Shown here piece after piece: positions 1-64,000 of a stretch of DNA of 64,000 bases. Where the stretch lies: assembly GCA_018056705.1 (NCBI GenBank), contig JAGPFE010000003.1, positions 1-64,000 of the forward strand, read 5' to 3'. A program made the translations under genes and the position numbers. The notes under the pieces were generated by a model. The model made no database searches and was not told the DNA's origin. It saw only the letters and a list, made by a program, of their open reading frames with translations. Each line of letters begins with the position of its first letter. Positions within the stretch are counted from its first letter, which is position 1. This stretch comes from Candidatus Hydrogenedentota bacterium. GTDB taxonomy: Bacteria; Hydrogenedentota; Hydrogenedentia; Hydrogenedentales; CAITNO01.

Positions 1-176
1 CAGGAGGGGGGTCGAAAAGAGATGAGGCGTGGATCGAAATACAAGAGGGGTGGCGTCGAAATGACGGGAGAGAGCGAAATGACAGGAGGGGTGGTGTCGA
101 ATTATCGTTGGTGAAAGGGCTCGTGGCGTTGCGCGAGGCGGTGCCCGTTACGGCCTTAGTGCCATGTCGTGCGTAT

Positions 177-255
177 GTTTGAATCAGTTAAACGAGACGA
201 ACCGCAGGCCAAGCGTGGTCCACGCATGCCGTGCAGAGCAGGTTTGAATCAGTTA
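177..255. repeat. Short direct repeat pair GTTTGAATCAGTTA
   Basis: The 14-mer GTTTGAATCAGTTA occurs at 177-190 and again at 242-255, 65 bp apart. It lies just upstream of the palindromic element at 283-364. It could be a remnant of a small inserted element, but no transposase or tRNA fold is visible. Confidence 0.5.
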
Positions 256-282
256 GAACGGTGTATCCCGGTTTAAAAAGTT

Positions 283-364
283 GTCATTTCGAGCGAAGCG
301 AGAAATCTTTATGGCTCCGAAAATAGGCCGGAAAGATTTCTCCTCACTTCGTTCGTCGAAATGA
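283..364. repeat. Palindromic intergenic element (GAGCGAAGCGAGAAATCTTT family)
   Basis: The left arm at 283-310 starts GTCATTTCGAGCGAAGCG and ends AGAAATCTTT. It pairs with a decayed right arm at 332-364 that reads AAAGATTTCT, then a CTTCGTTCGTCGAAATGAG variant. The arms enclose a 21-nt centre, forming a long hairpin. The same element, better preserved, is found at 43469-43533. From memory, similar CTTCGCTCGAAATGACA palindromes occur in many unrelated bacterial genomes. Confidence 0.8.
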
Positions 365-740
365 GAGAAAGGGGGCGAAATGACAGGAGGGGGGTCGAAA
401 TGACAGGAAGGGGGGTAGAAATGACAGGAAGGGGGGTAGAAATGACGGGAAGGGGGGCGAAATGAGAAAAGGGTTAAGTCGAAATGAGAGAAAGGGGGCG
501 AAATGACAGGGGGGCTGAGTCGAAAAGACAAGAAGACTGAGTCGAAGTACAGGAGGGGGTCGAAAAGAGATGAGGCGTGGATCGAAATGCAAGAGGGGCG
601 GCGTCGCAATGACGGGAGAGAGCGAAATGACTGGAAGAGGGGTAGAAATGACGGGAGGGGAGGCGAAATGAGAAAAGGGTTGAGTCGAAATGAGATGAGG
701 CGTGGGTCGAAATGACGGAAAAGTCGAAATGAAGCAAAAG

Positions 741-1065
741 GTCAAAAAGGCGGGGTAGGGGCAGGGCATGAGAGGGGGAAAGGACACGAGAGGGGAAATG
801 ACAAGAGAGCTCGACATGCAGTCTGGGACGCAATCACAACGGGGTGACATGCATGACGGAGGCAATATGACAAGGTCCAGTCGCGCGGATGGCTTTTTCA
901 AGTAGTCCTCGTGTCGTCGCCATGACAGGCAGGTGTCCCAAGACAAGATCGATCTCGGGTAACTTCCCATCGGATTGCCGTGGCGGGCGGGTGGAATCCA
1001 CGGGCCGATGCCGATACAATAGGAGTCGTGTCGGAGTGAATCAAGATTGGAGAAAGGAAGATCCC
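741..1065. other. Upstream region of the sialidase-like gene, no gene seen
   Basis: The repeat array fades out over about 741-860. Beyond that I see no convincing coding sequence. A TACAAT hexamer at 1015-1020 could be the -10 element for the gene starting at 1066, but no good -35 lies at the right distance. A ribosome binding site AGGAAG is at 1055-1060. Confidence 0.4.
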
Positions 1066-2265
1066 ATGATGGTGAGTGCCCTGCTGCTGACTACGGCAAT
1101 CCTGGCCACGCCGCTGTTCGAGGGAGAATTGATTTTTCCTCCGGAACCCTGGCACAACCATGGGTCCTCGATCGTGGAGACGCCGGGCGGTGACTTGCTG
1201 GCGGTGTGGTTCCACGGCAGCGGCGAGCGTACCGCGGACGATGTGAAGTTGCTGGGGGCCCGCAGGAAGCCGGGAAAGGAATGGTCCGCCCCCTTTGAGA
1301 TGGCCGACACGCCGGATCTTCCGGACTGCAACCCCGTGCTGTTCGTGGATCCGCGGGGTACCCTGTGGCTGTTCTGGATCACGGTGCAGGACAACGAGTG
1401 GGGCGGCTCGCTGCTCAAATACCGGGTTTCAGAGGACTACGAGGGAGAAGGGGCCCCCACCTGGAAATGGCAGGACGTGGTGCACGCGCGACCTCGGGAC
1501 CTCGAAGCGAAGTTCAGGGCGGTGATCGAAAAGGGGCTGGAAGTCCTGGATCCGCTGCTGGAGATAGAGCCGAAATTAAAGGGCGAGATCGAGGAAGCCG
1601 GTCGACGAGCCGGGATAAAACTGCACCAGCGGCTGGGATGGATGACCCGGATTCACCCCATCATGGTAGGTGAGCGGCGAATCCTGCTGGGCCTGTATTC
1701 GGACGTGTTCAACTGCAGCCTGGCGGCCTGGACCGAGGACTGGGGAAAAACATGGCAATTCAGTTATCCCATCCTTGATCCCGATCCCCTGAAGATTGCC
1801 AACATTCAGCCAAGTTTCGCGCGCCGCCGGGACGGAACCATCGTCGCCTTCATGCGGGACAATGGCTTTCCGCATTTCGTCCGGGTCAGCGAAAGCGGGG
1901 ACGATGGCCTGACGTGGGGGCCCGTGGAAGCGCTGGATATCCGTAACCCGGGGTCCAGCGTGGAAGCCCTGGTGTCACGCTCGGGCAGGTGGCTCCTGGT
2001 CTGCAACGACACGTTCCAGGGGCGCCATCGCCTGGCCGTGTACCTGTCGGAGGATGAGGGCAGGACGTGGCCGGTCCGTCGGGTGGTGGAAGAAACGGAA
2101 GAGAACAAGGGGAGTTTTTCGTACCCGTCGATCATCCAGGCGAAGGACGACACGTTCCACCTGACTTTTTCGTGGCGCGTGGAAGGGACGGAAGGCAGTT
2201 CGATCAAGCACGTTCGATTCAACGAGGAATGGATTACGTCCGGCACGATGGAACCGGGGAAATAA
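1066..2265 (+). CDS. Secreted sialidase-like BNR-repeat protein
   Basis: This 399-residue protein resembles exo-alpha-sialidase/BNR-repeat neuraminidases (PF13088 type), which form a six-bladed propeller and release terminal sialic or related acids. The start is ATG 1066, 5 nt after AGGAAG. It gives a short hydrophobic N-terminus (MMVSALLLTTAILATPLFEG) that is a plausible export signal. Asp-box motifs of the S/T-x-D-x-G-x-T-W form are visible: TEDWGKTWQF, SGDDGLTWGP and SEDEGRTWPV. The early WHNHGSSIVE and FHGSGER segments match the usual family N-terminus. It lies 46 bp upstream of galactokinase in the same direction, so the two may act together in sugar scavenging. The exact substrate cannot be read from sequence. 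Confidence 0.8.
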   Translation: MMVSALLLTTAILATPLFEGELIFPPEPWHNHGSSIVETPGGDLLAVWFHGSGERTADDVKLLGARRKPGKEWSAPFEMADTPDLPDCNPVLFVDPRGTLWLFWITVQDNEWGGSLLKYRVSEDYEGEGAPTWKWQDVVHARPRDLEAKFRAVIEKGLEVLDPLLEIEPKLKGEIEEAGRRAGIKLHQRLGWMTRIHPIMVGERRILLGLYSDVFNCSLAAWTEDWGKTWQFSYPILDPDPLKIANIQPSFARRRDGTIVAFMRDNGFPHFVRVSESGDDGLTWGPVEALDIRNPGSSVEALVSRSGRWLLVCNDTFQGRHRLAVYLSEDEGRTWPVRRVVEETEENKGSFSYPSIIQAKDDTFHLTFSWRVEGTEGSSIKHVRFNEEWITSGTMEPGK

Positions 2266-2311
2266 CGGGTGGTTTAAACGCGAGGTGGCAAGTCACCGGG
2301 AGGCATGGGAA

Positions 2312-3481
2312 ATGGCAGTCAACGCGGCATTATGCGGGAACACCTTTTCGGAGCGGTTTGGTGGCCAGGCCACGGTGATCGCGCGGGCGCCTGGCCGGGT
2401 GAACCTGATTGGCGAGCATACCGATTACAACCATGGGTTCGTGCTGCCCATGGCGATCGAGCGGGACACGGTTATCGCGGGGCGCGCGCTGGATAAGCGG
2501 GTGTTGCGGTTGCGGGCGGAGAACCTCGACGAGGAAGGGGAATTTTCCCTCGAGCGCATCACGCGGCAGGCCGGCGCGCCGTGGGCGGATTACCTGCTGG
2601 GGGTCGCGCTGGAACTCGAACGACTGGGCTACCCGGTGCCCGGCGCCGAGGCGGTGATCATGGGCGACGTGCCGCTGGGATGCGGGTTGAGCAGTAGCGC
2701 TGCCCTCGAGATGGCGGCCTTGGCGTTTTTCGAGGGCCTGGGTGGGTTCCGGCTGGATGACGCCGAAGCGGCCCGGCTGGGACAACGGGTGGAAAACGGG
2801 TTCCTGGGGCTGAGCAGTGGCATCATGGACCAGTTTATTTCACGGTGTGGCCGCGCGGATCACGCGCTGTTCCTGGATTGCCGGAGCCTGGAGCGTCAAC
2901 TGGTGCCGGTGGTGATGGACCAGGCGGTATTCGTGATCGCCAACACGAACTGTCCGCGGGGGCTGACGGGCTCAAAGTACAACGAGCGGGTGGCCGAGTG
3001 CGGCGAGGCGGTCCGGACATTGCGGGAACGCACCGGCCGGGAAGGCACGCACCTGCGGGATTTCACCGAGGCGGACCTGGAATCGGCCCGTGACGGCATG
3101 TCCGAGGTGGTATACCGGAGGGCCCGGCACGTGATTTCGGAAAACCGGCGGACCCGTGAGGCCTGTGAGGCGTTGAGTGGAGGAGACCTGGCCCGCTTCG
3201 GGATCCTGATGAATGCATCGGACCGCAGCCTGAGGGAGGATTACGAGGTGACCAACGGGGAACTGGACGCGATGACGTCGATTGCCCGGTCGTTACCGGG
3301 ATGCCTGGGGTCACGGATGACGGGGGCGGGTTTTGGCGGGTGCACGGTGAGCCTGGTGCTCCGGGACGACGCGGACCGGTTTTGCGCGGAGCTGGCGCGG
3401 CAGTACGCAGCGACGACGGGTCGTTCCGGGGAGACCTACGTGACGCGCGCGGCGGATGGCGCGGGAGTGGTTCTGGGTTAA
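2312..3481 (+). CDS. galK: Galactokinase
   Basis: This 389-residue protein is a GHMP-superfamily sugar kinase that phosphorylates alpha-D-galactose at C1 (Leloir pathway, cytoplasm). The galactokinase signature GRVNLIGEHTDYN lies at about residues 28-40, the GHMP ATP-binding loop GLSSSAALEMA near 130-140, and the C-terminal GAGFGG motif near 345. Start: ATG 2312 has GGGAGG at 2298-2303 and places the signature where E. coli GalK has it. A GTG at 2285 in the same frame lacks a good binding site. No galT or galE is adjacent. The position between a sialidase-like protein and a GH116-like enzyme suggests galactose is released from external glycans. Confidence 0.95.
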   Translation: MAVNAALCGNTFSERFGGQATVIARAPGRVNLIGEHTDYNHGFVLPMAIERDTVIAGRALDKRVLRLRAENLDEEGEFSLERITRQAGAPWADYLLGVALELERLGYPVPGAEAVIMGDVPLGCGLSSSAALEMAALAFFEGLGGFRLDDAEAARLGQRVENGFLGLSSGIMDQFISRCGRADHALFLDCRSLERQLVPVVMDQAVFVIANTNCPRGLTGSKYNERVAECGEAVRTLRERTGREGTHLRDFTEADLESARDGMSEVVYRRARHVISENRRTREACEALSGGDLARFGILMNASDRSLREDYEVTNGELDAMTSIARSLPGCLGSRMTGAGFGGCTVSLVLRDDADRFCAELARQYAATTGRSGETYVTRAADGAGVVLG

Positions 3482-3488
3482 CCATTTT

Positions 3489-3518
3489 TTGTGTAAAGGT
3501 TTCAGGAGAGGCTAAATT
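3489..3518 (+). promoter_or_regulatory. Possible sigma70-type promoter for the GH116-like gene
   Basis: TTGTGT (3489-3494) and TAAATT (3513-3518) are separated by 18 bp, 56 bp before the ATG at 3574. Match to consensus is moderate. Confidence 0.35.
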
Positions 3519-3573
3519 ATGCCATCGATTACCCAAAATTTGGAAAGGGACTCGGGAAAGAAAGGAGCCTGTC

Positions 3574-6500
3574 ATGTCGGGATGTGGTAAGAACAGCAGG
3601 TGCGCATGTGAGAACACGACGGACAAAACAACGCGGCACGGCCTGACCCGGCGGCAGTTTATCGAAATAGCCGGGCTCACGGTGCTGGCCGCGGGTTCGC
3701 ATCGCGCCCTCATGGCCGGGCCGTTCCAGGCCGACCCGGACCACCCGGTACCGGCAGATAAGAAGCTGGATCCCGCCTGGGTGCGGAGCCTCTTCGAACG
3801 GGGCGAAAAAGAAGTGTTTACCGGGGCAGACCTGGAACCCATCGGCATGCCCTGCGGCGGCATCGGGTCGGGGCAGATGTACCTGTGCGGCGACGGCAGG
3901 CTGGGTGACTGGCAGATCTTCAATGACGCGGTGTCCCGGTGGATCGGCAACACGGGATCGACCTACGAGCGCCGCGCGCCCGCCCGCCCGTTTTTCCAGG
4001 AGTTCGCGCTGCTGTATTGTCATGATGGCGGTGAGGGACAGGTCCGGCTGCTGAATCGCGAAGCGTGGGCGTCCGTGTCGTTCCGGGGAGAATTCCCGAT
4101 CGGCACGGTGACCTACCGGGATCCTTCCATGCCCGTGTGGGTATCCCTGGAAGCCTTCACGCCGTGGATTCCGCTGAACGCGGAAGATTCCGCCCTGCCG
4201 GCCACGATCATGGAATTTACCGCGCACAACGACACGGAATGGCCCATCGAGGTGTCCGTGGCGGGACTGCTGGAAAACATGGTTTTCCACAAGAGCAGGC
4301 ACGCGGTGGATGGGGTTCGCCGCACCATCCGGTGGGTCCGGACGCCCGAGCGCGTGCTGGCAGTGCTGGGGGCGCGAACGCCAACCGAAGAGGAACTGGC
4401 GGCCTTGCCGCCTCCCAGGGAGAATATCGTGTTCGCCGATTTCGAGGGTTCGGATTACGGCGCGTGGACCGTGGAAGGGGAGGCCTTCGGCCAGGCACCG
4501 GCCACGGGTCCCGCGAAGAATCAGCAGCCGGTTAGTGGGTTCGAAGGGAAGGGGTTTGCCGGATCTTACAGTGGCAACGATGACCTGACGGGTAAACTGG
4601 TTTCCCCGGAGTTCACGGTGAGTCGGCGGTTCATCAGTTTCCTGCTGGGAGCGGGGCCCCACCCGGAACGCACGGAGGTTCGCCTGATCGTGGATGGGGA
4701 GGTGGCGCGACGCGCGGCAGGTCGTCCGGAAGAACAGTTGCGGTGGACATCCTGGGATACGCGGGAACTGGAAGGCAAGACCGCCCGTATTGAAATCGTG
4801 GACGACGCCAAGGGCGGGTGGGGCCACATCAACGTGGATCAGATCGTGTTCTGTGACCGCCCGATGGATCAGGAGGGCATGACCCCCGACCAGTATCCCG
4901 ACTGGGGCAGCCTGTGCCTGGCGGTCGAAGAGCGGGACGCGGCGAAGCCCGATACATGGATGGGTAAGGCCCTGCGCGCGGCATCGTGGCCCATGCCACT
5001 GAATACGGGAGAAGGCGACGAGGATTATCCCGACGATGAACAGCGGGGCGTGGCACTGGCAGCCCCGCCAGTACGCCTGGGGCCGGGAAACACCTATACC
5101 TTCCGCTTCGCCCTTACCTGGCATTTTCCACGCAAGCCGAGCGGCAAGCGCAACTATTACTCGGTACGTTTCCCGGACGCGGAAGCGGTGGCGACCTACC
5201 TGCTGGAAAATTATCCAAGGCTGGCCGGCGACACGCGCCTGTGGCGGGATCGACTGTACGATTCAACCCTGCCCTACTGGCTCATCGATCGGCTGCATTC
5301 CACCATCAGTTACCTGGGCACGGGGAGCATGGAATGGTGGCACGACGGGCGGATACACGGCTGGGAAGGGGTGACGTGTTGCCACGGTAACTGCAGCCAC
5401 GTGTGGAATTACGCCCACGGCATGGCCCGGCTGTTTCCTGAACTCGAACGACGGGTGCGGGAAATGCAGGACTTCCGCAGCCGGGACGAGGGGGGCGGTT
5501 TCCACGACGACACGGGACTCGTTGGATTCCGCGGAGACGACAACTACGCGGCGGACGGGCAATGCGGCACGGTGCTCAAGGCGTATCGCGAGCACCTGAT
5601 GTCGAGGGACCGTTCTTTTCTCCAGCGGAACTGGCCCCGGATCCGCAAGGCGCTGCGGTTTTCCATGACCCACGACGAAAACGGCGATGGCCTGATCGAG
5701 GACCTGCAGCACAATACCTTCGATATCAACTTTTTCGGCGCGAACACGTTCGTGGGCAGCCTGTACCTCGCGGCGTTGCGGGCGGGCGAAGCGATGGCCC
5801 GGGAGATGGGAGACCTGCCGTTCGCGGAGGAATGCGCCCGCGTGTATGAATCGGGCAGGAAACTGACCGAGGAACGGCTGTGGAACGGCGAATATTTCAT
5901 CTAGGACGTGGACCTGTCGAAGCATCCACAGTACCAGTACGCGGACGGGTGCCTGTCGGACCAGGTATTCGGCCAGGGCTGGGCGCACCAGGTGGGACTG
6001 GGGTATATCTATGATCCCGGGAAGGTGCGGCAGGCCCTGCGGTCCGTGTGGAAGTACAACTGGGCCCCGGACGTCAAGGCGTTCAACGATAAGTATCCTC
6101 CCTTCCGGTGGTTCATCACGCCCGGTCACGCCGGCCTGATCGTGTGCACGTGGCCCGCGGGGAACCACATGAAGGAGGGCGTGCTGTACCGGGAGGAGGT
6201 CTGGACCGGCATCGAGTACCAGGTTGCCAACCACATGGCGAATGAAGGCATGCTGGAAGAGGCCCTCGTGATATGCCGGGCCGTGCATGACCGGTATCAC
6301 CCCTCGCTGGCAAATCCCTACAACGAGGTCGAGTGCGGCGACCATTACGTGCGCGCCCTTGCCAGTTGGGGGGTATGGCTGGCCCTTGGTGGATTTTACT
6401 GTCACGGTCCGGAGGGTATCCTTGGGTTTGCCCCGAAGATGACCCCGGATCGGTTTCGCGCGGTGTACACCGTTCCGGACGCGTGGATTACGTTGGAACA

Positions 6501-6741
6501 GGTTCGTGAAAACGGCGAGCAACGGGACACCGTGGCCTGCGCGTGGGGTGAGACCCGGCTCAATCGCCTGCGCCTGGAACTGCCCGAAGGGAAATCATTG
6601 CGGTCTGCCCGGGTGCTGATGGATGGCGTGGAAGTGGAGGCAGAGGCCAAGGTAACAGACCGGCAAGTGGAGATGGTTTTTGCCCGATCGTGTGAACTGA
6701 GGCGGGGGAACACGCTTGTTGCCACGCTGGCCCTGGCCTGA
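3574..6741 (+). pseudogene. GH116/GBA2-like glycosidase interrupted by an in-frame TAG codon
   Basis: The reading frame begins at ATG 3574 (RBS AAAGGAG at 3561-3567) and runs to a TAG at 5902-5904. It then continues in the same frame from GAC 5905 to TGA at 6741, about 1055 codons in total. The N-terminus carries a Tat signal (TRRQF followed by a hydrophobic stretch, residues 28-46). The first part has the GH116 N-terminal beta domain (GMPCGGIGSGQ). An inserted beta-sandwich module around residues 285-430 (FADFEGSDYGAW to WGHINVDQIVF) resembles those attached to some GH32 enzymes. The (alpha/alpha)6 catalytic part follows, with GWEGVTCCHGNC and HNTFDINFFG as likely active-site regions. The sequence on both sides of the TAG is family-like (NGEYFI-stop-DVDLSKHPQYQYADGC), where relatives, as I recall them, carry a Gln, so one C-to-T change of CAG explains it. 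The downstream piece has only a GTG at 5908 as an early start. Either the gene is recently inactivated, the codon is read through, or the base is a sequencing error. Confidence 0.75.
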
Positions 6742-6761
6742 ACTGTTCTGAAACACACACG

Positions 6762-6795
6762 GTTCCCGGTAACGACGCCTGCCGTTGCCGGGAAC
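6762..6795 (+). terminator. Hairpin between GH116-like gene and next gene
   Basis: GTTCCCGGTAACG (6762-6774) pairs with CGTTGCCGGGAAC (6783-6795), a 13-bp stem with one G-U pair and an 8-nt loop. No T-run follows, so it may be a weak terminator or an mRNA processing/stability structure. Confidence 0.45.
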
Positions 6796-6852
6796 TATCA
6801 TGTATGGGGGGTGTTTCACGAGTGTTCCACGCGATACACCGGAGATACAGAC

Positions 6853-9630
6853 GTGAAACCTTTCCATGTGCTGCTTCTTGTGTTTGGACTCATGATGATC
6901 CCCCGCGCGCGGGCGGAATTCGTCGTGGAATCGGAATCGGTATACCACCCAGCGGTGGCAAGCACGTCATACGTGGAGTCCTGGCCCGTGGACGGGGGGG
7001 GCGTGCTGGAAGTATTCGTCCGTAACATGGGCACGCAACCCGTGTCGCTGACGGGAGTAGAGTTGAACGGCGTAGCCCCGGAATCCTTCGCGGGCGTGAA
7101 ATGGTGGCGATTCTGGCCGGAAACCGTGGCGCCTGGAGACGTGGCCACGTTGACGGTCAAGAGCACCGGTGCTCCCATGGAACCGGGCGCGGAGGTCACG
7201 GTGACCGTCCTGGGAGAGCATGGCGAGGTGGCGTCCAACGTGGTGGCGTGCGGCGAGTCTGTGCTGCGGCTTGGGGCCGTGCTGGTATCGCCGGATTTCC
7301 GCTCCGTGTATCTTTACGCCCGGAACGATGGTACCCAGACGGTAAGCGTTGATGAGATCCGGCTCAACGGCGAAGTGGCCACGCCCACGCAACCAGGTCG
7401 ACTGGAAGCCCTTGGGGGATCCTGGATCGTGCCCGCGGGCGGGTTGCGGATTTTCCGGGCCCGCTGGAGTGCCCCGATTGCTCCGTTGACGCCCCTGGCC
7501 TCGCGGCTGATCTGGCACGACGTAACCGATCCGGGATCCGGGAGTTGCTGCGCCGGTGGTCTGGTCAGGGTGACGCGCCCGGAGTTCCTGCTGGGTACCT
7601 GGAGCACGGACCTGCGCGACGATCCCGGACGGACCGTTGAGGCGCGGGCCCTGGGTATCAACGCGAACCTGCCGGGCGGCCAACGGTACGACACGGTCCG
7701 TGAACTGGCGGAAACGGCGTTCCTGTCACATTCGCTGACCTACGGTGCTGGAACCCTGGCAGCCACCACGGTTCAGGCCGCGGCAGGAGCCACCGGTTTC
7801 CACGGGTGGTTTCTCCGGGATGAGCCGGACCTGTCGCCGGGTGAAAATCCATCCGGCATCCTTGCCCAGGAGAACCGGCTGATCTGGCAGAACGATCCGG
7901 GTCATCCCACGTGGATCAACCTGGCCACCACGGCGGCATACAACGAATACGCGACCTTCACGGACATCGCGTGCATGGATCATTACGCCATGTTCGGGGC
8001 GTTCACGAACATTCCGGGCACGTGGCTGATCCGTGTTTCGGACATGGAAGAAGCCCTGGAATGGACCCGCCTGTTGAAGCGTAACGTTGAACCCCGGCCG
8101 ATATGGTCCTGGGCCCAGTTGTGTTCTTCCACGTGGTGGGGTCAACCTGAACCTTGGGGTGTCAATTACCAGTTCTGGGCGCACGTGATGGAAGGCGCCA
8201 AGTCGGTGTTCTGGTTCGACTATGGTCCAGGGGACCAGGACAGAGAGGAATACGCTCCCGCCGTCCAGATGGCCGCGCGGGCGTATCGGCAGTTCGCGCC
8301 GGTTCGGACCCTTTGTTATTACGGGGAACCGCTGCAGCCTTCCGCGGTAGAACCGGACGCGCCGTTAATCGCGCGGTTGCTCGCGGGTCCCGGCGGGGCC
8401 GTGGCCGTGGTGCTTAACAACAACTACCGTGTCGGCGGATCGACGCCCCTGCAACCGGTCTACGAAAGGGGATCCGCCAGCGGATGGGTGGAGTTCACGC
8501 TCCCGGACTGGATTACCCCGGAAGAGGTATGGCGCGTGACGGAAACGGGCAGGGAAATGGCGGACTGGTACCAGGCAGGGGACGCGATACGGTTACAGGT
8601 CACGCTGGGCCCCGAAGAGACGGGGGTATTTACCATCGGGCCGCGGGATCGGGTCGGGCCGGAACCAGTATCTCCCGTTATGCTGACGTGGGCGGAGGAT
8701 GGAAGGCCCGCGTTGCGATGGGCGGAACCTCGCGACAACGTTGGCGTGTGGAGGTACGAGGTGTTCCGGAATGGCGTGTTCGTGGGAGAGACGGCGGAGC
8801 CGGCGTGGATGCTGGACGAGGGTATGGACTGGCGGGACGGCTATGCCGTGCGGGCCGTGGATGCCGCGGGCAACCAGGGCGGACTCTCTCCCACGGCCCG
8901 GCTGGGGCAGTACGATTTTCCAGTCGCGGGGTGGGGCATGGGCTGGAAAGCGGTCAGCGGGGCGACGTCACAGCGGGTGGAGTCGGGCCGGCTCGTGGCG
9001 GCAAGCGATGGTGGAACGCTTCGCGTCCAGGGACCGGCCGTGACGATGCCGGCGGCATCGGTCCCGTGGGCGCTGATGGTGATGGACTTACCTTCCGGGG
9101 CTTCCGCGCGCCTGGAGTGGCAGCGGGCGGACGCGCCATCGTGGGATAGTGCCCGCAGGGTCATGTTGAGTGCATGGTCCGGCAAGGCGACCACGTCGAG
9201 GGTGTTCGCCGTGGATCTTTCGGCGAACGGGGAGTGGCAGGGAACGATCAGCCGGACCCGTATCGTGGTGACAGGCCTTTCCGCCGGGCAGGAAGCCGCG
9301 CTGGAACTGGCGCGGTTCAGCCCGGAAGGTCCCGACGCGGACGCGGATGGTGACGGCCTGAAGGACGGGGAAGAATACCTGCTGAAGACAGATCCTTTTT
9401 CCATGGACTCGGACGGAGACGGACTTTCTGATGGCGATGAAACGCTGGCCCATGGGACGGATCCGACCCGGGCAGACACCGACGGGGACGGGTTGAGCGA
9501 CCGGGAGGAGTTGCGCTGGGGCAGCGATCCCCTTGACCTGCTGGACACGGCTGCGGTGCCGGTTGGCGGCCGGATTTTTTTGGTCCTGTTGCTGTTGCTG
9601 GGGGCTCGCGTGGGTTTACGGCACGCCTGA
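6853..9630 (+). CDS. Large surface-anchored glycosidase-like protein with FN3 and TSP3 repeats
   Basis: The protein has about 925 residues and starts at GTG 6853, 6 nt after GGAGAT. A signal peptide (KPFHVLLLVFGLMMIPRARA) is followed by Ig-like beta domains (residues 20-240). A TIM-barrel-like region spans roughly 250-540, with conserved-looking WFLRDEPDLSP and FWFDYGPGDQ segments. A fibronectin-III-like domain (about 610-680) and a jelly-roll-like domain (about 685-825) follow. Calcium-binding thrombospondin type 3 repeats lie at 827-896 (DADGDGLKDGEE, DSDGDGLSDGDE, DTDGDGLSDREE). The C-terminus is VPVGG, a hydrophobic helix and a short basic tail, which looks like a membrane-anchoring or sorting tail. 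The whole C-terminal half is shared with the next gene. The enzymatic class is not certain; the context suggests polysaccharide hydrolysis at the cell surface. Confidence 0.7.
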   Translation: MKPFHVLLLVFGLMMIPRARAEFVVESESVYHPAVASTSYVESWPVDGGGVLEVFVRNMGTQPVSLTGVELNGVAPESFAGVKWWRFWPETVAPGDVATLTVKSTGAPMEPGAEVTVTVLGEHGEVASNVVACGESVLRLGAVLVSPDFRSVYLYARNDGTQTVSVDEIRLNGEVATPTQPGRLEALGGSWIVPAGGLRIFRARWSAPIAPLTPLASRLIWHDVTDPGSGSCCAGGLVRVTRPEFLLGTWSTDLRDDPGRTVEARALGINANLPGGQRYDTVRELAETAFLSHSLTYGAGTLAATTVQAAAGATGFHGWFLRDEPDLSPGENPSGILAQENRLIWQNDPGHPTWINLATTAAYNEYATFTDIACMDHYAMFGAFTNIPGTWLIRVSDMEEALEWTRLLKRNVEPRPIWSWAQLCSSTWWGQPEPWGVNYQFWAHVMEGAKSVFWFDYGPGDQDREEYAPAVQMAARAYRQFAPVRTLCYYGEPLQPSAVEPDAPLIARLLAGPGGAVAVVLNNNYRVGGSTPLQPVYERGSASGWVEFTLPDWITPEEVWRVTETGREMADWYQAGDAIRLQVTLGPEETGVFTIGPRDRVGPEPVSPVMLTWAEDGRPALRWAEPRDNVGVWRYEVFRNGVFVGETAEPAWMLDEGMDWRDGYAVRAVDAAGNQGGLSPTARLGQYDFPVAGWGMGWKAVSGATSQRVESGRLVAASDGGTLRVQGPAVTMPAASVPWALMVMDLPSGASARLEWQRADAPSWDSARRVMLSAWSGKATTSRVFAVDLSANGEWQGTISRTRIVVTGLSAGQEAALELARFSPEGPDADADGDGLKDGEEYLLKTDPFSMDSDGDGLSDGDETLAHGTDPTRADTDGDGLSDREELRWGSDPLDLLDTAAVPVGGRIFLVLLLLLGARVGLRHA
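9474..9551 (+). repeat. 78-bp perfect direct repeat, copy 1
   Basis: Bases 9474-9551 are identical to 12257-12334. They encode the last TSP3 repeat (DTDGDGLSDREE) and the stretch before the membrane anchor. The surrounding protein sequences are only moderately similar, so this identity implies recent gene conversion or duplication. Confidence 0.9.
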
Positions 9631-9650
9631 GACAACGTAGCCCCGTTTGA

Positions 9651-9670
9651 TATAATAAACACAGTTTATT
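9651..9670. promoter_or_regulatory. TATAAT box overlapping an AATAAAC-ACA-GTTTATT palindrome
   Basis: TATAAT at 9651-9656 runs into AATAAAC (9654-9660), spacer ACA, GTTTATT (9664-9670). This perfect 7-bp inverted repeat overlaps the -10 and likely start site, 62 bp before the GH99-like gene. It would suit a repressor operator. No convincing -35 was found. Confidence 0.45.
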
Positions 9671-9731
9671 TGACTGCAGGCAGGCAACCGGGGTATGGGA
9701 GCATTTTCAGGGGGAGCATGGAGGACGTGCC

Positions 9732-12440
9732 ATGGTTAAGTGGCTGTTTTTCGCGCTGGTGATTTTTTCCTGCGTGGCCTTTTCCTGTTACGCTGAACCA
9801 ACGCGCGATATCTACCCGGACACGTGGGTGGCAACGGATGCCCTTGGCCGGACGGTTCCCGTTCACGAGGAAGTTGGCTCACCAAGGCCCGGGAAATGGG
9901 TTGGAATTTTTTATTGGACCTGGCATATTCACTACCTTGACGGACCACACAATCTCAGCCAGATCGTGGCTGGTATACCAGAAGGCACCCCGATCACGTG
10001 GCCGTCGTTAAACGGACCGTACCACTGGGGCGAACCGGAATTAGGGTATTACGTGATGACGGATCCTTTCGTGATCCGAAAACATGCCAGTATGCTGGCC
10101 GACGCTGGGGTGGACGTCATTTTTTTCGACACGACTAATGCTCCCTTCACCTGGCGTGAGGAATATGAGGCCCTGTGCGCGGAATTCGAGTCGATGCGGA
10201 GCCAGGGCAACAGCACGCCCTACATAGCATTTATCTGTCCTTTCTGGAATCCCGCGCCGGTGTTTGACCAGTTGTGGAATGATTTGTACCAGCCCGGAAA
10301 ATGGCGGGACCTGTGGTTCATGTGGAAAGGAAAGCCCCTGATCCTGGCGGATCCAGCGGACATCAATGACCCGGAAATTCTGGATTTCTTCACGTTCCGG
10401 AAACCCATGCCGGATTACTGGATGGGTCCCTCCGGGCCCAATCAGTGGAGTTGGCTGGAGGTATATCCCCAGCACGTGTTTTTTGATGAATCCGGGAGCC
10501 CCGAGCAGATGAGCGTGGGGGTGGCGCAGAACGCCCTGCCCAACACGCCCGGACCCGCCCCCATGAGCCACGTTCAAGGTGCCATGGGACGCAGCTGGCA
10601 CAATGGCGCGAAGGATCCCCGTCCGGATGCCGTGAACTGGGGACTTAATTTTGATGAGCAATGGCGTCGAGCGTTGGAAGTGGATCCATCGTTCATCTTC
10701 GTCACCGGCTGGAACGAATGGATTGCCCTGCGGTTTGATGCGTGGGGTGGTTACTCGGCTGCCACAGACTGCTACTACCCCGGCGGCCTGTTCGTCGATG
10801 AATACACCCAGGAGTACAGCAGGGATTGTGAGCCCATGCGGGGCGGACATACCGATAATTACTATTACCAGCTGGCCTCGTGGATTCGAAAATACAAGGG
10901 CGCGCGTCCAATACCCACGTCCAACGGCCCGCGCGCCATTACGCTTGACGGCATGTTTGACGACTGGGCTGACGTGGAGCCTGAATACCGGGACACGGTG
11001 GGAGACATCATTCATCGCGATCATCACGGGTACGGATCGCTCATTTACCAGAATTTTTCGGGCCGCAACGATATCATATCGGCCAAGGCGGCCTTTGACG
11101 GGAACAACCTGTACTTCTACGCACAAACGGCCAATCCATTGTCGTCATGGACAGACCCAAAATGGATGCTGTTGCTGCTGGACCTGGACCAGGATGGAAC
11201 AACAGGGTGGTTAGGATATGACGCCGTAATCAATGACGAGGTGCTTTCCTCAAGCCAGACTACCGTCAAGATCTGGAATGACGGGGCATGGGTTCCGGTT
11301 GGAACGGCAGATCTGCGGCTGGGCAGCCATGAACTGGAACTGGCCGTATCCCGTGTCCTGTTGGGAAAAGGCTCCGGCCTGCCCGGTTTTGATTTTCACT
11401 GGGCGGACAACATTCCGGCATACGGTGATGTTTCGGTGCTGGGCGTGGATGGAGACAGCGCACCCAATCGGCGGTGGAATTATCGTTTCATAGCGGTAGA
11501 CCGCGAGCCACCGGAACAGGTCAGCCGCGTCATGCTGGTATGGGACGGTTCTGGCCACCCCGTGTTACGCTGGGAGCCGCCTTACGATGATGTCGGGGTG
11601 AGCCGGTATCGGATTTTCAGAAACGGGACGCAGTCCGGCGAGACGGACTTGACGGAATGGACCTTCAGCGAGGGCGTGGACTGGCGGGATGAGTTTGGCG
11701 TGCGCGCGATGGACGCCGCGGGTAATATTGGCCCCATGTCGCCGCTGGCCACGTTGATGAACTATGCCTTTCCGGCGGTTGGATGGGACATGGACTGGGA
11801 AATTGCCGGGGGAGGAGAAGTGGCATATATCGAACCGGGGCGGTATGCCGCGCGTCTCAGCGGCGCCCCGCTGGTCTTGCAAAACACCACGCTTCATCTT
11901 CCCGCGGCTTCCGCGGCCCGGGTTCGTGTTCGTCTGGATGTTCCCCTGGGGACGAGCGTGTGGATGGCATGGCAACGGTCGGACAAGCCCGACTGGAGCA
12001 ACGAGCAAGAGGTTCAACTTTCCCTGAACTCCGTTCACCCCGGGTCGACGGGTTTTTACGAGGCTGAACTGGCCGCGTTACCAGGATGGACCGGAACCAT
12101 CACCGCGGTACGGTTCAGTGTATCCGGAGTTCCGGATAACACCATGGTGGTCACGCGGAGTATCCAGTTCACGCCAACGGGATGGGGTGGAGACGCGGAC
12201 GGCGACGGCCTGTCTGACGGTCTTGAATCCTATGTTGGGACGGACCAGTTCCAGCGAGACACCGACGGGGACGGGTTGAGCGACCGGGAGGAGTTGCGCT
12301 GGGGCAGCGATCCCCTTGACCTGCTGGACACGGCATCGGTTCCGGCCGGCCTGGTGGCCGTGGCGGGAACGGCTGTCCTGCTGTTGCTGCTGGGGTTCTT
12401 CGGTGTCCGCGGAAGCCGTCGTCGCGGGGTGCGCCGCTGA
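9732..12440 (+). CDS. GH99/GH71-like surface-anchored glycoside hydrolase
   Basis: This 902-residue protein has an N-terminal signal peptide (KWLFFALVIFSCVAFSCYA). A GH99/GH71-like TIM barrel spans about residues 55-345: GIFYWTWHIHY, HASMLADAGVDVIFFDTTN, and the terminal TGWNEWIALRF. That family includes endo-acting mannosidases and glucanases. A CBM9-like beta-sandwich (about 400-590, starting ITLDGMFDDW) follows, then a fibronectin-III-like domain (595-670) and a jelly-roll-like module. The end has TSP3 calcium repeats (820-863), then VPAGL, a hydrophobic helix and the tail RRRGVRR. The tail modules match those of the preceding gene, with a 78-bp stretch identical at DNA level. The substrate is not predictable. 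Confidence 0.8.
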   Translation: MVKWLFFALVIFSCVAFSCYAEPTRDIYPDTWVATDALGRTVPVHEEVGSPRPGKWVGIFYWTWHIHYLDGPHNLSQIVAGIPEGTPITWPSLNGPYHWGEPELGYYVMTDPFVIRKHASMLADAGVDVIFFDTTNAPFTWREEYEALCAEFESMRSQGNSTPYIAFICPFWNPAPVFDQLWNDLYQPGKWRDLWFMWKGKPLILADPADINDPEILDFFTFRKPMPDYWMGPSGPNQWSWLEVYPQHVFFDESGSPEQMSVGVAQNALPNTPGPAPMSHVQGAMGRSWHNGAKDPRPDAVNWGLNFDEQWRRALEVDPSFIFVTGWNEWIALRFDAWGGYSAATDCYYPGGLFVDEYTQEYSRDCEPMRGGHTDNYYYQLASWIRKYKGARPIPTSNGPRAITLDGMFDDWADVEPEYRDTVGDIIHRDHHGYGSLIYQNFSGRNDIISAKAAFDGNNLYFYAQTANPLSSWTDPKWMLLLLDLDQDGTTGWLGYDAVINDEVLSSSQTTVKIWNDGAWVPVGTADLRLGSHELELAVSRVLLGKGSGLPGFDFHWADNIPAYGDVSVLGVDGDSAPNRRWNYRFIAVDREPPEQVSRVMLVWDGSGHPVLRWEPPYDDVGVSRYRIFRNGTQSGETDLTEWTFSEGVDWRDEFGVRAMDAAGNIGPMSPLATLMNYAFPAVGWDMDWEIAGGGEVAYIEPGRYAARLSGAPLVLQNTTLHLPAASAARVRVRLDVPLGTSVWMAWQRSDKPDWSNEQEVQLSLNSVHPGSTGFYEAELAALPGWTGTITAVRFSVSGVPDNTMVVTRSIQFTPTGWGGDADGDGLSDGLESYVGTDQFQRDTDGDGLSDREELRWGSDPLDLLDTASVPAGLVAVAGTAVLLLLLGFFGVRGSRRRGVRR
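12257..12334 (+). repeat. 78-bp perfect direct repeat, copy 2
   Basis: Identical to 9474-9551. It encodes the terminal TSP3 repeat and pre-anchor segment of the GH99-like protein. Confidence 0.9.
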
Positions 12441-12499
12441 AAAGAAGCGTGATACAATGCCGCCGATGCCGGTCGAGGGGGGCCGGCCGGAAAAGCGGT

Positions 12500-13837
12500 A
12501 TGTCCCTGTACGTATACGGATTAAACCACCACAGCAGTCCACTGGCGTTGCGCGAGGCCCTCATGGTGCCTGCCGGTGAGATTGCCGACGTCCTGGTTTC
12601 GTTTCGACAGATGCTGGTGGAAGCGGGGGACGCGCGTGCCGGCGTCACCCTGTTACAGACCTGCAACCGTTTCGAGTGGTATATCCGGACCCAGTTGCCC
12701 GCCGCGCGACTTCGTGGGCTGGTCATGGGCTGGATGCATCATCGGGTGGGTGCCCCACGGGTGCCTTCACTGGCGGAATCAGTGTACGAACACGCGCAGG
12801 AAGACGCGGTCAGGCACTTGTTTCGCGTGGCGTCGAGCCTCGACAGCCTCGTGGTGGGCGAGACGGAAATACTGGGGCAGGTGCAGTCGGCCTACGAGCA
12901 GGCCCGGCAGGCCGGCGTGACGGACAAGGTCCTTGGGACCCTGTTCCAGCGGGCCATACGTACCGGCAAGGAAACGCGCGAGAAAACCCGGATCGGGAAC
13001 GGCAAGGTTTCCATCGCGTCGGTGGCGGTGGACCTGGCGGAAACGGTGCTTCGGGATATTGCCGGCAAGACGGCGATGGTCATAGGGTCGGGGACGATGA
13101 GCGAAGCGGCCCTGTCCCGCCTGATGGAACGGGGTATCGGGCAAGTGATCGTGCTGAACCGCACGTTCGAGCGGGCTCGCGAACTGGCCAGTCGCTTCCG
13201 GGGTGAAGCGGGACCCCTGGACGTGTTGCGGAATCACCTGCACCGGGCGGATATCATCATCAGTTCCACGGGCGCGCCCGAACCCATTCTAGGGGTGGAC
13301 GCCTTTCAGGATGCCATGGCGCGGCGTCGTGGCGCGCCCATCCTGCTGATTGACATTGCCGTTCCCCGTGACGTGGACCCCGCCGTGGGCGCGCTGGAAA
13401 ACGTGTTTTACTACGACATTGACAGCCTGGAAAACCAGGCGAGGCTCAATCAGCAGCAGCGGGCCCGGGCGATCACCGAGGCCGAACGCCTGGTGGAGGA
13501 AGCCGTGAAGGGATTTGGCGCGTGGCGACGGGGCCTTACCGCGGAGCCCATGGTGCTGGCCTTGACCCGGTATTTTGAATCGGCGCGGGAACGGGAACTC
13601 TGCCGGTTGCGGGGAAAACTGGCCGCCATGCCCCCGGAACAACGGGAAATAGTTGAGCAACTGGCGCAACGGCTGGTCGCCACCCTGCTTCATCGTCCCC
13701 TGGAGGTCCTGAAAACCGCGGCAGCCGAGGGGGATCCGGAAGCGCTGCTTGACGCGGTGGAACGACTGTTCAACCTGCGCCGGGACGAAATGGTTTCGGA
13801 GGATCGCGGGGAAGGGGGCAATGATCCGGCATGCTGA
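12500..13837 (+). CDS. hemA: Glutamyl-tRNA reductase
   Basis: This 445-residue enzyme reduces Glu-tRNA(Glu) to glutamate-1-semialdehyde, the first step of C5 haem synthesis. The N-terminal MSLYVYGLNHHSSPLALRE matches the family start, so ATG 12500 is chosen. The catalytic Cys lies in LLQTCNRFEWY (about residue 55). SLVVGETEILGQVQ follows, then the NADPH-binding loop VIGSGTMSE near 195 and the C-terminal dimerisation helices. A TACAAT at 12453-12458 could be a -10 element. The stop overlaps the ATG of the next gene, so hemA and hemCD are translationally coupled. Confidence 0.97.
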   Translation: MSLYVYGLNHHSSPLALREALMVPAGEIADVLVSFRQMLVEAGDARAGVTLLQTCNRFEWYIRTQLPAARLRGLVMGWMHHRVGAPRVPSLAESVYEHAQEDAVRHLFRVASSLDSLVVGETEILGQVQSAYEQARQAGVTDKVLGTLFQRAIRTGKETREKTRIGNGKVSIASVAVDLAETVLRDIAGKTAMVIGSGTMSEAALSRLMERGIGQVIVLNRTFERARELASRFRGEAGPLDVLRNHLHRADIIISSTGAPEPILGVDAFQDAMARRRGAPILLIDIAVPRDVDPAVGALENVFYYDIDSLENQARLNQQQRARAITEAERLVEEAVKGFGAWRRGLTAEPMVLALTRYFESARERELCRLRGKLAAMPPEQREIVEQLAQRLVATLLHRPLEVLKTAAAEGDPEALLDAVERLFNLRRDEMVSEDRGEGGNDPAC

Positions 13838-15498
13838 GTCGCCTGGTGATTGGTACCCGGGGGAGTGACCTTGCCCTGGCGCAAAGTCGGGAGGTGGCGG
13901 CGGCCCTGGAAGCGGCATGGCCGGGGCTGGAAATCACGTTCCAGGTGATGACGACCCGGGGAGACCGGGAGTTGGATCAGCCCCTCCCAGAGATCGGGGG
14001 GAAAGGCCTTTTCACCCGGGAACTGGAGCAGGCATTACGGGGAGGGAAGATCGACCTCGCCGTGCACAGCCTCAAGGATCTGCCCGTGGAAGACGCCGAT
14101 GGGTTGCGCGTGGGGGCCGTGACCAGCCGTCCTGCCCGGCGTGACGTGCTGTATTCCGCGCGGGGCTGGACCCTGGATACCCTGCCGCCCCGGGCCGTGG
14201 TAGGTACTTCAAGTCCGAGGCGAGCGGCCCAGCTGGCAGTGATTCGTCCGGACGTGCGGGTTGTATCGCTGCGGGGCAACGTGCCGACGCGTATCCGTCG
14301 CGAGGAGGAAGGCCGGTACGACGCCATCCTCCTGGCGGAAGCGGGACTTGCCCGGCTTGGGCTGTTGCGTGCAGACCGGTGTGTGCCCCTGCCGGTGGAT
14401 ACCATGATCCCCGCGCCGGGGCAGGGAGCCCTGGCGCTGCAATGCCGCGCGGATGATGCCAAGGTACTGGCCCTGCTGGCACCCCTTCATGACCCGGTCA
14501 CGGCCGTGGAAACGGCCGTGGAACGGGCATTCCTCCGGGCATTGGGCGGGGGATGCGCCGTGCCGGTAGGCGCAGCCTGCGAAGCGGATGGGAACCGGCT
14601 GGTGTTGCGGGTGTTCCGGGACCGCTGGCGGGTGAAGGTCGAAGGTTCCATGGATCGACCGGAAGACCTGGTTTCGGCGGCCGTGGAAAAGCTTCGGGAA
14701 CGGGAAGGGGGAACCCTGTCGGGCCGGCGCGTGGTGATCACCCGGGCCCGGGACCAGGCGGGCACGTTTCGGGAAATGCTGGAAGACCGGGGTGCCGTGG
14801 TGCTGGAGTTTCCGCTGATCGAGATTCAATTGCTGTATTGTGCCACGCCCGATCCCGACGATGTTTCCCTGCTGGTATTCACGAGCGCGAATGGCCCGAG
14901 GGCCTTCGCGGCGTCGTTATCGACCGGCCAGAGATTTCCCCTGGAGTTCTGGCAGAGGGTTCCCGTGGCGGTGATCGGCCCCGGCACGGGCCGGGCGGCC
15001 ATGGAACAGGGGTTTCGCGTGGAGATCACGGCGGATGAGTCCGTGGCGGAGGCTTTCCTTGAGACCCTGCGGGATCGCGTGGCCCGTTACCCAAGACGTC
15101 GGGTGGTAGTGGTTCAAGGCGAACAGGCGCGGGATACCCTGTGTAAGGGACTCCGTGAAATGGGCGCGATAGTGACCCGGCTGGTTCCCTATCGCACCTG
15201 TTGCCGGTCGACGATCACGGAAACGGAATCGGCCATGCTCGAAGCGTTCCAGCCCGAGGTTGTGGCCTTTACGAGCGCGTCAACGGTTCAGGCGTTCGCG
15301 GGCGCGGTTCCGGAGGCGTTGCGGTATCGCATGGAGGCGGCGGGCGTTCGTTATGTTTCCATCGGACCGCAGACGAGCCTTGCCGCGGGATCGGCTGGCT
15401 TGCCGATTGCCCGGACCGCGGAACGTCACGACCTGGCAGGGTTGACCCGCGCGCTGGAAGAGATGTTTAACCCGCCCGGGGAGAGCCGGAACCCCTGA
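13831..15498 (+). CDS. hemCD: Porphobilinogen deaminase / uroporphyrinogen-III synthase fusion
   Basis: A single 555-residue frame holds two consecutive haem enzymes. Residues 1 to about 285 are HemC: IGTRGSDLALAQS, the HSLKDLP loop, GTSSPRR, and Cys242 in GGGCAVPVGA, which carries the dipyrromethane cofactor. Residues from about 297 (GRRVVITRARDQ) to the end are HemD, with the typical two-domain pattern (FTSANGPRAF, FTSASTVQAF). The product of the first half, hydroxymethylbilane, is the substrate of the second, so fusion allows direct hand-over. Separate genes are the more common arrangement. It overlaps hemA by 7 bp. No hemB or hemE is adjacent. Confidence 0.95.
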   Translation: MLSRLVIGTRGSDLALAQSREVAAALEAAWPGLEITFQVMTTRGDRELDQPLPEIGGKGLFTRELEQALRGGKIDLAVHSLKDLPVEDADGLRVGAVTSRPARRDVLYSARGWTLDTLPPRAVVGTSSPRRAAQLAVIRPDVRVVSLRGNVPTRIRREEEGRYDAILLAEAGLARLGLLRADRCVPLPVDTMIPAPGQGALALQCRADDAKVLALLAPLHDPVTAVETAVERAFLRALGGGCAVPVGAACEADGNRLVLRVFRDRWRVKVEGSMDRPEDLVSAAVEKLREREGGTLSGRRVVITRARDQAGTFREMLEDRGAVVLEFPLIEIQLLYCATPDPDDVSLLVFTSANGPRAFAASLSTGQRFPLEFWQRVPVAVIGPGTGRAAMEQGFRVEITADESVAEAFLETLRDRVARYPRRRVVVVQGEQARDTLCKGLREMGAIVTRLVPYRTCCRSTITETESAMLEAFQPEVVAFTSASTVQAFAGAVPEALRYRMEAAGVRYVSIGPQTSLAAGSAGLPIARTAERHDLAGLTRALEEMFNPPGESRNP

Positions 15499-15516
15499 TA
15501 GCGGGGTTCAGTCCGG
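15486..15516. terminator. Bidirectional terminator hairpin between hemCD and lysA
   Basis: GAACCCC (15489-15495) pairs with GGGGTTC (15503-15509), flanked by CCG...CGG pairing. It lies in the 18-bp gap between two convergent genes and overlaps the hemCD stop. Confidence 0.55.
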
Positions 15517-16797
15517 TCACTCCAGGGAAACGTCCAGTTCGTTTTCAACCACCTGTTCCAGGGTTTGCCGTCGCCGGACGAGCACGGGCTCGCCCGAGGC
15601 GCGCAACAGCACTTCGGGGGCTTCAGGGAAACTGTTGTAGTTCTTGGCCGCCATGCCCGCGCAGTAAGCGCCACACGCGCCCATGGCCAGCAGGTCACCG
15701 GGTTCGGGCACGGGTAACCGCCGCGGGCCAAGGGCTTCAGGATCTCCTGGCGCGGGGGTCAGGATGTCGCCGCTTTCGCAACAGTGCCCCACGACGACAA
15801 AATCGTCTTCTTCGACCGGGGCGGTGGGATCGCGCAGGATCCGGATGGGGTGTTGGGCGCCGTAGAGCGAAGGCCGTAGATTCTCGGTCATGCCGGCATC
15901 GGTCTTGATAAACCGGTATCCCCCTGGACCGGTGTCTACCACGTCGATTACCGAGCAGAGCAGCACGCCCGCCGTGGCCGTGAGATAGGTTCCCGGTTCG
16001 ATTTCCAGGTGGAGGGGCCGACCGTGGCGTTCGGCGAAGAGCCGGAATTTTTCCGCGACCCGTTCGCCGATGGTCCGCAGGTCCGCGGTGTGTTCGCCGG
16101 GCATCCTGGCGACCTTGTAGCCGCCGCCGAGGCCCAGGGTGGCCACGTCCGGGAACTGCTTCACGAGGTCGAGGGCAAGGTCCGCGCATCGCACCCATAC
16201 TTCCGGGTCGGCACCGGATCCAATGTGGGTGTGCAGCATGGTGATCCGCAGGCCATGGCGGGCAGCGGTTTCCAGGGCTTTTTGGGCGTAATCGCGCCAC
16301 AACCCGAAACTGGATGCCGGCCCGCCCACGTTGGTGCGGTTGCTGTGTCCGGAGCCCAGGCCCGGGTTCATCCGCAGCGCGACTTCCGAGCCGGGAAACA
16401 GTTGTCCATAGACTTCCAGCTGGCGCGGGGAACAGGCCGTGAACAGGCATCCGGCCCGGACAAGGTCCGCAAGGTCGGCGGGGAGTTCCTGCGCGGTAAT
16501 CCGGATGTGCCCGGCGGGAATGCCGGCGAGCATGGCGCGCCGGGCTTCGAACCCGCTGCTGGCGTCCACGTGGAGGCCCATCGCGTGAAACAGGCGGAGT
16601 ACCGCGCGGCTGGGCAGGGCTTTCATGGCAAATCGGGCGGTCAGGCCAAAGGCCGAAGGAAAAGCCAGCACGGCCCCGGCGTTCCGTCGGAGGGTGGTTT
16701 CGTCGTACACGAACACGGGTGTGCCCCATTGCGTCGCGATGCGACGCGCGGTGCCCGCGTCGGGAAAAAACACCCCGGGGACATCTGATGTGGTCAT
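15517..16797 (-). CDS. lysA: Diaminopimelate decarboxylase
   Basis: This 426-residue PLP enzyme of the alanine-racemase-like fold decarboxylates meso-diaminopimelate to L-lysine. The PLP lysine is K59 in FAMKALP. HTHIGSG, the phosphate-binding GLGGGYK, EIEPGTYL and the catalytic-cysteine region GHCCESGD are all present, and the ending GAYCAGMAAKNYNSF is typical. The start ATG at 16797 (MTTSDVPG) has AGGAA just upstream; longer frames lack a binding site. It is convergent with hemCD and divergent from rarA. Carboxynorspermidine decarboxylase is the nearest alternative family, but the motif set fits LysA better. Confidence 0.9.
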   Translation of the reverse strand: MTTSDVPGVFFPDAGTARRIATQWGTPVFVYDETTLRRNAGAVLAFPSAFGLTARFAMKALPSRAVLRLFHAMGLHVDASSGFEARRAMLAGIPAGHIRITAQELPADLADLVRAGCLFTACSPRQLEVYGQLFPGSEVALRMNPGLGSGHSNRTNVGGPASSFGLWRDYAQKALETAARHGLRITMLHTHIGSGADPEVWVRCADLALDLVKQFPDVATLGLGGGYKVARMPGEHTADLRTIGERVAEKFRLFAERHGRPLHLEIEPGTYLTATAGVLLCSVIDVVDTGPGGYRFIKTDAGMTENLRPSLYGAQHPIRILRDPTAPVEEDDFVVVGHCCESGDILTPAPGDPEALGPRRLPVPEPGDLLAMGACGAYCAGMAAKNYNSFPEAPEVLLRASGEPVLVRRRQTLEQVVENELDVSLE

Positions 16798-16825
16798 GGG
16801 ATCATTCCTTACGTTCGCGCCTATT

Positions 16826-16854
16826 TCATAACACGGACGGGCACGATCCGGCAA
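16826..16854 (-). promoter_or_regulatory. Possible lysA promoter
   Basis: On the minus strand TTGCCG (16849-16854) and TTATGA (16826-16831) are 17 bp apart, about 29 bp before the lysA ATG. Moderate consensus match. Confidence 0.35.
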
Positions 16855-16922
16855 ACACCCGCCCGGCGTGCGGGTAGTTATTTGCCCAATGACGTTGTTC
16901 GCGGAAAAGGTTTAGAGCAGGG

Positions 16923-16953
16923 GTGACAGGTTACCTCGCAAAACATTTACAAT
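16923..16953 (+). promoter_or_regulatory. rarA promoter implying a leaderless mRNA
   Basis: GTGACA (16923-16928) and TACAAT (16948-16953) are 19 bp apart. The -10 ends 7 bp before the rarA ATG at 16961. Transcription would begin at or next to the start codon, leaving no room for a normal Shine-Dalgarno. Confidence 0.45.
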
Positions 16954-16960
16954 ACGGGGT

Positions 16961-18364
16961 ATGAACGAACCGCTGTTTGAACACGTCTTGCGGGAACGCC
17001 ATCGGGCCGAGGCGCCCCTCGCGCGCCGGGTATCGCCCAGGACCCTGGACGAGATTGTCGGACAGGATCATATCCTGGGGCCGGGTCGTCCCCTGCGCCG
17101 CGCCATCGAGTCGGACCGGTTCACCTCGCTGATTCTTTACGGGCCGCCTGGATCGGGTAAGACCGCCCTTGCCCGGGTGATTGCCGCGCGCACCAAGGGA
17201 GCGTTCTCCCCGTTGAATGCCGTGACGGCCGGTGTGGCGGACGTGCGCCGGCTGATTGCCGAAGCCGATCGCAGGCGCCTGGAGGATGGACGTGGAACCA
17301 TCGTGTTTATTGATGAAATCCACCGTTTTAACCGGGCCCAGCAGGATGCCCTGCTGCCAGACGTGGAAAATGGACGGATCGTCCTGATTGGCGCGACCAC
17401 CGAAAACCCGTTTTTTTCCGTTAATGCGCCCCTGCTTTCCCGGTCGCTCGTGTTCGAGTTCCGACGGCTGGAAGAAGAGGATCTTGTCCGCCTGCTGGAA
17501 CGCGCGCTCGCGCACCCCGACCGGGGTTTTCCCGACCTGGTCGTGGAGGCCGATCCGTCAGCCTTGCGACACGTCGCGCGGTGTGCCGAGGGGGACGCGC
17601 GCCGGGCCCTGACCATCCTGGAACTCTGCCTGCTGGCAGGCGAACCCCGGGACGGAACCCTGCGGCTGACCCCGGAACTGGCGGTTGAATGCGCGCAACG
17701 GAAACTGCTGCACTACGACGGCACGGGAGATACCCACTACGACATGGCGTCCGCGTTTATCAAGAGCATGCGGGGCAGCCATCCCGACGCGGCGCTGTAC
17801 TGGATGGCCCGCATGCTCGAGGCGGGCGAAACGCCAAGGTTTATCGCGCGGAGAATCTGTATTGCCGCGGCGGAAGACGTGGGCAACGCGGATCCCCTGG
17901 CCCTGGTCGTGGCGACGGCGGCGTTCCAGGCATGTGAATGGATTGGCATGCCCGAAGCGCGGATCATTCTCGCCCAGGCGGCCACCTACGTGGCCTGTGC
18001 CCCGAAAAGTAACGCCGCCTACCTGGGGATCAAGCGCGCGCAGCAGGCCGTGCGGGAGGGGGAAGCCGTATCCGTGCCAAGATCCCTGCAAGATGCGTCG
18101 TACCCGGGAGCCGCGCGCCTCGGCCGGGGCGAGGGATACCTGTACCCGCATGACTATCCCGGCGGGTACGTGCCGCAGGATTACGGGGTAAGCCGGGGGC
18201 GGTTCTATACGCCCACGGACCGTGGTCACGAGCGGGTGTTTCGGGATCGGCTGGAGGAACTGGAAAGGCTGGACCACACCGCCGCGTCGGATGGCGCCAG
18301 CGCCGATGCCCCGTCGGAGCCACAGCAGCAATGGCCCGGGCAGCGAGACGATAGCCATGCGTGA
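16961..18364 (+). CDS. rarA: Replication-associated recombination AAA+ ATPase RarA
   Basis: This 467-residue protein of the RarA/MgsA/WRNIP1 family acts at stalled replication forks. Walker A GPPGSGKT is at about residues 61-68, Walker B IVFIDEIHRFN at about 110, sensor 1 GATTENPFF near 146, and the lid and tetramerisation domains (HYDGTGDTHYDMASAF, KSNAAYLGI) follow. The acidic, Ser/Gln-rich last 30 residues look like an unstructured tail. The start ATG 16961 is fixed by the family N-terminus (PLARRVSPRTLDEIVGQ). It overlaps the next gene by 8 bp, so the two are probably co-expressed. Confidence 0.96.
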   Translation: MNEPLFEHVLRERHRAEAPLARRVSPRTLDEIVGQDHILGPGRPLRRAIESDRFTSLILYGPPGSGKTALARVIAARTKGAFSPLNAVTAGVADVRRLIAEADRRRLEDGRGTIVFIDEIHRFNRAQQDALLPDVENGRIVLIGATTENPFFSVNAPLLSRSLVFEFRRLEEEDLVRLLERALAHPDRGFPDLVVEADPSALRHVARCAEGDARRALTILELCLLAGEPRDGTLRLTPELAVECAQRKLLHYDGTGDTHYDMASAFIKSMRGSHPDAALYWMARMLEAGETPRFIARRICIAAAEDVGNADPLALVVATAAFQACEWIGMPEARIILAQAATYVACAPKSNAAYLGIKRAQQAVREGEAVSVPRSLQDASYPGAARLGRGEGYLYPHDYPGGYVPQDYGVSRGRFYTPTDRGHERVFRDRLEELERLDHTAASDGASADAPSEPQQQWPGQRDDSHA

Positions 18365-19019
18365 AGAAACCGCCATGGAACCGGTTTTACCGGAGACGCG
18401 GGACTCCCATCCCCCGAAGGACACGCGTCGCGGGTGGCGCGGGGCCTTTTTTCTGGGAATGGCCACCGGGTGTTTGGGCACGGTAATCCTGCTGGTGGTC
18501 CTGGTGGTTGGGGCCGCGTGGTTGTTCCAGGACTGGGCTATCGCGCGCCAGCGGGCCCGGTTGACGCCGCCGGAATCGGTTACCGCGTCCATGGCGGACT
18601 TGTCCCTCCAGCTGGTCGATCCGGACGGCCAGCCCATTACGCTCGAGGCCTACCGGGGCGCGCCGATGGTGGTGCACCTGTGGAGTCCCACCTGCCCGGA
18701 CTGCCTGGCGGAACTGCCGTTCTGGGAGGACGTGTGGCAGGCCTGCCGGGCATGGGATCCACCGGTGCGGCTGATCGCGGTGGCCGTCCACGGGTTCGAT
18801 CAGGTGTCCCAGGCCTTGCGGGAGCAGGGGTGCACCTTTCCCGTGTGGCGGGCGGCGGCGCCACTTCCACCCGACTATGCCGGCGGCGTGCCCCGCACGG
18901 TGGTCATCGACGCCGAAGGACGCGTGGTCCTGCGCCACGCGGGGTCGGCGCGCTGGAACGATCCGGCGGTGTTACGGTTTCTCGAGGGCCTGAGCGTGGC
19001 CGCCCGGGCCGGGTCCTGA
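18357..19019 (+). CDS. Membrane-anchored TlpA/ResA-like thioredoxin
   Basis: This protein of about 220 residues has one N-terminal membrane helix (around 30-52) and a periplasmic thioredoxin domain. SPTCPDCLAELPFW carries the redox pair Cys-Pro-Asp-Cys, and a cis-Pro-type segment GGVPRTVVIDAEGRV lies near 185. Such proteins reduce disulphides in cytochrome c maturation or in other periplasmic partners. The start at ATG 18357 overlaps rarA; ATG 18375 is an alternative and neither has a strong binding site. CPDC is less usual than CxPC or CPPC, so the redox potential may differ from that of standard TlpA. Confidence 0.8.
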   Translation: MREETAMEPVLPETRDSHPPKDTRRGWRGAFFLGMATGCLGTVILLVVLVVGAAWLFQDWAIARQRARLTPPESVTASMADLSLQLVDPDGQPITLEAYRGAPMVVHLWSPTCPDCLAELPFWEDVWQACRAWDPPVRLIAVAVHGFDQVSQALREQGCTFPVWRAAAPLPPDYAGGVPRTVVIDAEGRVVLRHAGSARWNDPAVLRFLEGLSVAARAGS

Positions 19020-19020
19020 G

Positions 19021-19785
19021 TCAGCGTTCAGGCCATTCCCGCGCGATATCCGGCGCGGCCGCCACGAACCGGTCGACAAGGTCCGGGTCGAACTGGCTGC
19101 CCCGGCGCTGCTGAAGGTATTCCAGTCCATCGGCTACCGTGGCGTGGCCTCCACGGTAGGGGCGGGGACTGGTCATCGCGCAGAACACGTCCACCACGCG
19201 CAGGGCCCGGGCTTCAAAGGGAATGGCCTGGCCTTCCAGGCCATTTGGATAGCCGGTTCCATCGTAATTTTCCGCGTGATGCCGCACGGTTTCGGCGATG
19301 GTCGCGTCGGCAAGGCCCCGCTGGATCAGCAGGTCCGCGCCCAGGGCGGGATAGGTCCGGATTTTCAGCCACTCTTCATAGGTGAGCAGGTTTTTCTTGA
19401 GCAGCAGGTCGTTGTCCAGGAGCAGTTTTCCAACGCCGCGCCACAGGGCCGCCTGCTGAATCCGCCAGGCCTGTTCGGGATCCAGGTTCAGCGCGCGGGC
19501 AAACCGGGCGGCATGGGCGGCGGTCCGGAAGGTAGCCCCCGGGGGGATATCTTCACGCGCGTCCAGCGCGTCGGCCAGCAGGAGGGTCTCCGCGGTGACC
19601 CGATTCAGGGTAGCCTCCAGGGCGGGTTCCAGCAGTTCCGGCTGACCGCATCCCAGCAGGACCCGCGAGGTTCCGGTCAGGTCGGGACCTTTACGCTCAA
19701 GGAGGGCAAACCGGCCTGCCACGCGGTTCAGCACCTCCCGGACGGATCGGGCGTTGCCAAAACGGGTCAGCGGAATCCACAGCAT
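19021..19785 (-). CDS. Degenerate HD-GYP domain protein
   Basis: This 254-residue protein aligns to HD-GYP cyclic-di-GMP phosphodiesterases over its C-terminal 160 residues. YDGTGYPNGLEGQAIPFEA and VVDVFCAMTSPRPYR are well conserved. Several metal ligands are missing: the HD pair is replaced in LWRGVGK (residues 115-120), the next conserved His-Pro is TYP (144-146), and HHE is HHA (169-171). It is therefore probably catalytically inactive and could act as a binding or interaction module. Residues 1-80 match nothing I recognise. Start ATG 19785 follows GGGAGA. It begins 15 bp after the reductase stop, so they form one transcription unit. Confidence 0.75.
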   Translation of the reverse strand: MLWIPLTRFGNARSVREVLNRVAGRFALLERKGPDLTGTSRVLLGCGQPELLEPALEATLNRVTAETLLLADALDAREDIPPGATFRTAAHAARFARALNLDPEQAWRIQQAALWRGVGKLLLDNDLLLKKNLLTYEEWLKIRTYPALGADLLIQRGLADATIAETVRHHAENYDGTGYPNGLEGQAIPFEARALRVVDVFCAMTSPRPYRGGHATVADGLEYLQQRRGSQFDPDLVDRFVAAAPDIAREWPER

Positions 19786-19800
19786 GACGCGGTCTCCCGG

Positions 19801-21177
19801 TTATGGCTGGTAGTTGTCGAGTACGGCCAGCATGTCTTCTATCCTGCTGAACCGCTCGCGTGGCTTTCCCCTGGCCGCTCCCCGGGCAACCTCGGCCGCG
19901 TCGATGCGCTTCCAGTCCGCGTAGGATACCACGCGGACGCCCCGATTTTTCAGGAGACGTTCCACGGCGTCGCTGTCGGGTTCGGCGCACGGGGTGAGTC
20001 GCTCCAGGTCACTGAGAAGGGTCTTGACGGTTTCCAGGCTGTCCGGCTTGTTGGTGCCGATCACGCCGGTGGGTCCCCGCTTGATCCATCCCGCGACGTA
20101 CAGTCCCGGGAGTTCCCGGCCGTTGTCCTCAACCCGGCCGCCGGTGTGGGGTATCGTGCCCGTTTTTTCGTTGAACGGCACGCCCGGCATGGGACGTCCC
20201 CGGTACCCGACGCTCCGGAAGACCAGGCCACAGGGGATGTCGACCAGTGTTCCGGTGCCCCAGGCTTTCTGACGTCCGGGCTCGCCGGCCAGGCGGGTGC
20301 GCTCGAAACACATGGCCTCTACCCGGTCCCCGCCTAGCACGGCGGCAGGTGCCAGGAAGAACCGGAACCGGACACGACGCCCATCCCCGGGGCGGTTGTG
20401 ACTGTATTCCTCGAGCACCTCGATGATCCGCTTGAGGCCGGGGGAGGCGTCGATTTCCTGCCGGCAGGCCGGGGTGAGGGCGAATTCATCGGGTTCCACC
20501 ATCGGCGTCGCGCCCGGGATTTCGGCCATTTCCTTGAGTTCGGGCAGCGTGCACTTGACCTGGGCTGGACCGCGGCGGGCCACGATGTGGATTTCACGGA
20601 TGTTGCTTTCCGCCAGGGCGTCCAGGGCGTAATCGGCGATGTCGGTGGTCTTGAGTATGTCCACCGGCGTGGCCAGCATCCGGGCGACATCCATGGCGAC
20701 ATTGCCCATGCCGACCACCACGGCAGTTTCACAGGACAGGTCGAAGCGCTCGTTCCGGTAATCGGGGTGGGCGTTGTACCACCCGACGAAGGCCGTGGCG
20801 GCGTGGCTGCCCGGCAGGGATTCGCCGGGCACGTCCATTGGCCGGTCTCCTTCCGCGCCGTAGGCCAGCAGGATCGCGTCGTAGAAGTGCCGGAGTTCCT
20901 CGATGGGCAGGTCTCGACCGATCGTAACGTTCCCGAAGTAGCGGAATCGTTCGTGCTCGGCGGTTTTTTCGAACACCTGCGACGCCGACCGGATCTTGGG
21001 ATGGTCCGGCGCGACCCCGCCGCGCACCAGTCCGAAGGGTACCGGCAGGCGTTCAAACATGTCCACGGCGCACACCACCAGGGATTTCAGCAGGGTCTCC
21101 GCGGCGAAAAATCCGCTGGGGCCGCTGCCCACGATGGCCACGCGCAAGGGGCGTTGCGGGGTTCCAATTTCAGCCAT
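19801..21177 (-). CDS. fprA: Ferredoxin-NADP(+) reductase, adrenodoxin-reductase (FprA) type
   Basis: This 458-residue flavoprotein moves electrons between NADPH and a ferredoxin. The FAD-binding loop [15 protein letters not shown] is at residues 11-25. PFGLVRGGVAPDHP is characteristic of the adrenodoxin reductase/FprA group. The NADPH loop VVVGMGNVAMDVARML lies near 155-170, RRGPAQVKCTLPEL near 215, and the C-terminal GLYVAGWIKRGPTGVIGTNK closes the FAD site. Start ATG 21177 is preceded by AGGTGG. A TATAAT on the minus strand at 21228-21233 is a possible -10. It is the first gene of a two-gene unit with the HD-GYP-like protein. Confidence 0.93.
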   Translation of the reverse strand: MAEIGTPQRPLRVAIVGSGPSGFFAAETLLKSLVVCAVDMFERLPVPFGLVRGGVAPDHPKIRSASQVFEKTAEHERFRYFGNVTIGRDLPIEELRHFYDAILLAYGAEGDRPMDVPGESLPGSHAATAFVGWYNAHPDYRNERFDLSCETAVVVGMGNVAMDVARMLATPVDILKTTDIADYALDALAESNIREIHIVARRGPAQVKCTLPELKEMAEIPGATPMVEPDEFALTPACRQEIDASPGLKRIIEVLEEYSHNRPGDGRRVRFRFFLAPAAVLGGDRVEAMCFERTRLAGEPGRQKAWGTGTLVDIPCGLVFRSVGYRGRPMPGVPFNEKTGTIPHTGGRVEDNGRELPGLYVAGWIKRGPTGVIGTNKPDSLETVKTLLSDLERLTPCAEPDSDAVERLLKNRGVRVVSYADWKRIDAAEVARGAARGKPRERFSRIEDMLAVLDNYQP

Positions 21178-21307
21178 GACCCACCTGTCACTCGGATTTT
21201 GTTTTTCTAACAAGATCAGAAGGCTACATTATACCCATATCCCGTCTTTCGAGGGCAGAACAAGCGGTTGCCCCGACGTTCCGACAGGCGCCGAGAAGCG
21301 CGGATCG

Positions 21308-23596
21308 TTACCGGGGGACGGGCGGTTGCCACATCGTGAAGGACTGGGCCCCCGGGGCATCCGGCTGAAAAGGTCCGGGGATCGGATGATCTCCCTGGCG
21401 GATGCGGCCGGTCATGTCGTAATCCAGGCGATAGGGGGTTCCGTCAGGCTGTTCGTAGGGCAGACTGGGGATGCTGGCCTTGCCCAGGAGGTCGGTGGTA
21501 ACGAGGGAACGGTTTCCCGGGGCCAGGCATGCCGGGGGAAACGTGATCCGCAGGCGGACGGTACCATCCGGGCTGACATCGGTTTCGGGCACGGGGACCT
21601 GCTCGTCATCCAGGACCAGGGGATCCGCCTCGTGCCTGGAAGGCCGGGCCCCGTTCAGAAAAACATTGCCCCCCATGAAGACGGGCAGGCAGGATTCATG
21701 GTCGTAAGGAGTAAGGTCGGCGGGCCCGATAAACAGGTTGTTGTAGTACCGGTCATCGCCACAGATGTTGTCGTGCATGCCGGCGAGTTCGGTGGAATGG
21801 GCCTTGTGGTAAGGGGTAAGGCGACTATCGTAGCGGGCGATATTCATCCGTCCCGTGAACAGGTTATGGGCATACGCGATACCCCGGGAGACGGTCAGCA
21901 GGCTGGTGGGCGACAGGAACACGTTGTGATCCACCAGCGCTGGCCCATGATTGACCTCGAGGAAGAGGTCTTCGTAACGGTTGTCGTCAAAGACGTTTCC
22001 GGTGACCCGCGCGCCCTGGGCCATCCAGTCCAGCCAGAGGCCCCGGCAGGTGTCATGGATGTAATTGTTCCGGATGATCACGTCAATAGCGCCGTGCAGC
22101 TTGATGCCGGCCATTTCCGCGCCGGTGAAGAGTTCCCGGACGTGGATGTCGTGAATGTGATTCTGCTCGATCACGCTGAACACCGCGCCCAGGCTGCCGA
22201 CGATACCGGTCTGTTCGCAGTGAGAGATGTGATTCCGCCGGACGATGTGGCTGCCGATATGGTCCCGATTCCAGCCCCGGTCGATCGCGCGGTGAATGGT
22301 GGCCACGTAACCCTCGGCGGTGTTTTCGGAGGTATTGTCGAACGCGTCGCCATGCTTGCCCAGGGAAATCCCCGAACACACCGAGTGACTGATCACGTTG
22401 TCTTCGATAACCCACCCCCTGCTCCAGTTGGTGCCTATGAGCGCGACCTGCTCGGCGGTAGGCGGGGCCCAGTTCGGCGCGGCGTGACGCATGGTCAGGC
22501 CGCGGATCGTCAGGTAGTTGATGCCCACGCGGGATGGATAGAAAACGGCCTTCCGAACGTTAATTTCAACCGTTTCCGTGTTAGGATCCACCCCGGGGAA
22601 CTGTGCCCATATGGTAGTTGCGTCCGGGGTGACCTCCGCGAACCACAGGGGGGCCTCGAGTTCACGCCGGCTTACCTCCTGCGCGCGGAAGACGAAACAC
22701 AGGCGTTGCTTTCCGGAAAGGGGCGTGATCTGAACCACGCGGGACTGCCAGTTTTGCCATCCACTGGTGTTATTGACCCGGCACGCGCCCAGTTTTTCGC
22801 CCTCCGGGCCATCGCGACGGATTTCGATGATTCCGCCACGGGTGGCCGAGGCCACCCGCAGGGTCAGCGCGTCAAGGTTTTGCCCGAGGTCGACCTCGTC
22901 GAACAGGATCCAGTCGTTCGCCCGGATGAATCCGACACATTCGCCGCCCTCGTCACAGGGGGCATTGCGCGTGCCCTTCCGGTCGATGATATGGTCCACG
23001 GATATCGTTGGCGCGGAGGTGTCCTTTCCGGGACGCCACCACGCGACGTTGAGCAGGTAGTCGTCCGACAGGGTCAGCCAGGCGGGTTTCTGGCCAGGCG
23101 GCAGGAAGAGGTCTTCCCGGGCCGCGGCCTCGATGAGCCATTCCCCGTTCAGGTAAACGGCGCCGGTGTGATGTTTCCGTCCCCGCCCATCGAACCAGTC
23201 GCCCCGGATTTCATCCGCGAAGGGATTGAAATCGCCGAAGAACGCCGCCGGAAGGGTGACCTTCCAGACGTCCCCGGCGACGCGTTCCCAGCCCTTCACG
23301 ATCTCGGATCCCCGGATTTCTGGATGGGCGCCCGGCGCGGCCTGGTAAACGATTCGCGCGGTGTCGCTGGTGCCGCCCCTGGGCGGATCCACGCGTTCGC
23401 GGTACAGCCCATCGTGGATGACGATGGTGTCGCCCGGCATGGCCCGGTCGGCGGCGGCCTGGATGGTTTTCAGGGGCGCGCTGGCGTCGCCGCTATTGCC
23501 GTTGTCTCCCGCGGGCGAAACATGCCACTCCCGCGCGTGGCATACCGGTCCCATGAGGAGAGTGAGCAGCAGGGTCACCGTGAGATTTCGAAGCAT
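21308..23596 (-). CDS. Secreted right-handed parallel beta-helix protein
   Basis: This 762-residue exported protein has a signal peptide (MLRNLTVTLLLTLLMGPVCHA). A DUF1565-like start follows: WHVSPAGDNGNSGDASAPLKT, then IQAAADRAMPGDTIVIHDGLYRE. A central beta-sandwich insertion lies around residues 200-340. A long beta-helix (about 350-600) has regular turns such as WVIEDNVISHS, HIVRRNHISHC, SVIEQNHIHDI and VIIRNNYIHDT. This fold is common to pectate lyases, alginate lyases and GH28/GH110 enzymes. The catalytic type cannot be assigned. Start ATG 23596 has AAGGAA upstream. It is divergent from a GH-A-like gene and shares a 97-bp promoter region with it, containing TATAAT on the minus strand at 23639-23644. 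Confidence 0.75.
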   Translation of the reverse strand: MLRNLTVTLLLTLLMGPVCHAREWHVSPAGDNGNSGDASAPLKTIQAAADRAMPGDTIVIHDGLYRERVDPPRGGTSDTARIVYQAAPGAHPEIRGSEIVKGWERVAGDVWKVTLPAAFFGDFNPFADEIRGDWFDGRGRKHHTGAVYLNGEWLIEAAAREDLFLPPGQKPAWLTLSDDYLLNVAWWRPGKDTSAPTISVDHIIDRKGTRNAPCDEGGECVGFIRANDWILFDEVDLGQNLDALTLRVASATRGGIIEIRRDGPEGEKLGACRVNNTSGWQNWQSRVVQITPLSGKQRLCFVFRAQEVSRRELEAPLWFAEVTPDATTIWAQFPGVDPNTETVEINVRKAVFYPSRVGINYLTIRGLTMRHAAPNWAPPTAEQVALIGTNWSRGWVIEDNVISHSVCSGISLGKHGDAFDNTSENTAEGYVATIHRAIDRGWNRDHIGSHIVRRNHISHCEQTGIVGSLGAVFSVIEQNHIHDIHVRELFTGAEMAGIKLHGAIDVIIRNNYIHDTCRGLWLDWMAQGARVTGNVFDDNRYEDLFLEVNHGPALVDHNVFLSPTSLLTVSRGIAYAHNLFTGRMNIARYDSRLTPYHKAHSTELAGMHDNICGDDRYYNNLFIGPADLTPYDHESCLPVFMGGNVFLNGARPSRHEADPLVLDDEQVPVPETDVSPDGTVRLRITFPPACLAPGNRSLVTTDLLGKASIPSLPYEQPDGTPYRLDYDMTGRIRQGDHPIPGPFQPDAPGAQSFTMWQPPVPR

Positions 23597-23693
23597 GACG
23601 CATTCCTTCTTATTGGTTAAACCATTCCGTGTCATGCGATTATATTTCTTGTTATTATGGGGTCGTAAAATGGCTCCAGACAAGGAGGAAGCC

Positions 23694-25184
23694 GTGCGAA
23701 GGGTCGATATTGTCAACCTGATCACGGGTGGGGTGTTTTCCGGAACCACGCGCGTGGAACGTTCCGCTTCCCTGGCGGGAGCGGGCATACTGCTGGTCCT
23801 CCTCGCGGGGGGCCTGGCGGTTACGCCGAAAGCATGCGCGCGGGGAGGCATTGAGCCATGGCCTGAAAATCCGTGGTACTGGAGTTACCACGGGAAACCG
23901 GTGCTGCTGCTTGGCGGCAGCGATGACGATAACCTGTTTCAATGGCCGGAGGCGGACCTGAAGGCCCAGCTGGACCGGCTGGTCGCGTCCGGGGGCAACG
24001 TGATCCGCAATACCATGAGTGACCGGAAAGACAAGGGGTTTGAGGTGTACCCCTTCCGGCAACTGGACGAGGGAAAGTATGACCTGGACGCGTGGAACCC
24101 CGAGTATTGGGACCGGTTCGAGCGAATGCTTCGGGAAACGGCCAGGCGCCGGGTGTTTGTGCAGATCGAGGTGTGGGACCGGTTCGATTACACCGACGCG
24201 GGCGGGTCAGACCGGTGGTGGAATCACCCCTACAATCCCCGGAATAACGTCAACTACACGTTCGAAGCGTCCGGGTTCGCGGAACGGTATCCCGATCATC
24301 CTGGTGCCAATCGCCAGCCGTTTTTCTTCACGGTGCCCGAGCTGGAGAATAACCAGGTCGTGCTCAAGTACCAGCAGGCCTTTGTCCGGCGGATGCTGTC
24401 GTATACCCTGAAGTATGACCACGTGCTCTACTGCGTGGATAACGAGACCAGCGGGGCGGAAGCGTGGGCCCAGTACTGGGCGCGTTTCATCCACGAGCAG
24501 GCAAGAGCCGCCGGGAAGACGGTTTACGTTACCGAGATGTGGGACGAATGGGACATCACGCATGCCACGCATCGGCGTACCTACGATCACCCGGAACTTT
24601 ACGGTTACGTCGATGTGTCCCAGAACAACCACGTGAAAGGCTGGACCCACTGGGAACGGCTTCTGGCCGCGCGGAGTTACCTGGCGTTTCATCCCCGGCC
24701 CATGAACAACACCAAGATCTATGGGGCAGACGGCAACCGGTTCGGGGACACGACCCAGGACGGCATCGAGCGGTTCTGGCGGATCCTGCTGGCGGGATGC
24801 GCGAGCGCGCGGTTTCACCGCCCGGATTCCGGTCTCGGCCTGAACGACGTGGCCGTGGCATCCTTGCGGGCCGCCCGGAAGGTGGAGTCCATGATCCCGT
24901 TCTGGAAACTGGCGCCTCCCGCGGATCAACCGCTGTCCCGGGACCGTGGACTGGCCTGGTTGAGCGTGGCGCCTGGAGATGGCGCGGTGATATTCGTGCC
25001 TCGCCAGGACCCCATGCCGGAGATCTGGCTCGATGCCCACCTGGTCAGTTCCAAAGAGCCGTCTGTTCTCTGGATCGACGTGGAAAAAGCGACATGGGGC
25101 AAACCGGAACCGCTCGAGCGAGATGCGGAAAAGTTCCGGTTGGGTTGCCCGGGTTCCGGTAACTGGATCGGGGTGATCCAATAA
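23694..25184 (+). CDS. Exported GH-A-like (DUF4038/cellulase-type) glycosidase
   Basis: This 496-residue protein most likely starts at GTG 23694, preceded by a perfect AAGGAGG (23681-23687); ATG 23670 is possible but lacks a site. An N-terminal hydrophobic segment ([23 protein letters not shown], residues about 30-50) suggests export. The TIM-barrel body includes [30 protein letters not shown], then [10 protein letters not shown] (candidate acid/base Glu) and [10 protein letters not shown] (candidate nucleophile Glu), an order seen in clan GH-A. A small C-terminal beta domain follows ([15 protein letters not shown]). It is closest in style to cellulase-like/DUF4038 proteins of unknown substrate. 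Confidence 0.7.
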
Positions 25185-25204
25185 CCCGTGCGTTTCCGGG
25201 TTTT
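25183..25204 (+). terminator. Weak terminator after the GH-A-like gene
   Basis: AACCCG (25183-25188) and CGGGTT (25197-25202) form a short stem that overlaps the stop codon and is followed by TTG. Confidence 0.35.
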
Positions 25205-25231
25205 GTGCTGGAACACGAAATCCATTACAAT
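25203..25231 (+). promoter_or_regulatory. Sigma70-type promoter for trpB2
   Basis: TTGTGC (25203-25208) and TACAAT (25226-25231) are spaced by 17 bp, 53 bp upstream of the ATG at 25285. Confidence 0.6.
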
Positions 25232-25284
25232 TCCCCCGATTTCCCCAGTATGCCGGCGCCCGCGCGCGGCTGAAGGAACTTTCC

Positions 25285-26658
25285 ATGCGCGACTACATCA
25301 TCCCTCTTGACGCGAAGCGTCTTCCCGACGCGTGGTACAACATCAACGCGGACATGCCCGAACCGATGGCTCCCGTGCTGCATCCGGGAACCCTGAAGCC
25401 GGTCGTGCCCGAGGATCTGGCCCCGATTTTTCCCATGGGCCTCATCGAACAGGAAATGAGCGCGGAACGGTACATTTCCATTCCCGGCGAGGTGATGGAC
25501 AAGTACCGGCTCTACCGGCCCACCCCCCTGCGTCGCGCGTGGCGCCTGGAAGAAGCCCTGGGGACACCCGCGCGCATCTATTACAAGAACGAAAGCGTGT
25601 CACCCTCGGGTAGCCACAAGATCAACACGTCCATCGCGCAGGCCTATTACAACCTGAAAGAGGGCGTGCGGCGCCTCAGCACGGAGACCGGCGCGGGACA
25701 GTGGGGCACGGCCCTGTCCATCGCGTGCGCCATGTTCGGCATGGAGTGCGTGGTCTACATGGTACGGGTGAGTTTCGAGCAGAAACCCTACCGGAAGATC
25801 CTGATGGAGACCTACGGTGGAAAGGTCATCCCGAGTCCCAGCGACACCACGGAAATCGGCCGGAAGTTACGGGCCGAAAATCCAGGCACCACCGGAAGCC
25901 TTGGCATGGCCATCTCCGAAGCGGTGGAAGTGGCGGCCATGAGCGGCGGGTCGGTGAAATACAGCCTGGGCAGCGTGCTGAACCACGTGTGCCTGCACCA
26001 GACCATCATCGGCGAGGAAGCGAAACTGCAACTGGAAAGCGTGGGCGAATACCCGGACGTGGTATTCGGCTGCTGCGGGGGCGGGTCCAATTTCGCGGGC
26101 ATCGCGTTTCCCTTCCTGCGCGACCGCCTTGCCGGCAAGAGCAGGGTGCGGTGCGTGGCGGTAGAGCCGGCGGCGTGTCCCACCCTGACGCGCGGTCCCT
26201 TCGCCTATGATTTCGGCGACACCGGTGGCCTGACGCCCCTCATGAAGCAGTACACGCTGGGACACAATTTCGTGCCACCGGGGATACATGCCGGCGGATT
26301 GCGGTACCACGGCGTGGCCGCGCAGGTGGCGCATCTCAAGCACCTGGGTCAACTGGATGCCCTGGCATTGCCCCAGAATCCCTGTTTCGAAGCCGCGCTC
26401 CTGTTCGCGAAATGCGAGGGAATCGTGCCTGCCCCGGAATCCAGCCACGCGATCCGCGCGGCCGTGGATGAGGCCATCCGTTGCCGGGAGGCGAACGAAT
26501 CCAAGGTCATCCTGTTCAACCTGAGCGGTCATGGTCACTTTGACATGTCCGCGTACGCGGCCTACCTGCAGGGCGACCTTGTGGACCTGGAACTGGACGA
26601 AGAAGCCCTGAAAAAGGGCTTGTCCAGCCTGCCGAAGGTGGAAGCACCGACGGCCTGA
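25285..26658 (+). CDS. trpB2: Tryptophan synthase beta chain, TrpB2 type
   Basis: This 457-residue PLP enzyme joins indole and serine to tryptophan. PLP Lys112 lies in [21 protein letters not shown] and the phosphate loop [10 protein letters not shown] are present, and the C-terminal [15 protein letters not shown] is diagnostic of the TrpB2 subgroup. TrpB2 proteins are longer at the N-terminus than TrpB1 and usually do not pair with TrpA; some act as indole-salvage or serine-deaminase-like enzymes. It stands alone here with no other trp gene, in line with that. Start: ATG 25285, AAGGAAC just upstream. Confidence 0.93.
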
Positions 26659-26671
26659 GTCGTCTTTTTTT
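26647..26671 (+). terminator. Probable terminator after trpB2
   Basis: A short CGAC/GTCG stem around the trpB2 stop is followed by a run of seven T at 26664-26670. The stem is weak. Confidence 0.4.
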
Positions 26672-26698
26672 GAAAACCATCGTTATTCTGGGTACAAC
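26670..26698 (+). promoter_or_regulatory. Sigma70-type promoter for small exported protein
   Basis: TTGAAA (26670-26675) and TACAAC (26693-26698) with 17-bp spacing; the gene starts 41 bp later. Confidence 0.6.
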
Positions 26699-26739
26699 AG
26701 TTCTTCGGGGAAAGTGTTTGCTGAGAAAGGAGTACCGAG

Positions 26740-27204
26740 ATGTTCAAGCGCGTGTTCGTGGTGTTGCTGGCGATGGCCGTGGTTCCCGCCGCGATGGTGG
26801 CCCTCGCGGAAGACGCGGCCCAGTCCTGTGACGCGAAAGTGGTCAAGGTTACCGGTGAGAACGTGGAATTACTGGCGGCGGCCGGCGGTGGTGAAGGGGA
26901 TGAAAAATTCGGGAAACTGTACGCCCTCAAGGTGGAATCGGTTTCAGATGAGGCGGGCAACTGCCTGGGCGACGCCTGGAACGGTCGTATCCTGTGCTAC
27001 GTGCCGACCAAGGCGGCCGCGGCGTTACTATCCGGCGAATTAAAGGGGAAGGTGACGGTTACCGGAAAGCTGGTTGGTGGCAGCGTGCTGGTCGTGGAAT
27101 CGGCTTCCGCGGCGGAAGCGCCCAAGGACGGGGGCAATGCCGCGGGCGGCGACGAGTGGGAGGAAATCGGCGTCAAGACCCTCAGCCAGCAGCAGGTCAT
27201 CTGA
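26740..27204 (+). CDS. Small exported protein of unknown function
   Basis: This 154-residue protein starts at ATG 26740 (GAAAGGAG at 26725-26732). The first 23 residues (FKRVFVVLLAMAVVPAAMVALA) are a clear signal peptide. The mature part has three Cys (CDAKVV, NCLGDAW, ILCYVP) and alternating beta-strand-like segments (KVVKVTGENVELLAAA, GKVTVTGKLVGGSVLVVE). A linker rich in Ala, Gly and acidic residues follows, then the end EEIGVKTLSQQQVI. It could be an OB-fold-like periplasmic protein; I recognise no family. It has its own promoter and a terminator downstream, so it is likely monocistronic. Confidence 0.75.
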   Translation: MFKRVFVVLLAMAVVPAAMVALAEDAAQSCDAKVVKVTGENVELLAAAGGGEGDEKFGKLYALKVESVSDEAGNCLGDAWNGRILCYVPTKAAAALLSGELKGKVTVTGKLVGGSVLVVESASAAEAPKDGGNAAGGDEWEEIGVKTLSQQQVI

Positions 27205-27308
27205 ACCTGAGCCTCAGAGGTTGCAAGGGCTCCCGTCACAGGATTCCCGGACAAAAAACCGGGCATAACTGGGCGGCAGGGCGAGTCCTTGTCCGCATGA
27301 AAAAGGTT

Positions 27309-27360
27309 CCCGCGGACGGAATATCCTCCCAGAGAGGAAGGCTGGTCCGCGGGATTTTCT
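27309..27360 (+). terminator. Rho-independent terminator
   Basis: CCCGCGGAC (27309-27317) pairs with GTCCGCGGG (27345-27353), followed by ATTTTCT. The loop contains a second small CCTC/GAGG hairpin. Confidence 0.7.
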
Positions 27361-27374
27361 ATTGATTTCCAGCT

Positions 27375-27411
27375 TGGAACGCCGATAGGTTTTTCCTGCT
27401 ACGACGTTCCA
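27375..27411 (+). other. Second hairpin with T-run ahead of the DUF6259 gene
   Basis: TGGAACG (27375-27381) pairs with CGTTCCA (27405-27411), followed by GTTTTTG. It could be a back-up terminator or a 5' control structure upstream of the promoter. Confidence 0.3.
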
Positions 27412-27415
27412 GTTT

Positions 27416-27443
27416 TTGAGTTTTGATCTGCATCCTGTACCAT
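27416..27443 (+). promoter_or_regulatory. Probable promoter for DUF6259 gene
   Basis: TTGAGT (27416-27421) and TACCAT (27438-27443), spacing 16 bp, 21 bp before the ATG at 27465. GAAGGAGA at 27451-27458 serves as ribosome binding site. Confidence 0.5.
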
Positions 27444-27464
27444 AGGGGAAGAAGGAGACAGGCC

Positions 27465-29765
27465 ATGAAAAGTTGGATATTTTTTGGGGTATGCGCGGGG
27501 ACCATGATGCTCGGGATGGCCGCTTTGTCCGCGGAGGACGCGCAAGTGGGACAGGAACATTACGCGTTACGGGTGCATCCGGAAACGGGTGACCTGGTGT
27601 CGTTTACCGCGTTCGGCCGCGAACTGATTCATGACTGCGGCAAGCCCCGGGCCCTGTTCGGTATCCGGTTGCGGGATGACAACGGCGTCGCTACCGACCT
27701 CAGCGCCCTGGAAGCCTCGACCGTCACGCTGAAACGGGAATCGAGCGCAGACGAGGACCGGATCATAATCGGATATGAACAGTTGCGGAACCTGCCGGTT
27801 TCGGCTACCGTGACCATTCGTTGCCCCAAGTCGGGCACCATGACGTACTGGCATATTGCCACGCGGAACGAGACCGGGCAGCGACTGGAGCACATCGATT
27901 TTCCCACCGTGGTCGTTCCAGACCGGCTTGTCGGCCAGGGGGGCGATGCCCGGCTGTTCTGGCCCGCTATGGAAGGCGTGGTGGTGGAAGACATGTCCCT
28001 GCGGGAAAGCTGGTGGTGGAAATGGCGCCCGATCGAGCATCCTTCCATGGGGTGGATTGGCCTGTACCCTTCGTCGTGTCCCATGCAGTTCATGGCTTAT
28101 TACGGGCCCGACGCGGGGCTGTATCTGGCCACCCATGACGCCGAGGGGCATCCAAAAGGTATCGAGTACCACTATCATCCCGATGGCGGCATCTTCCTTG
28201 ACCTGCGGCACCTGACCAATGCCGTTCCCGACGTGGCGTATTCGCTGCCGTACGAGGTGGTCCTGGGTGGTTTCCGGGGAGACTGGTACGACGCCGCGGA
28301 GATCTACCGGGACTGGCTGGAACATTCGGACATGCCCGCGCCCCCGCGGTTCGAGGATAACCCGGCCGTGCCCGCGTGGTACGCCGAGTCCCCCGTGGTG
28401 ATCGGTTATCCCGTGCGGGGCACGAAAGACCTTGGCGACATGACGCCCAACGAGTACTATCCATACACCAACGCGCTGCCCTACTTGTTCCGGCTGGCCG
28501 AAGAACTGGACAGTCCCGTGATGGCCCTGCTGATGCACTGGGAAGGCTCGGCGCCATGGGCCCCGCCATACGTGTGGCCGCCCTATGGAGACGCGGAGGA
28601 CTTTAAGCGGTTTATCGCCGCCCTCCACGAAAAGGGCCATCTGGCAGGGCTCTACGCGAGTGGTACCGGCTATACCATCCGGAGCAACACGGATCCCTCT
28701 TACGACATGGGCCGGGAATTCGAAGAGAAACGACTGGTGGATATCGTGGTCAGGGATCCCGAAGGCAAGCCCGCGGAGAACGGGGTCTGCTGTGGCCCCC
28801 AGGCCCAGCGTATCGGGTATGACATGTGTCCGGCGAACGAATGGGTGAAAGACGTGGTGGTCCGGGAAATCGCGAAGATTCTGCCGAGCGGGGTGGACTA
28901 CCTGCAGTATTTCGATCAGAATCTTGGAGGTTCCTGCTACCGGTGTTACGCGAAGACCCATGGTCACCCGCCCGGTCCGGGCATCTGGCAGAACCAGGCC
29001 ATGTCCGACCTGTACCGTCGCATCCAGGAATGCCTGCGGCGGGCGGGATCCAGGACGGTGATCGGCTGTGAAGGAGCGGCCGGCGAGCCTTTCCGGCCTT
29101 ACCTGCTCATGAACGATAACCGGAATTACCTGAACCTGCACGCGGGCACGCCGGTGCCGGCGTACGCCTTCGTGAACCACGAGTACGTGGTAAATTTCAT
29201 GGGCAACCAGAACGCGACCCACGTTTTCGTGGACATCAAGCGCTCGCCGCTGAACCTGCACCAGCGGGTAGCCATGTCCTTCGTGGCGGGCGACCTGCTC
29301 ACGGGCATACTGAAAGGGGGCGGGAAACTCTGCTGGGAATGGAGTGGCGACTGGGACGCCGAGGGGCCCGATCACGACACGGTGATTACCCTGATGCGTA
29401 ACCTGAACGCGTGGCGTCGATTCGGAGGCAAGCCCTACCTGGCCTGGGGGCGGATGCTCAAGCCCTTCTCCGTGGAAGGCACGCGGGACATCCCGTTCAT
29501 CACGCCCCGGGATCAGCAGATTTCCATGCCGTCCCTGCTGACCTCCCGCTGGCTGCACGGTGGCCGGACGGCCCAGTTCCTGGTGAACTACACGGACACC
29601 CCCCAGGAGGTCCGTGTGGTTATCCCCGGGGAATACCGGGAAGGCTTGAAACTGGCCCGGGAACCCCACGGCACCGCGACGCCGGCCCAGGTTGCGGACG
29701 ATGGCCGCCTGCCGGTTACGGTGCCGCCCTTGTCCGCCGTCATGCTGGAGGCACCGGCGCGGTAA
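27465..29765 (+). CDS. Exported DUF6259-type glycosidase-like protein
   Basis: This 766-residue protein has a signal peptide (KSWIFFGVCAGTMMLGMAALSA). An N-terminal beta-sandwich (about 25-280; YALRVHPETGDLVSF, FPTVVVPDRLVGQGGDARLFWP) precedes a TIM-barrel region (about 310-640). The barrel includes LMHWEGSAPWAPP, GLYASGTGYT, YLQYFDQNLGG and VIGCEGAAGEPF; the Asp of FDQN and the Glu of GCEGA are plausible catalytic residues by analogy with GH36/GH31-like enzymes. A beta-rich C-terminal domain ends in LPPLSAVMLEAP-like sequence. The family is uncharacterised as far as I know. It belongs to the set of exported carbohydrate enzymes in this half of the window. Confidence 0.7.
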   Translation: MKSWIFFGVCAGTMMLGMAALSAEDAQVGQEHYALRVHPETGDLVSFTAFGRELIHDCGKPRALFGIRLRDDNGVATDLSALEASTVTLKRESSADEDRIIIGYEQLRNLPVSATVTIRCPKSGTMTYWHIATRNETGQRLEHIDFPTVVVPDRLVGQGGDARLFWPAMEGVVVEDMSLRESWWWKWRPIEHPSMGWIGLYPSSCPMQFMAYYGPDAGLYLATHDAEGHPKGIEYHYHPDGGIFLDLRHLTNAVPDVAYSLPYEVVLGGFRGDWYDAAEIYRDWLEHSDMPAPPRFEDNPAVPAWYAESPVVIGYPVRGTKDLGDMTPNEYYPYTNALPYLFRLAEELDSPVMALLMHWEGSAPWAPPYVWPPYGDAEDFKRFIAALHEKGHLAGLYASGTGYTIRSNTDPSYDMGREFEEKRLVDIVVRDPEGKPAENGVCCGPQAQRIGYDMCPANEWVKDVVVREIAKILPSGVDYLQYFDQNLGGSCYRCYAKTHGHPPGPGIWQNQAMSDLYRRIQECLRRAGSRTVIGCEGAAGEPFRPYLLMNDNRNYLNLHAGTPVPAYAFVNHEYVVNFMGNQNATHVFVDIKRSPLNLHQRVAMSFVAGDLLTGILKGGGKLCWEWSGDWDAEGPDHDTVITLMRNLNAWRRFGGKPYLAWGRMLKPFSVEGTRDIPFITPRDQQISMPSLLTSRWLHGGRTAQFLVNYTDTPQEVRVVIPGEYREGLKLAREPHGTATPAQVADDGRLPVTVPPLSAVMLEAPAR

Positions 29766-29787
29766 GGGGGGCTGGCGGGACGGATGC

Positions 29788-30567
29788 TCAGTGCCGCGCG
29801 GCAACCATGGCAAGGCCCAGCAGCCCCGTCAACATCACGAGCAGATCGCTCCAGGGAAAGGGTGTTAAACCCGGTTGCTTGCCCGCGAACCGGGCCAGGC
29901 ACCCGCATCCCTGGCGGATGGCCACCCCCAGTTCGGCGTAAGAAAGTTGCCCATCTCCGTCCAGGTCCAGTTGATTGAAGAGGTCCCGGGACAGGCCAGA
30001 GACCGCGGCGGTGGCTTCCTCGAAACTGATGAAGCCATCACGGTTCGTGTCCACGCCGTTCAGGGAAGCACTCAGCATCGCGCGGAGTTGCTGCGCGGTC
30101 ATGGTGGCTTCCTGTTTCTGGGGGATGGCCGTGACCACGTCGGGCCCCTTAATTTCTTCCCCCGTAAGTCGATACAGCAGGTACCCGGAGATCTGCTGGG
30201 AGTCCTTGCTGTTCTGGGCGACCGTGACCCGGTAGGAAAAACGAATCGGGAAAGCAGGCACGCTGATGTACGCCCACTCGATCCTGCCCGGCGTCTTTCC
30301 GGGGATAATGGGAGGCACGGCCGATTCGCCCGGGGTCGTGGACTTGAACTGCCAGCCGCCGGGAAGGATTTCCACCCCGCCCAGGGCGTTGACCGTTCCC
30401 GAGCCACTGGCCGTAATGGTCAGGGTGACCACGACTTCCTGGCCCGGCGTGTATTCCGCCGGTTCAACCGTCCGCGCGAGCGTCAGGGTGACCGGCTGGG
30501 CAATCACCTCTCCTGGTACCAGGCAGGTAATCACCACCGGCAACCATACCATGGCCTGTGTCATCAT
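29788..30567 (-). CDS. Exported EF-hand protein with C-terminal membrane anchor
   Basis: The protein has about 259 residues. Start ATG 30567 follows a GGGGGG tract and gives the signal peptide MMTQAMVWLPVVITCLVPGE; ATG 30603 is an upstream alternative. Residues 25-150 form a BatD/CARDB-like beta-sandwich (LTLARTVEPAEYTPGQEVVVTL and the following strands). Two EF-hand loops follow: DTNRDGFISFEE and DLDGDGQLSYAE. After the CGCL segment comes a hydrophobic helix (DLLVMLTGLLGLAMVA) ending in ARH, probably a C-terminal anchor. A calcium-dependent surface role is likely but no partner is known. It is convergent with the DUF6259 gene. Confidence 0.65.
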   Translation of the reverse strand: MMTQAMVWLPVVITCLVPGEVIAQPVTLTLARTVEPAEYTPGQEVVVTLTITASGSGTVNALGGVEILPGGWQFKSTTPGESAVPPIIPGKTPGRIEWAYISVPAFPIRFSYRVTVAQNSKDSQQISGYLLYRLTGEEIKGPDVVTAIPQKQEATMTAQQLRAMLSASLNGVDTNRDGFISFEEATAAVSGLSRDLFNQLDLDGDGQLSYAELGVAIRQGCGCLARFAGKQPGLTPFPWSDLLVMLTGLLGLAMVAARH

Positions 30568-30674
30568 ACGTATGCCCCCCGTTTTTGACCGAATACGCGT
30601 CATACATATTCCACCGGGCCAGTACCAGGGATAACTACTCCATATGATACCGTAAAAAGGCGTCCCCGTTTCTG

Positions 30675-32273
30675 TCAGAGGCTGCTTTTGCACAGGGCCT
30701 TGAAAAGCTTGTATTCCACGCTGTCCACGAGGGCCATGAAGGACGCCGAGATGATGTTCTCGGATACGCCCACCGTGCTCCAGGTTTCCTCGTTGTCTCC
30801 GGATTCGATCAGCACCCGGGTTTTGGCGCGGGTGGCCAGTTTACCATCCAGGATGCGCACCTTGAAGTCTTCCAGGCGCACCTCGGCGATCTGGGGATAG
30901 CATTTCTCCAGGGCCTTGCGCAGCGCGTTGTTCAGGGCGTCCACCGGGCCGTGTCCCTCGGATACCGTGTGTTCGATGACACCGCCGGGCAGTTCCACCT
31001 TGACGGTGGCCTCGGAAATGGGCTCTCCGCCGGAGCCGTTCTGGTTGACCCGGGCGTGGAATGAAATGGTCCGGAAAAAGGGCTTGAAGTGGTCCAGTTC
31101 ACGCCGGATCAGCAGTTCCAGGGACCCGTCGGCCCCTTCGAATTCAAACCCGTCGTTTTCGAGGGTTTTAATTTTGGCGAGGATGCGGCGCGTGGCCGGG
31201 CTGTCTTTTTCCAGCGTGATCCCCAGTTCGGCGGCCTTCTGAATCAGGCTGGACCGTCCCGACACTTCGCTCACGGTGACCCGGGTATGGTTACCGACCA
31301 GGGCAGGATCGATGTGCTCGTAACTGGTCTTGAGTTTCCGCACGGCGTCCGCGTGCATGCCCCCCTTGTGGGTGAAGGCGTCCCGGCCGACGTAGGGCGC
31401 GAAATCCCGGGGCATCATGTTGGCCAGTTCCGCGATCAGGTGCGACTTCCGGGTCAGTCGCGCGAGCCGTTCGGGCGGCAGCACGGCATACCCCATCTTC
31501 AGCTGCAGGTTGGGGATGATGGTGCACAGGTTGGCGTTTCCCGTGCGTTCCCCGTAGCCGTTCATGGTGCCCTGCACGATGACCGCACCTTCGCGGACGG
31601 CCATGAGCGTGTTGGCTACCGCGCACCCGGTATCGTCGTGGGTGTGGATACCAATGATCGCGTCGGGAAAACGCTGCCGGACGGCCCGGGTGGCTTCCTG
31701 GACCTCAAAGGGCAACCGTCCGCCGTTGGTTTCGCACAGGTGCAGCGAATGCGCGCCGGCTTCCAGGGCGACGGCCAGCACGGCCAGGGCGTACTCGGGA
31801 TCGTCGAAGTAGCCGTCGAAGAAATGCTCGGCGTCCAGGAACACGTTCCGTTTATGGGCGGCCAGGAAACGGACGGATTCTTCGACGATGCGCAGGTTTT
31901 CCTCGAGCGATACGCCAAGTACTTCCCGAACATGCATGCGGGAGGTTTTCGCGAAAATAGTGACTACCGGGGTTTTGGCGTCGAGCAGGGCCTGGATATT
32001 GGGGTCGTCCTCCACGGCCCTGCGGGGATGACGGGTGCTCCCGAAGGCGGCCATTACGGCGTTTTCGAGTTTGAGATCCCGGACCCGTTCGAACAGTTCG
32101 ACAGCCTTGGGATTCGATCCCGGCTGGCCACCTTCGATGTAATGAAACCCCAGCAGATCCAGGGCCTTGACCACCTGGACCTGGTCCTCGGCGGAAAACT
32201 TGACTCCCGCGCCCTGGGCCCCGTCTCGAAGGGTAGTATCGTAAACGTATATCTGTTGCTTTTTCTGTTTCAT
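30675..32273 (-). CDS. cimA: (R)-citramalate synthase
   Basis: This 532-residue enzyme condenses acetyl-CoA and pyruvate to citramalate, a threonine-independent entry into isoleucine synthesis. The DTTLRDGAQG signature is at residues 12-21. HTHDDTGCAVANTL and GTMNGYGERTGNANL show the metal-binding HxH and catalytic regions. HKGGMHADAV, then a C-terminal LeuA-dimer regulatory domain (from about 400; VKVELPGGVIEHTVSEGHGPVDAL), follow. The TIGR00977-type CimA pattern is distinguished from LeuA by FDGYFDDPEYAL and GGQPGSNPKA. The start ATG 32273 has only a weak GGGG site. The next gene upstream on the same strand ends 53 bp away. Confidence 0.92.
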   Translation of the reverse strand: MKQKKQQIYVYDTTLRDGAQGAGVKFSAEDQVQVVKALDLLGFHYIEGGQPGSNPKAVELFERVRDLKLENAVMAAFGSTRHPRRAVEDDPNIQALLDAKTPVVTIFAKTSRMHVREVLGVSLEENLRIVEESVRFLAAHKRNVFLDAEHFFDGYFDDPEYALAVLAVALEAGAHSLHLCETNGGRLPFEVQEATRAVRQRFPDAIIGIHTHDDTGCAVANTLMAVREGAVIVQGTMNGYGERTGNANLCTIIPNLQLKMGYAVLPPERLARLTRKSHLIAELANMMPRDFAPYVGRDAFTHKGGMHADAVRKLKTSYEHIDPALVGNHTRVTVSEVSGRSSLIQKAAELGITLEKDSPATRRILAKIKTLENDGFEFEGADGSLELLIRRELDHFKPFFRTISFHARVNQNGSGGEPISEATVKVELPGGVIEHTVSEGHGPVDALNNALRKALEKCYPQIAEVRLEDFKVRILDGKLATRAKTRVLIESGDNEETWSTVGVSENIISASFMALVDSVEYKLFKALCKSSL

Positions 32274-32326
32274 GGTTGAACCCCGTTACCGGACGTTTTC
32301 GGGTGGAACGCGCTTTTCGTCCGGAT

Positions 32327-33547
32327 TCAGAAACGTATGGTTGCTTCACGGAAAAACCGACGGACGAGGGTATATCCTTCCGGAATCAATATGCCGCTGG
32401 AAGCGGCGATACCCTCCGAATATCCGGCGGCTTCGGAATTGGGAATACCCGGGCCGGCGATACCGAAGGGTACCGGCCCTCCGGCATGGGTCTTGGTGGA
32501 AATCAGGGTGAAATGATCCGGGGCGACCAGCAGGCGCGTATCGCCCTGTCGGCTGGCGTAATCCAGGCAGGGCGCGACCACCCGGGCGTCAAAATCGGTA
32601 ATGGCCTGGATCTTGAGGTCGACCCGGCCCTGGTGAGCGGTTTCATCCGGGGCTTCAACGTGGATATAGGCCACGTCATGCCGACCGAGGGCGTCGAGCG
32701 CGGCGGCAACTTTTCCCTCGTAGTTGGTATCCAGCCAGCCCGTCGCGCCCGGAACCCGGATAATTTCCATGCCCGCGCAGACGCCGATACCGCGCACGAG
32801 ATCCACCGCTGAAATGACGGCGCCGCTCAATCCGTGGGTTTCCCGGAAGGGGGCCATTCTGGGCGCGAGGCCCTGTCCCCATAACCAGACGGAGGTGGCG
32901 GGCAATTTACCCGATGCGACGCGATTTCGGTTTACCGGATGATCGGCAAGCACATCTCGGGACGCGGCCATGATTTCCTGGAGGACATCTCCACCGGGTC
33001 CGGCAGGCAGGTATGGCGTGTATGCCTGCCCCGTGATATTGTGCGGCGGCTCGCACGCGACCCGGGCCAGGGTCTCGGTATCCCGCGTGCCGCCTGGAAA
33101 GATCGCCAGGTGACGATAACTCACCCCCGCGTTGAACCGGACGCCGAAGCGCGCGCCCAGGGCGTCGTTGAGCGCGCCGATCAGTTCCGCCGCTTCTTCC
33201 GAGGAAATGTGTCCCGCGGTGAAATCCACCATGACCCCATCGGCCAGGGTGACGAGATTGCAACGGAACGCTACATCCCGCGGCCCGAGGTGAATTCCCT
33301 GGCTGGCGGCCTCGATGGGCGCCCGCCCGGTGAATACTTCGCGCGGGTTGTACCCGAACAGGGACAGGTTACCGATATCGCTACCGGGCGGCAGGCCTTC
33401 TGGAATCGGGCAATACAGGCCGATTACCCCCCGGCGGGCCAGTTCGTCCATGGCCGGCGTGGAGGCCGATTCCAAGGGGGTCTTCCCGCCCAGTTCCTCG
33501 AGCGGGTGATCCGCCATGCCGTCACCGATGAGCACGAGATATTTCAC
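32327..33547 (-). CDS. ApgM-like phosphotransferase (proposed homoserine kinase family)
   Basis: This 406-residue member of the archaeal-type cofactor-independent phosphoglycerate mutase family has an alkaline phosphatase fold. Metal/active-site elements are GDGMADHP at residues 8-15, the nucleophile Ser in GSDIGNLSLFGY (about 55), HVEAPDETAHQG near 297 and APDHFT near 343. The bacterial subgroup with this organisation has been proposed as a non-orthologous homoserine kinase (TIGR02535). Its placement next to cimA, another gene of the aspartate/branched-chain amino acid network, fits that, but 2,3-PGA mutase activity is equally possible. Confidence 0.8.
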   Translation of the reverse strand: MKYLVLIGDGMADHPLEELGGKTPLESASTPAMDELARRGVIGLYCPIPEGLPPGSDIGNLSLFGYNPREVFTGRAPIEAASQGIHLGPRDVAFRCNLVTLADGVMVDFTAGHISSEEAAELIGALNDALGARFGVRFNAGVSYRHLAIFPGGTRDTETLARVACEPPHNITGQAYTPYLPAGPGGDVLQEIMAASRDVLADHPVNRNRVASGKLPATSVWLWGQGLAPRMAPFRETHGLSGAVISAVDLVRGIGVCAGMEIIRVPGATGWLDTNYEGKVAAALDALGRHDVAYIHVEAPDETAHQGRVDLKIQAITDFDARVVAPCLDYASRQGDTRLLVAPDHFTLISTKTHAGGPVPFGIAGPGIPNSEAAGYSEGIAASSGILIPEGYTLVRRFFREATIRF

Positions 33548-33730
33548 GGTCAGTCCTGCCTGTTGTCTTTCCGGGCCGTTACGGAGACCGGAGATGAAAA
33601 CTTAATACTTAACAACGATTCCTTATACCTTATTCAATATTTTACGCCTTCAGGGGGGAAAACCGGAAATCCCCGGATTCGATATCCAGTACAATATTAA
33701 TGTGACAGGAAATCCGCAGGAGAACAGGAA

Positions 33731-34168
33731 ATGTTTTTTGCGCTGCTCAGTGTGACCCTGCTGATATCGCTGGCAACCAGTTACGGGGTGAGCCGGGTAT
33801 TCCGGCACCCGATCCAGTCTATCCTGGACCGGGTGGTGTCGTCCGAAATCAGCGGGGCCTGGCGCCGGTATCTCGAGTTCGCGATTATCGTGGTAGGAGT
33901 GTCGGGCGGCGTGCGGATCTCGGAACTGGAACGGTATATTACCCGGGAAGGCGTGGACGCGGAGCCGTTACGGCTGACGCCGGAACGCTGGATCCTGGAG
34001 GTGTATCGAACGCTGGTGGACACACTGTCCAGTATCGCGTGGATGCTGCTGGTGTTCTTTATTTTCGCCCTGATCGCGTACGTGCTGGTCCGGGGTTTCG
34101 AGATGCGCCGGTTACCCTTGGCGGGGTCTGCCGCGCAATCCAGGCCGCCCGACCCGCCGGCGTCTTGA
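33731..34168 (+). CDS. Small integral membrane protein of unknown function
   Basis: This 145-residue protein starts at ATG 33731 with AGGAG and CAGGAA before it. It has hydrophobic segments at residues 1-20 (FFALLSVTLLISLATSYGV), a weaker one near 48-62 (LEFAIIVVGVSGGV) and a strong one at about 100-120 (WMLLVFFIFALIAYVLV). A soluble loop of about 40 residues and a Pro-rich tail complete it. It is not recognised. A TACAAT at 33690-33695 may be its -10 element. It is divergent from the ApgM-like gene. Confidence 0.65.
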   Translation: MFFALLSVTLLISLATSYGVSRVFRHPIQSILDRVVSSEISGAWRRYLEFAIIVVGVSGGVRISELERYITREGVDAEPLRLTPERWILEVYRTLVDTLSSIAWMLLVFFIFALIAYVLVRGFEMRRLPLAGSAAQSRPPDPPAS

Positions 34169-34172
34169 ATGG

Positions 34173-35777
34173 TTATTCCAGGTATCCCATCCGTCGGAGG
34201 CGCTCTTCCAGTTCGGTTTCCTCTTCGGGCGTGAGGAAACGCCGGGTATCACGGGTTGCCGGAAAAAGGCCTCGTGGCGTGTCCGGATCTTGATCAACCG
34301 CGCTCAGCAGGCTGGATCCTTCCAGGTCGGGAACAGCATGGCCCAGCGCGTCCAGAATCGTAGGCGTGATATCCGTGAGACGTGGAGTGGCCCGCCGGCA
34401 GCGGGCGTTCATGGCCAGGAATGCCGGGTTGCGGTGCACGCCATTAAATCCCTGTTCCCTTCCTCCCGTGAAAGCGCTGGGATCCAGGATCCGCGTCGCG
34501 TCGCCGCCATGCCAGCGGCCAAAAACCCAGGGGTATCCATTGATCTCCGCGGGCTCGATCAGGATATCCGGCGCGCGATCTGCCGCGGGGCCGTCGTATA
34601 CCTCCCATCGGGGGATGGCGCGTTTCACGGGTTCCCATGTTTCCAGCAGGGAACACAGTTCCAGGGTGGTGTCCCGGCGCGATGCGGGCGGGATGAGGCC
34701 GCCGGGATCGCGTCCCGCCACGTTCAGTCGAACGGATGGGAAATAGGCCAGTTCTTCGGACCACGCGCGGGTATGGGTCCAGTCGATGCCGCCAAACCGT
34801 GCCAGGGCTTCAAGTCCCATGACCTTGCCGGGAAACCATCGGGCGAGGGCGCTTCGCCATCGTGCCGGCGTTCCCCGGAGCAGGGCCTGTTTGAGTCGAG
34901 CCGCGGGATGCGCCCGCCGCCGCAGCCAGCCGTGAGACTCCAGGAAACGGTTCAGGCTGGCCTGGTGAATGCCCGCTCCGGTGAAGCCGTGATCCGATAC
35001 CACCATGATCAGCGTTTCGTCGTCCGCGCGCTTCATGACCTGTCCGAGGAAAACGTCGAGTTGCCGGTACATCCGGAGTATAACGGTGGAGAGCGTTTCG
35101 TCCGGCTGGAAGCGGGGACTTGCCGGATCCATGAACATCCAGCAATGGTGCGAAGCGGCGTCTGCTTCGCCCAGCACGCACATGAAGAAGTCCCAGGGTT
35201 CGTCTTCCAGGATGTCCAGCGCGACGCGGCACTTGTCTTCCAGTCGACGGGCGAGGTGTCGCGCGAACCGATGGTGCCATCCGGGACGGTCGGTGAAATG
35301 CTCATCGGCGTCGGCGTACCGCCAGGCGCGGGCCCGGTCCAGCAGCGTTTCGGGGTACACGTGGGAACGCGCGACGGCGCCACCCATGGGCGAATCGAAC
35401 CCCGAGATCATGACGCCGTTCAGGGGCGTGGCGGGCCAGGTGGCCGGCACGCCCAGCACGGCGCATCGCGCGCCCCCGTCGGATAAATAATCCCAGGCAG
35501 CGGGAACCAGCCGGTCAGCCCCGGTCAGGAATCGCAATATCCTGGTTCCCGGTGGAATGAAGGTGAAATCCGGAATGCCGTGCCGACCTGGATTGACCCC
35601 GGTAACGCAGGTGGTCCATGCCGGGAAAGTGACCGGTGGCGTTACACCTTCCAGGGGACCAAGGTAGCCCCCGGCCGCGGTAAGACTCCGGAGATGAGGT
35701 AAGTGCCCCGCGTCTACCCAGCGCGCGATGAGACCAGGATCCGCTCCATCCCAGCCCAGTATCCAGACCCGTTTCAT
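34173..35777 (-). CDS. Alkaline-phosphatase-superfamily phosphohydrolase
   Basis: This 534-residue protein of the type I phosphodiesterase/nucleotide pyrophosphatase group (COG3379-like) has metal-binding Asp in GWDGADPGLI (residues 7-16). The nucleophile Thr is probably in FPAWTTCVTGVNPG, and the later metal sites are in VVSDHGFTGAGIHQ. NGVHRNPAFLAMN near the end gives the last His. It hydrolyses a phosphate ester of unknown identity. No signal peptide is seen, so it is likely cytoplasmic. The start is ATG 35777, as the first 15 residues (MKRVWILGWDGADPG) match the family N-terminus. It is convergent with the small membrane protein, with 4 bp between stops. Confidence 0.85.
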   Translation of the reverse strand: MKRVWILGWDGADPGLIARWVDAGHLPHLRSLTAAGGYLGPLEGVTPPVTFPAWTTCVTGVNPGRHGIPDFTFIPPGTRILRFLTGADRLVPAAWDYLSDGGARCAVLGVPATWPATPLNGVMISGFDSPMGGAVARSHVYPETLLDRARAWRYADADEHFTDRPGWHHRFARHLARRLEDKCRVALDILEDEPWDFFMCVLGEADAASHHCWMFMDPASPRFQPDETLSTVILRMYRQLDVFLGQVMKRADDETLIMVVSDHGFTGAGIHQASLNRFLESHGWLRRRAHPAARLKQALLRGTPARWRSALARWFPGKVMGLEALARFGGIDWTHTRAWSEELAYFPSVRLNVAGRDPGGLIPPASRRDTTLELCSLLETWEPVKRAIPRWEVYDGPAADRAPDILIEPAEINGYPWVFGRWHGGDATRILDPSAFTGGREQGFNGVHRNPAFLAMNARCRRATPRLTDITPTILDALGHAVPDLEGSSLLSAVDQDPDTPRGLFPATRDTRRFLTPEEETELEERLRRMGYLE

Positions 35778-35921
35778 GACATGGCACTGCTCCAGAGTTA
35801 TTGTAGCGAACATCTGCGTGGTTCCGAAGGCTGACCGGGAACAGAAAAACCAGGCGCGAGGTTTGAATTTATCAGATTTATGACTTCAGAATGACGTACT
35901 GAACCATGGGAGGTAGAGAGC

Positions 35922-36920
35922 ATGCGCGCGTGGCGGTTTCACGAGCCGGGCGATATCCGTAACCTGGTGCTGGAAGAAGTGCCCGATCCGGAATCGGGGC
36001 CCGATGAATCCCTGGTCCGCGTGGAAACAGCGGCATTGAACCCGGCAGACCGGTACCTCGTTCAGGGACAGTATCCCCGAGCGGGTAAACCGCCCTTTAC
36101 CCCGGGACGGGATGGGGCGGGGGTGGTCGTCAAGCCTGGGAATTCAGGCCGGTTTAAGGCGGGGGATCGGGTGTGCGTGCTGGGTGGACTGACGGGCATC
36201 TCCAGCCCGGGGCTGCTGGCCGAATATTGCGCCGTCCCGGATGCCTGGCTCGCGCCGGTTCCTGACGGCTGGACGATGGAGGAAGCCGCGGCGGGGCCGC
36301 TGACGCTGCTTACGGCATGGCGGGCGTTACGGGTACGTGGGGAACTGCGGTCCGGCGAAACGGTACTGGTGACCGGGGCTTCCGGGGGCGTGGGATCGGC
36401 CGCGGTAATGCTGGCCTCTGGGCTTGGCGCAAGGGTGCTGGCCCTGTCCCGGGATCCCGCCAAGCGGAATACCCTGGTTTCCCTGGGGGCAGCCGTCGCC
36501 CTGGATGCCGCCGCGCCGGATATCGAGAAGCAGGTAAAGTCGGTTGCTCCCGAAGGGATTTCCCTCGTAGTGGAAAATCTTGGTGGCCCCTGGCTGGACC
36601 GTTGCCTGCGGATGGTGGCTCCCCATGGCCGCGTAATGGTGGTGGGATTGCTTGCCGGCCTCACGGCGGAGGTCACCATCGGCCTGCTGATTCACAAGAA
36701 CCTCCGGGTGGAAGGGCTCAGCGTGAGCGCGTACGCGCCGGAGGAAGCGGACCATGCCTGGCGGGAGATTACGGGCCTGCTGGCTAGGACAGGCAGAAAA
36801 CCGGTGATAGATCGGGTTTTTGATTTTGAGTCGGTTCAGGCCGCCTTCGATCGACTGGCCGAGGGGCCACTGGGCAAAGTGGTCATCCGGGTGGGCACAG
36901 CGTCCGTTCAGATTGAATAA
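35922..36920 (+). CDS. NADPH:quinone oxidoreductase-like MDR protein
   Basis: This 332-residue zinc-independent medium-chain dehydrogenase/reductase related to QorA has a GroES-like domain with ALNPADRYLVQGQYP. The Rossmann loop VLVTGASGGVGSAAVMLA is at about residues 146-163, and VVENLGGPWLDRCL and GRVMVVGLLAG follow. It lacks structural zinc cysteines. It probably reduces quinones or enones with NADPH; the exact substrate is unknown. Start ATG 35922 follows GGGAGG. It is monocistronic, with a terminator immediately after the stop. Confidence 0.87.
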   Translation: MRAWRFHEPGDIRNLVLEEVPDPESGPDESLVRVETAALNPADRYLVQGQYPRAGKPPFTPGRDGAGVVVKPGNSGRFKAGDRVCVLGGLTGISSPGLLAEYCAVPDAWLAPVPDGWTMEEAAAGPLTLLTAWRALRVRGELRSGETVLVTGASGGVGSAAVMLASGLGARVLALSRDPAKRNTLVSLGAAVALDAAAPDIEKQVKSVAPEGISLVVENLGGPWLDRCLRMVAPHGRVMVVGLLAGLTAEVTIGLLIHKNLRVEGLSVSAYAPEEADHAWREITGLLARTGRKPVIDRVFDFESVQAAFDRLAEGPLGKVVIRVGTASVQIE

Positions 36921-36942
36921 AACGCAAGATATTGCGTTTTCC
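36921..36942 (+). terminator. Rho-independent terminator after quinone oxidoreductase
   Basis: AACGCAA (36921-36927), loop GATA, TTGCGTT (36932-36938), followed by TTCC. Confidence 0.65.
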
Positions 36943-36997
36943 TGGTGTTGATATCGTAAAAAACACAATCCATGGTCGAAAAAAGTTTAGAAAAGAC

Positions 36998-37026
36998 TTG
37001 ACTTTGGCGGAAAAAAATGGTAAACT
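36998..37026 (+). promoter_or_regulatory. Strong sigma70-type promoter of porin 1
   Basis: TTGACT (36998-37003) and TAAACT (37021-37026), 17-bp spacing with an A-rich spacer and A-rich DNA upstream (an UP-like element at 36955-36995). The predicted start near 37033 gives a leader of about 310 nt before the porin ATG. Confidence 0.75.
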
Positions 37027-37346
37027 GTCCCCTGATTGCGGAGTAGTAGAGGTGCACTGATTGGGACGTTACGTCTGACAGTGCGGGAGAGTTTAATTTT
37101 ATGTCGTGGCCGGTACGGATCATCGTGCCGAACACGTACTGAATCAGGCATTGCCATCCCCGGACCGTACAACCCGGAGCAGAAAGGAGGGATGCGCGTG
37201 GAAGGCCGTAGGGGCCGATAACTCCGTGCGGGACGGGCAAAGATGTGGCGATATACGGGATGCCAGACAGGTTCTGGTATCCGCGTTTCGCGAAGACGCG
37301 AAGCGCGAAGCATGGGTCAATGCAACCATAAAGGGAGAATACGTAC
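37027..37346 (+). promoter_or_regulatory. Long structured 5' leader of porin 1
   Basis: This 320-nt untranslated region has a hairpin near its 5' end: GCACTG (37054-37059) with CAGTGC (37079-37084), and an inner GACG-TTA-CGTC stem. At about 37180-37200 it has AGAAAGGAGGGATG followed by CGCGTGGAAG. A closely similar block occurs in the leader of porin 2 (about 39170-39190). A 10-codon frame from the ATG at 37191 to TAA is possible, but its AAAGGAGG is too close to be a normal binding site. No known riboswitch was recognised. Confidence 0.5.
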
Positions 37347-38657
37347 ATGCGTACGATGAAGATGGTCGTTTTGGCGGCGCTCGTCCTGACGCTGGGCGGC
37401 ATCGCGACCGCTGAACTGCAGAACGTGGAAGTGGGTGGCAAGTTGCACATCCGCGGCAACTACTGGTCCCTTGACGATGGTCAGGATCAGGAAATCTCCT
37501 TCTACGAACAGCGCACCCAGTTGAACGTGAAAGCGGACTTCACGGACAACGTGACCGCGTTCATGGAACTGGACAGCTATGACATCTGGGGCGAAGACTT
37601 CCGCTCCAACTACTTCACCGGCGCCGATGGCCGCCAGGCCAGCACGGATGACGTGGAGTTCTACCAGGCGTACGTCGAAGCCCGCGAGATGTGGGGCACC
37701 CCGCTGATGATGCGGGTCGGCCGCCAGGAACTGGTGTTCGGCAGCGAATTCCTGCTGGGCAACAATGACACGGAAGCCCTGTTCCGTGGCCTGTCCTTCG
37801 ACGCCATCCGCCTGGCGTACGTGACCGACGCTTTCCGCGTTGACGTGTTCACCGCGAAACTGGCTGAAAATCTCCTCAGCGATTTCGCGTCCGATAACAT
37901 CGACCTGTATGGCGTCTATGGTTCGTACCTGGGCATCGAAGATGTCGTGATCGACGCTTACTGGCTGTACCTGGTCGATGACCTCAACAATGATGAAACC
38001 CTTGATTTCCACACGGTCGGCCTGCGCGGCGCGGGCAAAATGGGCGGCTTTGATTTCGACGTCGAAGTCGCTTACCAGTTCGGCGAATGGGATGGCCAGC
38101 CCTCGGCCTGCCCGTTCGGGTTCGGCGAAGCCGACGTTGAATATGGTGCCTGGGCGGTGAACGCTGATCTGGGCTACACCTTCGACGTGGCCTGGCAGCC
38201 CCGCGTGTCCGCTCAGTTTGCCTGGTATGACGGCGGCGACCCGGATGAGAGTTGCTGGTCCAATGATCGTGAACTGCCCTTCAACCGGCTGTTCAGCGAC
38301 AAGGAATACAGTTACTTCCTGGACAACGCCGGCGCGGCCAACCTGAGCAACGTGTTCGTTTATGGTCTCGCGATCGAAGCCATGCCGACCGAAGCCGTTT
38401 CCCTGAAACTGGCCGGCAAGTATTTCGACGCGGATGAAGATTACGGCACGGACGGCGATCTGGGCTGGGAACTGAGCCTGGTCGGCAAGTACAACTACAC
38501 CGAAGACCTGGCTTTCCGCGCGGGTTATGCCCACTTCTTCTCCACGGCGGATGACAATGATGTCCAGGTTGTTGCCAACAACGGTCTGGCCAACGCTGGT
38601 ATCGCCGATGACGACGATTATGACTATGTCTTCGCCGAAATGATGATCTCCTTCTGA
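37347..38657 (+). CDS. AlgE-like outer membrane porin 1
   Basis: This 436-residue protein has a signal peptide (MRTMKMVVLAALVLTLGGIATA), then ELQNVEVGGKLHIRGNYW. Amphipathic beta strands, acidic loops and a C-terminal Phe (EMMISF) are typical of a barrel folded by BAM. The segments AFMELDSYDIWGEDFRS, YQAYVEAREMWGTPL and RVGRQELVFGSEF match the alginate-export family (PF13372), whose members pass acidic or neutral oligosaccharides. By hand count 11 of 16 Arg codons are CGC, while neighbours prefer CGG, and preferred synonymous codons dominate, so this is probably one of the most abundant proteins of the cell. RBS AAGGGAG at 37331-37337. A tandem paralogue follows. Confidence 0.9.
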   Translation: MRTMKMVVLAALVLTLGGIATAELQNVEVGGKLHIRGNYWSLDDGQDQEISFYEQRTQLNVKADFTDNVTAFMELDSYDIWGEDFRSNYFTGADGRQASTDDVEFYQAYVEAREMWGTPLMMRVGRQELVFGSEFLLGNNDTEALFRGLSFDAIRLAYVTDAFRVDVFTAKLAENLLSDFASDNIDLYGVYGSYLGIEDVVIDAYWLYLVDDLNNDETLDFHTVGLRGAGKMGGFDFDVEVAYQFGEWDGQPSACPFGFGEADVEYGAWAVNADLGYTFDVAWQPRVSAQFAWYDGGDPDESCWSNDRELPFNRLFSDKEYSYFLDNAGAANLSNVFVYGLAIEAMPTEAVSLKLAGKYFDADEDYGTDGDLGWELSLVGKYNYTEDLAFRAGYAHFFSTADDNDVQVVANNGLANAGIADDDDYDYVFAEMMISF

Positions 38658-38680
38658 GGTCCATTTCAACGGATGTTTTG

Positions 38681-38718
38681 CCCCCGGTCGGGTAGCCCCG
38701 GCCGGGGGTTCTTGTTTT
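38681..38718 (+). terminator. Strong Rho-independent terminator after porin 1
   Basis: CCCCCGGTCGGG (38681-38692), loop TAGC, CCCGGCCGGGGG (38697-38708), then TTCTTGTTTT. Confidence 0.9.
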
Positions 38719-38895
38719 GAGGCCAGGGGAAGGATACTGGAATCGTAACGCGCGGCCAGTTCCCTGATGGGAGCGGTCGGACAGGTAAAAACATAATGGC
38801 ACGCCCCGATGATGACTTTTATCTGGTTCAGGCTTATATGTTTTCTGGGATCAGGCAGGTAGGCGGCTTACCGCACGGTCGTTTCTCCCCACGCG

Positions 38896-38915
38896 TTCTT
38901 ACCATCTTGTAAGAA
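38896..38915. promoter_or_regulatory. Palindrome TTCTTAC-N6-GTAAGAA, candidate activator site
   Basis: Perfect 7-bp arms (38896-38902 and 38909-38915) with spacer CATCTT lie 113 bp upstream of the -24 box of the sigma54 promoter at 39029. That distance and symmetry fit an upstream activator sequence for an enhancer-binding protein. Confidence 0.6.
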
Positions 38916-39028
38916 TTGAAGGTTTTCATTCCGGAGCGTTTTCATGGTTTTTCTCTTAAATAGTTAAAAAAAAGGATTTATATGTAATTCGGGTCGAAAC
39001 GATATTGCACACATCCAGCGGTATGACG

Positions 39029-39043
39029 TGGCACGGGAGTTGC
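39029..39043 (+). promoter_or_regulatory. rpoN-dependent promoter: Sigma54 (-24/-12) promoter of porin 2
   Basis: TGGCACG (39029-39035), 4 nt, TTGC (39040-39043). The GG and GC dinucleotides are exactly 10 bp apart, matching the sigma54 consensus at all key positions. Transcription would start near 39055, giving a leader of about 220 nt before the ATG at 39275. Confidence 0.8.
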
Positions 39044-39274
39044 GTCATGGGGGCCGCGTCAGCCCAAGGCGGTGCCGGGAATCCGGGCCGTGATCCCGGT
39101 TTCCCGGCCCGCGAGAGGAGACGCGCGGAAAGCAACGAAAACCTCCCTGGAACCCGTCAAGCACCGCAGGAAAGGAGGGATGTGCTGGAAGCGCGGGATT
39201 GGTTCTGGAGATCACGCATACAAGACAGCGGAACTCGGTTGATCGTATCTTTTCAACAACAAGGAGATCATGCC
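39044..39274 (+). promoter_or_regulatory. Structured 5' leader of porin 2
   Basis: It holds a strong hairpin, CCGGGAATCCGGG (39075-39087) with CCCGGTTTCCCGG (39095-39107), 12 of 13 pairs, loop CCGTGAT. Further on is GGAAAGGAGGGATGTGCTGG near 39172-39191, similar to the block in the porin 1 leader. The porin RBS AAGGAGA is at 39261-39267. The stretch 38719-38895 upstream of the palindrome shows no gene. Confidence 0.5.
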
Positions 39275-40597
39275 ATGAGAAGTTCGAAAGTACTGACGAT
39301 GCTGCTGATTGTGGCCACGGTTTTGCCGGCGTACGCTGAACTGCAGAACGTGGAAGTGGGGGGAAGCCTGCGTATCCGCGGCAATTATTACAACCTGGAT
39401 AGCCTTGGGGACCTGTCATACATCGAGCAACGGACACGCCTGAGCGTAAAGGCTGATTTGACCGATGAAGTGACGGCCTTTGTCGAACTGGACAGTTTTG
39501 ACCTGTGGGGCGAAGATTTCCGGTCGGATTACCTGCGAGGTGCGGATAGCCGCTCTGACAGTTCGGACGACGTGGAAATTTACCAGGCGTACATCGAGGC
39601 CCGGAACATGTGGGGTACTCCCATCCGACTGCGGGCGGGCCGGCAGGAACTGGCCTTTGGCAGCCAGTGGCTGGTGGGCGTGAATGATGCCGCCTCTTTT
39701 TACCAGGGACTGTCCTTCGACGCGTTCCGGCTGTCATGGATAGATGAATCTTTCCAGGTTGACGCGTTCGCCGCGAAACTCGGGGATCGCGTGAACGGGG
39801 ATTTCGCGTCCGATGACCTGGACTTTTATGGCGTGTACGCCACGCTGACGTCTATCGAGAACCATACGTTTGACGCGTACTGGCTGTATGTTCGAGACGA
39901 CAATTACCTGACGGCTTACGACGTGGACCTGCACACGGTGGGTATCCGGGCGGCGGGCGCGTTTGGCGCGTTTGATTACGAAGTGGAAGGAGCCTACCAG
40001 TTTGGAGATGTGGACGGCCTGCCTTCGGCATGTCCTGCCGGTTTCGGCGAAGCGGACGTGAAATACGACAGTTTTGGCGTGTTCGCCATGGCGGGGTACA
40101 CCTTTGACATGGCCTGGAAGCCACGGGTATTTGCCCGCTTCTCCTGGCTGGATGGCGGGGATCCTGATAACAGCCCCTGGTCCAATGATCGTACCCTTCC
40201 GTTCAACCGGCTATTCTCAAATTACGAATACACCGAGTTTTTCGCCAATACCGATGAGAGCAATTTCTACTACTATGGCCTGGGCCTGGACCTTGCGCCC
40301 ACGGAAGCAGTTACCCTGCAACTGGTTGGCGGATATTTCATGGCGGATGAACGCGCGTTGCTATCCAGCGGCCTGTTTGGTAAGAAGTGGGCAGATCGTA
40401 ACATCGGATTGGAACTGGGCCTGTATGGCAGTTACGCCTACAGTGAGGACCTGTCATTTAATGCCGGCTATGTGCATTTCTTCGGGGATGATGGGCTGGC
40501 CGCCAATCGATTCATTGGTAATGGCCTGCTGGCCTGGGGTGGATCGGGCGATGATGATTATGACTACGTTTTCATTGAAACCCAGGTGAGTTTTTAG
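39275..40597 (+). CDS. AlgE-like outer membrane porin 2
   Basis: This 440-residue paralogue of porin 1 has a signal peptide (MRSSKVLTMLLIVATVLPAYA), then ELQNVEVGGSLRIRGNYY. The same ordered motifs follow (AFVELDSFDLWGEDFRSDY, YQAYIEARNMWGTPI, RAGRQELAFGSQW), and the end is Phe (ETQVSF). It ends with TAG, the only TAG terminator among intact genes here. Codon use is ordinary (mixed CGG/CGA/CGC/CGT/AGA for Arg), unlike porin 1. With the sigma54 promoter this suggests a conditionally expressed variant porin, for a different substrate or nutrient state. Start ATG 39275 is chosen from the signal peptide and AAGGAGA. Confidence 0.9.
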   Translation: MRSSKVLTMLLIVATVLPAYAELQNVEVGGSLRIRGNYYNLDSLGDLSYIEQRTRLSVKADLTDEVTAFVELDSFDLWGEDFRSDYLRGADSRSDSSDDVEIYQAYIEARNMWGTPIRLRAGRQELAFGSQWLVGVNDAASFYQGLSFDAFRLSWIDESFQVDAFAAKLGDRVNGDFASDDLDFYGVYATLTSIENHTFDAYWLYVRDDNYLTAYDVDLHTVGIRAAGAFGAFDYEVEGAYQFGDVDGLPSACPAGFGEADVKYDSFGVFAMAGYTFDMAWKPRVFARFSWLDGGDPDNSPWSNDRTLPFNRLFSNYEYTEFFANTDESNFYYYGLGLDLAPTEAVTLQLVGGYFMADERALLSSGLFGKKWADRNIGLELGLYGSYAYSEDLSFNAGYVHFFGDDGLAANRFIGNGLLAWGGSGDDDYDYVFIETQVSF

Positions 40598-40633
40598 CCT
40601 GTCGGGTTACCGCCAGCCTGTCGGGTTACCGCC
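40596..40633. repeat. 19-bp perfect tandem duplication at the porin 2 stop
   Basis: AGCCTGTCGGGTTACCGCC is present at 40596-40614 and again at 40615-40633. The first copy overlaps the TAG stop codon. Confidence 0.9.
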
Positions 40634-40661
40634 TGTTCACCTGCTCGTCCTCCTGCTTGCG

Positions 40662-40700
40662 CCGCCGCCGGATCCATCCCGGCGGCGGTCGCTCCTTTTC
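40662..40700. terminator. Terminator between porin 2 and wecA
   Basis: CCGCCGCCGG (40662-40671) pairs with CCGGCGGCGG (40679-40688), followed by TCGCTCCTTTTC. It serves porin 2 and perhaps the convergent gene. Confidence 0.75.
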
Positions 40701-40787
40701 TGCAAGGATGGCGCGGCATGAAGGGTGGAATGCCGTGCTCGAGGGTAGACAGGGCCGGTTGAGGCAGGTGCCCAGCGCGGCGACAGG

Positions 40788-41879
40788 TCAGGCCTGATCG
40801 CGGGGGCCGGGTTCCTGCCGTTCCGCGCGTCGACGTTGCTCGATGCGGTGGAGCCAGACCACCGCGGCAGCCGTAAACAGCGCGGCCACGAATGGCACAC
40901 CGGGCTTGAAGGGACTGGGAAGAATGCCAGCCAGGATAGCCAAAAGTCCCATAAGGAGGGAAAAGGCATACATGATCATGACCGCGCGTCGCTGGTCGAG
41001 CCCCAAGGCCAGTAACCGGTGATGCAGGTGTTCGCGGTCGGGGTGGAAAAAACGGCCCTCACGGGCCCTGCGCAGGCGTCGCAGAAAACTGAGCAGCGTG
41101 TCCGCGATGGGCAGCGCGATGGTGATCACGGGCACGATCAGGGCGACCACGGCCGCTCCTTTCTGCTGTTCCACGAGGGTCGCGCCACCGAGCATGAATC
41201 CGAGGAACAGGGCACCCGCGTCCCCCATGAAGATGCTGGCTGGATGGAAATTGTAGAGCAGGAAGCCCAATGTGGATCCGAGCAGGGTGGCCATGACCAG
41301 GCACGTGGCGGGTTGTTCATTAATGATGCCCACGACCAGCAGCATGGCGGACGCGATGGCGACCAGCCCGGCCGCAAGGCCATCCAGCCCATCGGTGAAG
41401 TTGATGGCGTTCATGACGCCGGCCACCCAGACAGCGGCGATCAGGGGCGCCAGCGGCCCGAGGTCGATGATGGCGTGGAGTGGCTTGGCGAGACCTTGTT
41501 CCCCCACGGCCCAGTAATATAAAAGGGCTCCCACCATCAGTTCGACCAGTAGTTTCGGCGCGCCGGACAGGTTGAAGATATCATCCGCAAGGCCCAGCAG
41601 GATAATGACCGCGCCGAGTACGGCCAGCGGGTAATGCACGGGCGCGATCAGTTCCGGCCGTCGCCAGATGGATTCGACCAGCACCACGAGATAGGCCGCG
41701 AAAAAGGCCAGGCCGCCAAGGTAGGGCGTGGGCCTCGGGTGAATCTTCCGGTGCTGGGTGGGATGGTCCAGGATGTTGTAACGTCGCGCGATCCACCTGA
41801 ACATCGGGGTAGCCAGGGCGGCTACCAGGAAAGCCACCAGGGTCGTCAGCAGGTATTCGGCCGGTCCGGGGAAGATCAT
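40788..41879 (-). CDS. wecA: WecA/MraY-family undecaprenyl-phosphate sugar-1-phosphate transferase
   Basis: This 363-residue multi-pass membrane enzyme has about ten hydrophobic helices. Conserved elements are DHPTQHRKIHPRPTPYLGG near the N-terminus, ILLGLADDIFNL (metal-binding Asp pair), MNAINFTDGLDGLAAG, FMGDAGALFLGF and the cytoplasmic HPDREHLHHRLLALG. The HxxHH-type motif and lack of MraY-specific sequence favour the WecA/TagO/RgpG branch, which loads a sugar-1-phosphate on undecaprenyl phosphate to start surface polysaccharide. It starts inside the upstream gene's stop (ATGA overlap at 41876-41879), so translation is coupled to the ILEI-like gene. Confidence 0.9.
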   Translation of the reverse strand: MIFPGPAEYLLTTLVAFLVAALATPMFRWIARRYNILDHPTQHRKIHPRPTPYLGGLAFFAAYLVVLVESIWRRPELIAPVHYPLAVLGAVIILLGLADDIFNLSGAPKLLVELMVGALLYYWAVGEQGLAKPLHAIIDLGPLAPLIAAVWVAGVMNAINFTDGLDGLAAGLVAIASAMLLVVGIINEQPATCLVMATLLGSTLGFLLYNFHPASIFMGDAGALFLGFMLGGATLVEQQKGAAVVALIVPVITIALPIADTLLSFLRRLRRAREGRFFHPDREHLHHRLLALGLDQRRAVMIMYAFSLLMGLLAILAGILPSPFKPGVPFVAALFTAAAVVWLHRIEQRRRAERQEPGPRDQA

Positions 41880-42961
41880 GACAATCGCTCCGGGATGACG
41901 ACGCAACACACCGGATGCCCGGGAACGCCGCGCCAGGAATGGGGAGACCAGGCTGCCATGGCGGAACCGGCCGGAGCGCCACGCGCGCCAATGGCACAGA
42001 AGGCGTGACGCAGGCCGAAAGATACGAGTCGTCCATTTTCCCACGCTTCACCGGGAATACCGAATTCCGCCAGGCACGCCTCGGCCTCGTCCGTGAAATT
42101 CAGTCGACTGTCCAGCGTGACGGCGAACAGGGCAACCGTGCCGACAGGTACCGAGCGGAGGCGCTGAACGAACTGGCGCGAGGTCTCTTCACCGTCCCAG
42201 AAATCGAAGTGGAGGAATTCCGGCGCGGGATGATCCAGTCCGGGCCTCAGCAGTGCCACGTGCATCCCCCGGCGGGCGTCGGTGTAAAGGGTGTTGCCCA
42301 CGGCCATGACCACGCCCGTTTGCCGGTCCGAGCCCGGACTCCAGGCAACAAGCAATTCACTGGCCAGAAAGCCCGTCGCGCCGATCATCCCGTCACAGGA
42401 GACCCGTCCCCCCGACAACCAGGCGAGGGCCAGCAGGTCCCGGGGAGCGAGCGTCACCGTGTCCGGCAGACCGAGGGCTACGCGCCAGGAACGGGCCAGG
42501 GTAGACGGCAGTTCTTCCGACGTCGGAGTCCAGCCACAACACGGCCACGCGGTACATGCCTTCCTGGTGAGGTCGAGCAACTGGCCCGGTTCTCCCTGTT
42601 CCCGCCGCCAGGTAAGCCATCCCGCCCGGAGAGAAGCCTGCAGTTTCGCTGGTCCACGGACCAGTCCCGCGTAAGCGTTCCATGGTTCCGGCGCGGGCGG
42701 GTGGAAACGGGAAAGGCCCTCTTCGAGCAGGCGGATCGCCTGATCCCGCTGGCCGGACTGGCTGAGCACCTTGGCCTGCTCGGGAAAGCGCTCGGGATCC
42801 GCGGCAAGCCGGCGATATTCCGCCGGCCACCACAACAGGTTGAACAGCAGAAACAGCAAGCCTGTTACGCCCCACGCGACCTGTAACTGGCGGAAGGACG
42901 TAACGGGAACGTTTTCAGGGGAACCTGGGGAGCCCCCCTCATTTTCGACGTTCAGGGACAT
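41876..42961 (-). CDS. Membrane protein with TPR-like and ILEI/FAM3-like domains
   Basis: The protein has about 361 residues; ATG 42994 would add 11. A transmembrane helix sits near residues 40-58 (VTGLLFLLFNLLWW). A helical TPR-like part follows (AKVLSQSGQRDQAIRLLEEGLSRF), then a central stretch with several Cys and Trp. The C-terminal 150 residues have the interleukin-like EMT inducer (PF15711) pattern: RGMHVALLRP, FDFWDGEETSRQFVQRLRSVPVGTVALFAVTLDS, ENGRLVSFGLRHAFCAIGARG. In bacteria this domain appears in membrane proteins near glycosyltransferases. Coupling to the WecA-type gene suggests a role in envelope glycan assembly. Domain assignment is from pattern memory. Confidence 0.65.
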   Translation of the reverse strand: MSLNVENEGGSPGSPENVPVTSFRQLQVAWGVTGLLFLLFNLLWWPAEYRRLAADPERFPEQAKVLSQSGQRDQAIRLLEEGLSRFHPPAPEPWNAYAGLVRGPAKLQASLRAGWLTWRREQGEPGQLLDLTRKACTAWPCCGWTPTSEELPSTLARSWRVALGLPDTVTLAPRDLLALAWLSGGRVSCDGMIGATGFLASELLVAWSPGSDRQTGVVMAVGNTLYTDARRGMHVALLRPGLDHPAPEFLHFDFWDGEETSRQFVQRLRSVPVGTVALFAVTLDSRLNFTDEAEACLAEFGIPGEAWENGRLVSFGLRHAFCAIGARGAPAGSAMAAWSPHSWRGVPGHPVCCVVIPERLS

Positions 42962-43137
42962 GGCCCGCGTGTATTCCTCCACATAGTATGCCATGGCGGC
43001 AGGGATCGCGGGGAACCATGTCCCGGTTTCAGGGATAAGGCACACACACAAAAAAAAGAATTAAAAGGCGTTGACGGGGAAAGAAGCCTGATGATGCGTA
43101 TGAATTCGGAATGGAAAGCGTTGAGTTTAGGACGGGG

Positions 43138-43625
43138 GAAGATTTCTCGCTTCGCTCGAAATGACATGAGAGTTCGAAATGAAAAGAGAGTTCAAAATGA
43201 CATGAGAGTTCGAAATGGCATGACTGTGGGAAATGACAGGGTGACTGGCCGAAATGACAGCGTGGCTCGGGAGACAACGTTTGCTCGGAGTGACAAGGTC
43301 ATGCTCGGAATGACAACGCGCGATTAAAAGGATGACGCCAACTGGAACGGACAATCGCTGGCTCGAAATGATATGCCCGTCGAAATGATCAGAATGAATC
43401 GCTTGTAATGACAGCAACACGGTGAAATCATGATAAACGCCTTATTCCCGCCCCGCCCGAAGAAAGCATGTCATTTCGAAGGAGCATAGCGACTGAGAAA
43501 TCTTAAAGATTTCTCGCTTCGCTCGAAATGACATGAGCGTTCGAAATGGCATGACTTGCGAAATGACAGGGAGGCTGGCCGAAATGACAGCGTGTGCTCG
43601 AAATGACATGACTGCTCGAAATGAC
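43138..43625. repeat. Second cluster of CTTCGCTCGAAATGACA repeats
   Basis: AAGATTTCTCGCTTCGCTCG followed by AAATGACATGAG occurs at 43138-43170 and again at 43505-43537. Between and after lie many shorter GTTCGAAATGACATGA and GAAATGACAGG-like units. The translations are low complexity and no gene is supported from 42962 to 43970. The repeats are the same families as at 1-740. Confidence 0.85.
43469..43533. repeat. Palindromic element, better preserved copy
   Basis: The left arm TGTCATTTCGAAGGAGCATA continues to GCGACTGAGAAATCTT (43469-43504). It pairs with AAAGATTTCTCGCTTCGCTC then GAAATGACA (43505-43533). It is homologous to 283-364. Confidence 0.85.
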
Positions 43626-43970
43626 ACCACTCACATGAAAAAAGTTGTCAAAGCACGCCGTGGCATTTCAGGGAGCGTTTTCTTACGCGTACCCCTTCGG
43701 TACAGTTGTACCATGCGGCGCTTACTGTCATTTCGATGAACTATGGGAGGAGACCTCTTGGGCCGGACTACGACCATCGGATATTTCCGGAGGCCCGGAT
43801 CGTTGCCGCCAAGCATAAAAAGGCAATGCCACGATCAAAGAACCGTGTTGCGCCGGGGCCTTTCCGGGCGCGTCCGCGGGCCGCGGCATGGCACGGACGG
43901 GGAGACGTATGATACCCTATACCAGTAATTTACCTGATGCGTGAGCCGACCACGCGGGGAGTGTTTTCCC
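43626..43970. other. Region upstream of leuS without a gene
   Basis: It contains a remnant repeat TGTCATTTCGATGAA near 43727 and a small GTACC/GGTAC hairpin near 43687-43712. A possible -10 TATGAT lies at 43908-43913, 58 bp before the leuS ATG. No T-box or other known leader was recognised. Confidence 0.35.
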
Positions 43971-46508
43971 ATGAGTTCCACCAGTCATCCCGGTGTATAC
44001 GATTTTGACGCGATTGAACGCAAGTGGCAGGCCTACTGGCTGGAGCGCAAAACGTTCAAGAGTGACGTCGATCCCACGAAACCGAAGTATTACGTGCTGG
44101 ACATGTTTCCTTATCCCAGCGGCGCGGGGCTGCACGTGGGGCATCCCGAGGGATACACCGCCACGGATATCGTGGCCCGCTACAAGCGGATGCGGGGGTT
44201 TAACGTGTTGCACCCGATGGGCTGGGACGCGTTCGGTCTGCCCGCGGAACGTCACGCCGTGCGCACGGGGGAGCATCCGGCCATCATCACGAAAAAGAAT
44301 TGCGACACCTTTCGTCGCCAGATTCAGCGGCTGGGGCTTTCGTACGACTGGGACCGGGAGATCGACACGACCGACCCGCGGTACTACAAGTGGACCCAGT
44401 GGATTTTCACCGTGCTTTTTGAAAGGGGGTTGGCGTACGAAGTCGAAGCCCCGGTGAACTGGTGTCCCGCGCTGGGAACCGTGCTTGCCAACGAGGAGGT
44501 CAAGGACGGACGGTACGTGGAAACCGGCGATCCGGTGGAGCGCCGGCTCATGCGGCAATGGATGTTGCGGATCACGGCGTACGCGGAACGGCTGCTTGAA
44601 GACCTGGAATGCCTGGACTGGCCGGAAGGCATCAAGGCCATGCAACGGGAGTGGATCGGCCGAAGCGAGGGCGCCGACGTGGAGTTCAAGGTGGCCGAAA
44701 CGGGAGACCAGTTCACCGTGTTCACCACCCGGCCGGACACCCTGTTCGGCGCGACCTACTGTGTGCTGGCGCCGGAGCATCCCCTGACCCTGCGGATTGC
44801 CACGGAGGAGCAACGATCGGCAGTTGAAGCGTACGTGGCCCAGGCGTCCCGGAAAAGTGCCCAGGAACGCATGCAGGACGAGCGCAAGAAAACCGGCGTG
44901 TTCACGGGAGCCCATGCCATCAATCCCGTGAACGGCGCGAGCATTCCCATCTGGACTGCGGATTACGTGCTGGCGGACTACGGCTATGGCGCGATCATGG
45001 CGGTTCCTGCCCACGATACGCGGGACTATGAATTCGCGAAGACCTTTAACCTGCCGATCATCGAGGTCATTGCCGGCGGGGACATAACCCGGGAGGCGTT
45101 CACGGGGGATGGAGTGCTCGTGAACTCTCCGCTGATCAACGGGTTGCGGGTGCCCGAGGCCAAGAAGAAGATCACGGCGTGGCTTGAAGGAAAGGGGCTC
45201 GGACGGCGGGCCGTGAATTACAAGTTGCGGGACTGGCTGTTTTCCCGGCAGCGGTACTGGGGCGAGCCGTTTCCCCTGATCCGGCTGGAAGACGGAACGG
45301 TAAAAACGGTACCCCTGAAAGACCTGCCGGTGCTGCTTCCGGAACTGGAAGACTACCGGCCGACACCGGACGGCCAGCCACCTCTCGCCCGGGCGGTGGA
45401 CTGGGTAAACACCGTGGATCCCGAAACGGGACGTCCCGCCAGGCGGGAAACGAACACCATGCCCCAATGGGCCGGGTCGTGCTGGTATTACCTGCGCTTC
45501 ACCGATCCCCGCAACGACCGGGAAGCGTGGTCCCGCGCAGCCGAGTCCTACTGGATGCCCGTGGACCTGTACATCGGCGGGGCGGAGCACGCCGTGCTGC
45601 ACCTGCTGTACGCGAGGTTCTGGCACAAGGTGCTGTACGACGCGGGACTGGTGTCCACGCCGGAACCCTTCAGCAAACTGTTCAACCAGGGGATGATCCT
45701 GGCGTATTCCTATCGCGACAGCCTCGGTAAGTACCACTATCCGCACGAAGTGGAACGCCAGGGTGACCAGTGGATTCTTCGTGAAACGGGGGAACCGGTT
45801 CAGGCCCAGATCGAAAAAATGAGCAAGTCGCGGTACAACGTGGTGAACCCCGATGACGTGGTGGCCACGTACGGCGCGGATTCCATGCGGTTGTACGAAA
45901 TGTTCATGGGACCGCTGGACCGGGACAAGCCCTGGACCGACGAAGGCATACAGGGCGTGCACCGTTTCCTTAAGCGGGTCTGGGCCTTGTTTATCGCCGA
46001 GGATGGCTCGCTGACGCCCCGGGTTACCGCCACGGAACCTGACCCGGAGATCACGCGGGAAATACACCGGGTGATCAAGTCGGTTACCCGGGACATAGAG
46101 TCCCTTTCGTTCAACACGGCCATTGCCCGGATGATGGAATTCGTGAACGTGGCCATGAAATCCGAGTCGATGGGCCGGGAGGCGGCGGAACGGTTCGTGC
46201 TGGTGCTCTCGCCTTTCGCGCCGCATATCGCGGAAGAACTGTGGGAGCGCCTCGGGCACGCCGCTACCCTCGCCTACGAACCATGGCCGTCGTGGGACGA
46301 GTCGCTGCTCGAAGAAAACACGGTAGAAGTCCCCGTGCAGGTGCAGGGCCGGTTACGTGGCAAGATCACCGTTTCCCGCGAGGCGTCGGCGGAAACGGTG
46401 ATCGCGGCGGCCAAGGCGGATCCGAAGGTGTCGCCTCACCTGGAAGGGCGACAGATCGTCAAGGAAATATACGTGCCGGGTAAAATGGTCAACTTCGTGG
46501 TGAAATGA
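43971..46508 (+). CDS. leuS: Leucyl-tRNA synthetase
   Basis: This 845-residue class I synthetase charges tRNA-Leu. The HIGH-equivalent HVGHP is near residue 54 and [19 protein letters not shown] is diagnostic. The CP1 editing domain includes [13 protein letters not shown] and [31 protein letters not shown] lies near 510 and the KMSKS loop ([12 protein letters not shown]) near 617. The anticodon-binding domain and a C-terminal domain ([13 protein letters not shown]) complete it. Start ATG 43971 is given by the family N-terminus and GGGGAG at 43956-43961. Only 19 bp separate it from metH. Confidence 0.98.
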
Positions 46509-46527
46509 GGCCGGCAAAGTCCCTGGG

Positions 46528-49500
46528 ATGGATGATTTCGTTTCCTTCATACGTCATCGGGCCCTGTGCCTGGATGGTGCCATGGGCACCATGGTTCAGG
46601 CGCTGGGCCTTGGCGACGAATATTACGGCGGCACGGAATACCGGATGCTGGGGGATCTCCTGTGCCTGTCCCTGCCCGAGGAGATTGTCCGGATACACCT
46701 GGCTTACCTGGAAGCCGGCGCGAACGCCGTGGAAACCAACAGTTTCGGGGCGTCGGCATTCCGCTTGTCGGAGTACGATTTCAGTGGGCTGGACCTGAAG
46801 GCTTGGGAGCCTGGCCCAGAATGTATTGATCCCCGGAAGTTATCCCACGGAGAACTGGGTCGGCAACTGAGTCGCCGTGCCGCCCAACTGGCCCGGACGG
46901 CCATTGATCGATACCGGCAGGGAGGAAAGTGGGATGGTCGACCGCTGTATGTCGTGGGGTCGATCGGTCCCTCGAACCGGGTGGTGTCCAGTACCCGGGC
47001 GGACCTGCGTCGCGCGACTTTTGATGAGATTGCCGACAATTTCCGGGAACAGTGCCTTGGACTGCTGGAGGGCGGGGCGGACGTGCTGCTTTTTGAAACG
47101 CAGCAGGACGTCCTGGAACTCAAGGCGGCCGTATTTGGCGCGAAGCGGGCGATGAACGAACTGGGCCGCGTCGTGCCCGTGATGGCCCAGGTCACGGTGG
47201 ACCAGTTCTCCCGCATGCAGATTTTCAACACGCACAGTCACGCCGCGCTGGTTACCCTGCAGGACATCGGGATCGATGTGTTCGGTATCAACTGCTCCAT
47301 CGGCCCCGACCTCATGGTCAAAACCGTGGAGATTCTCAGCCGCTATTCGCGGGTGCCCATCTCGGTGATTCCCAATGCCGGGTTACCGGTATCTGAAGGG
47401 GGACGCACGGTATACCGGTTCGATCCCGGCAAGTTCGCGGAACACCTTCGGGAATTTGTCGCGGAATATGGCGTCAACATCGTGGGAGGATGCTGTGGTA
47501 CCACCCCCGAACATATCCGGGCAACCGTGGAGGCAATCCGGGATGTGAGCCCCCGGCCTCGCGATCCCGATCCCGGCCTGTTCGTGTCGGGACCGCAGGA
47601 AGCTGTCCGCCTGGACAGTTCCGCGGCGTTGATCCGCGTGGGGGAACGGCTGAACGCGCGAGGCTCGAAGAAGGTCCGGGACGCCGTGGAGCGTGAGGGG
47701 GGGATCGATCACGAGGTTCTGGAAGAGGTGGTCCGCGAACAGGTGGAAGGGCTGGGGTGCGAGGTCATCGACGTGTGCATGGACTCCAACGTCGTGAACA
47801 CCGTCGACGCGCTGCGTGAAGTGGTTCACGTGCAGACTACCGATTTCCGCGGTGCCATGTGCCTGGACTCGTTCCAGGTGGACGCGCTGGCCGAGGCGGT
47901 CAAGGTGTACCCTGGCCGGCCTATCATCAACTCCATTTCCCTGGAAGAAGTATCCCCCGGCGTATCCAAGCTGGACGCCGTCATTGAGGCGACCGGGGGG
48001 CACGCTCCCCTGTACGTGGCCTTGTGCACGAGTTCAAGGGGCCCTGCCGCCACGGCCCAGGAAAAACTCGAGGTCGCCACGGCGATCATCGAACGGGCCC
48101 GCGATCGCTACGGCGTGCCACCCGACCGGTTGTTCGTGGACGTGAACGTGTTTCCCATCGGTTCCGAATCGGACGAGTCGATGAATTTCGCCGTGGAAAC
48201 GCTGGAAGGCATCCGGCGGGTCAAGGAACGGTTTCCGGATACGCGTACCATCCTGGGGGTCGGTAACCTGACCAATGGTTTGGCGTCCAAGCCGTACATG
48301 CGCACCGTGCTGACCTCCGTGTTTCTTGACGAGGCCCGGAAACGGGGACTGGACGCCGCGATCCTGAACCCTAACCACTACCTGTTTCCCCAGGACCTGG
48401 ATCCGGAGCATTACCGTCTTGCCCTGCGCGTGATCTTTGACCGGGACATGGAAGCCTTCGCGCGGCTGGAGGAAATCGCGCTGGCACGAAAGGGGGGCGG
48501 GCAGGCCAGGCAGGTCGTGGACCTCGATTCGATTCCCCCGGAAGAGGCCTGCGTGACGTGTATCGTGGAAGCCCGCAAACAACGCTGCGAAGGAACGCTT
48601 ACCTACCGCGGCCGGGAATATGCCTACGGCGACCGTATCGTGGAGTACGTGGCCAGGGCCCTGGAAACGTACGAGCCTTTGGACTTTATCAACCGCCACC
48701 TGATGCGGGCCATGCAGATCCTGGGCGACGGTTTCGGACGGGGCGAGGTGTCCCTGCCGCACCTCCTGAAGGCGGCGGACATCATGCGCCAGGCCATGGG
48801 ATTCCTGGAACAGGTCATGCGCCACGAGGCGGGTATCGATCTCCATGGCGCGGTGCGCTACAAGGGTACCGTGGTGCTGGGCACGGTGTTCCAGGACGTG
48901 CATTCCATCGGGAAAGACCTGGCGAAGACCCTCCTCGAAAATTATGGTTACCGGGTAATTGACCTTGGCACCATGGTACCCCTGCAGCAGTTCATTGACA
49001 CCGCCCGGGAACATCGTGCCGACGCCATTGGCATGTCCGCCCTGCTGGTGCAGACCTCCAACCACATGATCACCGTGGCCCGCATGGCCCATGAACAGGG
49101 CCTGGAGATACCGATCCTCATCGGCGGGGCTCCCGTGAACGAACGTCACGCCGCCACGGTCGCCATGATGGGGCGGGACGACGCGTTCGCCATGCGGGGC
49201 GACGTGTTCTACTGCCGGACCGCCATGGATGGCGTGAACGTCATGAACACGCTGATGGAAATGACGCCGGAAGAGCGGGCGGAGGCCTACGCCAGGAACC
49301 GGGAACGTCTCCTGCGGAAGGCGGAAATGGCCCAGCAGAAACAGGAACGGGAGGCGCGCCTGCTGGCCACCCTGCCCCGACGCGTGGTGTCCTGGGACGG
49401 CGTGATCCTGCCCCCGCAACCGCGATTCCGGACGCGGCGGGAGACCGTGGACCTGCTCGAGTTCGCCCCGCGGATCGATCGGAAAACCCTGTTTTCCGTG

Positions 49501-50160
49501 AACTGGCTTTTTGGGGGCCGCGCCGCGCGGGAACGGGCGGGCCATACGTCCGAAGAACTGGAAAACCTGCTCCAGGAATGGCTGGTTCGCGCCACCAGGG
49601 AGGGCTGGCTGGCCCCCGCGGGAGTATTCGGTATTTTCCCGTGCGTGTCCGAAGGAGAGTGGGTGATTCTCTGCGACCCGGAATCTCCCGAGCAGGAACT
49701 CGCCCGGATTCATTTCAATACGGTGCTGGGCGCGGGGGACGAAGATGTCGTTTCCGGCGCGCAGTTCTTCCCGCCCCGGGACAGCGGCGTGGTGGGGGCG
49801 GCCGGGGTGCAGGTCACCACGGGCGGGGCCAGGGTGGACGAGGTCATCGAGCAGTTCAAGCGGCAGGGGGACAGTGAATCGGCCCTGTATCTCCAGGGGT
49901 TATCCGACCGCCTGGCAGAGGACATGGCCGAATACGTGCACCAGGTGCAACTTGAACTGCTTGGCCTGCCGCCGGGTACTGGGCAGCGGTGGTCTCCCGG
50001 TTACCCTGGGATGCGGGACATGTCCATGAACCGGGTGCTGTATACCCTCATGGATGCCGGCAACACGCTGGGAGTAGGCCTCACGGACGCGGATGAATTC
50101 ATACCCACCGGGACCACCGCGGCCGTGGTGAGTTATCATCCCGAAGCCCGCCACAGTTAA
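46528..50160 (+). CDS. metH: Cobalamin-dependent methionine synthase
   Basis: This 1210-residue enzyme transfers methyl from methyl-THF to homocysteine via cobalamin. The homocysteine domain spans about 10-330, with zinc ligands in GINCSIGP and GGCCGTTPEH near 318. The pterin domain (360-640; GERLNARGSKKVR) and the helical cap (640-745) follow. The cobalamin domain has the lower-ligand His in DVHSIGKD near 790, then MSALLVQTSN and LIGGAPVN. The C-terminal reactivation domain (from about 930) has WSPGYPGM and ends GTTAAVVSYHPEA. All four modules are present, so it is a complete MetH. No strong RBS precedes ATG 46528; expression may depend on coupling with leuS. Confidence 0.97.
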   Translation: MDDFVSFIRHRALCLDGAMGTMVQALGLGDEYYGGTEYRMLGDLLCLSLPEEIVRIHLAYLEAGANAVETNSFGASAFRLSEYDFSGLDLKAWEPGPECIDPRKLSHGELGRQLSRRAAQLARTAIDRYRQGGKWDGRPLYVVGSIGPSNRVVSSTRADLRRATFDEIADNFREQCLGLLEGGADVLLFETQQDVLELKAAVFGAKRAMNELGRVVPVMAQVTVDQFSRMQIFNTHSHAALVTLQDIGIDVFGINCSIGPDLMVKTVEILSRYSRVPISVIPNAGLPVSEGGRTVYRFDPGKFAEHLREFVAEYGVNIVGGCCGTTPEHIRATVEAIRDVSPRPRDPDPGLFVSGPQEAVRLDSSAALIRVGERLNARGSKKVRDAVEREGGIDHEVLEEVVREQVEGLGCEVIDVCMDSNVVNTVDALREVVHVQTTDFRGAMCLDSFQVDALAEAVKVYPGRPIINSISLEEVSPGVSKLDAVIEATGGHAPLYVALCTSSRGPAATAQEKLEVATAIIERARDRYGVPPDRLFVDVNVFPIGSESDESMNFAVETLEGIRRVKERFPDTRTILGVGNLTNGLASKPYMRTVLTSVFLDEARKRGLDAAILNPNHYLFPQDLDPEHYRLALRVIFDRDMEAFARLEEIALARKGGGQARQVVDLDSIPPEEACVTCIVEARKQRCEGTLTYRGREYAYGDRIVEYVARALETYEPLDFINRHLMRAMQILGDGFGRGEVSLPHLLKAADIMRQAMGFLEQVMRHEAGIDLHGAVRYKGTVVLGTVFQDVHSIGKDLAKTLLENYGYRVIDLGTMVPLQQFIDTAREHRADAIGMSALLVQTSNHMITVARMAHEQGLEIPILIGGAPVNERHAATVAMMGRDDAFAMRGDVFYCRTAMDGVNVMNTLMEMTPEERAEAYARNRERLLRKAEMAQQKQEREARLLATLPRRVVSWDGVILPPQPRFRTRRETVDLLEFAPRIDRKTLFSVNWLFGGRAARERAGHTSEELENLLQEWLVRATREGWLAPAGVFGIFPCVSEGEWVILCDPESPEQELARIHFNTVLGAGDEDVVSGAQFFPPRDSGVVGAAGVQVTTGGARVDEVIEQFKRQGDSESALYLQGLSDRLAEDMAEYVHQVQLELLGLPPGTGQRWSPGYPGMRDMSMNRVLYTLMDAGNTLGVGLTDADEFIPTGTTAAVVSYHPEARHS

Positions 50161-50197
50161 TCGTCTTTTGCGTATTTTTCTCAAAAAGAACACCGCG

Positions 50198-50244
50198 TTT
50201 TTCTGGGCTTCGTGTGCCGTTTCATTATGCCTCCCAGAGAAAAA
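50198..50244 (+). terminator. Hairpin in the metH-gltB gap
   Basis: TTTTTCTGGG (50198-50207) pairs with CCCAGAGAAAAA (50233-50244) with one bulge. It may terminate metH mRNA; the A/T outer stem makes it weak. Confidence 0.4.
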
Positions 50245-50376
50245 GATACAAAATCGTATGATTTTTAAATTACATTTATTATATTTTCATTTTAAATCAA
50301 TTTATTACAGTAATTTATAAAAAATTCTTTATTTCACGAATTTTTATTGAATACGGGGTGTTTTGCGAAATACCAT
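50230..50376 (+). promoter_or_regulatory. AT-rich upstream region and promoter of gltB
   Basis: About 50245-50350 is very AT-rich, in sharp contrast to the flanking DNA, and carries A- and T-tracts as in UP elements or bent DNA. Directly downstream, TTGAAT (50347-50352) and TACCAT (50371-50376) with 18-bp spacing form a likely promoter, 63 bp before the ATG. Confidence 0.55.
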
Positions 50377-50439
50377 ACCAAATGGAATGAAAAATAGAAC
50401 AGGCACCGGTATTTCCGTGGTAGATGCCGGCAGCCGGGA

Positions 50440-53400
50440 ATGGATGACGACATGAACGAGATGACACCTATTCCTGATTATGGTCGGGGCCGGGATCTTT
50501 ACGAACCTGCTACCGAACACGATGCCTGCGGGATCGGCTTTCTGTGTAACATTGCCGGCAAGCCCTCTCATCGGATTGTCCGGGACGGGTTCCATATCCT
50601 GGTGAACCTGACCCACCGGGGGGCCTGCGGATGCGACCCGGAGACGGGGGACGGTTGCGGCATGCTGTTGCAGTTGCCCCATCCGCTGTTCGCCCGGGTG
50701 GCCGGCGAACTGGGTTTCGACCTGCCCCAGCCGGGGCATTACGGGGTGGGCATGCTGTTTCTGCCCCGGGACCGGGAGGCCAGGGATTTTGCCATCCAGA
50801 CCGTGGAACGGATAGTCGTCGAGGAAGGATTGCGGGTGCTGGGATGGCGCGAAGTGCCCCGGGACCGGGATGCCATAGGCTGGCTCGCGCGCCGCAATGA
50901 ACCGGACATTCGGCAGGTATTCGTGGCCGCCCCCGCGGGGATGTCACCGGAGCAGTTCGAGACCAAGTTGTTTGTCGCGCGCAAGCGATCGTCGCTGGCC
51001 ATTCGCGGCAGCGGGATTCCGGGGACCGAGACGTATTACGCGCCCAGTTTTTCCAGCCGGACGATCGTGTACAAGGGACTGATGCTGCCCGAGGCCATGG
51101 ACCGGTATTACGAGGACCTGAAGGACGATGATTTCGTCAGTGCCATCGCCCTCGTGCACCAGCGGTACAGCACGAACACGCTGCCCTCATGGCCGCTGGC
51201 CCAGCCTTTCCGGTTCCTGGCGCACAATGGCGAAATCAATACCCTGCGGGGTAACATCAACATGTTCACTTCCCGGGAACACCTGCTGGCTTCGCCGTTA
51301 CTGGGAGAGGACGTGGCGAAACTGCGGCCGGTGCTGACACCCGATTTCAGCGATTCGGCCATTTTTGACAACGCCTTTGAAGTGCTTGTCCGGGGCGGTT
51401 ATCCCATCCAACTGGCCATGGCGATGATGATTCCCGAGCCCTGGAGCGGCCACGAATCGATGCCCCAGGATAAGAAGGACTTCTACCGGTTCATGGCGTG
51501 CAAGATGGAGCCGTGGGACGGGCCCGCGTCCATGGCTTTCTCGGATGGCGCGCGGGTGGGCGCGGTACTCGACCGCAATGGGTTACGTCCCTCCCGGTAC
51601 TGGGTGACCCGGGACGGCCGGGTGATCATGGCGTCCGAGGCGGGCGTGCTGGAGGTGCCCCAGCAGGATATTCTCCGGAAGGGGCGCCTGCAGCCGGGCC
51701 GGATGTTTTTCGTCGACACGGTGGAAGGGCGTATCGTGGAAGACGACGAGATCAAGGAAAGTTTCGCGAGGCGGAATCCCTATGGCGAGTGGCTGGCCCG
51801 GAACTTGGTGTCCGTGCCTTCAAAACCTGGACTGGACAGCGGCAAGGTACTTCCGGCCGAGTCGGCTACCCTCCTGGAGCGGGAAGTGGCCTTCGGATAC
51901 ACCGTGGAGGACCGGGAAATCCTGATCGGTCCCATGGCCGAAACGGGACAGGAACCCGTGGGCTCCATGGGGAACGATGAACCCCTGGCCGTACTTTCCA
52001 ACCGGCCGCAATTGCTCTACAACTATTTCAAGCAACTGTTCGCCCAGGTGACGAATCCCCCGATCGACCCCATCCGCGAAGAGATTGTCATGTCCCTGGA
52101 AACGACCATCGGACGAGAGGGAAATCTCCTGGAAGAACGTCCGGAGGACTGCCGCCAGTTGCATCTGCCGGCACCCATTCTGACGGACGCCCAGGCCGCG
52201 TGGATCCGGGAACTGGACGAGCCTGGGCTCCGCACGCGGGTGCTTTCGACCCTGTTCCCGGCCGAAGAAGGACCAGCGGGCGTAACCAGGGCGCTGGACC
52301 GCCTGTGCGCGGAAGCCGAAGCGGCCGTGGACGAAGGGTACTCGATTTTAGTGCTGTCCGACCGTGGGGTAAACGAGCACATGGCGGCCCTGCCCGCCCT
52401 GCTGGCCACCGGCGGCGTGCACCATCACCTGGTCCGTCGTCAGAAGCGCGCGCTGTGCGGCATCGTGGTCGAGTCGGGTGAACCGCGCGAAGTCATGCAC
52501 TGCTGCCTGTTGCTGGGCTATGGCGCGGGCGCCATCAATCCCTGGCTGGCCTACGAGGTGGTCGACGACATGTTCGCGACCGGCCGCGTCGACGTGCCGG
52601 ACGCCGAGAAGGCGAAAAGCCTGTACATCAAGGCCCTGAACAAGGGCATTCTCAAGACCATGTCCAAGATCGGTATCTCCACGCTGCAGAGTTACCGGTG
52701 CGCCCAGATTTTCGAAGCGCTTGGCCTGGGCCAGGAAGTGGTGGACCGTTGTTTTGCCGGGACGGCGTCACGCATCGCCGGGATCGATTTCGAGGACATA
52801 GGCCGGGAAACGCTGATGCGTCACGGCGCCGCGTGGCCGCGCACCCGCGCGCCGTTCCGGGATCCGGGTGGTCGCTACCGGTGGCGCAGGCGGGGCGAAT
52901 TCCACCAGTGGAACCCGGTGACCATCGCGAAGTTGCAGCATGCCACGAGACTGGGGGACGCGCGAACCTACGAAGAGTTTTCCCGGGAAGTCAACGACCG
53001 GAACCGGACGTTTGCCACCCTGCGGGGCCTGTTGCGGTTCAGGAAAGGGAATCCCGTGCCGCTGGAAGAAGTGGAATCCGCGGCGAACATCGTAAAGCGG
53101 TTCTGCACGGGGGCCATGTCTTTCGGATCGATCAGCCGCGAAGCCCACGAAACCCTGGCCATCGCGATGAATGAGATCGGCGGACGGAGCAATACCGGTG
53201 AAGGGGGCGAGGATCCGAAACGGTTTGAACCGGATCCCGACGGCAGGCTGCGGCGCAGCGCGATCAAGCAGGTGGCCTCCGCGCGGTTCGGCGTGACCAA
53301 CGAGTACCTTGTGAACGCGGATGAGCTGCAGATCAAGATGGCCCAGGGCGCCAAGCCGGGCGAGGGCGGCCAGTTGCCTGGACACAAGGTGTTCGAAGAG

Positions 53401-55029
53401 ATCGCCAAGGTTCGTTACTCGACGCCGGGGGTGGAACTGATTTCGCCGCCTCCGCATCATGATATCTACTCGATCGAAGACCTCGCCCAGTTGATCCACG
53501 ACCTCAAAAACGCCAACGTTCACGCGGCGGTATCGGTGAAACTGGTGTCGGAAGTGGGCGTGGGCACGATCGCGGCGGGGGTGTCCAAGGGCAAGGCGGA
53601 CCTGGTGCTGATCAGTGGACACGACGGTGGCACGGGGGCCTCGCCGCTGAGTTCCATCAAGTACGCGGGGTTACCATGGGAACTGGGGCTGGCGGAGACC
53701 CACCAGGTGCTGGTCCGCAACGACCTGCGCGACCGGATCCGGGTGCAGGTGGACGGCCAGTTGAAAACGGGCCGGGACGTGGCCATTGCCGCCCTGCTCG
53801 GGGCAGATGAATTCGGTTTCGCCACGGCACCGTTGATCGTCAGCGGCTGCATCATGATGCGCAAGTGTCACCTGAACACCTGTCCCGTTGGCGTGGCTAC
53901 CCAGGATCCCGAGTTGCGCAAGAAGTTCAGTGGCAAGCCGGAGTACGTGATCCGGTATTTCTTCTTCGTGGCCGAGGAACTGCGGCGGATCATGGCGGAG
54001 TTAGGCTTCCGAACGGTCAACGAAATGATCGGGCGATCCGACATGCTTGAGTTCGATCCCATGCCCGAGCACTGGAAAGCCAAAAAGGTTGACCTGTCGC
54101 GGGTGCTGGAGCGGGTGGAACCTTGGGAAGGATCCACGCGGTACTGTTCCAGAAAGCAGGATCACGGGATCGATCGCGCCCTGGACCATGTCCTGATGGA
54201 AAAGGCCCGCCCCGCCCTGGAACGCAAGGAACCCGTGCGGTTTGGTATCCAGATCCGCAACGTGAACCGGACGGTGGGTACCATGCTGTCCAGCGAATTA
54301 ACGCGCCGTCACAAGCTGGGCATGTACGGTGGCCAGTTGCCGGAAGACACCGTGTGGATCGACTGCGACGGCGTGGCCGGCCAGAGTTTTGGTGCTTTCG
54401 CCATCCAGGGTGTTACGCTGTGCGTGAGGGGCGAAGCCAACGACTACTGTGGCAAGGGCCTCTCTGGCGGGAAGATCATCGTGAAGCCCCCCGAGGATTT
54501 CCCGGGGGTTCCGGAAAAGAACATCATCGTGGGGAACGTGGCCCTGTTTGGCGCGACCGGCGGCGAGGCCTATTTCCGGGGCGTCGCGGGAGAACGGTTC
54601 TGCGTGCGGAACAGCGGGGCCTGGGCGGTGGTGGAAGGCGTGGGGGATCATGGCTGCGAATACATGACGGGCGGTCGGGCGGTCATCCTTGGCCCGACGG
54701 GTCGCAATTTCGCGGCAGGCATGAGCGGCGGGGTCGCGTTCGTGTATGACCCGGATGGCGTGTTTCCGGGGCGGTGCAACCGCGCGATGGTTGACCTGAA
54801 ACCGTTGCACGCGGAGAGCCTGCCCGAACTCCGCCGCATGCTGGAACGCCACGCGCGGTATACCGGGAGCCCGATTGCCGCGCGCATCCTGGAACATTGG
54901 GAAGAAGAGTTGAAGCACTTCATCCGGGTAATGCCGAGGGATTTTGCCCGGGTGATCCGGGAACGGCGCGAGCGTGAACGCGCCGCCCTGGCGATGAAGG
55001 AGGAAAGTCATGTGGCCGCCCAAGCATAA
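50440..55029 (+). CDS. gltB: Glutamate synthase large subunit
   Basis: This 1529-residue enzyme makes two glutamates from glutamine and 2-oxoglutarate. Cys30 in HDACGIGF is the class II amidotransferase nucleophile exposed after removal of a 29-residue propeptide. The central domain and the FMN domain ([43 protein letters not shown]) follow. The 3Fe-4S cysteines are 1137, 1143 and 1148 in [13 protein letters not shown]. The GXGXG beta-helix domain ([18 protein letters not shown]) lies near 1340. Its end overlaps gltD by 20 bp, and the gltD RBS AAGGAGG lies inside it. ATG 50452 is an alternative start. Confidence 0.98.
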
Positions 55030-56515
55030 GGGATTCATGGTCTTCAACCGGGAGTTGCCGCCGTACGAGCCTCCCGAATCGCGGGTGAAGCACTTCAGGG
55101 AGTTTTCCACTTCCCTGCCAGGAGATCGGCTGAAGGCCCAGGGGTACCGATGCATGAACTGCGGCGTGCCTTTCTGTCACAGCGGATGCCCCCTGGGAAA
55201 CCAGATTCCCGATTTCAACGACCTGGTGAAGGAGGACGACTGGCGGGGCGCGCTCGAAGTGCTGCTGAGCACCAATAACTTCCCGGAATTTACCGGGAGG
55301 ATCTGTCCCGCGCCCTGTGAAAGCGCGTGCGTGCTGGGCATCAACGAGCCGCCGGTGACCATCGAGATGATCGAGAAGGAGATTGCCGACCGGGGCTGGG
55401 CGGAGGGCTGGATCAAGCCTGAACCGCCCAGGGTCCGCACGGGCAGGCGGGTGGCGATCGTGGGATCTGGGCCTTCCGGGCTGGCCGCCGCCCAGCAGTT
55501 GAACCGGGCAGGTCACCACGTGGTGGTGTACGAACGGTCCGACGAGCCCGGTGGACTGCTCATGTATGGTATTCCGAACTTCAAGCTGGACAAGGACCTG
55601 GTGCGCCGCCGGATCGCGCTGATCGAGGCGGAAGGTGTGGAATTCCGGTGCAACGCCGAGGTGGGGGTGAACGTGCCGCTCAGCGAACTGGACCGGTACG
55701 ACGCGGTGCTGCTGGCGATTGGGTCCACCCGTCCCCGGACCATGGTTGATCTGGGGGTTCCCGGGGCTGACCTGGAAGGCATCTACCCGGCGATGCGCTT
55801 TCTGACCCAGGCGACCCGCCGGGTACTCGGCAAACCCATCCATGACCGGGAAATCACGGCGACGGGCAAGCGGGTGGTGGTGATCGGCGGCGGCGACACG
55901 GGATCGGATTGCGTGGGCACGTCCCTGCGCCAGGGCGCGGCGTCCGTGCTGAACATCGAGTTGTTTCCCCGTCCTCCCCTGGCGCGCGCGCCCCGGAACC
56001 CGTGGCCGGAATGGGACTTCGTGCTGCGTACCTCGACCAGTCACAAGGAGGCCCCGGGCGGCGACTGCCGCGAATGGTGTATCAACACCAAATCCTTCGA
56101 AGATGACGGGACGGGACACGTGTGTGCCTTGCACGTGGTCCGGGTAGAGTGGAGCGAACCCGATGCTTCAGGCCGCCGCCAGATGCGGGAAATTCCCGGA
56201 TCGGAAACGCGTATCGAGTGCGATCTCGTGCTGCTGGCCATGGGGTTCGTGGAGCCCGAGACGGACCGAATCGCGCCTGCCCTGGGCCTGGAACTGGAAC
56301 GGAACCGTTTCGGCCAAGCCATCCGGGCGATCGACGGGTACGCGACCACCCGGCCGGGCGTGTTCGTGGCGGGAGATGCCCGTCGGGGTCAGTCCCTCGT
56401 GGTGTGGGCGATTTCCGAAGGACGGGAAGCGGCCCGCCAGATCGACGAGTACCTGATGGGCCAGTCGGAACTCCCCGCCCGGGACGCCATGGTATATGGT
56501 TCCGTCAAGGCTTGA
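55010..56515 (+). CDS. gltD: Glutamate synthase small subunit
   Basis: This 501-residue NADPH-dehydrogenase subunit passes electrons to GltB. N-terminal 4Fe-4S cysteine motifs are [14 protein letters not shown] (about 47-60) and [10 protein letters not shown]. The FAD loop [17 protein letters not shown] lies near 147, [15 protein letters not shown] follows, the NADPH loop [14 protein letters not shown] lies near 288, and [19 protein letters not shown] closes the FAD site. The length and all motifs fit the standard bacterial protein. Its stop overlaps the stop of the convergent FG-GAP gene in an 11-bp palindrome. Confidence 0.98.
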
Positions 56516-58643
56516 CCGTTTCTGGCTTCAGGGTGCCTGGCGGGAACCAGTACAGGAAACCGTCTTCGGCCCCGATCAGTAACTCATCCACGCCGTCTCC
56601 GTCCAGGTCGCCCACGGCGGGGCAGGTGGAGTGGCCCGACAGGACAAGGTCCGACATCGGCCCCTCGTCCCGGAAGACCTGCCGCCCGTCTTCGCCCGTG
56701 CCACGCCACAGGTTCACGTTGACCCCGTTCATGATCAGGTCCAGCCGGCCATCCCGGTCCCAGTCGGTCATGACCAGCGTGCGCCGGCCCGATCGCCCGG
56801 CCCAGCCCCCGTTGGCGCGCAGGAGGGATTGTTCAGAGGCCGGTGGCGAGAGGAACGGAACCGGGTTTTCCGGAAGGTAGACGGTCCGGGCGTCCCGGAC
56901 CACCGCCCGGTCCCGTCCGCGATCGCTGCAGAGAAACAGGGGATCTCCCGATGGGGAACGCTGCTGGAGGTCGTTAACACCGTCTCCGTTGATGTCGATG
57001 GAAAGGGGCCTGCCACCTCCATCCCGGACCCCCATGGTTTCCGGATCGGCCACGTGAAAGATCCGCCGGCCGGGTGCGAGGGCGTAGCGCTGTTCCGGTC
57101 CCAGGCGCTCGTACCACGCGAGAAATCCCTCGTGATCCACGGCCACGAGGTCCATCAATCCGTCCTTGTTCAGGTCGATCACGGCCAGCTTGGTGCGCCA
57201 TTCCACGACGAGGTCCCCTGGTTCCGGGTGCCACCAGTTCCAATGGGGACGGGGCGGTTCATCCGGCCAGGCGACATGGACCGGCTCGGCAGGGGCCAGT
57301 TCGGGATGCTGCCGCGTGCCCATGTTGCGGAACCACACGATTTTGCCCACGATAGTATTGCAGAGAATATCCGGCAGGCCGTCTCCATCCCAGTCAGCCA
57401 CGGTGGGGATGGTGTATCCCCACTTCGCCTCGGCCGGACCCTGGATCGAGAGGTTGGGACCCGCCTGGAACCGGATGACCGTGCCGCCCGCGGTCAGCCG
57501 GACCGGCGTTTCCCATCGGGGTGGATTGCCACCGAGATTTTCGATCCACTCCAGGAAGCCCGCGGTGTTGCCGCTGACCAGGTCCATGTCCCCGTCACCG
57601 TCCCAGTCCACGATGTCGGGGGTGGCGAGGGCGCCGCACTTGACCTTGTCCGCGCGTTGCCGGAAGAAAACGGGTGGTTTCAGTCGCGGGAGTGTGCCCG
57701 CGTCATGGCCGGCGTTTTCCACGAGAACCACCCGCCCATCCTCCTGGCCGATGACGAGATCCGTGTCTCCGTCGCGGTCCCAGTCCACGGCTACTACCTG
57801 GAGCATCTCCAGTTCCAGGCGTAGGGGCTGCCCGTCCACCTCCACCGGTCGCCCCGGGGCGAATACCGGTGCCGCGGGATCAGGGCCGATATTCTCGAAC
57901 CATGTCAGGAAATCCAGGAAGGAACCGCACAGGAGATCCAGGTCTCCGTCCCGGTCCCAGTCGACCATGTTCGGGGAGGGGGTTCCGTAGACATCCACGG
58001 GTCCCTTGGAGGTCTGGAACTGTTGAAACGGCGCGTACCAGGGCTTCTCGTTGGTACCTTCATTTCGCGCCCACCCCACGTAGCCGTGGAGTGGCCCACC
58101 CGTCCATCGGCCTGACGGGTCATACGCATCATCCCATCCATATTCCCTCCAGTCGCTGTAGCCGATGATCACGTCAGTCCGGCCGTCGCCGTCCACGTCG
58201 GCGAAGCGGTACTGGCAGTCCCGGTCGTAATGTTTGGGAGGCGGTACGGGAATCGGCTCGGGTCGCGCGAAGCCGTTTTGCTGAAAATCCCGGTAAGCGA
58301 TCCCCGGTTCGCAGACAATGACATGGTTTGCCACGTACGACACGGTCACGTTTCGCCGTTGCCGTCGATCGATGATCCGGGCGGGACGCAGTATGCCCGA
58401 GCCGTCGTTTTCGAACCACGCCAGGCCCGGCGAGGGCATGCCCGCGCTCGATACCAGCAGGTCCAGGTCTCCGTCGCCGTCGTAATCCATGGGAAGGGGC
58501 ACGGCCCACAGTCCCCATCCGGCATCGCATACAAGGTCATTCCGATTGTAGGCCAGTTTCCGGTGTTCGCCGAAATCGTCTTCCGCCACGGCGACCCATG
58601 CCGCGAGGGCCGCCGTGGCCAGCAGGATATTCCACCGCATCAT
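56505..58643 (-). CDS. Exported FG-GAP/VCBS repeat beta-propeller protein
   Basis: This 712-residue protein has a signal peptide (RWNILLATAALAAWVAVAE). About ten calcium-binding FG-GAP-like repeats are spread over its length, for example DYDGDGDLDLLVSS, DVDGDGRTDVIIG, DWDRDGDLDLLCGS, DWDGDGDMDLVSGN, DLNKDGLMDLVAV and DLDGDGVDELLIGA. They would fold into one or two propellers. Such proteins are often substrate- or partner-binding and lack enzyme activity. No anchor is visible at the C-terminus, so it is likely secreted or periplasmic. Start MM at 58643 is chosen because the preceding basic residues lack a good RBS. It is convergent with gltD, overlapping by 11 bp. Confidence 0.8.
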   Translation of the reverse strand: MMRWNILLATAALAAWVAVAEDDFGEHRKLAYNRNDLVCDAGWGLWAVPLPMDYDGDGDLDLLVSSAGMPSPGLAWFENDGSGILRPARIIDRRQRRNVTVSYVANHVIVCEPGIAYRDFQQNGFARPEPIPVPPPKHYDRDCQYRFADVDGDGRTDVIIGYSDWREYGWDDAYDPSGRWTGGPLHGYVGWARNEGTNEKPWYAPFQQFQTSKGPVDVYGTPSPNMVDWDRDGDLDLLCGSFLDFLTWFENIGPDPAAPVFAPGRPVEVDGQPLRLELEMLQVVAVDWDRDGDTDLVIGQEDGRVVLVENAGHDAGTLPRLKPPVFFRQRADKVKCGALATPDIVDWDGDGDMDLVSGNTAGFLEWIENLGGNPPRWETPVRLTAGGTVIRFQAGPNLSIQGPAEAKWGYTIPTVADWDGDGLPDILCNTIVGKIVWFRNMGTRQHPELAPAEPVHVAWPDEPPRPHWNWWHPEPGDLVVEWRTKLAVIDLNKDGLMDLVAVDHEGFLAWYERLGPEQRYALAPGRRIFHVADPETMGVRDGGGRPLSIDINGDGVNDLQQRSPSGDPLFLCSDRGRDRAVVRDARTVYLPENPVPFLSPPASEQSLLRANGGWAGRSGRRTLVMTDWDRDGRLDLIMNGVNVNLWRGTGEDGRQVFRDEGPMSDLVLSGHSTCPAVGDLDGDGVDELLIGAEDGFLYWFPPGTLKPETVKP

Positions 58644-58694
58644 TCGTTCCCGTTTTCGGACCTGTTTTTTGAACCGCGTGGCGCGATTTGCCAT

Positions 58695-59885
58695 TCAATT
58701 CTGAAATTTAAGGAGAGAGACGTCAAGACCAGCGAGAGACGCGAGAATGGCCAAGCCCGCTTCGTTGATATCGGCGTCCGAGTTACTCAAAACCACGATG
58801 CCTATTTTTTTATCGCGCAGGAACGCGATCAAACTGCGGTACCCCCCGGTTCCCCCATCATGAACAACGAGGGTGTCGCTGCCGTCTTCCAGTTGAGCCA
58901 GGTGCCAGGCCAACCCTACGCGGAGTCGATCATTGACCTCGAAGCGAGGTTGAAGGCTGGATGCGACAGCCGACTGGATCGGGTTTTCCCCGATGCCCAT
59001 GTTCGCGGCCAGGAATTTCAACATGTCGTTCATGCTGGTTCGGATTCCTCCCGCGCCGGCAAAAACGCCCAGGTCCCAGTTTTCGACAGCCGTGGGCAAT
59101 CCCACAAAATCGAAATCCAGAAACAGGCTGTATCCCTGGGCCACGCGATTTTTCTGAGATTCAGAAAGCGTGATGCTCGTGTCCTTCATGCCCAGGGGAG
59201 TAGTGACATAGTGGATCAACGCGTTCTCATACCCGTTTCCGCTTATTCGTCCGAGTAAGTGTCCCAGCAACCCCATCCCCAGGTTGGAGTACTCATACCT
59301 GGTGCCAGGCTTGCCGCTGAGCGTACAGCGGGCCAGAAAGTCATACAGGTTTTGTTCGGTATAGTGGGCGTAAGGATTTGCTGGATTGTATCCGGTTGTT
59401 TTTTCCAGGTCATCAGGAAGCCGCGGCAGGCCGGAAGTATGGGTGGCAAGATCGGCAAACGTGATTTTCCGGTCTTCGAATGCGGGCAGGGTACATCCGG
59501 AAGGCATGCCCCTATCCGCGGCGTCATCCAGTTTCACAAGGCCCTCCTCCACCAGTCGCGCCAGAAGGATCCCCGTAAAAGTTTTCGAGATGGATCCGAT
59601 TTCAAAGATCGTGTCTCCGTTCGGTTTTTTTCCGAACGGGTACCTGGTCTTGCCATAACTTATCGTATAATATTCATTATCTTTGATTATGCCCACAACG
59701 ATTCCTATGGACCGATGTCGGCAGATCAACGGTTGAATGGCCTTATCCACGGGACGCTGGATTTCTGGAGGCGCCTGCCAGCGCTTCGTGGAGCAACATC
59801 CAATTTCCACTACCGCCGTAATCCCCAGGAGCACGACCAGTACCCGTGGGAACGCGGTCCTAAAAAGATTTTTTCGCGCAAGCAT
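58695..59885 (-). CDS. Serine beta-lactamase/class C-like hydrolase, probable lipoprotein
   Basis: This 396-residue protein has the SxxK nucleophile in GSISKTFTG (about residue 98), YSN in YEYSNLGMG near 198, and HDGGTGGYRS as the third motif near 345. All fit the AmpC/EstB/penicillin-binding serine hydrolase family. The N-terminus is basic, then hydrophobic, and has EIGCCS near residue 30, a loose lipobox. Activity may be esterase, D-aminopeptidase or beta-lactamase; it cannot be told from sequence. The DNA seems less GC-rich than its neighbours and has AT-rich codons, so it may be a later acquisition. It lies 51 bp upstream of the FG-GAP gene on the same strand. Confidence 0.85.
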   Translation of the reverse strand: MLARKNLFRTAFPRVLVVLLGITAVVEIGCCSTKRWQAPPEIQRPVDKAIQPLICRHRSIGIVVGIIKDNEYYTISYGKTRYPFGKKPNGDTIFEIGSISKTFTGILLARLVEEGLVKLDDAADRGMPSGCTLPAFEDRKITFADLATHTSGLPRLPDDLEKTTGYNPANPYAHYTEQNLYDFLARCTLSGKPGTRYEYSNLGMGLLGHLLGRISGNGYENALIHYVTTPLGMKDTSITLSESQKNRVAQGYSLFLDFDFVGLPTAVENWDLGVFAGAGGIRTSMNDMLKFLAANMGIGENPIQSAVASSLQPRFEVNDRLRVGLAWHLAQLEDGSDTLVVHDGGTGGYRSLIAFLRDKKIGIVVLSNSDADINEAGLAILASLAGLDVSLLKFQN

Positions 59886-59968
59886 GGGGACTTTCCTTTT
59901 CCGAAGGTTTCATTATCGGAAAGACGCGTCAGGTCGAAAATCTATTCATGGGCGCCGATGGTCCGTTT

Positions 59969-61378
59969 TCATGTTGGTGGCGTGGTTTCGCTGAACAGGT
60001 TGATACGCTCCCATTTTCCGCCGTGGAATCGCAGGATGATCGACACGCTGAGGGTCATGATGAAGATGGTGGCCCCGATCCACGCGCCAAAGGTTTCCAG
60101 GCCCAGCCCGATGGATAACCCCGCGGAGAGGGGCAGCCCGAACCCATAAGCCAGCAGGGCGGTGGCCCACATGATCCACCGGGTGTCGCCCGCGCCCCGC
60201 AAGGCCCCGCTCAGGGTGATGTTGATGGCGTCGAAAGCCTGGAAAAAGGCGGCCAGGATCAGCAGGCGATGGGCCAGGTGAACGACCTCGGGATTGTCCG
60301 GACGGAAAAGGGTTCGGGTCAGCGCACCTCCCGCGGCGGCAATCAGGATGCCCGCGGTGACCATGTAAGCCACGGACAGGCACACCGCGGTCCAGGCCCT
60401 GGAACGCGCCCGACGACGATCCCCCCGGCCGATCCACTGTCCCACGATGGCCGCGATGCCCTGGTGGATGCCGATCACCGGCATGAACGTGATGGAATTG
60501 AAACTCAGGGCGATGGTGTTGGCCGCCATCTGTACCGGACCGAACCGGCCGATGATGTAGGAAATCCAGATCCACCAGTTGGCCACGTCCAGGAACATCG
60601 CGAGGGCCGCGGGCGCGCCTACCCGGACCAATTCCCGGCACATCGGCAGGCTGGGCCGCCACCCCCGGAGGGTACCGTATACCGCCCGGTTGGACCGTGA
60701 CAGAAATACCGCCATCAGGAGCAGGGCCTGGGTGCCCATGGCCATTACCGTTGCCGTGGCTGCCCCGGACACGCCCATGGCCGGAAAACCGTATTTTCCG
60801 AAAATCAGCAGGTAATTCAGGACCAGGTTGACCGCGTTGCCGAGCAGGGCGGCGTACATGGTGACCGCCGGACGCCCGATACCCTGGAAAAAGCCGGACA
60901 GGGCTGCCACCAGGCTGACGAAATAATAGCCGGCCAGTCGCACGCGGAAATAGGCTTTTTCCAGCGCGGCGACTTCGGGCGCGTGGCCCATGCTGTCAAA
61001 CAGGGGCGAAGTCAGGGGATACAGCAGCAGGGCCAGTACCACGGCCGCCAGGGACAGGTGGATGCCCTGCCAGGTGTAGCGGGCGCAATCCGGGCGATTT
61101 CCCTGTCCGTACCGTTGCGCCACGAAGGCCGTGGTCATGCTGGTAAAGCCCATGGCCAGCGTGCTCAGCGTGTAGGCGGCGATATCCGCCGATCCCACCG
61201 CCGCCAGGGCGTCTTCGGAGCGCAACCACCCGATCATGACGCGGTCCATGAAGCCCATCACGGTGTAGGACAGCATGCCCAGCACGATGGGTCCGGACAC
61301 CCGGAGAATCTCCCGGATCCCCGTTCCCGGCGGTTCGGGTGGCGAAGCGGTGACCATGGTATCTGACGGTTGGGCCAA
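59969..61378 (-). CDS. MATE-family multidrug/metabolite efflux transporter
   Basis: This 469-residue protein has 12 predicted membrane helices. Family motifs include ILRVSGPIVLGMLSYTVMGFMDRVMIGWL, FVAQRYGQGN and the mirrored IVGQWIGRGDRRRA in the second half. It exports organic compounds using Na+ or H+. The start appears to be TTG 61378, preceded by GGGAGG at good spacing. ATG 61357 lacks any binding site and would remove seven residues. The substrate is unknown. It stands alone, divergent from the sulfotransferase-like gene. Confidence 0.92.
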   Translation of the reverse strand: MAQPSDTMVTASPPEPPGTGIREILRVSGPIVLGMLSYTVMGFMDRVMIGWLRSEDALAAVGSADIAAYTLSTLAMGFTSMTTAFVAQRYGQGNRPDCARYTWQGIHLSLAAVVLALLLYPLTSPLFDSMGHAPEVAALEKAYFRVRLAGYYFVSLVAALSGFFQGIGRPAVTMYAALLGNAVNLVLNYLLIFGKYGFPAMGVSGAATATVMAMGTQALLLMAVFLSRSNRAVYGTLRGWRPSLPMCRELVRVGAPAALAMFLDVANWWIWISYIIGRFGPVQMAANTIALSFNSITFMPVIGIHQGIAAIVGQWIGRGDRRRARSRAWTAVCLSVAYMVTAGILIAAAGGALTRTLFRPDNPEVVHLAHRLLILAAFFQAFDAINITLSGALRGAGDTRWIMWATALLAYGFGLPLSAGLSIGLGLETFGAWIGATIFIMTLSVSIILRFHGGKWERINLFSETTPPT

Positions 61379-61525
61379 GGGACCTCCCTGATCCGGATGG
61401 CGCGCGGAACAAGCGATCGTCTTCCCGTGTTATGGGATATCGCGGGGAGCGCGTCATCCGTGTCGTGTCTTTGCAATAATTCCTGATTGGAGATGAGCGT
61501 CGCTGAAAACTATACTATACCCGGC

Positions 61526-62338
61526 ATGAGTGATTCGGTGGATCGATATATTCCCCTTGTGGGAGATCGGGTCCCAGGGGTGAATCCGGGGTCGACCGAC
61601 GCGGTCGTTGTGGTGAGTGGCCTGCCTCGATCAGGGACATCGATGGTCATGGCCATGCTGGCGGCCGGTGGTTTTCCCGTGCTGACCGATGGCGCGCGCC
61701 CGGCGGACCGGCATAATCCAGGGGGATATTACGAGTACGCGCCGGTGCGGGGAACCCGCCGGGATGTTTCGTGGGTGGAAGAAGCCGCGGGCCGGGCGGT
61801 AAAGGTGATCGCGTCGCTGTTGCCCTGGCTTCCCGTGGATCGGCGTTACCGGGTGCTGTTCGTGACGCGGAATCCGCTGGAGGTGGCGGTGTCGCAGCGT
61901 AGGATGCTGTCAGGGGGGGGCGGGGAAATCACGGAGGCGGATCGCCGATCGTCCCGGCTGCTGGCGAGTCACCTGCGGGAGGTGGTGGAGTGGTTACGGA
62001 TGGCGGGGCACATGGAGGTGTGCTGGCTGAGTCACCGCGCGCTGTTGCGGGATCCGGGGGTCCAGGCGGTTCGGATGGCGGATTTTCTGGGGGCGCGCCT
62101 GGACGTGGGGGCGATGGCAGGGGTATCCCGATGGGGGTGGTGGGGTTGCCGGTCGGGGCATATTAAAGAAATTTTTCCTGAAAGTTGCAATAAAGAATTA
62201 ATTCCTTATATAATACCCCCGACCGACCTCGCAGCATGGTCGGCGGGTACCGGGACCCGTGATGTCCCGGTACCTGCCGCCGAAACGCCCCGGCGAGTCC
62301 ATCGCGGGGGTCACTTCGAAAAGGCACGGTTGCCATGA
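61526..62338 (+). CDS. Sulfotransferase-like P-loop protein, C-terminus doubtful
   Basis: The N-terminal part has the PAPS-binding P-loop VVVSGLPRSGTSMVMAMLAAGG (about residues 29-50) and later VLFVTRNPLEVAVSQRRML, as in bacterial sulfotransferase-like proteins. The start is uncertain: ATG 61526 lies just after TATACT (61511-61516) and would be leaderless; ATG 61493 is in frame upstream. The last 60 codons run through AT-rich DNA that contains a strong promoter and a perfect hairpin for the next operon, and do not resemble the family. A frameshift in one of the G-runs at 62110-62160 may have removed the natural stop. The frame nevertheless ends in an ATGA overlap with sdhC. Confidence 0.55.
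   Translation: MSDSVDRYIPLVGDRVPGVNPGSTDAVVVVSGLPRSGTSMVMAMLAAGGFPVLTDGARPADRHNPGGYYEYAPVRGTRRDVSWVEEAAGRAVKVIASLLPWLPVDRRYRVLFVTRNPLEVAVSQRRMLSGGGGEITEADRRSSRLLASHLREVVEWLRMAGHMEVCWLSHRALLRDPGVQAVRMADFLGARLDVGAMAGVSRWGWWGCRSGHIKEIFPESCNKELIPYIIPPTDLAAWSAGTGTRDVPVPAAETPRRVHRGGHFEKARLP
62185..62214 (+). promoter_or_regulatory. Sigma70-type promoter of the sdh operon
   Basis: TTGCAA (62185-62190) and a perfect TATAAT (62209-62214), 18-bp spacing, inside the 3' part of the sulfotransferase frame and 120 bp before sdhC. Confidence 0.7.
62246..62274 (+). promoter_or_regulatory. Perfect 11-bp hairpin in the sdh leader
   Basis: GGTACCGGGAC (62246-62256), loop CCGTGAT, GTCCCGGTACC (62264-62274), extended by partial CGGCG/CGCCG pairing. 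No T-run. The loop is the same as in the porin 2 leader hairpin. Confidence 0.65.
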
Positions 62339-63027
62339 GCGATCTGTTTTCCTGGAAACGCGTCCTGTCCACCACCCTCTTCCGCGAACTGGCCGCGGCC
62401 ATTTCCGGGCTGGTCCTGGTGCTGTTCATCTTCGGCCACCTGGCGGGGAACTTTTTGATCTTCCTCGGTCCGGACACCTTCAACGGTTATGCCGAACACC
62501 TGCAATCCCTCGGGCCCCTGCTGTGGCTGGCCCGGGTGATCATTCTGGCCTCGGCGGTGACCCATATCGGCGCCACCATCTCGCTCAAGTTGCGCAATCG
62601 CGCCGCGCGGGGCGTGGCCTACAACGTGACCCGGCGGAACGCGGACCGGCCCCTCGGCACGCCGACCATGATCTACACGGGAATTATCATCGCCTGTTTC
62701 GTGGTGTTGCACATCAATGACTTCACCCTGGCCGACAAGACGGGGCCCCGCTCGATCATCCATGGAGAAAGCCTGGGCTTGTATGGCGTGGTGCTGAACG
62801 GTTTTTCGAACCCGGTCCGGTCGATCGCGTACATCGTGGCCGTGTGGGCCGTGGGGCTGCATTTCAGCCACCTGTTTTCGAGCCTGTGGGTGACGCTGGG
62901 GGTGCTTTCCGACCGGGCCACCCGGGTCATGAACCGCGTGGCCCTGGCCGTGGGCGTGCTGGTGGCCCTGGGGTTCACGACCATTCCTGTTTTCGCGTTA
63001 ATCAAAATACGCCTGCTCGGCGGCTGA
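62335..63027 (+). CDS. sdhC: Succinate dehydrogenase/fumarate reductase cytochrome b subunit
   Basis: This 230-residue integral membrane protein has five hydrophobic helices (about 15-45, 65-85, 115-135, 160-185, 200-225). Histidines GHLAGN, VTHIG, LHIND and LHFSHLF are placed for binding two b haems. [24 protein letters not shown] is typical of the single-subunit cytochrome b558 family (type B). It anchors the dehydrogenase and exchanges electrons with quinone. The ATG overlaps the preceding stop (ATGA). sdhA follows after 34 bp. Confidence 0.93.
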
Positions 63028-63061
63028 CGACCGACCGCCGACGGCGCCCGGAGAATGTTCC

Positions 63062-64000
63062 ATGCTGGATGCCAGAGTACCGAAAGGGCCCTTACCGGAG
63101 AAATGGACCCGTTGCCAGTTTGACATGAAACTGGTCAATCCCTCCAACCGGCGGAAATACACCGTGATCGTGGTGGGCACGGGGCTGGCGGGATCGTCGG
63201 CTTCGGCCACCCTGGCCGAGTTGGGGTACAACGTCAAGACCTTCTGCCTGAACGACACGCCCCGCCGGGCGCACAGCATCGCGGCCCAGGGTGGGATCAA
63301 CGCCGCCAAGAATTACCAGAACGACGGCGACAGCGTGTATCGCCTGTTCTACGACACGATCAAGGGTGGCGATTACCGGTCCCGGGAAGCGAACGTGTAT
63401 CGCCTGGCGGAAATCAGCGTGAAGATCATCGATCATTGCGTGGCCCAGGGGGTGCCCTTCGCGCGGGAATACGGTGGCCTGCTGGACAACCGGTCGTTCG
63501 GTGGCGCGCAGGTGTCCCGGACGTTTTACGCCCGGGGGCAGACGGGCCAGCAGTTGCTGCTGGGCGCGTATGGCGCGCTCATGAAGGAAGTGAACGCCGG
63601 GCGGGTGAAGGTGTTTCCCCGCCGGGAGATGATGGACCTCATCGTGGCGAATGGCCGGGCGGTGGGGATCGTGGTCCGGAACCTGGTTACCGGCGCGCTG
63701 GAATCCCACCTGGCCGACGCGGTGGTGCTGGCCAGTGGCGGGTACGGCAACGTGTTTTTTCTGTCCACGAACGGCCGTTCCTGCAACGTGTCGGCGGCGT
63801 GGCGGTGCTACCAGCGAGGCGCGTTTTTTGCCAATCCCTGTTTCACCCAGATTCATCCGACCTGTATTCCCGTGCATGGCGAGTTGCAGTCCAAGTTGAC
63901 CCTCATGAGCGAGAGCCTGCGGAACGACGGACGGATCTGGGTTTCCCGCAAGCCGGGCGACACCCGTCATCCCAATGACATTCCCGAAGCGGAACGCTAC
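63062..64000 (+). CDS. sdhA: Succinate dehydrogenase/fumarate reductase flavoprotein, partial
   Basis: The first 313 residues of the flavoprotein are present; the rest lies beyond the window. Start ATG 63062 has GGAGAA at 63050-63055. [24 protein letters not shown] is the FAD dinucleotide fold. [18 protein letters not shown] carries the His that binds FAD covalently. [29 protein letters not shown] and the [10 protein letters not shown] region match the substrate site of type B enzymes, of which the window covers about half the usual 640 residues. The sdhCA order suggests sdhB follows. Confidence 0.95.

Follow-up and report, generated by a model that had tools for sequence, protein, structure and literature searches.

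Within the 64,000-nucleotide stretch of DNA from an uncultured Hydrogenedentota bacterium analysed here, referred to as the window, the second of two porin genes (porin 2) is probably transcribed with sigma54 from a promoter at positions 39029-39043, where transcription would be driven by a NifA-like activator binding at 38896-38915 when nitrogen is short. The original prediction had read porin 2 as nutrient- or stress-gated, a reading that is supported, and the nutrient is predicted to be nitrogen, the same operator, exact or more degenerate, standing before amt/glnA and before the gene of the activator. In the best reading, a one-component NifA-like nitrogen regulator would do the work of NtrC, with a dedicated porin in its regulon.

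Predicted promoters and phylogeny of the two porins

Both porin genes lie on the forward strand and match the Alginate_exp family (PF13372), namely (i) porin 1, 436 aa, at 37347..38657, and (ii) porin 2, 440 aa, at 39275..40597, the copy predicted to be nitrogen-regulated. The two barrels had been described as almost identical, a description that does not hold with only 55% identity over 447 columns.

Upstream of porin 2, both motifs are present as first reported, i.e., a -24/-12 box TGGCACG-N4-TTGC (TGGCACGGGAGTTGC; 39029-39043, forward strand) with 10 bases from GG to GC, and, 113 bp upstream of it, a perfect palindrome TTCTTAC-N6-GTAAGAA (TTCTTACCATCTTGTAAGAA; 38896..38915), the predicted enhancer site of the NifA-like activator. 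The box agrees with the sigma54 promoter pattern TGGCAC-N5-TTGC, where 10 bases separate GG and GC, and its occurrence within 350 bp of the porin 2 start codon has a p of 0.002 (500 shuffles). An A+T-rich stretch (73% A+T; 38925..38990), possibly a flexible segment, lies between operator and promoter, and a 5' leader is predicted on the forward strand at 39054..39274, its start point being deduced from the position of the -12 element, about 11 nt after which a sigma54 transcript would be expected to begin. Short inverted arms, ATGACG (39023-39028) and CGTCAT (39043-39048), flank the box.

Porin 1 is followed by a terminator-like hairpin of 13 pairs on the forward strand (38680..38709), the longest stem among eight such hairpins found where 4.1 were expected, which would separate two transcription units. 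Before porin 1, the sigma70-type promoter-like site TTGACT-17-TAAACT that had been proposed for it is indeed found on the forward strand (36998..37026); it is a 9/12 match, of which 1.4 are expected in the region by chance, and by eye it is kept in the nearest relative (L033). Judging by sequence, porin 1 would keep a housekeeping-type promoter.

Relatives of the window were represented by 26 related loci from named genomes, of which 21 bear the name of this phylum (18 Hydrogenedentota, 3 Hydrogenedentes), the remainder being assigned to Candidatus Hydrogenedens (2) or to uncultured bacterium (3). Conservation of the -24/-12 box, whose lack in close relatives had been named as a refutation, is borne out in the best porin matches of the 10 top-ranked genomes, where it lies 230 to 323 bases before the start of the match. 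Compared with shuffles, a box is detected at p <=0.026 in these 10 best matches, whose genomes belong to the same family, as well as in G025; the remaining 19 porin loci show no box above shuffles (lowest p 0.13). On a tree of 38 rows, from which L161 (internal stop) and porin 1 of the nearest relative were dropped, the ten boxed porins of the family and one unboxed porin form a single 11-row group (93/96, drawn open), so that 10 of the 11 boxed porins stand together and the boxed porin of G025 stands elsewhere. The box label requires 3 changes on this tree versus 9.6 in shuffles, none of 500 being as low. Porin 1 of the window falls in the sister group (10 rows, 86/83), where no member is boxed and where sigma70-type promoters were recognised by eye for porin 1 and four further members (L037-L040). 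The one unboxed member of the sigma54 group (G005) is located just downstream of amt, in the order amt-porin, and the gene order at L036 is porin, glnK, amt. The two classes of porin promoter are thus old, and the sigma54 porin group is, judging by gene position and operator site, tied to ammonium uptake.

The predicted operator and its probable NifA-like activator

The original prediction had called for a search for rpoN and for an enhancer-binding protein in the genome, and both were found. The rpoN gene is intact (482 aa, with the RpoN-box sequence recognised by eye); its 3' end appears at the ends of two contigs (C34, C87; L001, L002) with some differences, reflecting either assembly overlap or strain variation. 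As for the enhancer-binding protein, a fitting NifA-like activator carries the same site before its own gene. Only two exact copies of the palindrome exist across the 3.3 Mb genome: one stands before porin 2, and the other, at C40:245-264, precedes by 14 bp a leftward frame that is truncated by the contig end. By eye, the first 53 residues of this frame match the start of the intact 520-aa protein of L096, an orthologue in a genome of the same genus and identical to L083 of G001, while a later piece at the start of contig C70 is 97% identical to L096 over 301 residues. On the strength of this intact orthologue, the C40 and C70 pieces are taken as one split activator gene. The start of contig C40 (L060 1-70), which cuts the activator gene, looks like a sequencing-library adapter.

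The activator has the architecture GAF-AAA-HTH_8, and L096 passes the NifA model TIGR01817 with 540 bits against a curated cut-off of 528.85. The features of a sigma54 enhancer-binding protein, i.e., an AAA+ domain with a GAFTGA loop (seen on the C70 piece of the genome itself) and a C-terminal helix-turn-helix, are all present; the N-terminal receiver domain of NtrC is missing from the activator and a GAF domain stands in its stead. Residues 14-183 of the N-terminal part match a solved chain of nlh1 (4g3k), NifA-like homolog 1 of Aquifex aeolicus, at 7.5e-24. Of 21 genomes, 17 have a close match to the activator (>=76% to the C70 piece), and no such match was found in the other 4. In L096, the palindrome is located 44 bp before the ATG, and across activator promoters the operator often covers, by eye, the sigma70-type -10 element of the activator gene, which points to autorepression.

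A search for the palindrome at other sigma54 promoters had also been suggested, and the motif does recur, in looser form, before glnK-amt, amt and glnA of relatives. Outside the genome itself, 18 near-exact sites (<=1 mismatch) were listed, and 15 of them were retrieved with their surroundings. Five immediately precede the gene of the orthologous activator (L083, L084, L088, L093, L095), and three are followed, at a distance of about 85-160 bp, by a sigma54 box of glnK-amt (L082), amt (L090) or glnA (L091), where amt and glnA were confirmed and glnK was read by eye. The other seven have no box of at least 16.5 within 450 bp downstream on either strand (L081, L085, L086, L087, L089, L092, L094; the L092 stretch ends early at a contig end). 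The next best site of the genome itself (2 mismatches) is one of two adjacent sites before glnB-glnA, and glnK-amt has a site 94 bp before its box; the -12 elements of these two boxes read GT at glnB-glnA (L126) and GA at glnK-amt (L191), not GC. The operator consensus deduced from the sequences is TTCYTAC-N6-GTARGAA.

Two motif models were scored. The first, a weight matrix for which only activator-gene promoters were used (14 sites, some of them picked by eye), ranks 38896-38915 as the top site of the window with 25.9 bits, the runner-up reaching 14.3. For three gene sets it was applied to the 350 bp that precede the highest-scoring sigma54 box, with 1000 dinucleotide shuffles per region. 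At amt, 23 of 30 loci have a box of at least 17.5 (seven were dropped, the own one included), and 15 of these 23 regions reach p<0.01 and 19 p<0.05. At glnA, all 17 regions with a box reach p<0.01, 13 of the 30 loci having been dropped, among which are that of the genome itself and three where little upstream DNA was available. Among the 30 porin loci, 6 of the 10 with a box reach p<0.01 and 8 p<0.05, versus 2 of the 20 without one at p<0.01, of which L151 has a box just below the cut. Permuted palindromic motifs never reached the observed mean in 500 trials for amt (23 regions), glnA (17) or boxed porins (11, at a cut of 17.0), whereas the remaining 19 porins were equalled in 262 of 500 trials.

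A reverse test of activator promoters (12 of 17 NifA-like genes versus 2 of 19 others) was discarded for partial circularity: the 25 sites used for training (of 40) had been picked with the activator-trained motif. It was replaced by a second, de novo motif in which activator genes had no part. This motif was sought in 40 regions upstream of amt and glnA (20 bases, palindromy imposed, 400 random starts, unseeded) and then scored elsewhere against shuffles. The ten best runs agree with equal likelihoods on the consensus ATCCTACCAATTGGTAGGAT, with the same core CCTAC-N6-GTAGG. This motif is found at p<0.01 in the 200 bp before 17 of 20 NifA-like activator genes (19 at p<0.05; L100, cut by a contig end, was left out), and upstream of the box in 10 of 11 sigma54-type porins (all 11 at p<0.05) versus 1 of 19 other porins. 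It assigns p 0.001 to 38896-38915 and to each of the own amt and glnB regions. The G002 porin goes from p 0.49 under the activator-trained motif to 0.016 under the de novo motif, and the G016 porin from 0.057 to 0.009. Early pattern scans had given no site in the nearest relative, a statement now withdrawn, both motifs finding before its porin a different palindrome, AAACTACCGGTGGGTAGGAT, 148 bp upstream of the box.

The activator is not a NifA in the nif sense, a candidate function rejected with no nifH found here and no operator found upstream of nifH elsewhere. In the genome itself, no nifH over the cut-off was found (30.6 bits versus 394.35); nifH exceeds it in 2 of the 60 genomes, and in both upstream regions a sigma54 box is present and the operator was not found. 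The binding site of NifA is TGT-N10-ACA, which the operator deduced here does not match. The nifH gene of G007 is adjoined by another GAF-AAA-HTH activator (L117 and L238 overlap at 100%), which is 57% identical and scores 499 bits, below the NifA cut-off; a copy of the operator precedes its gene (L117). This copy suggests that genomes with a dedicated nif activator may have the NifA-like activator as its superior in a cascade.

That cascade-like arrangement can also be turned against the activator proposed here. In enterics, NtrC controls nifA; by the same logic, another sigma54 activator, e.g., an NtrC-type response regulator, could bind the amt, glnA and porin sites and control the NifA-like gene too, an explanation we regard as unlikely. 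Other activators do exist in the genome, the GAF activator beside nifH in G007 has the site before its gene, and three of the four genomes without a close NifA-like match still carry sites, namely G009 (82% complete), G021 (63%) and G024 (95%), where they stand before amt, porin or glnA; in these, either the activator gene is missing from the assemblies or another protein binds. Against this, promoters of the other activators mostly lack the site under the de novo motif, with 2 of 19 at p<0.01 (L117, the GAF paralogue, and L123). In the fourth genome, G022, other activators are kept and no close NifA-like match is found, and neither a palindrome (<=3 mismatches) nor a box (>=16.5) occurs within 1500 bp before glnA or amt. 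Its congeners with the activator, G029, G034 and G039, have box and site at glnBA; since they too lack the box at amt, only glnA is telling in this genus.

A chance -24/-12 match next to an unrelated palindrome, with the porin read from another promoter, is highly improbable, even though neither motif is clearly enriched genome-wide once mismatches are allowed. With at most one mismatch, TGGCACGN4TTGC has 67 matches in the genome versus 108 for a reversed control, four being exact. The box alone was therefore rejected as evidence, because its one-mismatch matches are no commoner than those of the control. The palindrome is hardly enriched in the own genome with up to 2 mismatches (4 places versus 3 for the control), and with up to 1 mismatch, summed over 60 genomes, it is rarer (20 places) than the reversed control (42). 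The weight of the motifs comes instead from the position of the copies and their conservation, and it is the box kept in the best matches of the 10 top-ranked genomes, the shuffle and permutation tests and the grouping on the tree that speak against chance. Two further exact -24/-12 matches appear, by eye, to be intergenic, at L006 ~1440-1515 (C53) and L005 ~1501-1515 (C31), the former just before a very small hydrophobic reading frame, again by eye.

Least probable of all is a palindrome acting as a repressor site for another nutrient, with the sigma54 box served by an unrelated activator: the site does often lie, by eye, over the -10 element before the activator gene, as would befit a repressor, but at amt, glnA and porin loci the distance from the best site to the -24 element downstream is 49-314 bp, in most cases 85-212 bp, which fits an enhancer.

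A conserved element in the porin leaders

The leaders of both porins contain a conserved element, GAAAGGAGGGATG, at 39170..39182 for porin 2 and, by element scan, at 37182..37194 for porin 1, both on the forward strand. By sequence it resembles an orphan Shine-Dalgarno element, and a separate start site follows. The form GAAAGGAGGNATG, or a close one, occurs in 26 of 30 porin loci (L148-L177), 105-237 nt before the start of the match, and the core [AG]AAAGGAGG is found twice in the 64 kb window, each time in a porin leader, and in none of 30 glnA and one of 30 amt stretches scanned.

A possible helix encloses the element in the porin 2 leader, where the 5' arm CTGGAACCCGTC (39147..39158) would pair with the 3' arm GATTGGTTCTGG (39197..39208), both on the forward strand (p 0.007 versus shuffles). 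In an alignment of 11 leaders outside the own family, all 8 pairs of a helix around the element show changes in both partners, with 93.2% paired cells; none of 500 shuffles was as high, and slid partners scored far lower. Leaders of the own family are mostly not significant singly, and jointly give a Fisher's statistic of 57.8 with 30 degrees of freedom. Single-sequence folding gave structures no better than shuffles for both window leaders and L174, and a weak signal for L168, with 12 of 200 shuffles as good. No Rfam family was matched at gathering level in the window, and one weak unrelated match was obtained elsewhere in three relatives. An upstream open reading frame at the leader ATG is not supported, because L034 and L036 lack this ATG. 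Element and covarying helix, found in porin leaders across the order, together are a candidate for a new structured RNA or an orphan ribosome-binding element, for which a role like that of STAB-SD, by analogy, would be one possibility.

Proposed nitrogen regulation and known systems

In the mechanism proposed, the signal of the GAF domain would free the activator under nitrogen limitation. Bound to the palindrome at 38896-38915, the protein would contact the sigma54 closed complex at 39029-39043 by looping across the A+T-rich DNA of 38925-38990, and would open it. Expression of the activator gene would in turn be kept in check by the activator itself. As the sensor is a GAF domain, not a phosphorylated receiver, the signal is probably a small metabolite or a PII protein. 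The sequences, their conservation, the co-occurrence of sites and genes and the tree are what the analysis shows, whereas binding, transcription, the signal and what porin 2 lets through are inferences. More tentatively, Hydrogenedentota may combine a one-component NifA-like nitrogen regulator in place of NtrC, a porin pair split so that one copy is induced by starvation, and, in the leaders of both porins, a structured RNA of a new type whose orphan ribosome-binding element adds post-transcriptional control.

Such a scheme would give Hydrogenedentota a testable nitrogen-starvation regulon, place a NifA-family protein in an apparent NtrC role and tie the permeability of the outer membrane to nitrogen status. 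It would also offer a possible reason for the coexistence of related porins, i.e., one housekeeping copy and one starvation copy, the porin leader RNA being a second lead.

In the open-licence literature, as covered by titles and the starts of abstracts, no Hydrogenedentota nitrogen regulon or sigma54-controlled porin and no characterised regulator in the phylum were found. The main text of a cross-phylum sigma54 survey has no match for Hydrogenedent or porin (PMC12316311), and neither NifA nor porin is matched in a paper on Hydrogenedentota metabolism (PMC10866078). Systems of this kind are known, and what sets the present one apart is its regulator class, operator, phylum and porin.

In the NtrBC-sigma54 regulon of Proteobacteria, the sigma54 boxes of glnA and glnK-amtB are preceded by enhancers, the sites of NtrC being TGCACY-N5-GGTGCA. 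The likeness lies in enhancer sites upstream of sigma54 boxes at nitrogen genes, whereas a one-component GAF activator and the operator TTCYTAC-N6-GTARGAA, not TGCACY-N5-GGTGCA, are predicted here. In Desulfovibrio, DVU1949 is, according to the excerpted text, a proposed autoregulated one-component sigma54 activator of nitrogen metabolism and transport, based on comparative genomics (PMC4641369); regulon and phylum differ from those reported here, and the main text of that paper has no match for porin as a whole word. In the Leptospira study, as far as its excerpted text goes, amtB and two genes for putative lipoproteins are driven by EbpA together with sigma54, and disruption of EbpA impairs growth under nitrogen limitation (PMC12655853). 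While EbpA is thus also a GAF-type activator acting with sigma54 on amtB, it is called FhlA-like and has two putative GAF domains, and the porin among the targets here has no counterpart named in that excerpt. The leader element GAAAGGAGG of the porins recalls STAB-SD of the Bacillus thuringiensis cry3A mRNA, which is described, in the excerpt available, as a Shine-Dalgarno-like sequence of a long leader that does not initiate translation (PMC4113751); the present element, Shine-Dalgarno-like by sequence, belongs to porin leaders of a diderm phylum and lies, in relatives, inside a covarying helix. Nlh1, too, is a related case, a GAF-type NifA homologue for which the excerpted source speculates on a role in nitrogen assimilation, not fixation (PMC9866876). 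Both are NifA-like GAF activators placed, there by speculation, in nitrogen assimilation, but the present predictions extend to the operator, the targets, which include a porin, and autoregulation, and they span an order that belongs to a different phylum.
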